Positions 1 to 33,006 of a DNA stretch of 33,006 nucleotides are shown one piece after another. The translations under genes were made by a program, and so were the position numbers. The notes beneath the pieces were generated by a model. It made no database searches, had not been told where the DNA came from, and saw nothing but the letters and a program-made list of their open reading frames with translations. This stretch comes from Oscillospiraceae bacterium (GTDB taxonomy: Bacteria > Bacillota > Clostridia > Oscillospirales > Oscillospiraceae): the NCBI GenBank assembly GCA_017465625.1, contig JAFTVV010000038.1, positions 1 to 33,006 of the forward strand, read 5' to 3'. The first letter of the stretch is position 1. Every line of letters begins with the position of its first letter.

Positions 1-98
1 AACCCCTCAGTCAGCTTCGCTGACAGCTCCCCTACAGGGGAGCCTTTTTGGGGGACGGATTGCCACGGACGCAAAAGCGCCCTCGCAATGACAGGGGG
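1..98 (+). repeat. Interspersed repeat, copy 1 (family A)
   Basis: About 98 bp, nearly identical to 218-314. The first half holds two small inverted repeats, TCAGC/GCTGA and CTCCCCT/AGGGGAG. The second half begins ACGGATTGCCACG and ends GCTCGCAATGACAG-like, with a GCGC-rich hairpin in the middle. It contains no credible coding sequence. The hairpin-rich intergenic layout resembles small non-autonomous (MITE-like) elements. Related copies lie at 121-170 (inverted, diverged), 3555-3655 and 6972-7005 (second half only). Confidence 0.85.
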
Positions 99-120
99 GT
101 GCGTTGGTAGGGGAAAAAAC

Positions 121-170
121 GCCTCCCCTTGAGGGGCGGTGGATCGCCGAAAGGCGAGACGGAAGGGTTA
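121..170 (-). repeat. Inverted, diverged partial copy of repeat family A
   Basis: Read on the minus strand this matches the first half of the 1-98 element: an AACCCTTCCG-like start, a small hairpin (TCGCC/GGCGA) and a CCCCT/AGGGG arm pair. Together with copies 1 and 2 it makes a nested direct/inverted arrangement between 1 and 314. Confidence 0.6.
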
Positions 171-217
171 ACGGAGTTTTCGTTTATCATAACACAAAGC
201 AATAAATTCACTCTGCA

Positions 218-314
218 AACCCCTCAGTCAGCTTCGCTGACAGCTCCCCTACAGGGGAGCCTTTTGGGGGACGGATTGCCACGGGCGCAAAAGCGCCCTC
301 GCAATGACAGGGGG
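218..314 (+). repeat. Interspersed repeat, copy 2 (family A)
   Basis: Almost exact direct repeat of 1-98, differing by one T in a T-run and one or two substitutions. The stretch between the two copies (99-217) holds only the inverted partial copy and AT-rich sequence. No gene is seen in 1-388. Confidence 0.85.
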
Positions 315-335
315 AGCCTTTGGGGAGAAGTGCAA

Positions 336-365
336 AAAAACAGTCCCCGAATGGGGACTGTTTTT
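336..365 (-). terminator. Rho-independent terminator of the radical SAM gene
   Basis: Perfect stem CAGTCCCC/GGGGACTG with loop GAAT, flanked by A and T runs that extend the pairing and give a U-tract on either strand. It lies about 24 bp past the stop codon of the minus-strand maturase gene, so it most likely ends the RiPP transcript. It could also stop transcription coming the other way. Confidence 0.85.
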
Positions 366-388
366 AGGTCTAATGTGATGGTATAAAA

Positions 389-1498
389 TCAATGCTCGAA
401 TTCGTCTTCATCATTTTCTTGGGGCTTGTCCAGTTTTTTGACACCGGCAGCAACAAGACGCTTCGTAAGTTCACAGACATCGGAGTTACAATGGCCACTA
501 TAGAGGTCTTCAGCTCGCATCACTACGCACTTGGGACACGCTTTTTTATAAGCACACCCTTCACATTCAGCAGGCTGCACGATTTTCTTAGCTTGTTCTA
601 CAGTAATCTTCCACGCATCCGCAAAAGACATTTCCTTTAAGGACGGACCATCCCACGAAGGAAGGGATGCACAAGGCATCATCCGTCCATCCCAACAAAC
701 AACAGCCATACTGCGACCAGCATTACAGGTCATGCCAAAAGAACAAGGCTTCTTGCAGTCGCCGCCAATTTTAGGTAGATCTGTACAAGGAGGATAAACC
801 TTTCTAAATAACCGATTTCTTTCATGCGCAAGAGATACAACATCATCGGGCTTCATATAATGCTCTGCACTTTCAGGGTCATTTCTTTTTGGAATAAGCG
901 CAAGCTCGGATAGTAAAGGATTAAAGCCCTGTTCCTTAATGTAGCATAATGTGTTGATATAGTCAGGGGCAATATAGCTACTCCCCGTCACATTCACTTG
1001 TACATTGATACCGGCATCCCGAAGCATCTTTACACCGTTCATAGCACGGTCTCTACCAGTGTGTCCAGTAACATTACGGTAGCCTTCTTCGGTGCTGCCA
1101 TATATAGAAATACGAACTTTTTCAGGCTGATGCTGTTTTAGCAATTCTGCAAGTTCATCATCTATTAAAATACCGTTAGACAGTATTGTAATATAAACGC
1201 CTTTTTTCCAAAGATGGAGATACAATTCCTTAAAATCATGGCGTAACAGACATTCCCCACCGGTAAGGGTTGCAAACATCATCCCGTTATTAAAAGCATC
1301 ATCCATAATGGCTTTCCACTGTTCCGTAGAAAGCTCTTGGTCCTTCAATTTATTGGAATTCTGATTATGTACATAGCACATTTTGCAATCCAAGTTGCAA
1401 CGTGCCGTTAATTCATATTGTACACAAATAGGCGAATTATAATTATTTGAATCATTTATTAAGTTCTTTTTCCAGTTGGCAAAGTTTATTGTTTCCAT
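389..1498 (-). CDS. Radical SAM/SPASM peptide maturase (putative RiPP-modifying enzyme)
   Basis: A 369-residue radical SAM protein. The [4Fe-4S]-SAM motif is C34-x3-C38-x2-C41, followed by the SAM-binding TGGE at 79-82. The C-terminal half has a full SPASM-type cysteine set: C248, C252, C258, C268, a GRMMPC turn ending at C276, then C312-x2-C315-x5-C321-x2-C324-x12-C337-x4-C342. This can hold two auxiliary clusters, as in PqqE, MftC and sactipeptide/ranthipeptide maturases. Such enzymes form C-C or thioether crosslinks on small peptides. Residues 1-30 are too few for a PqqD-like leader-binding domain, so recognition must be direct or by a separate protein. A strong AGGAGG ribosome site (1505-1510) precedes the ATG. 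The gene directly follows a 33-codon ORF and a hairpin, the usual precursor/maturase arrangement. Radical SAM/SPASM membership is firm; the peptide-maturase role rests on context. Anaerobic sulfatase maturase is a less likely alternative, as no sulfatase is nearby. Confidence 0.9.
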   Translation of the reverse strand: METINFANWKKNLINDSNNYNSPICVQYELTARCNLDCKMCYVHNQNSNKLKDQELSTEQWKAIMDDAFNNGMMFATLTGGECLLRHDFKELYLHLWKKGVYITILSNGILIDDELAELLKQHQPEKVRISIYGSTEEGYRNVTGHTGRDRAMNGVKMLRDAGINVQVNVTGSSYIAPDYINTLCYIKEQGFNPLLSELALIPKRNDPESAEHYMKPDDVVSLAHERNRLFRKVYPPCTDLPKIGGDCKKPCSFGMTCNAGRSMAVVCWDGRMMPCASLPSWDGPSLKEMSFADAWKITVEQAKKIVQPAECEGCAYKKACPKCVVMRAEDLYSGHCNSDVCELTKRLVAAGVKKLDKPQENDEDEFEH

Positions 1499-1511
1499 AT
1501 CTGCCTCCTAT

Positions 1512-1544
1512 AAAAAATGAGAGGTAGGCAGATGCCTACCTCTC
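1512..1544 (-). terminator. Intercistronic hairpin with U-tract between precursor and maturase (leaky terminator)
   Basis: On the minus strand a perfect inverted repeat with 12-bp arms (GAGAGGTAGGCA / TGCCTACCTCTC; effective loop about 4 nt) is followed by ATTTTTT, then the maturase ribosome site. It begins 12 nt after the precursor stop codon. This is the expected design for making much precursor and little enzyme: partial termination and/or 3' end protection of a short precursor mRNA. Confidence 0.8.
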
Positions 1545-1556
1545 GGATGTAAAAAA

Positions 1557-1658
1557 TTAGCCGCAGGGATCAACATAGATGGGCTCTTCTTCCTCAACGG
1601 GGGAAGTGGAAACAGCCATAGCCAACTTGATCAGTTCAGCCTTAGGAGCAGTATACAT
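1557..1658 (-). CDS. Putative RiPP precursor peptide, 33 aa
   Basis: A 33-codon ORF starting MYTAPKAELIKLAMAV and ending EEEEPIYVDPCG before TAA. A good ribosome site, AAAGGAG, lies 9 nt before the ATG, and a perfect consensus promoter lies about 80 nt upstream. The N-terminal half looks like a short amphipathic leader of the YxxPKxExxxL kind. The C-terminal half is acidic, with a single cysteine (C32), a single core tyrosine (Y28) and a Glu run (E22-E25). No Gly-Gly protease site is seen, and no transporter or peptidase gene is adjacent. E24-x3-Y28 has the same spacing as the crosslinked Glu/Tyr of PqqA, and Y28-x3-C32 is another possible crosslink pair; both are speculation. Identification as the maturase substrate rests on adjacency, size and shared transcription. 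Confidence 0.8.
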   Translation of the reverse strand: MYTAPKAELIKLAMAVSTSPVEEEEPIYVDPCG

Positions 1659-1735
1659 AGTTATGTTCTCCTTTCAAATCATCAATCACATGCGGCGGAC
1701 TATGCCGTGATTACCGCAATCAAAAATCTGTTTGT

Positions 1736-1764
1736 ATTATAAGCGATAAATATTAGAATGTCAA
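1736..1764 (-). promoter_or_regulatory. Consensus SigA promoter of the RiPP unit
   Basis: On the minus strand TTGACA (1759-1764), 17-nt spacer, TATAAT (1736-1741): both hexamers perfect with optimal spacing. The roughly 70-nt leader to the precursor contains an inverted repeat, AATCAC/GTGATT (1707-1712 and 1684-1689). Strong, probably constitutive transcription is expected unless the leader repeat is regulatory. Confidence 0.85.
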
Positions 1765-1804
1765 GAAAAATTTTATTGAATATTTATTTGCAAATTTAAA
1801 GCTA

Positions 1805-1834
1805 ATGGCACCGAAGATAAAACTTCGGTGCCAT
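1805..1834 (-). terminator. Terminator of the 432-aa secreted protein gene
   Basis: Perfect 12-bp stem ATGGCACCGAAG / CTTCGGTGCCAT with a 6-nt loop, starting 20 bp after the stop codon at 1854. The U-tract is weak on the minus strand (ATTAGCTTTAAATTT). It separates this gene from the RiPP promoter just beyond it. Confidence 0.7.
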
Positions 1835-1853
1835 AAATATCTAAAATAATATA

Positions 1854-3152
1854 TTAGCCGTAAACTGCCAAAACGGAGTCGCCGTACTTCATCATAGCAA
1901 TGGCGGCTGCTGCCAAATTAGCATTAGTACCGTTAATTCTGGACTTTGCAACTGCAGCAATGCTAGCAGTGTACAGCGGGCTGCCCTCAACAGGAGCATC
2001 ACCACTGTAAAGCTGTACAGTCACTTCTTTTCTCATTTGCTTTGCATTCAATCCAGAGTAGATCAAGATGCCACGATTGCTGGTGGAATCATCACCGAAG
2101 GGGTACATAGTAGTTACGCCGTCCATAGTCACAGCCACAGAATACTGATCCTTATCAAAACCAGAGGGCATTCTATAAACGAACTGCAGGCCAGTACGAT
2201 CTGCCAAATACAGAGAGCATGCGGCAAATGTGTAATTATCTTTGCCAGTAGTAGGCGGTGTAACATCAATAACAGGGGTTTCGGCGGTTGCATAAGCCTG
2301 CTGAGCCTCGGTCAAGTCCATGTTAGCCAAAGTTCCAGTTCTGTAGTTGAAATACACCTGCATTGCAGCACCAAAGTTCAACATATTAACATACAGATTA
2401 GCCTGGGCAGAATCACCGCTTGCAATGTAGGTAGCGACTCTTTCTTCAGCGCCTTCCTTAACGGACCAAATCTTGGGGTTGCCACAGTATGTTACGCCGT
2501 CCTTCTCTGCATACAGAGTGACTTCAAGGCGATCTGCCATCTGGCGAGACCATACGCCAAACTCATAAACATTGTTTCCGCCAACGCCTTCAGTAATCGT
2601 AGTAGCTACGATTTCGCTGTCTGCATCATAGGGCTTAACCTCCAACCATACACGGTCGTAAGCTTCCTTCTTAATCTTAGAGGTGCTGTAAACGAACGTT
2701 GCATTAATCTTATCCTGCATACTCAGAGCTACACGAGTATTATCCAGGACAGAGGCATAAACAGGGCCAGTGGGGGCAACTTCGAAAGCTGCGGTGAAGG
2801 AGTAAGCCTTTGCTTCGTTGGTAGCAACAATGATGTACTTGGTGCCGGCAGTAACAGCAACAGCATCAGTATAAGCAACACCGTCAACAGTGAAGGTGGT
2901 GCCGTCTTCAGCGGTCAGGGTCAGAGTGCCATTTTCAGCGGGGGTATATGCGTAGTAGGCGTTTGCCAGGCCGCTATCGGCATTGGTGCCAATAACAAGG
3001 GGCATTGCGTTTGCGGCATCGGTGCCGTAGATTCTGTCCATACCGGACTCGAAGTCGTTTGCAGCTGCGGAGGTCTTGGGCAACCAGGCGGCTACCATCA
3101 GTGCGCACAGCAGGACTGCAATGATTTTGGTGAGCATGCTATTGCGTTTCAT
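1854..3152 (-). CDS. Secreted protein of unknown function with the shared two-module C-terminus
   Basis: 432 residues. A signal peptide covers about 1-30 (KRNSMLTK, hydrophobic core, TSA-AA cleavage region), so it is exported. Residues 31-130 form a beta-rich, Ala/Thr-rich region. About 131-285 is a module with the diagnostic segment NMLNFGAAMQVYFNYRTG (256-273). About 302-432 is a second module containing KQMRKEVTVQLY (371-382) and SPLY (391-394). Both modules recur in the same order at the C-terminus of the nuclease at 3880-6846. No catalytic motif, LPxTG or SLH domain is seen. The ribosome site is AAGGAG, and a perfect consensus promoter lies upstream. I do not recognise a named family; a surface-anchoring or ligand-binding role for the modules is inference. 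Confidence 0.85.
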   Translation of the reverse strand: MKRNSMLTKIIAVLLCALMVAAWLPKTSAAANDFESGMDRIYGTDAANAMPLVIGTNADSGLANAYYAYTPAENGTLTLTAEDGTTFTVDGVAYTDAVAVTAGTKYIIVATNEAKAYSFTAAFEVAPTGPVYASVLDNTRVALSMQDKINATFVYSTSKIKKEAYDRVWLEVKPYDADSEIVATTITEGVGGNNVYEFGVWSRQMADRLEVTLYAEKDGVTYCGNPKIWSVKEGAEERVATYIASGDSAQANLYVNMLNFGAAMQVYFNYRTGTLANMDLTEAQQAYATAETPVIDVTPPTTGKDNYTFAACSLYLADRTGLQFVYRMPSGFDKDQYSVAVTMDGVTTMYPFGDDSTSNRGILIYSGLNAKQMRKEVTVQLYSGDAPVEGSPLYTASIAAVAKSRINGTNANLAAAAIAMMKYGDSVLAVYG

Positions 3153-3208
3153 ACAGTTCTCTCCTTACAATTTTTTTGGGTTTTATGGGACGGTAATCCT
3201 CAGTTAAC

Positions 3209-3237
3209 ATTATAGTCACGGTTTCACATTCTGTCAA
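3209..3237 (-). promoter_or_regulatory. Consensus SigA promoter of the 432-aa secreted protein gene
   Basis: On the minus strand TTGACA (3232-3237), 17-nt spacer, TATAAT (3209-3214), both perfect, about 57 bp before the start codon. The only other promoters of this quality here is the RiPP one, so this secreted protein is probably abundant. Confidence 0.8.
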
Positions 3238-3440
3238 GTAAATAATTCCAAAAAAACTGCTATTTTTTATATAATTTTTGATCATTTTATATGTATACGG
3301 CATTTATGGTACAAAACACAGGCCGTATGAAACCAAAAAGCCTATTTTGTGGTCAAATATGGACAAAATACAAGATGTTGTATTTCCCAGCCTTGCCGGG
3401 AAATAGATGAAAGATGAAAACGGAAAGCGGAAAGATATGG

Positions 3441-3517
3441 TGTCGGCAGAGCCGAAGAATTGAAATAATTGACAATGGACAATGGACAATTGACAGTTAT
3501 TGTGTCGGCAGAGCCGA
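3441..3517. repeat. Short tandem/direct repeats in the intergenic spacer
   Basis: The 15-mer TGTCGGCAGAGCCGA occurs at 3441-3455 and 3503-3517. Between them lies GACAATG GACAATG GACAATT GACAG, a run of 7-bp near-repeats. The whole 3238-3844 spacer (about 600 bp) has no credible gene; it holds these repeats, repeat family A copy 3 and a second palindromic element at 3717-3817. Confidence 0.75.
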
Positions 3518-3554
3518 CGGATTATCATATTTGCGGTGCGGAGCGCCGCATGGC

Positions 3555-3655
3555 AATCCCTCAGTCACGCTGTTCGCGTGACAGCTCGCCTTTACACAAG
3601 GGAGCCTTTGGGGTACGGATTGCCACGCCGCTTATCAAGCGGCTCGCAATGACAG
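3555..3655 (+). repeat. Interspersed repeat, copy 3 (family A, diverged)
   Basis: Matches the plan of 1-98: a CCCTCAGTCA-type start, a hairpin (TCACGC..GCGTGA), an AGGGAGCCTTTGGGG-like middle, ACGGATTGCCACG, a second hairpin (GCCGCTT..AAGCGGC) and GCTCGCAATGACAG. The hairpin arms differ from copies 1 and 2 but stay complementary, so the structure is conserved rather than the sequence. Confidence 0.8.
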
Positions 3656-3716
3656 TTCCTTCGGACGAACGGTTTTCAATTGACAATTGAAAGATGAAAG
3701 TGGAAAATTTTCTGCG

Positions 3717-3817
3717 GGGCGTCGAGGCGCCGCCCCCTACGATTGAATATGAAAACGTGATATATTGACCGTAGGGGCGGATATCATGTCAAGAGTAACA
3801 TAGTATCTGCCCCTACG
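3717..3817. repeat. Second palindromic intergenic element (family B)
   Basis: Three GTAGGGGC-type arms: CCGCCCCCTACG near 3730-3741, CGTAGGGGCGGATA at 3770-3783, and TATCTGCCCCTACG at 3804-3817. The first and third are inverted relative to the second. AT-rich sequence lies between the arms and there is no ORF. It looks like a small mobile or structural repeat. Confidence 0.6.
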
Positions 3818-3844
3818 AGTTCTGTTGCAGGTTATCGCTCCTGC

Positions 3845-3874
3845 AAAAACCGCCCGATCGGTGGATCGGGCGGT
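3845..3874 (-). terminator. Terminator of the secreted nuclease gene
   Basis: Perfect 11-bp stem ACCGCCCGATC / GATCGGGCGGT with a 4-nt loop, followed on the minus strand by a T-run. It starts 6 bp after the stop codon. Confidence 0.85.
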
Positions 3875-3879
3875 AGGTG

Positions 3880-6846
3880 TTATTGCGCAGTATAGGCTTT
3901 TGCGGCCAGGTGGTAGTCGTAGAGCTGCTGTACCATCGCCTTCAGCGTATCGGACGATTCTGCGTCATTATACACATTATAAATATAATTCAGAGGGCTA
4001 TAGGATATCTGCATGGTATCGTTGACTGTGACGGTCACTTCCCGATCCAAATCCTGAGGAAGAATTCCATCAATCTCTACGTAGTACAAGCCATCTTTCG
4101 GATTGATCTTTAAAGAAGAATTGCCGCATTTGACAGTATATGCATCGATGGTTTTATTGCCCGTGAGCACAAAGTAGAAACGTGTGGCAATATTCTCCCT
4201 GTGCAGCAAGGTTGCACCGTAATGAGCGATGCCATCCACCGCATTTTGTACTGCGGAATACTGCATCTTAACCGGAATGTTGGTCACAGTATCGGTAAAT
4301 CCGCTGTTTGCATAATGACCTGTATTGTAACCAAAATACTTTTGCGCAGCAGCACCGTAATGGAGCATCGCAAGGACCAGATCCTTGGTCTTCTGATTAT
4401 ACGTTCCCGTGGTATCCTTCAGGATATAGGACGCATATTCTGCCACGGAGTACGCTTTTTCTGTGCGCCCATCAGCAAGCAGCAGTTCTACCTCTACGGC
4501 ATCGGTCATTTGTGCCGCCGCCAAATGGATCGTCAGTTTATACTTGCCGTCTACCACCGGCAGATCCATCAAATCATAGTCCGTTGTCACGTCATTGACA
4601 GTCACGCAGGCTGTTCCCTCAGATGCCTGCGCATCGGTCAGCTCCAAGAGGATATTCATTGCAATATCATCGCCTAATGCAAGGTTGTAGCTATGGAAGG
4701 GATCGGCTGTCTGCTGAGGAACAACTGTATTTTGGGCGTAGCCGCAATAGGTACATTTACGGCTCTGTTCACCATCTGCGTCGGCAGCCGTCCACTGCGT
4801 CCAGCTATGGGATGCACAGGATACAAAGTTTGTGACCTGGGTGACCGCGTCGCAGTCGTCACACTGCATAGCGCTGTAGCCGCGGATCAGACAGGTGGGG
4901 TTCACAACCACCGCAATCACTGCATCGTGGTCACACTCCAAACCGCGGATATCCGTGGTATAGTGGGTAGCGACACTTTGCTGAGTCGCCACATACAACG
5001 AGATATCCTGCTGTCCGGATTTGTAACAGGAGAACAGGTCGTTTGAAGTGTTGTAACGCATAATGACATTGGTATTCGTGTCCTGCGCCACAACGGAGGC
5101 ATTACCGCTGGCGTCAACAGAAATTGCCCAGCTTGCCTGCTGGTTGATTTTTGCCTGACTTCTTAAGTGGTTATTCTTTTCACTTCCGGGTGCATACAGA
5201 TATTTACCGCCCGATGTTTTCAGCGCATAAGTACCGGACACCGAGCCGGAAACAAGGGTGAGGATTTCTGTATCCGCAGAAGGCGTGGCGGTTTTTCCCT
5301 CGGTGTTTTTAGCAATGGTGGTCTGCCCTCTGTTGTTCTTATTTTGAGTAGTGCTTAATGCCAAATCCTCATTGGCAGCGGTAATAAAGAGCTGTTTATT
5401 GACAGCCAATTGGGCGTTATCTGTCACCAGATTCCACACGGTAGTGGAGGACTGCTGATCATTGGAAACCCAGGAGTAAACCGCGCAGAAAGTAGTCGTT
5501 TCGTATACGGTCACGTCCGTGCCAACGGCATAAATGACGCTGGGCGCAGTAAGCGAATCGGTTATATACTGGGGTGTCCAGCCAAGGAAGGTGTATTGGG
5601 CATTCACCAATTCCTGCTTCGCAGGCATACGGACGATCGCGCCCGCTTCGGAGGTTTGGACGGATTTTAATACGCCATTTTCCAAAAAGCTGACGTTGAT
5701 CTTGTCCGCTTTTTTGAAGCGCACCTGCACACTGCAGTCGTCCTGGGCATCCACAAAAATCAGGTTGCCGTCATTGGAAAGACTTGCGCGACCGGCTGTG
5801 ACCACATAAGAGTCCAGCGCATAGCCGGGGGCAGGAATAGCCGTAACCAAAGCACCGTTTACCTCTACCGTACCGCAGTCCAAATTGGAAGAAGTGGCGG
5901 TAACTGTATAATCCACATCCCCATAGCCTTCACCGGAGGGAGTTACATAGCCTGCAGGAATCTGTGCATCAAACAGCATAAATGCCAGCTCCGGATAGTC
6001 CACAAACATATTACGGGTGCCGGTAATGGACTGCACAGAGTCGTTACGACCCATTTCCCACGTGTCTACCGGGTCTTCCGCCATCCATTTCAGCAAAATG
6101 GCACAGCTTTCAAATTCAGGGCCGTATACGCCGGTTTTGCCAAATAAATTGGTGCGAATTTCCAAATCACTTTCGCCATAGCGGACATATACATACAGGG
6201 CGATACGGGCAACGTCACCACGAACATCGTACGCACCGTTTGACGCTTTGTTGGGGTTATAGAAGTCACTGCCTTCGCCAAAGCCGGTATTGTTACGGCT
6301 GGAGTTGATTTTGCTGTCTAAGGGGCGAAGCATAATAATATCGTCCGGGCCGCCTAAGCTTTGCGGCCATATATGCTCCCGATTCCAGGTGTTGCCGTCC
6401 CAAACAGGACCGATGAAACCGCCATCATAAAAGCTGGAAATGGCGGTGGTCAGCTCACCGTTGCGCTGAATGTCGGTATACTGATACAAATAACGGGAAT
6501 CATCGTAGCTTGGATCTTTCACAAGGGCACTGAGGGTCAGATTCCGAATGGTCTCGGCAAGATCGCTGGCATAATATGCACCTGACTGCACATCATTGGA
6601 TAGTGCCGCAAAATCATCGTAGGTCACGCCCAGATCGTCATAAAAGTCCTCCGCCATGGGAGACAGGAAGGAGGAAACCTCCCCACGCTGACCCCAGTTT
6701 TTTACAACGCCTTTATACTTCTCCGTATCCACCGTCTGGTAAAAAACAGAGGCCGCTTCCGAAGAAACCGTAATTCCGGAAAACAGGCTCAATACCATCA
6801 GCAGTATTAAAGCAAAGGATAATCCGCGTTTATAAATTCCCTTCAT
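3880..6846 (-). CDS. Secreted multidomain nuclease (endonuclease I family)
   Basis: 988 residues from the ATG with GGAGGG 9 nt upstream; the reading frame runs 12 codons further upstream but without a ribosome site. A signal peptide covers about 1-32. An endonuclease I-type domain follows, with WNREHIWPQS (154-163; NREH is the His-Me/beta-beta-alpha metal site), MLRPLDSKINSSRNN (172-186), RGDVARIALYVYVRYG (209-224) and a TRNMFVDYPELA end (277-288). About 380-460 is an InlB/Listeria-Bacteroides-type repeat, recognised by FLGWTP. About 468-620 is a beta domain with YLYAPGS and FSCYKSGQQDISLY, a type I associate with secreted nucleases. About 637-705 is cysteine-rich (CxxC pairs), and 720-988 is the two-module C-terminus shared with the 432-aa protein, including GAAAQKYFGYNTG. 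The likely role is extracellular DNA/RNA degradation for nutrient or competitor DNA. No anchor motif is seen. Confidence 0.88.
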   Translation of the reverse strand: MKGIYKRGLSFALILLMVLSLFSGITVSSEAASVFYQTVDTEKYKGVVKNWGQRGEVSSFLSPMAEDFYDDLGVTYDDFAALSNDVQSGAYYASDLAETIRNLTLSALVKDPSYDDSRYLYQYTDIQRNGELTTAISSFYDGGFIGPVWDGNTWNREHIWPQSLGGPDDIIMLRPLDSKINSSRNNTGFGEGSDFYNPNKASNGAYDVRGDVARIALYVYVRYGESDLEIRTNLFGKTGVYGPEFESCAILLKWMAEDPVDTWEMGRNDSVQSITGTRNMFVDYPELAFMLFDAQIPAGYVTPSGEGYGDVDYTVTATSSNLDCGTVEVNGALVTAIPAPGYALDSYVVTAGRASLSNDGNLIFVDAQDDCSVQVRFKKADKINVSFLENGVLKSVQTSEAGAIVRMPAKQELVNAQYTFLGWTPQYITDSLTAPSVIYAVGTDVTVYETTTFCAVYSWVSNDQQSSTTVWNLVTDNAQLAVNKQLFITAANEDLALSTTQNKNNRGQTTIAKNTEGKTATPSADTEILTLVSGSVSGTYALKTSGGKYLYAPGSEKNNHLRSQAKINQQASWAISVDASGNASVVAQDTNTNVIMRYNTSNDLFSCYKSGQQDISLYVATQQSVATHYTTDIRGLECDHDAVIAVVVNPTCLIRGYSAMQCDDCDAVTQVTNFVSCASHSWTQWTAADADGEQSRKCTYCGYAQNTVVPQQTADPFHSYNLALGDDIAMNILLELTDAQASEGTACVTVNDVTTDYDLMDLPVVDGKYKLTIHLAAAQMTDAVEVELLLADGRTEKAYSVAEYASYILKDTTGTYNQKTKDLVLAMLHYGAAAQKYFGYNTGHYANSGFTDTVTNIPVKMQYSAVQNAVDGIAHYGATLLHRENIATRFYFVLTGNKTIDAYTVKCGNSSLKINPKDGLYYVEIDGILPQDLDREVTVTVNDTMQISYSPLNYIYNVYNDAESSDTLKAMVQQLYDYHLAAKAYTAQ

Positions 6847-6892
6847 AGTCGTACACCCTCCATATAGAATACAAATGGTCATATTTTATGGT

Positions 6893-6921
6893 ATATTACC
6901 ACAAAATCCGACAATATTCAA
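6893..6921 (-). promoter_or_regulatory. Probable SigA promoter of the nuclease gene
   Basis: On the minus strand TTGAAT (6916-6921), 17-nt spacer, TAATAT (6893-6898), about 47 bp before the ATG. Confidence 0.6.
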
Positions 6922-6971
6922 GAACTAAATCACTTCTGTGCAGACTGCATATACGTGCGCACAAAAGAAAG

Positions 6972-7005
6972 CGGATTGCCACGCACCTGCGGTGCTCGCA
7001 ATGAC
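6972..7005 (+). repeat. Partial repeat family A (second half only)
   Basis: CGGATTGCCACG, a short GC hairpin (GCACC..GGTGC) and GCTCGCAATGAC, matching the second half of copies 1-3. It shows that this half can occur alone. It sits between two divergent promoters. Confidence 0.7.
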
Positions 7006-7043
7006 CGCTTCTTCGCATACCGCCTTGAAAGAATAATTACAGA

Positions 7044-7072
7044 TTGCGTTTTGCGGAATGTGGTGGTATAAT
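7044..7072 (+). promoter_or_regulatory. Probable SigA promoter of the YgiQ-type gene
   Basis: TTGCGT (7044-7049), 17-nt spacer, TATAAT (7067-7072). The -10 is perfect and the -35 weak. Confidence 0.6.
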
Positions 7073-7118
7073 CGGATTAAATTATTTTTAATGTGTATGT
7101 CCTATGAAGGAGAAAATT

Positions 7119-8990
7119 ATGGAATTTCTACCTATTACAAAACAGGAGATGCTGGATCGTGGCTGGGTATGCTGCGACTTCGTTTATGTGATCGGTGATG
7201 CTTACGTGGATCACCCCTCCTTCGGTCACGCCATCATCAGCCGCATTTTAGAGCATAACGGTTACACCGTGGGCATGATCTCTCAGCCGGACTGGAAAAA
7301 TCCGAAATCCATTGATGTTTTCGGCAGACCCCGATTGGGATTTTTGGTCAGCGGTGGCAATATGGATTCCATGGTCAACCACTACTCCGTTACCAAGCAT
7401 CGGCGGAAAAATGATGCGTTTACCCCCGGCGGCGTGATGGGAAAACGCCCGGACTACGCCACCACGGTTTACTGCAACCTGATTCGGCAGACCTACAAGG
7501 ACGTGCCCATTCTCATTGGCGGCATCGAAGCCAGCCTGCGTCGGCTCAGCCACTATGATTACTGGTCCGAAAGCCTGAAGCGCTCTATCCTTTTGGATTC
7601 TCAGGCGGACATTCTGATGTACGGCATGGGCGAAAAGTCCATCGTGGAGCTGGCCGAGGCACTGAACGCCGGTATGGATGTAAAGGACATTACATACATT
7701 GACGGCACGGTTTACAAAACAAGTTGCGTGGATGACAGTATTCCCACCATCACGCTCCCCTCTTATGAGGAAATCAAAAACAATAAGCGGCTCTATGCAG
7801 AGAGCTTCCGTACCCAGTACGGCAACTGCGACCCCTTTACCGCCAAACGGCTGGTGGAAAAATGCGGCAAGGACTATGTGGTGCAGAATCCACCCCAAAA
7901 GCCGCTGACCACTCAGGAAATGGACGCAGTATACGACCTGCCTTTCTGCCGCACCTGGCATCCCAGCTACAAAAAGGCCGGTGGCGTCCCTGCCATTGAA
8001 GAGGTGAAATTCAGCCTTGTGAGCAATCGCGGCTGTTTCGGTGCTTGCTCCTTCTGCGCCCTGACCTTCCATCAGGGGCGGATTATCCAAACCCGAAGCC
8101 ACGAATCCATTTTAAAAGAAGCAGAATTGATGGTAAAGGACAAGGACTTTAAGGGCTACATTCACGATGTGGGCGGCCCAACCGCCAACTTCCGTCACCC
8201 GGCTTGTGAAAAACAGCTTTCAAAGGGTGCTTGCGGCGGTCGGCAGTGTCTCTATCCTACCCCTTGCAAAAATATGAAGGCCGATCACTCCGACTATATC
8301 GCACTGCTGCGCAAGCTGCGGAAAATCCCCGGTGTGAAAAAGGTTTTTGTCCGAAGCGGCATCCGCTTTGACTATCTGCTGGCAGACAAAAAGGATACCT
8401 TCTTTAAAGAATTGGTGCAATACCACATTTCCGGTCAGCTTAAAGTCGCGCCGGAGCACGTCTCTGATGCCGTGCTGGATCGGATGGGCAAGCCGCGCAA
8501 TGCCGTTTACAACCGTTTTGTGGATAAATATCACCAGCTCAACAAACAATACGGTATGAATCAATTTTTAGTGCCGTATCTCATGTCCAGCCATCCCGGT
8601 TCTACGATGCGTGAGGCTGTGGAACTGGCTGAGTACATTCGGGATATGGGCTATAATCCGGAACAGGTACAGGATTTCTATCCCACCCCCTCTACCCTTT
8701 CCTCCGTGATGTACTATACCGGTCTTGACCCCCGTACAATGGAAAAGGTTTATGTGCCCACCGATCCCCACGAAAAAGCAATGCAACGGGCACTGATTCA
8801 ATACCGCAATCCGAAAAACTATTATCTGGTACGAGAGGCACTTCTGAAAGCTCATCGGGAAGATCTCATCGGTTCCGGTCCGAAATGCCTCATCCGCGCT
8901 ATTCCGCCCTCTGCGCAAAAACGCACCACGCCCCCACCTAAACTCAAAACACCGCTTCCAAAACGGATGCTAAAAAGGGGCAAAAAATAA
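7119..8990 (+). CDS. YgiQ-family radical SAM protein
   Basis: 623 residues starting [16 protein letters not shown], the usual YgiQ beginning. I chose the ATG at 7119 because AAGGAG lies 6 nt before it; the ATG at 7104 would overlap that ribosome site. The N-terminal part holds [31 protein letters not shown] and a B12-domain-like fold. The radical SAM motif is C306-x3-C310-x2-C313 within [36 protein letters not shown] and the [14 protein letters not shown] segment are also typical. Length and motif order match UPF0313/YgiQ throughout. The cellular reaction of this family is not established to my knowledge. The tail is Lys/Pro-rich and basic. The VanZ-like gene follows after 17 bp, so they are probably cotranscribed. 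Confidence 0.92.
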
Positions 8991-9007
8991 CAAGGAACTG
9001 GTTTGCT

Positions 9008-9472
9008 ATGTCAAAGAAAAAACGGCAATCGTCGGGCTTATGGCGTTTTGTCTTCCTGCTGTATATCGCCTTGCTGCTTCTTTTACTGTTTTACAGAGAA
9101 AAAGCAGTAATCAACGGGGCTTCTTATACGGAATCTCTGAAGCAAAACTTCATCTGGAAGCCCTTTTACACCATCAAAAATTATATGTACGTGATTCTCC
9201 ATAACCCCGATTCCCCGTATTACAGGCACTGCTTCATCAATATCGTGGGAAATATCGTGATGTTTATTCCCGTTGGCGTGCTCTTCCCGAAAAGCAATCC
9301 GCGGGCAAGAACGTTTTCCCGTTATATAGGATCTTCCCTGTTCTTTGTGCTTTTGGTGGAGACCGTTCAGCTTTTCACTCTGCGGGGCGTGTTCGATACC
9401 GGTGATATCATTCTCAACGGCATCGGCCTTGCCTTGGGATTCATTATATACAAGTGCTTCTTTAGAAAATAA
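9008..9472 (+). CDS. VanZ-like membrane protein
   Basis: 154 residues. A basic N-terminus is followed by a hydrophobic helix (about 12-27), then three more helices in the second half. VanZ-family marks are NIVGNIVMFIPVGVLFP (about 78-94), a VETVQLFTLRGVFDTGDIILNGIG-type stretch (E, Q, R, D and N spaced as in VanZ) and a basic C-terminus. VanZ itself gives low-level teicoplanin resistance, but most chromosomal homologues have no proven role. It is cotranscribed with the YgiQ gene, and its stop codon lies inside the terminator stem. Confidence 0.85.
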   Translation: MSKKKRQSSGLWRFVFLLYIALLLLLLFYREKAVINGASYTESLKQNFIWKPFYTIKNYMYVILHNPDSPYYRHCFINIVGNIVMFIPVGVLFPKSNPRARTFSRYIGSSLFFVLLVETVQLFTLRGVFDTGDIILNGIGLALGFIIYKCFFRK

Positions 9473-9496
9473 GACCCGTTTGGGTCTTATTTTTTT
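9468..9496 (+). terminator. Terminator after the VanZ-like gene
   Basis: Perfect 10-bp stem AATAAGACCC / GGGTCTTATT with loop GTTT and a T7 run. It overlaps the stop codon of the preceding gene. Confidence 0.9.
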
Positions 9497-9540
9497 ATTC
9501 CCATCATAGAATGTTCCATACTGATATTCGAGGTGGTACT

Positions 9541-10152
9541 ATGGAACAAAACAACATCCTCCTGCGAGGCACTTTGCAGGAGCTCCCCAAATTCTCACAC
9601 GAAAATCACGGCAGACGCTTTTATAAATTCCTTTTAGAAGTGCCGCGGCTGTCCGGTGCTGTGGATATCCTTCCCATTATCGCACAGGAGCACGCTGTTT
9701 TCCGCATTGACCCTACCGCCGGCAGTATGCTTACTGTCAGCGGTCAAATCCGTTCCCACAACATCCGTCAGGAAAACGCGCGCCATCTGCTGATTTTCGT
9801 CTTTGCTACAGACATCGTAGCCGAAGACGGTGAGCCCATCAACGAGGCCCATATCGAAGGTCCAATCTGCCGCGCCCCTACATACAGACGCACCCCTTTG
9901 GGTCGGGAAATTTGCGACGTGATGCTCTGTGTCCCCCGTGCCTTTCACCGTGCAGACTATATTCCCTGTATTTTATGGGGACGCACCGCCTTTGAGGTCT
10001 CGGACTGCACTGTACGGCAGGTACTTTCTATTCAAGGCAGACTGCAAAGCCGTATTTATAACAAGGTTACAGAAAGCGGCAACGAGGAACGTACCGCATA
10101 CGAGCTTTCCGCCCTGACTGCAGATATTTTGGAAGATTCAAGCGGGATATGA
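9541..10152 (+). CDS. Tandem OB-fold, single-stranded DNA-binding-like protein
   Basis: 203 residues from the ATG with GAGG a few bases upstream; ten further in-frame codons upstream lack a ribosome site. Two SSB-like halves are visible. Residues 1-95 (NILLRGTLQELPKFSHE, YKFLLEVPRLSG) and about 108-200 (IEGPICRAPTYRRTPLG, CDVMLCVPRAF, DYIPCILWGRTA, LSIQGRLQSRIYNK) each carry the beta-strand pattern of a bacterial SSB OB-fold. The acidic DDDIPF tail of true SSB is missing, so this is probably a specialised or paralogous SSB with two OB-folds on one chain rather than the replicative protein. Endonuclease III follows from a separate promoter. Family call moderately sure, function unknown. Confidence 0.7.
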   Translation: MEQNNILLRGTLQELPKFSHENHGRRFYKFLLEVPRLSGAVDILPIIAQEHAVFRIDPTAGSMLTVSGQIRSHNIRQENARHLLIFVFATDIVAEDGEPINEAHIEGPICRAPTYRRTPLGREICDVMLCVPRAFHRADYIPCILWGRTAFEVSDCTVRQVLSIQGRLQSRIYNKVTESGNEERTAYELSALTADILEDSSGI

Positions 10153-10179
10153 CGAGGAGGGTCGCTCTTCGTCATATCC
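10145..10179 (+). other. Long hairpin overlapping the stop codon of the SSB-like gene
   Basis: GGATATGACGAGGAG (10145-10159) pairs with CTCTTCGTCATATCC (10165-10179), 15 bp with one G-U pair and a 5-nt loop. No U-tract follows, so it is not a standard terminator. It may protect the mRNA 3' end or act in Rho-linked termination. Confidence 0.65.
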
Positions 10180-10277
10180 AACGCCACGCAGATTGTTCTG
10201 CGACTAAAGTAGGGCTGCTTCCGCCGCCCTTATTCCATCATATCCAAATACTTCGTTCGTGTGCAGACATTTTCTCT

Positions 10278-10305
10278 TTGCAAATCCCTTTTTCTGTGGT
10301 AATAT
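10278..10305 (+). promoter_or_regulatory. Possible SigA promoter of nth
   Basis: TTGCAA (10278-10283), 16-nt spacer, TAATAT (10300-10305), 21 bp before the ATG. This leaves a leader of only about 14 nt, which contains the AAGGAGGG ribosome site. Confidence 0.45.
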
Positions 10306-10326
10306 GGCACAAAAGGAGGGCTTGCA

Positions 10327-10953
10327 ATGAAAGAAAAGGCTTTAGAAATAATTGAGGGGTTGAAGGCGCAGTATCCGGAGGCATTATGCGCTTTGCAATA
10401 CGAAAAAGATTATGAGCTGCTGATCGCTGTGCGGCTCTCTGCCCAATGCACCGACGCACGGGTGAATCTGGTGACGCCGGCTTTGTTCGATCGGTATCCC
10501 ACTTTGCAGTCTTTCGCTGATGCGGAAATTACCGACGTTGAAAAATACATCCATTCCTGCGGTTTTTATCGGCAAAAGGCAAAAGACATCGTCGGCGCGT
10601 GTCAAATGCTGATTGAGGAATATGACGGGAAAGTTCCGGATCAAATGGATCAGCTGCTGAAGCTTCCCGGCGTTGGCCGCAAAACCGCAAATTTACTGCT
10701 GGGCGACTTGTATAAAACCCCTTCCAGTGTGGTTTGCGACACCCATTGTATTCGCATTTGCGGACGACTTGGACTATCGAAGGGAAAAGAACCGGAAAAG
10801 GTCGAAATGCAGCTGCGCAAAATTTTGCCGCCGGAGGAAAGCAGTGACTTCTGTCACCGCATTGTCCTTTTCGGTCGGGATATTTGCACGGCGCGTAATC
10901 CAAAATGTGCCAGCTGTCCTTTATCCCATCTGTGTAATCAATGGAATCTGTAA
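10327..10953 (+). CDS. nth: Endonuclease III (DNA glycosylase/AP lyase)
   Basis: 208 residues, normal length for Nth. It removes oxidised pyrimidines in base excision repair and nicks the abasic site. Visible features: LSAQCTDARVN (37-47), the helix-hairpin-helix LPGVGRKTANLLLG (113-126) with catalytic K119, VCDTH with catalytic D138, and the C-terminal [4Fe-4S] loop C187-x6-C194-x2-C197-x5-C203. All key residues are present. The ribosome site is AAGGAGGG. The gene is followed by a strong terminator whose right arm may also serve as the ribosome site of the flippase gene. Confidence 0.96.
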   Translation: MKEKALEIIEGLKAQYPEALCALQYEKDYELLIAVRLSAQCTDARVNLVTPALFDRYPTLQSFADAEITDVEKYIHSCGFYRQKAKDIVGACQMLIEEYDGKVPDQMDQLLKLPGVGRKTANLLLGDLYKTPSSVVCDTHCIRICGRLGLSKGKEPEKVEMQLRKILPPEESSDFCHRIVLFGRDICTARNPKCASCPLSHLCNQWNL

Positions 10954-10959
10954 TATCTG

Positions 10960-10999
10960 CCCCCTTGTCCGCATAGGCTGTGGACAAGGGGGTGTTTTT
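10960..10999 (+). terminator. Terminator of nth, overlapping the flippase translation start region
   Basis: CCCCCTTGTCC (10960-10970) pairs perfectly with GGACAAGGGGG (10982-10992), with an 11-nt loop and a TGTTTTT tail. The right arm contains AAGGGGG, the only ribosome-site-like sequence for the flippase gene that starts at about 11000. The hairpin could therefore set both transcription read-through and translation of that gene. Confidence 0.8.
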
Positions 11000-12448
11000 A
11001 TAAAAAAGACACCGATTCTTTACAACGCACTGCTGCTCACTGCCGTAAATCTGCTGCTGCGCTTCGTATCCACGTCTTTTCAGGTTTTTATCTCCGGGCG
11101 GCTGGGCGCTGCCGGGGTCGGCTTACTGCAGTTGGTGCTTTCTGTCGGCTCTATGGCACTGACTGCCGCCTCCGCAGGTATTCGCACCGCCAGTATGTAC
11201 TTAACCGCCGCAGAGCTGGGTCGTGGACGGAAAGAACACATCCATCCAATTATGCGTGCCTGCTTTACCTACAGTATGATATGCAGCGGTGCGGTTGCTG
11301 TCGTCATCTGGCCATTGGCGCCCACCATTGCACAGCTGTGGATCGGTGTGCCCGATGCCGCCTCCGCAATACGGCTTTACTGCTGTTTTTTGCCCATCAG
11401 CTGTTTATGCGGTGTGATGACCGGCTATTTCACTGCCGCAGGAAAAATCGGCACGTTGGCCATTGTGGAGGTTGTTGAGCAGCTTTTTGTGATGGGCACT
11501 ACAGCCGCAATGCTTCTTTACAGAACCGGAAACGATTCGGTTAAAGCTTGTCAAAGCGTCATTTTCGGCAGCGGCATCGGTGCCTGTGTCACCCTTCTGA
11601 GCTTGTCCGTTCTGCACGCTTTGGAGCATTTTCCCCCTCAAAAGCCTTTTTTTGTCCGAAAACGGCTTCTACATACCGCCATACCGTTGGCTCTTGCGGA
11701 TGACCTGAAGGTGGGTATCAACACCACGGAAAATCTGATGGTGCCCAAGCGGCTGGCTTTATACACCTACTGTGCCGATCCGATGGCGCTTTTTGGCGTG
11801 GTTTGCGGTATGGTCTTTCCGATTTTAATGTTTCCTGCGTGCATCGTTTACAGCCTTGCTGACCTGATCATTCCGGAAATGGCACGGTGCAATGCCGCAG
11901 GACAGCCGGAACGCATCAGCCTGCTTTCAAAAAAGAGCCTTTCTGCGGTTTTGGTTTATGGGTGTTTCTTTGGGGGGTTGCTGTTTCTGTGCGCAGAGCA
12001 ATTATGCTTCAGCCTATACAACAATGAGGATGCAGGCTTTTATTTACGGCTTTATGCCCTGCTCGCACCGATGCTGTACTGCGACAGCATCATAGACGCC
12101 ATCAACAAGGGCTTGGGACAGCAGAAAATCTCCGTGCGGTACAACATTCTGACTGCCTTTTTGGATGTGCTTTTTTTGTATCTGCTTCTGCCACGGTATG
12201 GAATGACCGGCTATTTTTTCAGCTTTCTGCTGACCCATCTGTTGAACTTTATTTTAAGCCTGCGGTTGCTTTTAAAAATTGCAAAACCCCGCATCAGTCC
12301 CCTTTTCCCAATAAAAATACTGACAGCAAACGCTGTCAGTATCTGTTTGGGTTTATTCATTTCAGGTGCGTGGGCACGCAGTGCCGTCTTTGCCCTTTCT
12401 TATTTTGCAATTTTGGCACTAATGGGGGTCAGAAAAACCGCCTTATAA
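11000..12448 (+). CDS. SpoVB/MATE-type polysaccharide or lipid flippase, probable ATA start
   Basis: About 482 residues with roughly 12-14 hydrophobic helices, of the MOP superfamily (SpoVB/MurJ/Wzx-like). Such proteins flip lipid-linked sugar or peptidoglycan precursors, or act in spore cortex formation. The N-terminus KKTPILYNALLLTAVNLLLR and SFQVFISGRLGAAGVGLLQL (about 18-37) fit the family's usual start within one residue. No ATG, GTG or TTG exists in frame near this point: the only upstream ATG in the frame lies deep inside nth (10673), and that reading would translate nth out of frame. ATA at 11000 sits 7 nt after AAGGGGG, exactly where ATG would be expected, hence this start. The 3' end overlaps convergent pepD by 6 bp, both stop codons sharing the palindrome TTATAA. 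The family is fairly sure; substrate unknown. Either a true ATA start or a recent or assembly mutation of ATG is possible. Confidence 0.8.
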   Translation: MKKTPILYNALLLTAVNLLLRFVSTSFQVFISGRLGAAGVGLLQLVLSVGSMALTAASAGIRTASMYLTAAELGRGRKEHIHPIMRACFTYSMICSGAVAVVIWPLAPTIAQLWIGVPDAASAIRLYCCFLPISCLCGVMTGYFTAAGKIGTLAIVEVVEQLFVMGTTAAMLLYRTGNDSVKACQSVIFGSGIGACVTLLSLSVLHALEHFPPQKPFFVRKRLLHTAIPLALADDLKVGINTTENLMVPKRLALYTYCADPMALFGVVCGMVFPILMFPACIVYSLADLIIPEMARCNAAGQPERISLLSKKSLSAVLVYGCFFGGLLFLCAEQLCFSLYNNEDAGFYLRLYALLAPMLYCDSIIDAINKGLGQQKISVRYNILTAFLDVLFLYLLLPRYGMTGYFFSFLLTHLLNFILSLRLLLKIAKPRISPLFPIKILTANAVSICLGLFISGAWARSAVFALSYFAILALMGVRKTAL

Positions 12449-13879
12449 ATTCTTCAGCACCTCTAACAAAAATTCCCAGGTGCGGCAGGTGGATGCAATG
12501 TTCAGCTTTTCACGGCTTGTATGGATATCCTGCATATCCGGGCCGATGGATACGCAGTCCAGATCCGGCAGCTTTTCGGAGAGCAGACCGCATTCCAGGC
12601 CTGCGTGAATTGCAAGCACCTGAGGTGCTTTGCCGTACATCTGCTGATATACCTGCACCATTGTATCACGAAGGTGAGAATCCTTTTTATATTCCCAAGC
12701 AGGATATGCGCTGTCGGTCACATAACGCGCGCCAAAGCCTTCGGCAATTTCCTGCAACACCGCAAGCAATTCCTCTTTTTCTCTGTTTACAGAGCTGCGG
12801 ACAGAGAAGGTCAAACGCAGCTCGTCGTTTAAGGATGCAACACCTAAATTCAGGCTGGTCTGCACCAGTCCCTCAATATCTGTGCTCCAGGTCTGCACGC
12901 TGTTGGGAAGTTTGTTCATTAGCGCAATGATTTTAGAGGTCTCCTCCACCGGCACTGCATTGCCGCCCAGTGCGTCCACATCGTCGCCGCGGATCACTGC
13001 ATTCGGCTCTGCGTAGGTGCTTCGCACTTCCTGCTCCACCTGCGCCGCAATCTCGTTGATCTGCTCCGGATGCATTCCCAGCACCACCAGAGATGCCTCA
13101 CAGGTATGAGGAATGACATTGTCTTTTGCGCCGCCTTGCAGAGATGTCAGGCAAATGGGCATTTTCTCCTGAATGCGGGAAAGAAGCAGCCCCATCACCT
13201 TATTGGCATTGGCACGGTTTTTATGGATCTCCGCGCCGGAGTGGCCGCCTTGCAAGCCTTCCACAGTCAGCTTCACGCAAGGGCCGTATACTGCACGACG
13301 GGTTACTGGCAGGGTGATTCTCGCCCTTGCGCCACCGGCACAGGAGACAGTGAAAACACCTTCGTCCTCCGAGTCTGCGTTGATCAGACTGCGCCCTTTC
13401 AGCATAGACAGGTCAATGCCTGCCGCGCCAAACATACCGGTCTCTTCATCCACCGTGATCACCGCTTCGATCGGCGGATGGGGAATGGTTTTATCGGACA
13501 GCAGCGCCATGATATATGCCACCGCAATGCCGTTATCGCCGCCCAAGGTGGTGCCGTTGGCAAAAATCCATTGCCCATCGTGGGTAATGTCCAATCCGTC
13601 TGTTTCCATATTGATAGGGCAATCCGCATCCTTCTCACAAACCATATCCATATGCCCCTGAATGATCACCGCCGGATGATTCTCATAGCCACAGGATGCA
13701 TCCCCGAACAAAATCACATTATTCAGTTCGTCCTGAATAAAGCGCAGTCCCTGCTCTTTTGCAAAGGCCACCAGAAAATCACTGATGGCTTTTGTATTGC
13801 CCGAGCCGTGGGGAATCGCACAAATCTTCTCAAAATATTCAAAAACCTTCTCCGGCTTCAATCCGCTGAGTTTATTCAT
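12443..13879 (-). CDS. pepD: Cytosol aminoacyl-histidine dipeptidase (M20 family, PepD type)
   Basis: 478 residues, full length for PepD. It hydrolyses dipeptides such as Xaa-His in the cytoplasm using two zinc ions. The M20 metal set is complete: GHMDMV (H76, D78), LGGDNG (D115), DEETGMFG (catalytic E145, metal E146), NADSED (D169) and the C-terminal HAGLECG histidine. GGHSGAEIHKNRANA marks the dimerisation/lid domain. The ribosome site is GGAGGG. Only 26 bp separate the start from the secG terminator, leaving no room for a standard promoter, so expression probably depends on secG read-through. Confidence 0.95.
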   Translation of the reverse strand: MNKLSGLKPEKVFEYFEKICAIPHGSGNTKAISDFLVAFAKEQGLRFIQDELNNVILFGDASCGYENHPAVIIQGHMDMVCEKDADCPINMETDGLDITHDGQWIFANGTTLGGDNGIAVAYIMALLSDKTIPHPPIEAVITVDEETGMFGAAGIDLSMLKGRSLINADSEDEGVFTVSCAGGARARITLPVTRRAVYGPCVKLTVEGLQGGHSGAEIHKNRANANKVMGLLLSRIQEKMPICLTSLQGGAKDNVIPHTCEASLVVLGMHPEQINEIAAQVEQEVRSTYAEPNAVIRGDDVDALGGNAVPVEETSKIIALMNKLPNSVQTWSTDIEGLVQTSLNLGVASLNDELRLTFSVRSSVNREKEELLAVLQEIAEGFGARYVTDSAYPAWEYKKDSHLRDTMVQVYQQMYGKAPQVLAIHAGLECGLLSEKLPDLDCVSIGPDMQDIHTSREKLNIASTCRTWEFLLEVLKNL

Positions 13880-13904
13880 AATCGTCCCTCCGGTATATTT
13901 TCAT

Positions 13905-13941
13905 AAAAAGAAAAAGAACCACAGAGATTATTCTGTGGTTC
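13905..13941 (-). terminator. Terminator between secG and pepD
   Basis: GAACCACAGA / TCTGTGGTTC stem with 6-nt loop, followed on the minus strand by TTTTTCTTTTT. It lies 10 bp past the secG stop and just before the pepD ribosome site, so it may set the secG:pepD ratio. Confidence 0.85.
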
Positions 13942-13950
13942 GCTTTTTCA

Positions 13951-14178
13951 TTACACTAAGCACAGGCCCAGGGTCACTGCAATCCAGACCAAAGCAACCC
14001 ACTTGGTTGCGGAAGCCAGCTTCTTATCCAAAGAGCTGCCACCAGACTTGCTCATATAGGAATCGTTGTTGCCGGTCAGTGCGCCGGACAGACCAGACTC
14101 CTTGCCGGACTGAACCAGTACCACCAGAATCAGGGCAATGCTGGTGATCACTTCTGCAATAATCAATGCCATCTTCAT
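13951..14178 (-). CDS. secG: Protein translocase subunit SecG
   Basis: 75 residues, usual SecG size. Two hydrophobic helices (about 3-21 and 54-74) flank a Gly/Ser loop with the SecG mark VVLVQSGKESGLSGALTG. It is part of the SecYEG membrane channel. I chose the ATG at 14178 (MKMALIIAEV) because GGAGG lies 9 nt upstream; an in-frame ATG nine codons earlier has no ribosome site. A good SigA promoter is about 100 bp upstream. Confidence 0.93.
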   Translation of the reverse strand: MKMALIIAEVITSIALILVVLVQSGKESGLSGALTGNNDSYMSKSGGSSLDKKLASATKWVALVWIAVTLGLCLV

Positions 14179-14270
14179 TTGTCGTAACCTCCCTCCGTAC
14201 TCCACTTTTTAACCGCGTCATACGGATCTATATCATTAGTAGCCCCCTTGGGGCATTCATAAGCCAGTGT

Positions 14271-14299
14271 ATTGTACCACAGGTATTTTGAAATTTCAA
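14271..14299 (-). promoter_or_regulatory. SigA promoter of secG
   Basis: On the minus strand TTGAAA (14294-14299), 17-nt spacer, TACAAT (14271-14276). Confidence 0.75.
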
Positions 14300-14336
14300 G
14301 GGTTTTCTTCGGAAATTTTACATTTTCTGCTTTTTA

Positions 14337-15464
14337 TTATTTGGTAACCCAGTTTCCGGTGGCGGCACAGGTCAGGTACGCATTGATAAAGGGATCCAGC
14401 GCACCGTCCATCACGCCGTTTACATTGGAGGTCTCGCAACCGGTTCGGGTATCTTTAACCAGTGTATAAGGCATAAAGACATAATTTCGGATTTGGCTGC
14501 CCCACTCGATCTTCTTTTGCACGCCCTTAATGTCGGAAATCTTATCCAAATGCTCCCGTTCCTTAATCTCTACCAGTTTACTGCGCAGCATACGCAAACA
14601 GGTTTCTTTGTTTTGGAACTGGCTACGCTCTGTTTGGCAGGCTACGACGATGCCGGTTGCCTTATGAATCAAACGGACTGCGGAGCTGGTCTTATTGATG
14701 TGCTGACCGCCTGCACCGGAGGAACGGAATACCTGCATTTCGTAATCTTCCGCCTTGATCTCCACATCCTGACTGTCGTCCTGAATGTCGGGAATGACCT
14801 CAATGGCGGCAAAGGATGTCTGCCGACGGGCATTGGCATCGAAAGGAGATACACGTACCAAACGGTGTACGCCATTTTCACCCTTCAGGAAGCCATAGGC
14901 ATTTTCGCCTTCAATCATAATATCGGCACTCTTCAGACCGGCTTCTTCACCTTCCTGATAGTCCATAATCTTATAGGTATAGCCGTGAGCCTCCGCCCAA
15001 CGGGTATACATCCGGTACAGCATCTGGCACCAGTCCTGCGCCTCCGTGCCGCCGGCACCTGCCTGAAAACTCATCAGTGCATTATTGCCGTCATAATTGC
15101 CGGTGAGCAAGGTCTGCAGGCGGCAGCGCTCCATATTCCCTGCCAAAGTCGCATAGCCTTCCTTCAGCTCCTCCAGCATAGAGTCGTCATCTTCCTCCGC
15201 AGCCATCTCACAGATGGTCATCAAATCCTCCCAGGAGGACTGCATACGGGCATAATTTTCCAGCTTATTTTCAGCGTTTTTGGTCTTGATGACAATCTGC
15301 TGACTCTTTTCAGGATTGTCCCAAAAGCCGGGGGCTTCCTGCATTGCGTGCAGACGCTCCAATTCGTTTTTCAGGCCCTCAATGTTCAGAGAGTCTGCCA
15401 AACCGTCCAGTGCAGGCTTGGCATCGTTCAGCTTTTGCTTATAGACATCAAACTCAATATTCAT
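14337..15464 (-). CDS. prfB: Peptide chain release factor 2
   Basis: 375 residues. It reads UGA/UAA stop codons and triggers peptide release. The stop-recognition tripeptide SPF is at 206-208 and the catalytic GGQ at 252-254 (SSGAGGQHINKTSSAVRL). SPF rather than PxT marks RF2 and not RF1. The reading frame is continuous from the ATG: where many bacteria carry the autoregulatory CUU-UGA-C frameshift (codons 25-26) this gene reads TCT CTG AAC (S25 L26 N27), so it makes RF2 without +1 frameshifting. A GAGG ribosome site precedes the start and a near-consensus promoter lies upstream. Confidence 0.96.
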   Translation of the reverse strand: MNIEFDVYKQKLNDAKPALDGLADSLNIEGLKNELERLHAMQEAPGFWDNPEKSQQIVIKTKNAENKLENYARMQSSWEDLMTICEMAAEEDDDSMLEELKEGYATLAGNMERCRLQTLLTGNYDGNNALMSFQAGAGGTEAQDWCQMLYRMYTRWAEAHGYTYKIMDYQEGEEAGLKSADIMIEGENAYGFLKGENGVHRLVRVSPFDANARRQTSFAAIEVIPDIQDDSQDVEIKAEDYEMQVFRSSGAGGQHINKTSSAVRLIHKATGIVVACQTERSQFQNKETCLRMLRSKLVEIKEREHLDKISDIKGVQKKIEWGSQIRNYVFMPYTLVKDTRTGCETSNVNGVMDGALDPFINAYLTCAATGNWVTK

Positions 15465-15499
15465 AGGGTTTGCCTCATTTTCTCAAAATTATCGGATAT

Positions 15500-15528
15500 A
15501 TTATACCCGAATCATACCATTCTGTAAA
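15500..15528 (-). promoter_or_regulatory. SigA promoter of prfB
   Basis: On the minus strand TTTACA (15523-15528), 17-nt spacer, TATAAT (15500-15505), about 36 bp before the start codon. Confidence 0.75.
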
Positions 15529-15577
15529 GAAAAATTTTACAAATCCCGACGTTTTTACCTGGACAAATCTTTTTCAG

Positions 15578-15606
15578 TTGACAGAAAGCCTAAATTTCGG
15601 TACAAT
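15578..15606 (+). promoter_or_regulatory. SigA promoter of tRNA-Arg
   Basis: TTGACA (15578-15583, perfect), 17-nt spacer, TACAAT (15601-15606), about 57 bp before the tRNA. Confidence 0.8.
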
Positions 15607-15662
15607 ATTGCCGCAGCTGTGGGTTTTATACAAAACCATCAGCCTGCGTTTTCATCTTATAT

Positions 15663-15739
15663 GCCCTGATAGCTCAGTTGTATAGAGCGGCCGCCTCCTA
15701 AGCGGCAGGTCGGAGGTTAGAGTCCTCTTCAGGGTGCCA
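15663..15739 (+). tRNA. tRNA-Arg, anticodon CCT
   Basis: A 77-nt cloverleaf with encoded CCA. Acceptor 15663-15669/15729-15735 (7 bp, G1-U72 wobble), D stem GCTC/GAGC, anticodon stem GCCGC/GCGGC with loop CTCCTAA (anticodon CCT at 15697-15699, reads AGG), T stem GGAGG/CCTCT (last pair G-U), discriminator G73. Position 19 is T (D loop ..GT.. instead of GG) and position 56 is A (T loop TTAGAGT instead of TTCGAxT): the near-universal G19-C56 tertiary pair is replaced by a matched U19-A56. T54-A58 and R57 are normal. It has its own promoter and terminator, so it is a single-gene unit and probably functional. Confidence 0.96.
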
Positions 15740-15775
15740 AAAAGTGCCGAAAACACAGAGTTTTCGGCACTTTTT
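15739..15775. terminator. Strong bidirectional terminator between tRNA-Arg and the nucleoside kinase gene
   Basis: Perfect 16-bp stem AAAAAGTGCCGAAAAC / GTTTTCGGCACTTTTT with a 5-nt loop, giving U-tracts on both strands. It ends the tRNA transcript (+) and the kinase transcript (-). Confidence 0.92.
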
Positions 15776-15795
15776 CTATATTTTTGAAGGCTATA

Positions 15796-17493
15796 TTATT
15801 TGTAGAAGGTATTGCCGCCGATGAACTCACGCACTAAGCTTGTGGGCGGAATTTCATCATCCACGTCCGCTTCCAGTACATAATTGAGCACCTTGACGAT
15901 GCCGCGCACCTGATCGTAACAGTCCTCCTCCGGCTGTACCGCATCCAAAAGCGGATAAATGTGCTTTTTCAGCACTGCAAGCTCGTAAAGCGTGGAACTG
16001 TTGAAAATCAAGTCTGCCTGCTCCTGGAACGGGAAAATCCAGCGTTTTTCACCGCGGCGGACAGAATCCCACATGGACATTGTCCGTGCCACAGAAGAGC
16101 CTCTGGTTTCAAAGTCCCGCACGGTTCTGCGCAGCAGGCGGAGATAGCTGGTGGGAATACGATTGTGGTCGTCCAAATTCAGCGGCAGCAAGGGGCTGAC
16201 ATACAGCTTAAAAATCTTCGTAGTATCCACATCCTTGGGTAAAAGAACAGGATTCAGGGCATGAAGACCCTCTACAATAATCACTGTATTTTCGTGCAGC
16301 GTCATCTTGTGACCCTTCCATACACGACTGCCGGTTTTGAAGTCGAAGGTGGGAATCTCCACCTCTTTGCCTGCCAGCAAATCACCCAAATTTTCACGGA
16401 ACAGGTCGGTATCAATGGTATTGATGTGCTCCAGATCGATGGTGCCATCGGGGCCGGGTTGAATCAGTTCGCGATCGATATAATAATCGTCCAAGCCCAT
16501 CAAAATCGGTGCTTTTCCGTGGACACGAAGCTGGGTTGCCAGTCGGTTGGCGGAGGTGGTTTTACCGGAAGAGCTGGGGCCTGCCAGCATTACAAATTTT
16601 GCGCCCCTTTGACATACCATATCCGCTACCTGAGAAAACCGTTTTTCGTGCAGTGCTTCATTGACCCGAATCAGCTCCCGGATTTTACCGCTTTCCACCA
16701 GCGTGTTCAAATCCGCAACGGTTTCACAGCCCATCAGCTCACACCACCGTGCGCCTTCGTTGCTCACGGTCATAAAGTTGGGCATTTCTTCGTAATGGGC
16801 AGTTTTTTCAGGATTCAGCTCGTCGGGATAGACAAACAGGAAGCCTCCCTCTGCAGGCAAAATCTTCCAGGAACGCAGGTAGGAGGTGCTGGGTGCCAGC
16901 TCTCCGTAATAGTAGTCCATAAAATCACCGTAGGAATACACATCGAACACCGGGATGGTACGCCAGGACAGCAATTTTGCCTTATCCTCCTGACCGACCG
17001 CTTTGTAATGCGCCATTGCTTCCTCGGTTGTAATACGGTGACGAATCAGGGGAATGTCCTGCTCGATAATCTTACGAACCTGTGCTTTCAGCTGCTCTAC
17101 ATCGAAGCCATCCTCTGACACCTCCACATACAGTGCAGGACCAACCGTACATCCCATTTTTACACGGGTATTGGGCCAAAGCTGGTGCAGCGCCAAAAAC
17201 AGCACAAACTGTACAGTACGATCATACACATCCCGTCCCGCAGGATCGGTCAGCCGCAGAAGCTGAATCGCACCGTTGGAAGCGGCCATCGCGCGGCGCA
17301 TAGAGGGACGTTCGTGCTCTTCATCCTTAGTGCGCAACGGGATGTAGTTCAGATTAAAAACTTCACCGGCTATTTTTGCCGCGATGGGCATATCCAGCAG
17401 CGTACTGCCGGCCATATTCATTGTTTTCAGGATGTCCAGCAGGCTTTGACCTGCCAAAGCTTCCACTTGTTTTCCATCAATCGTCAGTTTCAT
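15796..17493 (-). CDS. Nucleoside (uridine) kinase-like protein with N-terminal TGS/threonyl-tRNA synthetase-like region
   Basis: 565 residues from the ATG with AAGGAG 8 nt upstream; an in-frame GTG three codons earlier is less well placed. Residues 1-60 look like a TGS ubiquitin-like fold and about 60-200 like the second additional domain of threonyl-tRNA synthetase. The C-terminal half is a uridine-kinase P-loop domain with Walker A GPSSSGKTT (305-313), LDDYYIDRE and IVEGLHALNP. This TGS-SAD-Udk fusion is common in Clostridia and usually annotated nucleoside kinase; its substrate is not well established. Monocistronic, ending at the shared terminator. I see no clear promoter; a TACAAT box near 17538-17543 lacks a good -35. 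Confidence 0.88.
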   Translation of the reverse strand: MKLTIDGKQVEALAGQSLLDILKTMNMAGSTLLDMPIAAKIAGEVFNLNYIPLRTKDEEHERPSMRRAMAASNGAIQLLRLTDPAGRDVYDRTVQFVLFLALHQLWPNTRVKMGCTVGPALYVEVSEDGFDVEQLKAQVRKIIEQDIPLIRHRITTEEAMAHYKAVGQEDKAKLLSWRTIPVFDVYSYGDFMDYYYGELAPSTSYLRSWKILPAEGGFLFVYPDELNPEKTAHYEEMPNFMTVSNEGARWCELMGCETVADLNTLVESGKIRELIRVNEALHEKRFSQVADMVCQRGAKFVMLAGPSSSGKTTSANRLATQLRVHGKAPILMGLDDYYIDRELIQPGPDGTIDLEHINTIDTDLFRENLGDLLAGKEVEIPTFDFKTGSRVWKGHKMTLHENTVIIVEGLHALNPVLLPKDVDTTKIFKLYVSPLLPLNLDDHNRIPTSYLRLLRRTVRDFETRGSSVARTMSMWDSVRRGEKRWIFPFQEQADLIFNSSTLYELAVLKKHIYPLLDAVQPEEDCYDQVRGIVKVLNYVLEADVDDEIPPTSLVREFIGGNTFYK

Positions 17494-17665
17494 TATATTC
17501 ACTCCTTACTATATATCCACATCCTATATTTGTAGGATAAGTATTGTAACATATAACCATATGAAATGGAAGTACTTTTTTACATTTTATGAAAAATATC
17601 TAAATTTGCTTTTTTGTGTCATATAAAAGCTGTGATTGCGCAAAATATTTTCCGGAGGGATGATT

Positions 17666-18637
17666 ATGTGTACCGCACTTTCTTTCAGAACAAACAAAAA
17701 TTATTTTGGCAGAAATTTGGACTACGAAAGTCACTACGGAGAATCCATTGTGATTACGCCACGCAATATGCCCTTGCATTTCCGAAAAACTGAGGATCTG
17801 CACAGTCACTATGCCTTTATCGGCGTTGCAACCCTCAGCGGAGACTACCCCCTCTACTACGACGGCACCAACGAAGAAGGTCTTTCTGCTGCCGGGCTCT
17901 GCTTTCCCGACAATGCCTGTTATTTGCCGGAGAGCCAGTGTAAAAATGCAGTCGCGCCTTTTGAAGTGATCCCTCTGATTTTGGGCAAATGCAAAACCAT
18001 CGAAGAGGTTCAAAACCTTTTTACCAACCTTCAAATTGCCGCAATTCCATACTCTCAGGATTATCCGCTGACGGATCTGCACTGGATGGTATCCGACAGA
18101 AACGGGAGCATCGTGATTGAACAGCGGAAGGACGGTCTGAAAATTTTCCAAAATCCCTTGGAAGTTTTGACCAACAATCCACCCTTTGAGTATCATTGGG
18201 AAAATATCAAAAATTATTTATCTCTGCAGGACGAAAAGCCAACCAACAAAATTGCGCCTGCCGTCCCCCTCTCCCCTTACAGCCGCGGAATGGGTGCAAT
18301 GGGACTGCCCGGAGATTTTTCCTCCTCCTCCCGTTTTGTAAAAGCGGTGTTTACAAAATTCCACAGTGCGGTTACCGAGACGGAAGAGGGCTCTGTACAC
18401 CAGTTGTTTCATATTCTGGACGGGGTGGCACAGCAGGATGGCTGTGTAAAGGTGGGTCAGCTGTACGAAAAAACCATATATTCCTGCTGCTGCAATGCAG
18501 ATGAAGGGATTTACTATTATAAAACCTACGAAAACAGCCGTATCAACGCGGTACAAATGGGCAAAGAGGATTTAGATGCTGACAGGCCAATCATCTTCCC
18601 GTTCCGCACAAAACCGGACATTTTCTGGATGAATTAA
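17666..18637 (+). CDS. Choloylglycine hydrolase (probable bile salt hydrolase)
   Basis: 323 residues of the Ntn-hydrolase family, which cleaves the glycine or taurine amide of conjugated bile salts (or penicillin V in relatives). I chose the ATG at 17666 because GGAGGG lies 6 nt upstream and the second codon is then the Cys nucleophile (C2), exposed after Met removal. Expected active-site residues are present: R16 and D19 in GRNLDYE, N83 in FPDNACY, N171 in LTNNPPFEYH and R223 in GLPGDFSSSSRFVKA. The NNPPF and GLPGD segments favour bile salt hydrolase over penicillin acylase. No signal peptide, so intracellular. Substrate preference cannot be told from sequence. It implies life in an animal gut. 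Confidence 0.9.
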   Translation: MCTALSFRTNKNYFGRNLDYESHYGESIVITPRNMPLHFRKTEDLHSHYAFIGVATLSGDYPLYYDGTNEEGLSAAGLCFPDNACYLPESQCKNAVAPFEVIPLILGKCKTIEEVQNLFTNLQIAAIPYSQDYPLTDLHWMVSDRNGSIVIEQRKDGLKIFQNPLEVLTNNPPFEYHWENIKNYLSLQDEKPTNKIAPAVPLSPYSRGMGAMGLPGDFSSSSRFVKAVFTKFHSAVTETEEGSVHQLFHILDGVAQQDGCVKVGQLYEKTIYSCCCNADEGIYYYKTYENSRINAVQMGKEDLDADRPIIFPFRTKPDIFWMN

Positions 18638-18727
18638 ACGACAAAAAAGGTCATCACGGTCAGAGGTCAGAGAATCGCCAAAGACAAACAAATCGCACTC
18701 GTCGGCGTACAGGTGGTACGAAATCTC

Positions 18728-18751
18728 AAAGGGGCGCAAATGCGCCCCTTT
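18728..18751. terminator. Bidirectional terminator between the bile salt hydrolase and CarD-family genes
   Basis: AAAGGGGCGCA / TGCGCCCCTTT palindrome with flanking T and A runs, between two convergent genes. The spacer before it (18638-18727) shows no feature. Confidence 0.8.
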
Positions 18752-19245
18752 TATAGGTATTGGGCAAGATAGTCCTCTACCTCCGCGGGAGGAACATCCA
18801 GCACGATTGAAAACTCGGCGCGAATCAGCTTTTCCGCGTCCCGAAGGAAAAACTCATCACACTGATGAAACTTTTTTCCCTGCTCCAATTGCCGTTTCTT
18901 ATGCAGCCGCAGAGTACGCACCATAGCAAGAAGCGCCTGTCGGTCACCGCTACTAATCAGCTCTTTATAGCGCATCTTGCGGAGATTTTCTTCCGGAATC
19001 CATACATCATCCAACATTGCCTTGCTGCAAAGCATACATTCAAGTTCCTCTTTTGTAAGCAGCGGATGCAATTTGGAAACCGCGATCTCGTTATCCACGG
19101 GAATGAGGTACTGGGTGTCTGCACGGTCCACAGGTACTAATACATAGTACTGCTTTTTTTGATAATCAACGATTTGTTCCTGTATCTGCTGTATGACGCA
19201 GACACCGTGTATGCCATATACAACCCTCTGCTGTACCTGAAGCAC
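18751..19245 (-). CDS. CarD/CdnL-type transcription regulator
   Basis: 164 residues. The N-terminal RNA-polymerase-interaction domain carries QRVVYGIHGVCVI and YYVLVP...YLIPVDN, typical of CarD/CdnL and the TRCF RID. The rest is helical and charged (RYKELISSGDRQALLAMVRTL, AEKLIRAEFSIVLDVP), as in CarD C-termini that touch promoter DNA. I prefer the GTG at 19245: it places Met at the family's usual start (M-x-x-[VI]-x-x-x-VVYG) and leaves GGGGAG 9 nt upstream, whereas the ATG at 19254 abuts that ribosome site. Relatives modulate rRNA and housekeeping promoter open complexes; targets here are unknown. Confidence 0.85.
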   Translation of the reverse strand: MLQVQQRVVYGIHGVCVIQQIQEQIVDYQKKQYYVLVPVDRADTQYLIPVDNEIAVSKLHPLLTKEELECMLCSKAMLDDVWIPEENLRKMRYKELISSGDRQALLAMVRTLRLHKKRQLEQGKKFHQCDEFFLRDAEKLIRAEFSIVLDVPPAEVEDYLAQYL

Positions 19246-19345
19246 CGAACCCATCTCCCCTCTTTATCTCGTTCTTAACTTGTTCATATTGTATCACAAA
19301 TTTTCCATTTTTTCATATGGTAAAATCGACGAAATTTTTCCCAAA

Positions 19346-21157
19346 TCAGAACAGAAAATCTACTTTATAATGACGCAGCCAATAATCAATCTGCAGAATA
19401 TAAGCCATAGTTTGCGGTCCTTTCATCAGCTGACCGTACCAGGGCCAGGTCATCTCGTCAAATGCAAGCCGTTTGACCGCAACCGGATCAATCACTTCCC
19501 ACAGGGCAGCGCGGTCATCCTCCAGCAGTGCCAGCAATCTGCAGCGCATACGGTCTGCATACCGGGGATCATAGGTTTTGGGATAGGGATTCTTCTTTCT
19601 GTAAAGCACCTGCTCCGGAAGCAGCCCTTCCATCGCATAACGAAGAAGCCCCTTTTCCCGTCCCATATAGTCTTTGAAGCTTACAGGCACACCGTACATA
19701 TATTCTGCAATTTCCACATCGCAGAAGGGTGCGCGCACATCCAATCCGCAACGGGTACACATTCGGTCATTGCGATCCAGCAGTGTTTGCATAAACCACC
19801 ACATATTCAGGTTCACCAGTTCCTTGATTCTGCGTTCCTCCGGGTTGCATTGGGGCAGAATATCACAGGCTGCCACCGCTGTTTCATACAAGTCTTGAAC
19901 ATAGCCTGCACCACCTGTTTGATTGCGCAGATGCGGCTGCAGGAAGGTTTCCCGTAACGCCGTATTCTGCGCCCAGGGGAAGGTCGTACCGCCACCCATA
20001 TCTGGTGCTCTGAACCAGGGATACCCACCAAAAAGCTCATCGGCGCACTCCCCGGAAAGCGCCACCTTCACATACTTGCGAATTTCCTTGGCAAATGCCA
20101 GCAGAGAAAAGTCCACATCTCCCATTCCCGGCAAATCGCGGGCAACCGTGGCTTCCTCCAAAGCATCTGCCAAATCGTGGGCACCGAGCACGGTCCAATG
20201 GTGGTTGGTTTGAAGCGCCGATTGCATCAAATCGATATATGCATTATCCGTTTCCGGCTGGAATCTGCCGGGTATGAAATTCTGACTGTTATCCTCATAA
20301 TCCAAAGAAAAAGTAGTGACCGCACCGGTATACGATTGCGCATAAACAGCCGTCACAATGCTGGAATCCAGTCCTCCGGACAAAAATGTACCCACAGGGA
20401 CATCTGCCGCAAGCTGCTCTTTGATGGATCTTGTGACCATCCGGCGCACCTTTTCTGCCGTCTGCTCAAAGGAATCGGTATGCTCCCGATCCGTAAGCTT
20501 CCAGTATCTTTTCCATTGCATTTTTCCGTCCCGAAACAGCGCACAGCACCCCGGCTCCAGCTCTTTGATACCGTAGAACACACCGCTTCCCGGTACTCTG
20601 CCCGGTCCTAACAGCACAATCTGGCTGACCCCCTCTATATCCAATTGCGCCCGAACACCGGGATAGGTCAGCACCGTTTTTATTTCTGACGCAAACAGCA
20701 AGCCGTCTCCGTGCTGCATATAAAACAGCGGTTTTATCCCCAGTTGATCTCTTGCAAGGAACAGCACACCCGTATGCTCTTCCCAGATCGCTAACGCAAA
20801 ATTCCCCCTAAAATGGGCCGCGCATTCCTCTTTCCACCGAATATATGCCCGAATAATCACTTCCTCCGGACATTCAGACTGGCAAATATGCCCCGCCTGT
20901 GCCAGTTCACCGCGCAGCTGGTCGATATTATAAATGGTGCCATCATAAACCATAATGTAGTGCTGTTTGCCGCAGTGAAGATGTACCGGCTGTCCTCCCT
21001 GATCATAAGATGTCAGCAACCGGAAGTGCATCATCGCACTGCGGTTTCCCATAAACAGCCCGTGCCCATCCGGTCCGCGGCAAATCATTTCCATCTCCAT
21101 AGCGTGGAGGATTTTTTCATTATACGGCAAGTCAATAATGCCTGCAATTGCACTCAT
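19346..21157 (-). CDS. Asparagine synthetase homologue (AsnB type) lacking the glutaminase cysteine
   Basis: 603 residues. The N-terminal half has the class II glutaminase fold (RGPDGHGLF 27-35, FRLL at 45-48) and the C-terminal half the ATP-pyrophosphatase synthetase domain with FLSGGLDSSIVTA (258-270). Family members start MCGIAGI with Cys1 as nucleophile; here it reads MSAIAGI, a Ser. The oxyanion NGEIYN motif is YDGTIYN (Asn74 to Asp), and the Asp before EVI (D98 of E. coli) is replaced in CPEEVI. Glutamine hydrolysis should therefore be lost, leaving an ammonia-using synthetase or a different amidation or ligation reaction. I chose the second ATG (21157), 8 nt after AAGGAG; the first (21163) is only 2 nt after it. 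A sigma-E/K-like promoter is possible, shared with the divergent spore operon. Confidence 0.9.
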   Translation of the reverse strand: MSAIAGIIDLPYNEKILHAMEMEMICRGPDGHGLFMGNRSAMMHFRLLTSYDQGGQPVHLHCGKQHYIMVYDGTIYNIDQLRGELAQAGHICQSECPEEVIIRAYIRWKEECAAHFRGNFALAIWEEHTGVLFLARDQLGIKPLFYMQHGDGLLFASEIKTVLTYPGVRAQLDIEGVSQIVLLGPGRVPGSGVFYGIKELEPGCCALFRDGKMQWKRYWKLTDREHTDSFEQTAEKVRRMVTRSIKEQLAADVPVGTFLSGGLDSSIVTAVYAQSYTGAVTTFSLDYEDNSQNFIPGRFQPETDNAYIDLMQSALQTNHHWTVLGAHDLADALEEATVARDLPGMGDVDFSLLAFAKEIRKYVKVALSGECADELFGGYPWFRAPDMGGGTTFPWAQNTALRETFLQPHLRNQTGGAGYVQDLYETAVAACDILPQCNPEERRIKELVNLNMWWFMQTLLDRNDRMCTRCGLDVRAPFCDVEIAEYMYGVPVSFKDYMGREKGLLRYAMEGLLPEQVLYRKKNPYPKTYDPRYADRMRCRLLALLEDDRAALWEVIDPVAVKRLAFDEMTWPWYGQLMKGPQTMAYILQIDYWLRHYKVDFLF

Positions 21158-21181
21158 TTTCATCGCTCCTTTCTACACCTC

Positions 21182-21210
21182 AGTTTATGTGCCACGCTTT
21201 CAGGCGGTGC
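21182..21210 (-). promoter_or_regulatory. Possible sporulation (SigE/SigK-like) promoter of the AsnB-like gene
   Basis: On the minus strand GCAC (21207-21210), 17-nt spacer, CATAAACT (21182-21189), which fits the SigK plan AC-N17-CATANNNT. Predicted start near 21175, 18 nt before the ATG. No SigA promoter is visible. Confidence 0.35.
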
Positions 21211-21238
21211 GCACTTATTTGAGGAAATGACATAGGAT
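21211..21238 (+). promoter_or_regulatory. Possible sporulation (SigE/SigK-like) promoter of the spore-envelope operon
   Basis: GCAC (21211-21214), 16-nt spacer, CATAGGAT (21231-21238). Its -35 abuts the opposite one, both forming the palindrome GTGCGCAC (21207-21214). Leader to the GTG start would be about 15 nt, just holding the AAAGGAGG site. Confidence 0.35.
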
Positions 21239-21259
21239 GGTGAGAAAGGAGGTTTGCAC

Positions 21260-21643
21260 GTGTCTAATATCGGATATATTCAAGTACACGCATATACCGC
21301 CAAAGCACAGCTTCCACTCAGAAATGTGGCCGTTGCCATTACGGATAAACAGGGCAAAACCATTGCACTGCGCCTGACAAACAGCAGCGGAAAATTAGAC
21401 CGTCCCATAGAAATTCCGGTACCGTCCCCTGCCGCCGGTTTATCCCCAAACACCGGAATCGTACCGTTTACGACTGTGAATCTCTACGCAAAAGGCGAGA
21501 ATTTTGAAGAAATTGAAGCCATTAACATTCAGGTTTTTCCAAATATCATCACCGTGCAGAATCTGCAGCTGATTCCCCTGTCGGAGCTGCCTCAATATCA
21601 AAATCAGGTGGAAATTTTCAATACACCTGCCCAGAACCTGTAA
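21260..21643 (+). CDS. Small beta-rich protein, first gene of a spore-envelope-like operon
   Basis: 127 residues from the GTG with AAAGGAGG 7 nt upstream; an in-frame TTG two codons earlier is too close to it. The sequence begins SNIGYIQVHAYTAKAQLPL and contains VAVAITDKQGKTIALRLTN and PNTGIVPFTTVNLYAKGENF, a carboxypeptidase-regulatory/Ig-like beta-sandwich pattern. No signal peptide or transmembrane segment, consistent with a mother-cell-made spore protein. It is followed after 10 bp by the SpoIID-like/peptidoglycan-binding gene. I recall similar gene pairs in Clostridia but no named function. Confidence 0.75.
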   Translation: MSNIGYIQVHAYTAKAQLPLRNVAVAITDKQGKTIALRLTNSSGKLDRPIEIPVPSPAAGLSPNTGIVPFTTVNLYAKGENFEEIEAINIQVFPNIITVQNLQLIPLSELPQYQNQVEIFNTPAQNL

Positions 21644-21653
21644 GGAGGATGCT

Positions 21654-22901
21654 ATGCCGATTGTAACACCATACGTCCCCCAGTACATTACGGTTCACTT
21701 AGGCTCGCCCTCTTCCAACGCCGCCAATGTAACCGTGTCTTTTCCGGATTATGTGAAAAATGTGGCATCCAGTGAGATTTATCCCACCTGGGACGAAAGC
21801 GCTCTGCGGGCAAACATTTTTGCCATTGTCTCTTTTGCCCTGAACCGCATTTATACAGAATTTTACCGCAGCAGAGGGTATGACTTTGACATCACAAACA
21901 ACACCGCCTTTGACCAGGCGTTTGTCAACGGCAGAAGCTTTTTCAGTTCTGTATCCGTGCTTGTGGATGAGCTTTTTAACGACTATTTAAGACGTCCCGG
22001 CTTCGTTGAGCCCCTTGCCGCGAAGTTTTGCAACGGCACAACCGTTACTTGCGAGGGATTAAGTCAATGGGGCAGTCAGAATTTAGCACAACAGGGTTAT
22101 TCCGACACCCAAATTCTGCGCAGCTACTACGGCAATGTGGAAATTGTGTCCAACGCACCCATTCGGGGCATCGTCTCCTCCTATCCGGGAACGCCTTTGC
22201 GTTTGGGCAGCACAGGCCCCAGTGTGGTTGTACTGCAGGTGTCACTGAACCGTATCGCCAGAAACTATCCTGCAATTCCGAAAATACCGGCCAATGACGG
22301 CATTTTCGGAAGCCGTACAGAGGCCGCTGTGCGTGCCTTTCAGGAGATCTTTAATCTGACGCCTGATGGTATTGTCGGGCCTGCGACCTGGTACAGAATC
22401 GTCCGTATTTACACCGCAGTGACTGCCCTTTCCGAATTACGCAGTCAGGGACAGCAGTTTTACAGCATCAACTGGTCACCGCCAACTGTTCTGCAGGTGG
22501 GCAATACCGGAGAAAAGGTGCGGCTTCTGCAATATATGCTCTCAGTCTTATCTGAATATATTCCGTCTATCCCCTCTTTGTCTGTGGACGGCATTTACGG
22601 GCCTGCTACACGCAGTGCAGTGCTGGCATTTCAGCGCCGCGCAGGACTTCCTGAGACCGGCACAGTAGGGCAGACTACCTGGGATATGATTTACGATCAG
22701 TATTCCGGCATCGAAAACACTTCTTTGCGCAGTAACGAAACATTCCCACAAAGGCAAAGTGCAGGCAGTACCACTGCCACACGCCGCAGAACATCCCCGT
22801 CCGCTCAGCAAGGAACAATCCCCACTGTGATGGAACAGTTCCCCGGTGTAGATTTGGCTATAGGCAATCAAGATCCTGTCCGTCAGGAGGTGGTACGATG
22901 A
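21654..22901 (+). CDS. SpoIID-like protein with two peptidoglycan-binding (PG_binding_1) domains
   Basis: 415 residues. About 30-165 resembles the SpoIID/LytB region: SSEIYPTWDESALRANIFA, LNRIYTEFYRSRGYDFDIT, CEGLSQWGSQNLAQQGYS and ILRSYYG. Two peptidoglycan-binding repeats follow, about 180-255 (GSTGPSVVVLQVSLNRIA, DGIFGSRTEAAVRAFQ, DGIVGPATWYRI) and 280-350 (GNTGEKVRLLQYML, DGIYGPATRSAVLAFQ, GTVGQTTWDMI). A Ser/Thr/Gln-rich tail completes the protein. No signal peptide is seen, unlike SpoIID itself. A role in spore cortex or coat binding is inferred from domains. The last codons overlap the next gene (ATGA). Confidence 0.85.
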   Translation: MPIVTPYVPQYITVHLGSPSSNAANVTVSFPDYVKNVASSEIYPTWDESALRANIFAIVSFALNRIYTEFYRSRGYDFDITNNTAFDQAFVNGRSFFSSVSVLVDELFNDYLRRPGFVEPLAAKFCNGTTVTCEGLSQWGSQNLAQQGYSDTQILRSYYGNVEIVSNAPIRGIVSSYPGTPLRLGSTGPSVVVLQVSLNRIARNYPAIPKIPANDGIFGSRTEAAVRAFQEIFNLTPDGIVGPATWYRIVRIYTAVTALSELRSQGQQFYSINWSPPTVLQVGNTGEKVRLLQYMLSVLSEYIPSIPSLSVDGIYGPATRSAVLAFQRRAGLPETGTVGQTTWDMIYDQYSGIENTSLRSNETFPQRQSAGSTTATRRRTSPSAQQGTIPTVMEQFPGVDLAIGNQDPVRQEVVR

Positions 22902-23452
22902 GACCAACCGAATCCTTTATTGATCAGCCCATCCGAAGTTTACAGACAATGCTTCGTGTAATCGCTTTGGATGACCCCACAATCCCCCTGATCGTCCCGG
23001 ATGGCATCTATGGGCAGACCACCCTGCGCGCCGTGACGGCCTTCCAGCGTCGTGAGAATCTGCCGCTGACCGGCATCACCGATCAAAGAACCTGGGATGC
23101 CATTGTCAGAAGCTATCAGCCGGCACAGGCACGGGTGGGAAAAGCAGAGCCTATTGAAATTATTATGGACCGCAACCAGGTCTTTTCCCTGGGCGACGAA
23201 GGGCCTTATATTCTTTTAATGCAATCCATGCTGATTTGGCTGTTTTCCTTTGAAGAGGAAACGCCAGCCTTGCAACACAACGGCCGCTTTGACAAAGATA
23301 CCCAAAATGCACTGATCGCATTTCAGGAGCTTGCAGGTTTAGAGCCTACCGGTGAACTGGATAAGTACACCTGGATGCACCTATCCCGTCACTTTACCCT
23401 CAGTGCGCATCATCATTCCCCACGAAACGTCATTCGGCAGGAGAATTCTTAA
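22898..23452 (+). CDS. Peptidoglycan-binding (PG_binding_1) protein, third gene of the spore-envelope-like operon
   Basis: 184 residues with two PG_binding_1 repeats: about 8-70 (LQTMLRVIALDD, DGIYGQTTLRAVTAFQRR, GITDQRTWDAI) and 95-165 (LGDEGPYILLMQSMLI, NGRFDKDTQNALIAFQ, GELDKYTWMHL). No catalytic domain or signal peptide. It overlaps the upstream gene by 4 bp (ATGA), implying translational coupling; AGGAGG precedes the start. It probably acts with its neighbour on spore peptidoglycan. Confidence 0.85.
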   Translation: MRPTESFIDQPIRSLQTMLRVIALDDPTIPLIVPDGIYGQTTLRAVTAFQRRENLPLTGITDQRTWDAIVRSYQPAQARVGKAEPIEIIMDRNQVFSLGDEGPYILLMQSMLIWLFSFEEETPALQHNGRFDKDTQNALIAFQELAGLEPTGELDKYTWMHLSRHFTLSAHHHSPRNVIRQENS

Positions 23453-23480
23453 TCATTCATAAAAAATTTCAATTTAGCTC

Positions 23481-23509
23481 TTGATTCGACCGAATAAAAG
23501 CAATATAAT
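23481..23509 (+). promoter_or_regulatory. SigA promoter of pgsA
   Basis: TTGATT (23481-23486), 17-nt spacer, TATAAT (23504-23509), about 28 bp before the ATG. Confidence 0.75.
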
Positions 23510-23537
23510 AGATGTAATTACTATCGGAGGGTGCGCT

Positions 23538-24128
23538 ATGCTCATCAAAAACTGGAAAAAGGATATTTTTACCGTTCCAAACGTATTAAGCCTTTTTCGC
23601 CTTGCTCTAATCCCCTTATATGTTTCCATTTACCTTACTGCGAAGGAACGAATGGACTATTATATTGCAGCGGTTATTTTGGCAGTGTCCTGTCTGACGG
23701 ATATGATCGACGGTCAGATCGCGCGGCGTTTTAATATGATTTCCGCCTTTGGAAAATTCCTGGACCCACTGGCCGACAAGCTGACCCAATTCACCTTAAT
23801 GATCTGCCTGTGTATCAAGCATCACGTTTTAATTGCTTTGGTGGTTTTGGTGTTCTGCAAGGAGGTTTTTCAGCTTATTGCCGCTTATATCCATTTCCGA
23901 AAGGGGCAAATGCTGAACGGCGCGCAAATCAGCGGCAAAATCTGCACCACCGTGCTGTTTATCAGTCTCATCGTTTTGGTGATGATTCCCGATATCTCCC
24001 AAAAAGCTGTAAACTGGATCGCAATTGTAGACGCCGTCTTCCTGCTCATTGCTTTTGCAGACTACATTCGGCTCTTCTGCAGTAAGAACACCAAGTATAT
24101 TTCGGTCAATAACCATAAAGAAGATTGA
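23538..24128 (+). CDS. pgsA: CDP-alcohol phosphatidyltransferase (phosphatidylglycerophosphate synthase-like)
   Basis: 196 residues from the ATG 6 nt after GGAGGG; the frame is open further upstream but only across the promoter. The full catalytic motif DG-x2-AR-x8-G-x3-D-x3-D is present (D58 G59 A62 R63 G72 D76 D80 within DMIDGQIARRF..KFLDPLAD), with several membrane helices. NVLSLFRLALIP (15-26) is typical of PgsA, which makes phosphatidylglycerophosphate from CDP-diacylglycerol and glycerol-3-phosphate. Another CDP-alcohol transferase (for example cardiolipin synthase of the eukaryotic type) cannot be excluded. A strong terminator follows. Confidence 0.85.
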   Translation: MLIKNWKKDIFTVPNVLSLFRLALIPLYVSIYLTAKERMDYYIAAVILAVSCLTDMIDGQIARRFNMISAFGKFLDPLADKLTQFTLMICLCIKHHVLIALVVLVFCKEVFQLIAAYIHFRKGQMLNGAQISGKICTTVLFISLIVLVMIPDISQKAVNWIAIVDAVFLLIAFADYIRLFCSKNTKYISVNNHKED

Positions 24129-24137
24129 TAAAATTAT

Positions 24138-24175
24138 CCCCCCAGAACACCATGGTGTTTTGGGGGGAATTTTTT
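24138..24175 (+). terminator. Terminator of pgsA
   Basis: CCCCCCAGAACACC / GGTGTTTTGGGGGG, 14 bp with one G-U pair, then AATTTTTT. It also lies just past the stop of the convergent ABC permease gene. Confidence 0.88.
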
Positions 24176-25295
24176 AACGATATTGCTTTTTCATTATGAG
24201 CATCCATAGCGCCGCCAAGATGATGTCGTACAGGAAAAAATAACCGATATAGGCGTAGTGATGCACGCCGGTGATGTAGAAGGTTGCCGGGAATAAAAAC
24301 TGGAAATACCGCAAGTCGGGCAGATGGTAGAAAATTGGACAGATTGCCAGCATCAGAACAAGCAGCACCGGAAGCAATGCCGCAGTAACCTGCCGTCCGC
24401 CGGTCAGCCTGCCCAGCAATGTTCCAAACAGCGTACATCCAATACACAGCAGGAAAAACAGCAGCAGCTCTGCCCACCACGGACCGGTCAGTCCTGAAAC
24501 GATCAGGCTGATCAGCACCGCAAATGCCATATAAAGCACCGAGGTAAGCTGATAGCCCAATTCAATAAAAGGCCGAAAACGGAAAGACACCGTAGAGAAC
24601 AGTCCCCGGTCTGTATCTTTGCGATAATAAAGCGCAGAAACCACACTGCACAAAACTACAAGCACCGTAAGGATTCCCCGTAAAGGCGTGATCAAATAGC
24701 TGCTGTCGGACCGCACATTGCCGTAAATATCCGTATACTCAAATAACGTGCCGGTGACTGTGGAGGAGTGGTAAAACTCCATCAGTTCCTGCCGGGAGAT
24801 GGCTTCCGCTTCAGGCGCTAAGGATTGCAGGTACTGCAAATACATCTCCTCTGCCCAGTATTTATAAACCGTACTGCTCAGCTTTTCGTGCGTCAGACGC
24901 AAAAGGGCATTATCAGTCTGCTCAATCACCTGAATGGGCGGATATTCCTGCTTCTGTCCCAGAAAAACAGATGCCAAGTGTGCCTGCAAATCAGCAGGAA
25001 TAATCCACGCAGCATCTGCTGCTCCCGCCTTGATCTGACGCAGAGCCTCCCCCTGGGAGGTTTGGGTAAAGAGAATCATTTCACTGCTCCCCAGCAGTTC
25101 TTCCACGATCTGCGTGCTAAAGGCATCCTGCGGATCTTCCTGCACCAGCAAAATGTGCACCATTCCGCTTTCTTCTTTCGCGCCTGCGGCAAATACAAGC
25201 ACCAGCAACGGAATCAGCATCATCAGGCACAAGTATGTGCCTTTTTTAAACAGCCGCTTGGAAAACATCCCAAACCATAAAAGTGCTTTTTTCAT
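24174..25295 (-). CDS. ABC-2 type transporter permease (second permease)
   Basis: 373 residues. One N-terminal membrane helix (about 21-38), an extracytoplasmic region of about 170 residues, then about five helices in 205-365. This is the ABC2_membrane_3/YhgE-like plan. The start overlaps the upstream permease stop by 4 bp (ATGA), so the two are translated together and likely form a heterodimeric membrane part for the ATPase at 26484-27152. Substrate unknown; a drug, peptide or envelope component export role is inferred. Confidence 0.85.
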   Translation of the reverse strand: MKKALLWFGMFSKRLFKKGTYLCLMMLIPLLVLVFAAGAKEESGMVHILLVQEDPQDAFSTQIVEELLGSSEMILFTQTSQGEALRQIKAGAADAAWIIPADLQAHLASVFLGQKQEYPPIQVIEQTDNALLRLTHEKLSSTVYKYWAEEMYLQYLQSLAPEAEAISRQELMEFYHSSTVTGTLFEYTDIYGNVRSDSSYLITPLRGILTVLVVLCSVVSALYYRKDTDRGLFSTVSFRFRPFIELGYQLTSVLYMAFAVLISLIVSGLTGPWWAELLLFFLLCIGCTLFGTLLGRLTGGRQVTAALLPVLLVLMLAICPIFYHLPDLRYFQFLFPATFYITGVHHYAYIGYFFLYDIILAALWMLIMKKQYR

Positions 25296-26482
25296 AAAAT
25301 GCCTCCTTTATGGTGGACAATCCTGTATTTGCGCACGCCTACGCAGACCGTGAAAAAGAATACAGAAAATGCAGTAAGCAGAAGTCCGGTTTCCTGCACG
25401 GACCGCCCCAACAAAACGCCCGAAAAATGGGTTTTTATTACACCGGTGGGCAGAAAACGGGCAAGCGATTGGATGGAGGCCGGGAAAAAGCTGATGGGAT
25501 AGATACATCCGGAGACAAAGCACATTCCCACCCCCAAAAGCATCTGCAGGATCACTGCACTGACAAGATGCTCGGTGATGCTATAAATCATCAGACACAA
25601 AGAAGCAATACACAGCGCCACGGGGATGCCGGCAAGCAGATACTTCGGCGCGCCCTTAGAAAACGCCCACATCGCCGCTGTGACCAGAATCAGCATAGAA
25701 AGACCGTACAGCATAAGCTCTGAAAGCACCTGCTTGAACGCGCCTACGCCTTTACTGCACAGCAGACGTTCCAGTCCATAGCTGTCGCGCACAAAAACGC
25801 CTGCAAAAGGAATACTCATCAGCATCAGCAATAATACCGACAGGCCGCACAGCAGTGCTTTTTCAAAATCAAGCCCCTCGGAAACTCCGATGTATTCTAC
25901 AGAAAACAGATTGTCTCTGTTGAAAATTTGACCGGCATAGAGGTTTGCAAGATTATTCATTTCCTGATAGGCAATATCCCCATGACCAAGGGCGGTCAGT
26001 GCATCGTACAGGGCAAAAGATCCCTGTTCCGAGCTCAGCACCAGGTTGGATACAGCCGCAGAAAGCTCCTGCTTTACCACGGTGAGAATGGTTTTGCCCC
26101 CTGTTTCACTGACAAATTTTAAGGGGATCAGTTCTCCCTGAAGGGCGTGATCCAAAAAGCCATCGGGAACCACAATGTATGCCGCAATTTCACCTGCGTA
26201 CAAAGCATCCGATGCCTGCTTTTCCTCCATCTCCACCAGCTCCACCGTGAAACGGGAGGCATCCATCGTCTGCGCCGCGGAAATGCCTAAGCGCAAAAGC
26301 GCATCATCCGCTGTGCCCACCATCGCAATGGTGAATTTCTCCGTGCTGTTCTCCGCAGACCAACGGGTCACGGTCGCCTGATACACCGCGTATATTCCGC
26401 AAACCAAAAACGCCGCCACCAGTATAACCAGCACCATCGTTTTGCGCATGCGCTTGAATTGTAATTGTAAGTATTTTTTCAT
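25292..26482 (-). CDS. ABC-2 type transporter permease (first permease)
   Basis: 396 residues with the same plan as its neighbour: an N-terminal helix (about 15-33), a large outside domain (about 40-215), and five or six C-terminal helices. Its ATG lies 1 bp after the ATPase stop codon, so the order ATPase-permease-permease forms one tightly coupled operon. No substrate-binding protein is present, which fits an exporter or a resistance/sensing transporter. Confidence 0.85.
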   Translation of the reverse strand: MKKYLQLQFKRMRKTMVLVILVAAFLVCGIYAVYQATVTRWSAENSTEKFTIAMVGTADDALLRLGISAAQTMDASRFTVELVEMEEKQASDALYAGEIAAYIVVPDGFLDHALQGELIPLKFVSETGGKTILTVVKQELSAAVSNLVLSSEQGSFALYDALTALGHGDIAYQEMNNLANLYAGQIFNRDNLFSVEYIGVSEGLDFEKALLCGLSVLLLMLMSIPFAGVFVRDSYGLERLLCSKGVGAFKQVLSELMLYGLSMLILVTAAMWAFSKGAPKYLLAGIPVALCIASLCLMIYSITEHLVSAVILQMLLGVGMCFVSGCIYPISFFPASIQSLARFLPTGVIKTHFSGVLLGRSVQETGLLLTAFSVFFFTVCVGVRKYRIVHHKGGIL

Positions 26483-26483
26483 A

Positions 26484-27152
26484 TTATATTTTTTCCATCA
26501 AATTATGGATATTGCCGTCATAGGCAAATGGGTGCAGAACACCGTCACGCATAATGTAGCATTCGTCACACATTTCCAGTTCGATGGGATCGTGGCTTGT
26601 CATAATCAGCAAGCCGCCGGATTTTTTATACTGAAAAAGGTATTGCAAAATGCCCTTTTTGCCGTTTAAGTCCAGCGCCGCTGTTGGTTCGTCCAGCAGT
26701 AAAACAGGCGGTTTTTGCGCCATCGCGCAACCGATAGACAGGCGTTTTTTCATACCGCCGGACATCTTTGACACCGTGGTTTTCAGAAAAGCATCCACGC
26801 CCAAAACCTTCAAAACACCGTCGGAGAGCTCTTTTTTCAGGGTTTGGCGGTCATACCACAAAAGCAGATTATCCCATCCGCTGAGTTCTTCAACCAAGGG
26901 TGTTCCCTGAGGAACATAGCCTACAAGATGCTGTCTTCTCTTTTCATCCTGAAACAGATTGCTGTTTTCAAAATAAAAAGCACCGCCATCTGCCCGCCGT
27001 ACGCCTGCAAGCAAGGACAACAGTGTAGATTTTCCGCATCCGTTTGCGCCTAAAATGCCAATACATTTTCCGCCTCCGGCAGAAAATGTAATATCTCGAA
27101 GCACCTGCTTTTTCCCAAAGCTTTTCGATAAATGTTCAATACGAATTTCCAT
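26484..27152 (-). CDS. ABC transporter ATP-binding protein
   Basis: 222 residues with complete ATPase motifs: Walker A GANGCGKST (35-43), Q-loop VPQG (80-83), signature MSGGMKKR (130-137), Walker B LLLDEP (151-156), and switch H187 in MTSHDP. It is first in the operon with two ABC-2 permeases. The ribosome site is weak (GGTGATAAA before ATG). No clear promoter was found directly upstream; transcription may come through the hairpin from the zinc-ribbon gene. Confidence 0.94.
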   Translation of the reverse strand: MEIRIEHLSKSFGKKQVLRDITFSAGGGKCIGILGANGCGKSTLLSLLAGVRRADGGAFYFENSNLFQDEKRRQHLVGYVPQGTPLVEELSGWDNLLLWYDRQTLKKELSDGVLKVLGVDAFLKTTVSKMSGGMKKRLSIGCAMAQKPPVLLLDEPTAALDLNGKKGILQYLFQYKKSGGLLIMTSHDPIELEMCDECYIMRDGVLHPFAYDGNIHNLMEKI

Positions 27153-27172
27153 TTTATCACCATTTATAGAAT

Positions 27173-27204
27173 ATATGGCGCCGATACGAATACCAGCGCC
27201 ATAT
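27173..27204 (-). other. Hairpin between the zinc-ribbon gene and the ABC operon
   Basis: ATATGGCGC / GCGCCATAT arms with a 14-nt loop and no clear U-tract on the minus strand. It may be an attenuator or mRNA processing/stability element. Confidence 0.5.
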
Positions 27205-27211
27205 TTGATAT

Positions 27212-29005
27212 TTAACCCATCAGCGATTCAAACATTTCCTCAGAAAGTCCCAGCGCTTCCAGCTTGCGCATCAGGCCTTCATAATCGAGGCTGTCCAGCC
27301 AGTTGTCAAACTGCTCAGGGTCATCAACATTGATGCCATCTGTGGGCACTTTGATTTCCACATCGCGCAAAAATGCCTGCTCGAGATTCAGGGAGATCAG
27401 CTTCTGCCCCATCATCGTAAGGGAAATCTGGAAATCGGTCTGCTTTCCGGAGGCAGTAACATCAAACTCAATGGCAATTGTTGACATATACACCATTGCA
27501 GCATTATCACCCATTTGGGCGGTTATTTGCTGTATCAGGTCACTGCCCAGTTTCAGCTTCACATTTGTCTTTATGACATCGTCTTTTTCGGTTGTCTTGT
27601 AATCCGCAGTTAAAAGATCTGCACCGGACACACAAAGGCTTAACGTGCCTTCATTTTCTTTCTGATCTGTTCCGCTGTCGGTGATGACAACGTCCCCGGC
27701 CACGAATTCTGCCGCGTACCGATCCTTCTCTTCCACACCGACGTAACGGAAAAGCTCTTCGCCGTCTACGTCCGTCACTTTACAGCCTGTGATTTGGAAA
27801 TCATTGTCCATATAGAATGTCAGACAAATTTCTTCCGTCATATCCAGATTGTTCAATTCCTCGCGCAGTTTTTCCAGCTGGCCGTCGATGGATACCAGAA
27901 ATTCATTGTAAAGGTCTTCTGCACTGTAGGGCTCATCCTCATCAAAGACAGGCATATCGGCAGCTATCTGCTGACCAAATTGCAAAATGACCTGCTTCAG
28001 ATCCTGGTCGTTCTTTGCTGTTTCCAGCACGGCAATGCACATATTGATGGCATTTTCTTCGCTCATATAAGCATCCAGCACCGTAAGCTTTTGGGAGATG
28101 CCGTCAATCTCTATGGTTTCGGAGGATTTTTTCACCTTGCCGAATCCATCCAGCAGCACATTGCTGTATTTCTTTAAAAACTTCTCCAGTTTTTCAGAGG
28201 AATAAGCGTTCCCGTTTTGATTCATCCGGCCAAGCATACTATTCATAAAGCTTTGGCCAGTCTTGTCATCAGAGAGGGTTATATACGCAGGCGTATCGAT
28301 CAGGCCGGGACACGCAAACCACTCCTTGTTATTCAGCTGATCGAAGATGCCTTCTAAACAAATCAGCTGCTCCCCGCCCATACCGAATGCGTATGCAATC
28401 ATACCGGTAGATGCTTCGCCATCAAACAGCATTTTCACATCCAGATTCAGGTCCTGCAGCCAGGATAAATTCATATCCATCCCCTGCTGAGCCATCGCTT
28501 CATCCAAAACGGAAACAATCTGGTCATTCAGCTCCAAGCTTGCCTGGGTTTGCATACCCCAACGGGTTGCATCGCCCATTTCTGCAAGATCCTCAGCGTA
28601 GTCCTCATAGGAATCAGCAAACTCATCAATGGACTTCTCGAAGCTTGTTTTCAAAAGTGCTCTGCCGGAGGAGGTTTTAATCTTGAACCAGGAATAGGCA
28701 GAGGAGAAATTGCAGGCAAGCAGAATAATGCCAATTGCCAGCAAGCCGATGATTCCGAAAAGAACGATCTTCCCAACCTTGCTCTTTTTCGGTGCAGGCA
28801 TGGTGCCTTCGGTGTTCAAATCCACAAAGGGCGTCTGCACATCCTCTTCGGCAATAACGTCCTGCTGAATTGCCGCCGTCTCGTCCGGCATCACCGATTC
28901 CACTACTTCCTCATCCAGCGGAATCAGCTCCTCAAGAGAACAGCCGCAATACGGACACAACACATCATTGTCGTCAACAGGTGCTCCACAGAATTTACAA
29001 TTCAT
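27212..29005 (-). CDS. Zinc-ribbon single-pass membrane protein with large outside domain
   Basis: 597 residues. An N-terminal zinc ribbon C3-x2-C6...C17-x2-C20 (MNCKFCGAPV, LCPYCGC), an acidic linker to about 70, a Lys patch, one membrane helix (about 79-99), then about 500 residues probably outside the cell. No enzyme motif is seen. The outside part alternates helices and strands (for example LELNDQIVSVLDEAMAQQG and YSAEDLYNEFLVSIDGQLEK). Many Firmicutes carry zinc-ribbon membrane proteins of this build with no assigned role. It has its own consensus-like promoter, and the ABC operon lies downstream on the same strand. Confidence 0.85.
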   Translation of the reverse strand: MNCKFCGAPVDDNDVLCPYCGCSLEELIPLDEEVVESVMPDETAAIQQDVIAEEDVQTPFVDLNTEGTMPAPKKSKVGKIVLFGIIGLLAIGIILLACNFSSAYSWFKIKTSSGRALLKTSFEKSIDEFADSYEDYAEDLAEMGDATRWGMQTQASLELNDQIVSVLDEAMAQQGMDMNLSWLQDLNLDVKMLFDGEASTGMIAYAFGMGGEQLICLEGIFDQLNNKEWFACPGLIDTPAYITLSDDKTGQSFMNSMLGRMNQNGNAYSSEKLEKFLKKYSNVLLDGFGKVKKSSETIEIDGISQKLTVLDAYMSEENAINMCIAVLETAKNDQDLKQVILQFGQQIAADMPVFDEDEPYSAEDLYNEFLVSIDGQLEKLREELNNLDMTEEICLTFYMDNDFQITGCKVTDVDGEELFRYVGVEEKDRYAAEFVAGDVVITDSGTDQKENEGTLSLCVSGADLLTADYKTTEKDDVIKTNVKLKLGSDLIQQITAQMGDNAAMVYMSTIAIEFDVTASGKQTDFQISLTMMGQKLISLNLEQAFLRDVEIKVPTDGINVDDPEQFDNWLDSLDYEGLMRKLEALGLSEEMFESLMG

Positions 29006-29041
29006 AAAAAAACTCCTTTCTATTGCGATGTTTACAATTCG

Positions 29042-29070
29042 ATTATACTATTGTACTTTCAAGATTGCAA
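29042..29070 (-). promoter_or_regulatory. SigA promoter of the zinc-ribbon membrane protein gene
   Basis: On the minus strand TTGCAA (29065-29070), 17-nt spacer, TATAAT (29042-29047), about 36 bp before the ATG. Confidence 0.75.
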
Positions 29071-29125
29071 GTTTTTTATCATTGTTTCCATTGGAGACCT
29101 TCCGCATACCCGTAAAATTTCCTGT

Positions 29126-29521
29126 TTATTTCATCAGTTCATCCGTAAGGCGCAGAACTTCGGGCGCAACTTTTGCACGCTCTTTTTGAAGTGTGCGGTT
29201 ATAAACGGGGTACGCAAGGCACACAAGCACTACACCCACAATGCCGGCACTGATGCCGATCACCATTGAAAGTACAGTCCCCAGCATTTTGCCAATATCG
29301 GTCATAATCAGGCTCATACCCAAACCCATAATCAGCGCGCCGATGATGCCTGTCACAAGAGAAGCCATGGTTGCTTTGGAATACACCCCGGCATCCAAAC
29401 GGCGAAGCTGCGCCATCTTATCCTCGGTTTTTTGTTCGGGAACATATTTTTTCCGGATTGCTTTGATTTCTTCCTGCTCTTTGGCAGAATATGTGTAACG
29501 AAAACGTTCTATATTTTTCAT
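29126..29521 (-). CDS. Two-helix membrane protein, paralogue of the one at 32037-32402
   Basis: 131 residues. A charged N-terminal segment (AKEQEEIKAIRKKYVPEQKTEDKMAQLRRLD), then two membrane helices (about 50-75 and 80-106) around the hallmark GLGMSLIMTDIGKMLG, and a charged C-terminus ending RLTDELMK. The hallmark, the YPVYN motif and the D-x-x-M-K end match the protein at 32037-32402. I recall such proteins being labelled dihydropteridine reductase in databases, but nothing here supports an enzyme. It follows the histidine kinase gene by 60 bp with no terminator, so it is probably in the same operon. Confidence 0.8.
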   Translation of the reverse strand: MKNIERFRYTYSAKEQEEIKAIRKKYVPEQKTEDKMAQLRRLDAGVYSKATMASLVTGIIGALIMGLGMSLIMTDIGKMLGTVLSMVIGISAGIVGVVLVCLAYPVYNRTLQKERAKVAPEVLRLTDELMK

Positions 29522-29581
29522 TTTGCACCTTCTGTTATTTTAATTCTTTTATTTGCTTTACCCTGTTTCTTCCGGTCTGTA

Positions 29582-30649
29582 TCAGCTTCTCCGGATTTTT
29601 ACAGTAAACGTCGTTCCGACGCCGATGGCACTTTCCACGCTGATTTCTCCCTGTAAAATGTCAATCACCCTTTTGACCAGCGCAAGTCCCAGTCCGTTGC
29701 CCTGAACGGAATGAGAGGTGTCACCCTGATAGAATTTTTCGAATATGTGTGCGCCTACTTCGGCAGTCATTCCACAGCCTGTATCCTGCAACCGGATGAT
29801 GGCGTGATGTTCGGTTGCTGTAAGCTGCAGTGATACAGTACCACCCTCCGCAGTGAATTTAAAAGCATTGGAAAACAGATTGTTCCACACAAGGCAAAGA
29901 AGCTCCGCATCAGCTTCCACCTGTATATTTTCTGCAATATCGGTTTCGATCTCAATATTCTTCTTTTCCCACACATTTTCAAACTGCAGCAAACATTCGC
30001 AAAGCTGTTCCCCTAAATCAAATGTTGTAACTTCGGGGAAAATCTGCTGATTTTCCAGGCGATTCAGCTTCAAAATGTTGGTCATCATTTCAGAAAGACG
30101 ACGGGAAGCGTCCGTTACACCTTTGGCATACTCTATGCGTTTTTCTTCAGTCAAATCGGGTGTCTGCAAAAGTGTTCCGTAATTGTTCATCACTGCAAGG
30201 GGCGTTTTCATTTCGTGGGAAACGTTGGCAATAAAATCCGTGCGCAGCGTTTCCACGCCTCCCAGTTCCTCTGCCATTTGGTTAATGGCCATAGCAATTT
30301 GATTAAAACCCTCCATACCGGAGCTTCGCATCGGCTCCATACGCACAGAAAAATCACCGGACATAATCTTTTCAGTTGCTTCCGTGATGATTTTAGTCGG
30401 GCGATCCACCATGATTCTGCGACGAATGTAATCGGCCATTTTAAAAAGAAATGTGATTAAAACCACGTTCCAAAAGGTCACCTTTGCGGCAGTACCAACG
30501 TTATCGGGAGTAATCGTGAGATCCATTGTATCTGCCAGGATGCTTACAAACAGCATCATACAGCACGACACGATAAACCCCACCGTCAGAAAAAACAACA
30601 GGAAGCTGCTGACCGATCCCAATATGCTTTTCAGTGTGGGTTTTTTCAT
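29582..30649 (-). CDS. Sensor histidine kinase with very short extracytoplasmic loop
   Basis: 355 residues. Two membrane helices (about 14-38 and 57-72) leave only about 18 residues outside, as in kinases that sense within the membrane or through a partner protein. A HAMP-like linker (about 75-130) is followed by the H-box FIANVSHEMKTPLAV (phospho-accepting H145), N-box NNLFSNAFKF, G1 DTGCGM and G2 GNGLGLALVK. All catalytic boxes are intact. The start overlaps the response regulator stop by 4 bp (ATGA). Nearby ABC transporter and small membrane proteins suggest envelope or antimicrobial stress sensing; this is inference. Confidence 0.93.
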   Translation of the reverse strand: MKKPTLKSILGSVSSFLLFFLTVGFIVSCCMMLFVSILADTMDLTITPDNVGTAAKVTFWNVVLITFLFKMADYIRRRIMVDRPTKIITEATEKIMSGDFSVRMEPMRSSGMEGFNQIAMAINQMAEELGGVETLRTDFIANVSHEMKTPLAVMNNYGTLLQTPDLTEEKRIEYAKGVTDASRRLSEMMTNILKLNRLENQQIFPEVTTFDLGEQLCECLLQFENVWEKKNIEIETDIAENIQVEADAELLCLVWNNLFSNAFKFTAEGGTVSLQLTATEHHAIIRLQDTGCGMTAEVGAHIFEKFYQGDTSHSVQGNGLGLALVKRVIDILQGEISVESAIGVGTTFTVKIRRS

Positions 30650-31317
30650 TTGATCACCGCCTTATAGCCAAGTCCGTGAACAGTCTTTATTTCAAAATCC
30701 TCGCAGGCAGACAATTTGGAACGGAGCTTTGTCATATAGACATCCACGGCTCTCGGTGCAGTATCACTGTCTGCATCCCAGAATTCATCCATCAGCTGCA
30801 TACGGGTAAATGTCTTTTTGGGATAGGAAAGCAGCTTGTACAGAATGCTGAATTCACGGTTCGTAAGGGAAATTTCCTCGTCACCAAGGTACGCGGTATG
30901 TTCATCGGCATCGATTACAAAACTGCCAATTTCAAGCTTACGGGAGGAAGCAATCTTGGCACGGCGAAGGAGCGCACCGATGCGCAAAAACAGCTCGTCC
31001 AAATCGATGGGCTTGACCATATAATCGTCCACGCCGATACGGAAGCCTCTTTGTTTGGAAGCAATATCATCACGGGCAGACATAAAGAGAATGGGAATAT
31101 GCTCATTGAGCTCTCTGACGTTTCGTGCAAACTCAAAGCCATCCACCCCGGGCATCATAATGTCTGACACGATCAGGTCAAACATATTATCATACATAGC
31201 ATCGTAAGCATCCTGGGCATTCAGGCACCCGGTTGCCTCATATCCGCTGTGATTCAAAAAAGAGCAGACCGTTTTATTCAGTTCCCGATCATCCTCAACC
31301 ACTAAGATCTTAAACAT
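30646..31317 (-). CDS. OmpR-family response regulator
   Basis: 223 residues. Receiver domain with acidic pocket VVEDDRE (D9/D10), phosphorylated D52 in LIVSDIMMPGVDG and K102 in MVKPID. A winged-helix DNA-binding domain (about 128-223) follows, with LTNREFSILYKLL, DAVDVYMTKLRSKL-like RAVDVYMTKLRSKL and KTVHGLGYKAV. It is cotranscribed with the kinase. An inverted repeat around its promoter (31330-31412) may be its own binding site. Confidence 0.95.
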   Translation of the reverse strand: MFKILVVEDDRELNKTVCSFLNHSGYEATGCLNAQDAYDAMYDNMFDLIVSDIMMPGVDGFEFARNVRELNEHIPILFMSARDDIASKQRGFRIGVDDYMVKPIDLDELFLRIGALLRRAKIASSRKLEIGSFVIDADEHTAYLGDEEISLTNREFSILYKLLSYPKKTFTRMQLMDEFWDADSDTAPRAVDVYMTKLRSKLSACEDFEIKTVHGLGYKAVIK

Positions 31318-31329
31318 AAGCGCACCTCC

Positions 31330-31412
31330 GCATATTGCTCTAATTTATTATACACTATAGCAGGCAAATGTTAAAGTTTTGTTTGCGTTTTGAAGCTTTA
31401 GAGCAATTATGC
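31330..31412. promoter_or_regulatory. Widely spaced inverted repeat flanking the response regulator promoter
   Basis: ATTGCTCTAA (31334-31343) and TTAGAGCAAT (31398-31407), perfect 10-bp arms 54 bp apart. Similarity extends outward to GCAT(A) / (T)ATGC. The promoter lies between the arms, a layout fitting autoregulation by the response regulator or DNA looping. Confidence 0.5.
31347..31374 (-). promoter_or_regulatory. SigA promoter of the two-component operon
   Basis: On the minus strand TTAACA (31369-31374), 16-nt spacer, TATAAT (31347-31352), about 30 bp before the response regulator start; its ribosome site is GGAGGTG. Confidence 0.7.
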
Positions 31413-31482
31413 CCTTATTAAAATATTTTTCGTTTTCAAAGTACGCAGTACACTTTCATGAATGTGCGGATTTTGTGAAATA

Positions 31483-31507
31483 AGGCAACGTCGAATGGAC
31501 GTTGCCT
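31483..31507 (-). terminator. Probable terminator after the FLxxKG triple-repeat gene
   Basis: AGGCAACGTC / GACGTTGCCT, perfect 10-bp stem, 5-nt loop, then TTATTT on the minus strand. The U-tract is weak. Confidence 0.6.
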
Positions 31508-31521
31508 GAACAATGCTGCAC

Positions 31522-32010
31522 TTATTCTTCTGTTACGGAAACCGTATATTTGCCGTCCAATCCTTTGGACTTCAGGAACGCATGAAATTCAGCTTCCAGA
31601 TTTGCGGCAGTTACCTCCGTTACTGCGATCTGAGGGTTACCTAAAGCATTTGCACGGGCAACAGCCGCCTGTGTTTCGGCACGGACCTTTGCGATCTGTG
31701 CGGCGGTATTGGCCGGAGCAGCCTTTGCGCCCTTCTTGATATTCTCAACCACCAGCTTGTATTTTGCTTTAATGCCCTTGGTGCGAAGGAACTCTGCGAA
31801 CTCCTTGTTGTCCTGCGCAGACTGCGCCTTGACTGCCTCAAATTCGGCAACATCAGCAGCGTGCTGCTTTCTTGCAGACTCGCCCATATTATTGAATGCC
31901 AGTTTAAACTTTGCGGCAATGCCCTTGGTATGGAGGAACGCAGAGAACTGATTGTTCAGCTCCAACATCTCCTGCTCGATTTCCTGCTGTGTCTTGGTTC
32001 TGTTTTCCAT
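31522..32010 (-). CDS. Soluble protein with three copies of an FLxxKG(I/L)xxK(Y/F) motif
   Basis: 162 residues from the ATG (MENRTKTQ) 9 nt after AAAGGAG; an ATG two codons earlier is only 3 nt from it. Three copies of one motif are spaced through it: FSAFLHTKGIAAKFKLAFNN (about 29-48), FAEFLRTKGIKAKYKLVVEN (about 75-94) and FHAFLKSKGLDGKYTVSVTE (last 20 residues). Lys/Ala/Gln-rich helical linkers with coiled-coil character join them. No signal peptide or membrane helix. Downstream in an operon (26 bp) of a two-helix membrane protein whose paralogue follows the histidine kinase. I do not recognise a named family. A scaffold or membrane-edge role with the small membrane protein is a guess. Confidence 0.8.
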   Translation of the reverse strand: MENRTKTQQEIEQEMLELNNQFSAFLHTKGIAAKFKLAFNNMGESARKQHAADVAEFEAVKAQSAQDNKEFAEFLRTKGIKAKYKLVVENIKKGAKAAPANTAAQIAKVRAETQAAVARANALGNPQIAVTEVTAANLEAEFHAFLKSKGLDGKYTVSVTEE

Positions 32011-32036
32011 TTTCATTTACTCCTTTTCAGATGTTA

Positions 32037-32402
32037 TTACTTGTTCATAATCTTATCGCTGAGCGCGATGATTTGATCCGCATATTTCTTGCGGCGAGCG
32101 CTGAGAATACTTTTGTAAATGGGATAATTGACGATTGTCATTGCCATCCCCAGAATACCGACGATGATGCCACAAGGCATCGGATTCTGAATGCCGACAG
32201 TTTCTGCAATATCCGTCATTACAAGGCTCATACCGCTGCCCATAACAATCGCACCGATGCTGCCAAACGTATATGCAAATAGATTCGCAGGGCGCTTAAC
32301 CTTCGTATCCAGTGCCTTGAGTTCGTCAAGATCGGTATGTTCCTTTTCGGTGTACTGTGTGCGGATTTTTTGAATGAGAAAATTATGATCGTTTTGATTC
32401 AT
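32037..32402 (-). CDS. Two-helix membrane protein, paralogue of the one at 29126-29521
   Basis: 121 residues: a charged N-terminus (IQKIRTQYTEKEHTDLDELKALD), two helices around GSGMSLVMTDIAETVG, a YPIYK motif and a C-terminus ending ALSDKIMNK. Same plan and hallmark as the paralogue 2.5 kb away, with the two-component genes between. The ribosome site is AAGGGG. First gene of a two-gene operon with the triple-repeat protein. No clear promoter: a TACAAT box near 32440 lacks a good -35. Function unknown. Confidence 0.8.
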   Translation of the reverse strand: MNQNDHNFLIQKIRTQYTEKEHTDLDELKALDTKVKRPANLFAYTFGSIGAIVMGSGMSLVMTDIAETVGIQNPMPCGIIVGILGMAMTIVNYPIYKSILSARRKKYADQIIALSDKIMNK

Positions 32403-32746
32403 GATTTTAACCCCTTTTCTTGTTTTTTGTGATTTGATTGTAATAAGTGAATGTTTTTGAAAGTTTGGGGAAATGTTTGTATTTTATTAATTTAAAATAC
32501 TCGCTGTCTTTTTTTGCGCCCCTCACTGTACGGGTAAATGATATACGCTCCTTGTTTTTGCAATGTTTTGGAAATGTTTGATTTATATTAAAAAAGCGGC
32601 AGTCATCGCCACCTCCGCAATATGCTTACTGTTGCATAATGGATCAGCATTGTAATGAACCCTGCCATTTCCGGTGTTCGTATGTTCCAGGAAACAAAAC
32701 ATTGACGGTTATTGATGGATTCCTCCAGCAAAATTTAAAATTGTTA
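32403..32746. other. Non-coding spacer with no identified feature
   Basis: AT-rich to about 32600, then mixed sequence. I see no ORF of reasonable length, no strong hairpin with U-tract and no repeat of family A or B. A GGAGG followed by ATG on the minus strand (32606) leads to only seven codons. Confidence 0.5.
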
Positions 32747-32775
32747 TTTACAAATGGAAAAAGTTGATGTATAGT
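32747..32775 (+). promoter_or_regulatory. SigA promoter of a noncoding RNA
   Basis: TTTACA (32747-32752), 17-nt spacer, TATAGT (32770-32775). Start predicted near 32782. Confidence 0.7.
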
Positions 32776-32781
32776 AATCGC

Positions 32782-33006
32782 GAACAGAGTAGGAAACCTC
32801 GCGTAAAGTGCCGTCCAAATGGGGAGTTGAGGGACGGACGAAGGATTTATTCCGCGATGAGGTTACCGCACCCGCTGTTGCATATCGGAACTCTCCCTTA
32901 TGTAGCAACGATACTCGGTCGGGCGAAAGGTCGGCTGTTTATCTGCCCTTTCCCTACCGTATCTATATTCGTATTACTCCCTGACCGTTTGTCAGGGAGT
33001 TTTTTG
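32782..33006 (+). ncRNA. Structured noncoding RNA, about 225 nt (class uncertain; raiA-type is the first to test)
   Basis: A transcription unit with its own promoter and a strong terminator but no ORF or ribosome site. Pairings I can see: AACCTC (32795-32800) with GAGGTT (32859-32864), extended by GCG/CGC; CCGTCC (32811-32816) with GGACGG (32832-32837); GTTGC (32877-32881) with GCAAC (32905-32909). A likely pseudoknot joins GGGGAGTT (32821-32828) to AACTCTCCC (32889-32897). A GGGCGAAAGG segment (32921-32930) could form a tetraloop. It is not a tmRNA, RNase P or rod-like 6S by eye. A leader with attenuator for a gene beyond the window is possible. I associate such clostridial RNAs with the raiA class but cannot verify this. 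Confidence 0.65.
32976..33005 (+). terminator. Terminator of the noncoding RNA
   Basis: ACTCCCTGAC / GTCAGGGAGT, perfect 10-bp stem with 5-nt loop, then TTTTT at the window end. Confidence 0.92.

Follow-up and report, generated by a model that had tools for sequence, protein, structure and literature searches.

The gene pair and its surroundings

The window (the whole stretch of DNA that was analysed, 33,006 nucleotides) is an entire contig of a 1.7-Mb assembly (G000), which is 80% complete. Read on the minus strand towards the contig end, it carries a promoter, an open reading frame (ORF) of 33 codons, a hairpin and a gene of 369 codons for a radical SAM/SPASM maturase, with 58 nt separating the precursor stop codon from the maturase start (Table 1). 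The contig stops 388 bases past the stop codon of the maturase gene. Identical copies of a 37-base repeat are present at this end (window 8-44 and 225-261), and the repeat may account for an assembly break just past the maturase.

Short ORFs with a ribosome-binding site recur upstream of the maturase in the first nine clade loci that were read, the window included, and they end 59-94 nt 5' of the matching stretch. On this basis the ORF exceeds chance, and sequence comparison confirms the peptide-maturase pair as real. Concerning expression, four promoter-like sites were found where 4.1 were expected, and the site in front of the peptide gene is the only perfect match. Its score and position are identical in a related genome (G142), with lower scores at the other eight loci tested. 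The hairpin between the two genes, which recurs at 10 of 11 loci (z values refer to a background of single-base shuffles), would favour the precursor over the maturase. Strand, promoter and hairpin are absent from the sequence-only reading.

Table 1 Features of the locus, in window coordinates
Feature	Position	Strand	Basis
Precursor peptide MYTAPKAELIKLAMAVSTSPVEEEEPIYVDPCG, 33 aa	1557..1658	-	ORF translation; leader-bearing peptide upstream of 11/12 GGEC-clade maturases
Radical SAM/SPASM maturase, GGEC clade, 369 aa	389..1498	-	ORF translation, profile matches, clade membership
Ribosome-binding site AAAGGAG, peptide gene	1668..1674	-	Sequence
Ribosome-binding site TAGGAGG, maturase gene	1504..1510	-	Sequence
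Leader, residues 1-19 (YxxPxxEL...STS), probably a divergent form of the wider leader	1602..1658	-	Leader end inferred
Cys32 codon, conserved near-C-terminal Cys	1563..1565	-	Cys within last six residues in 11/11 clade peptides
CxxxCxxC radical SAM motif (C34, C38, C41)	1376..1399	-	Invariant in 16 sequences
GGEC motif, residues 80-83, clade signature	1250..1261	-	GGEC in 11/11 distinct clade members and 0/38 others; also in L230
SPASM cysteine region C258-C342	473..727	-	Alignment
Sigma-70-type promoter TTGACA-17-TATAAT before peptide gene	1736..1764	-	12/12 match
Terminator-like hairpin between precursor and maturase	1519..1544	-	Folding; strong hairpin at same place in 10/11 loci
Upstream protein with signal-peptide-like start (by eye)	1854..3152	-	Same type of C-terminal domain found shortly upstream of leader-peptide genes of relatives; putative functional link

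Further upstream, a protein of 1000 amino acids with an Endonuclease I domain is encoded (window 3880-6882, minus strand). Proteins that resemble it by eye occur near the pair in G142 and, in G108, directly behind a second Cys peptide copy.

The maturase clade and its precursor peptides

The maturase matches the Pfam Radical_SAM model (5.4e-23), whereas its SPASM score stays below the gathering score (17.5 vs 21.5 bits). The sequence-only reading had nevertheless claimed a complete set of SPASM cysteines, and complete the set looks, since C258, C276, C312, C315, C321, C324 and C342 are invariant in 16 aligned relatives, as are the three cysteines of the radical SAM motif. Among the 25 NCBIfam models shown of 80 matched, none reaches its cut-off for the maturase, the best being heme b synthase (98 of 500 bits). 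Among solved structures, a profile comparison places SkfB nearest (6efn, 7.5e-32, profile positions 22-276). A leader-binding domain within the maturase is not expected, as the 33 residues ahead of the CxxxCxxC motif are too few for it.

In the genus, 8 of 136 genomes (that of the window included) match the maturase at 1e-100 or better. The other seven enzymes are 47-53% identical to that of the window, and the next similarity falls to 32-35%. Three more, L162 (48%), L164 (42%) and L165 (38%), were obtained by scanning named genomes and come from metagenome-assembled genomes named Oscillospiraceae or Bacillota, and L230 (35%), from another genus, was recovered through a search with the leader. 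Scans of genome contigs and viral contigs with a single-protein query gave no relatives of the maturase. Gut sources are named for three of the clade records (water deer, dairy cattle and sheep). Where the clade has GGEC, the 38 other radical SAM loci carry GGEP or GGET (the comparison comprised 50 rows, one clade record being present twice). In a tree, the 11 clade members known before L230 share one side of one branch (support 91/93, 90% of the bootstrap trees).

A leader-bearing peptide is encoded upstream of 10 of the 11 clade members that were found by the enzyme, which with the leader-found L230 makes 11 of 12, compared with 1 of the 38 other radical SAM loci; the leader profile was built partly from the clade's own peptides, so that circularity affects the count for the clade and leaves that for the 38 others untouched. 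Of the clade peptides, the first eight were already known from reading ORFs. The scanned upstream stretches were up to 700 nt long and shorter where a contig begins. L164 shows no peptide within the 255 nt before its maturase start nor elsewhere in its 4.8-kb record. The sequence-only reading had proposed a precursor of the RiPP type that is served by its own radical SAM/SPASM maturase, and had suggested looking for a small ORF upstream of close homologues of the enzyme. Both parts hold up well: such an ORF precedes nearly all of them, the pair is conserved, and the peptide is conserved at the protein level.

The tails of the 11 clade peptides end in EEEEPIYVDPCG (window), PPSGDALCV, KFLMPCI, ALVPPCG, SGTSCFGTGV, ALFPPCIAS, PEEYCVV, LEPPCL, GLGNCA, DAESCIWD (the L165 copy nearest to the maturase) and LIGDCI. 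The Cys is the penultimate residue in seven, which end in Cys-X with G, V, I, L or A as the last residue. An acidic residue is found within the four positions before the Cys in 6 of the 11 tails, and no residue that could serve as a crosslink partner is constant across them. Additional peptides are found in some of these genomes. Three peptides of G108 end in LFPPCIAS, of which only one adjoins a maturase, and the endings TLFPPCIAS and ALFPPCIAS differ by five synonymous and one non-synonymous codon changes over nine codons. Since the changes are mostly synonymous, this suggests that the ending is under selection as protein. The two peptides of G115 agree at 16 of the first 20 residues; the copy that adjoins the maturase ends in PPCG and the other has no Cys.

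Tandem arrays were also observed. At L165 (223-1000), four leader peptides precede one GGEC maturase, with Cys-less and Cys tails alternating so that two of the four carry a tail Cys, an arrangement like that of a two-component product. At L108 (G103:C8, 7022-7807), four tandem leader peptides have the ending NPNCENEGPAGDAFL in common, and a radical SAM gene of either of two query types was not found within 1.5 kb.

A tail Cys goes along with a radical SAM gene nearby. Of 17 peptides that have such a gene at a distance of up to 1.5 kb, 16 carry the Cys, compared with 10 of the 58 that lack one (p = 9e-9); the gene is defined here by a match to two query types only, and the count would overlook any other type. 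When the ten clade loci are left out, the proportions are 6/7 and 10/58 (p = 0.0006). If any Cys is counted, and the comparison is limited to non-clade peptides for which 1.5 kb of downstream sequence is available, they are 5/6 and 13/54 (p = 0.0076), a count that still includes a false ORF of G133 which was dropped from the comparison of 16/17 with 10/58. The rows are not independent, as five of the ten Cys peptides without an adjacent radical SAM gene come from G103 and two are the G108 copies. These ten still carry a tail Cys, and another exception is G027, where a short GGEP enzyme lies beside a Cys-free peptide. The six non-clade Cys cases adjoin the gene for a radical SAM enzyme of another type, longer at about 450 amino acids (L104, L110, L092, L087, L126 and L133; in G138 the gene is on the opposite strand). 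This second type, which accompanies peptides with the same leader, is nearest to TIGR04463 (124.7 bits, cut-off 525) and is a separate enzyme type from that of the window. Among 23 peptides at 20 loci from the order-wide search with the leader, only that of L230 has a tail Cys, and L230 is also the only one of these loci with a radical SAM gene of either query type in the stretch read, in this case a GGEC enzyme.

A wider leader family and its partner genes

The leader extends well beyond the enzyme clade. Its order-wide consensus is [YF]xxPxxEVxKFxxEDVITTS. A profile of the first eight peptides matches 42 of the 136 genus genomes at 0.1 (one of them, G133, by the false ORF), and, at a threshold of 1e-3, a leader-only profile finds 87 of 394 genomes sampled across the order, which belong to 47 of the 168 genera. 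The window genome is missed by the leader-only profile at this threshold; its divergent subtype, common to G142 and G115, is not in the profile. When a profile of 69 leaders that excludes this subtype is used, the score of the window peptide is 10.7 bits and exceeds those of all 500 shuffles; the G142 peptide also exceeds all 500, and the clade peptide of G115 ties one of 500. Together with the alignment and a location in front of enzymes of one and the same clade, this similarity weakly suggests that the window leader belongs to the order-wide family. In 73 aligned leaders, Y or F is found in 71, P or A three residues further on in 69, and M, V, L or I in 68, at the positions of a YxxPxL motif, while column 16 is F in 65 and column 25 is S in 69. 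A search of the full-text literature, in which coverage of subscription journals is thin, gave no description of the pair and leader, no match to the leader strings and nothing relevant on radical SAM peptides with a single or C-terminal Cys. At L081 (G143:C79), a lipoprotein-like gene that follows a leader peptide ends in GGAGTED and the peptide itself in GGAGNED; a lipoprotein-like and HPrK-like gene pair similar to that of L081 is present in the window genome (L149).

Several partner genes recur around these peptides. PqqD and the nucleotidyltransferase are defined by matches to PF05402 and PF14907, whereas 'ABC' and 'HPrK-like' are labels given by eye, the latter to a protein without a Pfam match. 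The S26-like (signal-peptidase-like) gene has a weak NCBIfam match (0.0035, 17.2 vs 51.85 bits) and no Pfam match, and its label is in part presumed. In G104, G028 and L162, the pair has a PqqD gene and an S26-like gene at a distance of no more than 3 kb. G104 has in addition a nucleotidyltransferase, an ABC transporter and an HPrK-like gene upstream of the pair, G028 an ABC gene downstream, and L162 an HPrK-like gene. A system that lacks transporter, protease and leader-binding domain, as had been described from the sequence alone, is thus not what the relatives show, as PqqD and the peptidase-like gene lie near the pair in three of them and an ABC gene in two of these three. The apparent absence of partners in the window follows from the contig ending just past the maturase, and the notion of a compact stand-alone system was rejected.

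The linkage varies with the lineage. Within the fetched flanks, PqqD was found at 3 of 11 clade loci and at 17 of 25 close non-GGEC relatives, of which 23 have an HPrK-like gene; flank lengths differ and several clade flanks are short. All eight genus genomes with the maturase encode PqqD, as do 60 of the 128 others in a separate query. Among 65 non-clade peptides, 18 have PqqD, HPrK-like and S26-like genes within 4.2 kb, and 10 of these 18 also an ABC gene; the same trio is present at 6 of the 20 order-level loci (best matches, one per genome). At 1e-15 an HPrK-like gene is found in 37 of 42 genomes with leader peptides and in 32 of 94 others, counts in which G133 is included; G142 and G115 gave no match at this threshold. 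The cassette may also lie at a distance: in G106, G107 and G108 it is located on another contig than the pair, and in G055 none of the leader peptides found shares a contig with it. No cassette is seen in the window genome, where single genes for a PqqD, an HPrK-like and an S26-like protein are spread over three separate contigs. Its PqqD gene is located on a contig other than the window, next to export-like and phage-like genes (by eye). With the partner genes scattered in this way, a helper set in the lineage of the window is putative.

The protein encoded upstream of the peptide gene at 1854-3152 deserves separate mention. Its type of C-terminal domain is found within 600 nt upstream of the peptide at 6 of 11 clade loci (G000, G142, G028, G108, L162 and L230) and upstream of 16 of 65 non-clade peptides, some of the domain queries having been taken from the counted loci themselves. 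At four of the five remaining clade loci the upstream sequence is no longer than 846 nt; at the fifth, G104, this place is taken by the S26-like gene. As the domain occurs only 1 to 17 times per genome (six genomes), adjacency by chance looks unlikely.

Candidate chemistry and its alternatives

The reading that we favour, with a probability of roughly 0.6, is that the locus encodes a RiPP precursor with a dedicated maturase that modifies the C-terminal Cys, probably to a thioether, and that leader handling by a PqqD-type protein, cleavage by an S26-like enzyme and export by an ABC transporter complete the system. It builds on the observed pairing and its conservation, the C-terminal Cys, the clade, the promoter, the hairpin and the linkage in three relatives. 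The leader (residues 1 to about 19) would be a divergent variant of an address tag that occurs across the order. A leader-binding domain does not fit into the maturase itself, so that a distinct protein of the PqqD type would most likely bind the leader. The SPASM enzyme would then act on the acidic, proline-rich tail, most likely at the single Cys near its end, and the sulfur would most likely be linked to a carbon of the backbone or of a side chain located a few residues before the Cys, giving a thioether ring as in sactipeptides or ranthipeptides. A signal-peptidase-like enzyme would remove the leader and an ABC transporter would export the product, for a putative role outside the cell. As in relatives, the helper genes may either be close neighbours of the pair or be encoded at another place in the genome.

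Among known systems, the sactipeptide maturases represented by SkfB provide the nearest structure, and the substrate of SkfB contains Cys, as does the window peptide. SkfB matches from its residue 107, so that it has about 85 more N-terminal residues than the window enzyme, the NCBIfam skfB model gives 69.7 bits for a cut-off of 300, and the window substrate has a single, C-terminal Cys. The feature shared with sactipeptides and ranthipeptides, a Cys-bearing precursor beside a SPASM maturase, is present for all 11 peptides; none of the named maturase models of these classes is over its cut-off among the 25 shown of 80 matched. For SPASM enzymes acting on Cys-bearing peptides a thioether is the most frequent product. 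This frequency argues against the possibility that the enzyme acts near the Cys in a different manner (epimerisation, oxidation, decarboxylation or excision of a peptide bond), perhaps leaving a free reactive thiol or a thiolactone-type signal. A constant Cys with an inconstant partner, and the seven Cys-X endings, would fit such a modification, but none of the data points to a specific alternative, and we consider it possible though rather unlikely. PMC9413430 describes that the ranthipeptide maturase PapB links Cys to Asp or Glu in a substrate of Cys-X3-Asp/Glu repeats, the acid following the Cys, and tolerates spacings of 0-6. Cys-Asp/Glu thioethers with loose spacing are feasible by analogy for enzymes of this kind, and the combination of Cys and acidic residues within one peptide is shared with the window. 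The window-type Cys is, in contrast to the PapB repeats, near the end with the acids mostly before it, and the PapB model gives 53.2 bits against a cut-off of 340.

The sequence-only reading had pointed to the spacing of the crosslinked pair in PqqA. PqqE with PqqD, and MftC of the mycofactocin system, rely on a short SPASM maturase and on a discrete leader-binding protein of the PqqD type, which is the architecture envisaged here, and the PqqE structure 6c8v is among the solved relatives of the maturase. A carbon-carbon bond between Glu24 and Tyr28, yielding a small redox cofactor that stays inside the cell, is very unlikely all the same. A Tyr beyond residue 19 occurs in 3 of the 11 clade peptides without a common position, a Glu-x3-Tyr arrangement is seen by eye in the window peptide only, and the scores for the PqqE model (72.4 bits, cut-off 381.35) and the mycofactocin model (78.9 of 265 bits) are low. 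The PqqA-like crosslink was hence rejected, and the second candidate pair, Tyr28-x3-Cys32, falls with the same Tyr, the constant residue being the C-terminal Cys. The suggestion that the product remains in the cell as a cofactor has become one weak possibility, because peptidase-like and exporter genes are among the partners near the pair in relatives.

Two further explanations take the leader or the upstream protein as their starting point. In PMC10368454, lasso peptide clusters with a kinase are described to have a YxxPxL leader motif, a discrete leader-binding protein, a kinase, a nucleotidyltransferase and an ABC transporter. The similar start of the leader and the PqqD, kinase-like, nucleotidyltransferase and ABC genes would agree with lasso-type precursors to which the radical SAM enzyme is an add-on. 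The positions of the leader motif lie, by our own count, about three residues further from the presumed leader end than in the lasso motif. The B2 peptidase family PF13471 is over its cut-off in none of the eight genomes, which are incomplete, with one sub-threshold match (G108). A weak signal-peptidase-like gene is found instead of B2, radical SAM enzymes lie beside some peptides, and no cyclase was seen by eye among the cassette genes read. Lasso membership was rejected for want of a B2 family member over the cut-off, and the add-on scenario is regarded as very unlikely. An equally doubtful option is that the short ORF is not a substrate and that the maturase acts on another target, such as the secreted-type upstream protein. 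The proximity of its domain to more than half of the clade peptides could be understood in this way, and so could L164, where a similar protein (by eye) ends directly upstream of the maturase and the peptide is absent. The retention of a Cys-ending peptide at 11 of 12 loci, the synonymous drift at the Cys ending in G108 and the recovery of L230 by its leader alone argue against it.

Returning to the favoured reading of a Cys-modifying maturase with its own precursor, a broader proposal can be made tentatively, at somewhat less than even odds. It holds that a modular class of RiPPs exists across the order, in which one leader tag is read by a shared and often distant cassette of PqqD, HPrK-like, S26-like and ABC proteins, that dispersed precursors carry unrelated tails, and that two radical SAM families have been recruited to the subset with Cys, the GGEC enzyme making an undescribed modification at the C-terminal Cys. 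What emerges is a conserved peptide-modifying gene pair in uncultured gut bacteria. An isolated guess has become a testable family, of which the constant feature is the C-terminal Cys rather than a Glu-Tyr pair, and the leader would be a form of a tag that is found on small peptides across the order. If a shared leader indeed directs scattered precursors to a single export cassette, and tailoring by radical SAM enzymes is an optional extra, this would provide a simple rule for finding many unannotated peptides of gut bacteria, as well as a compact enzyme for peptide chemistry.
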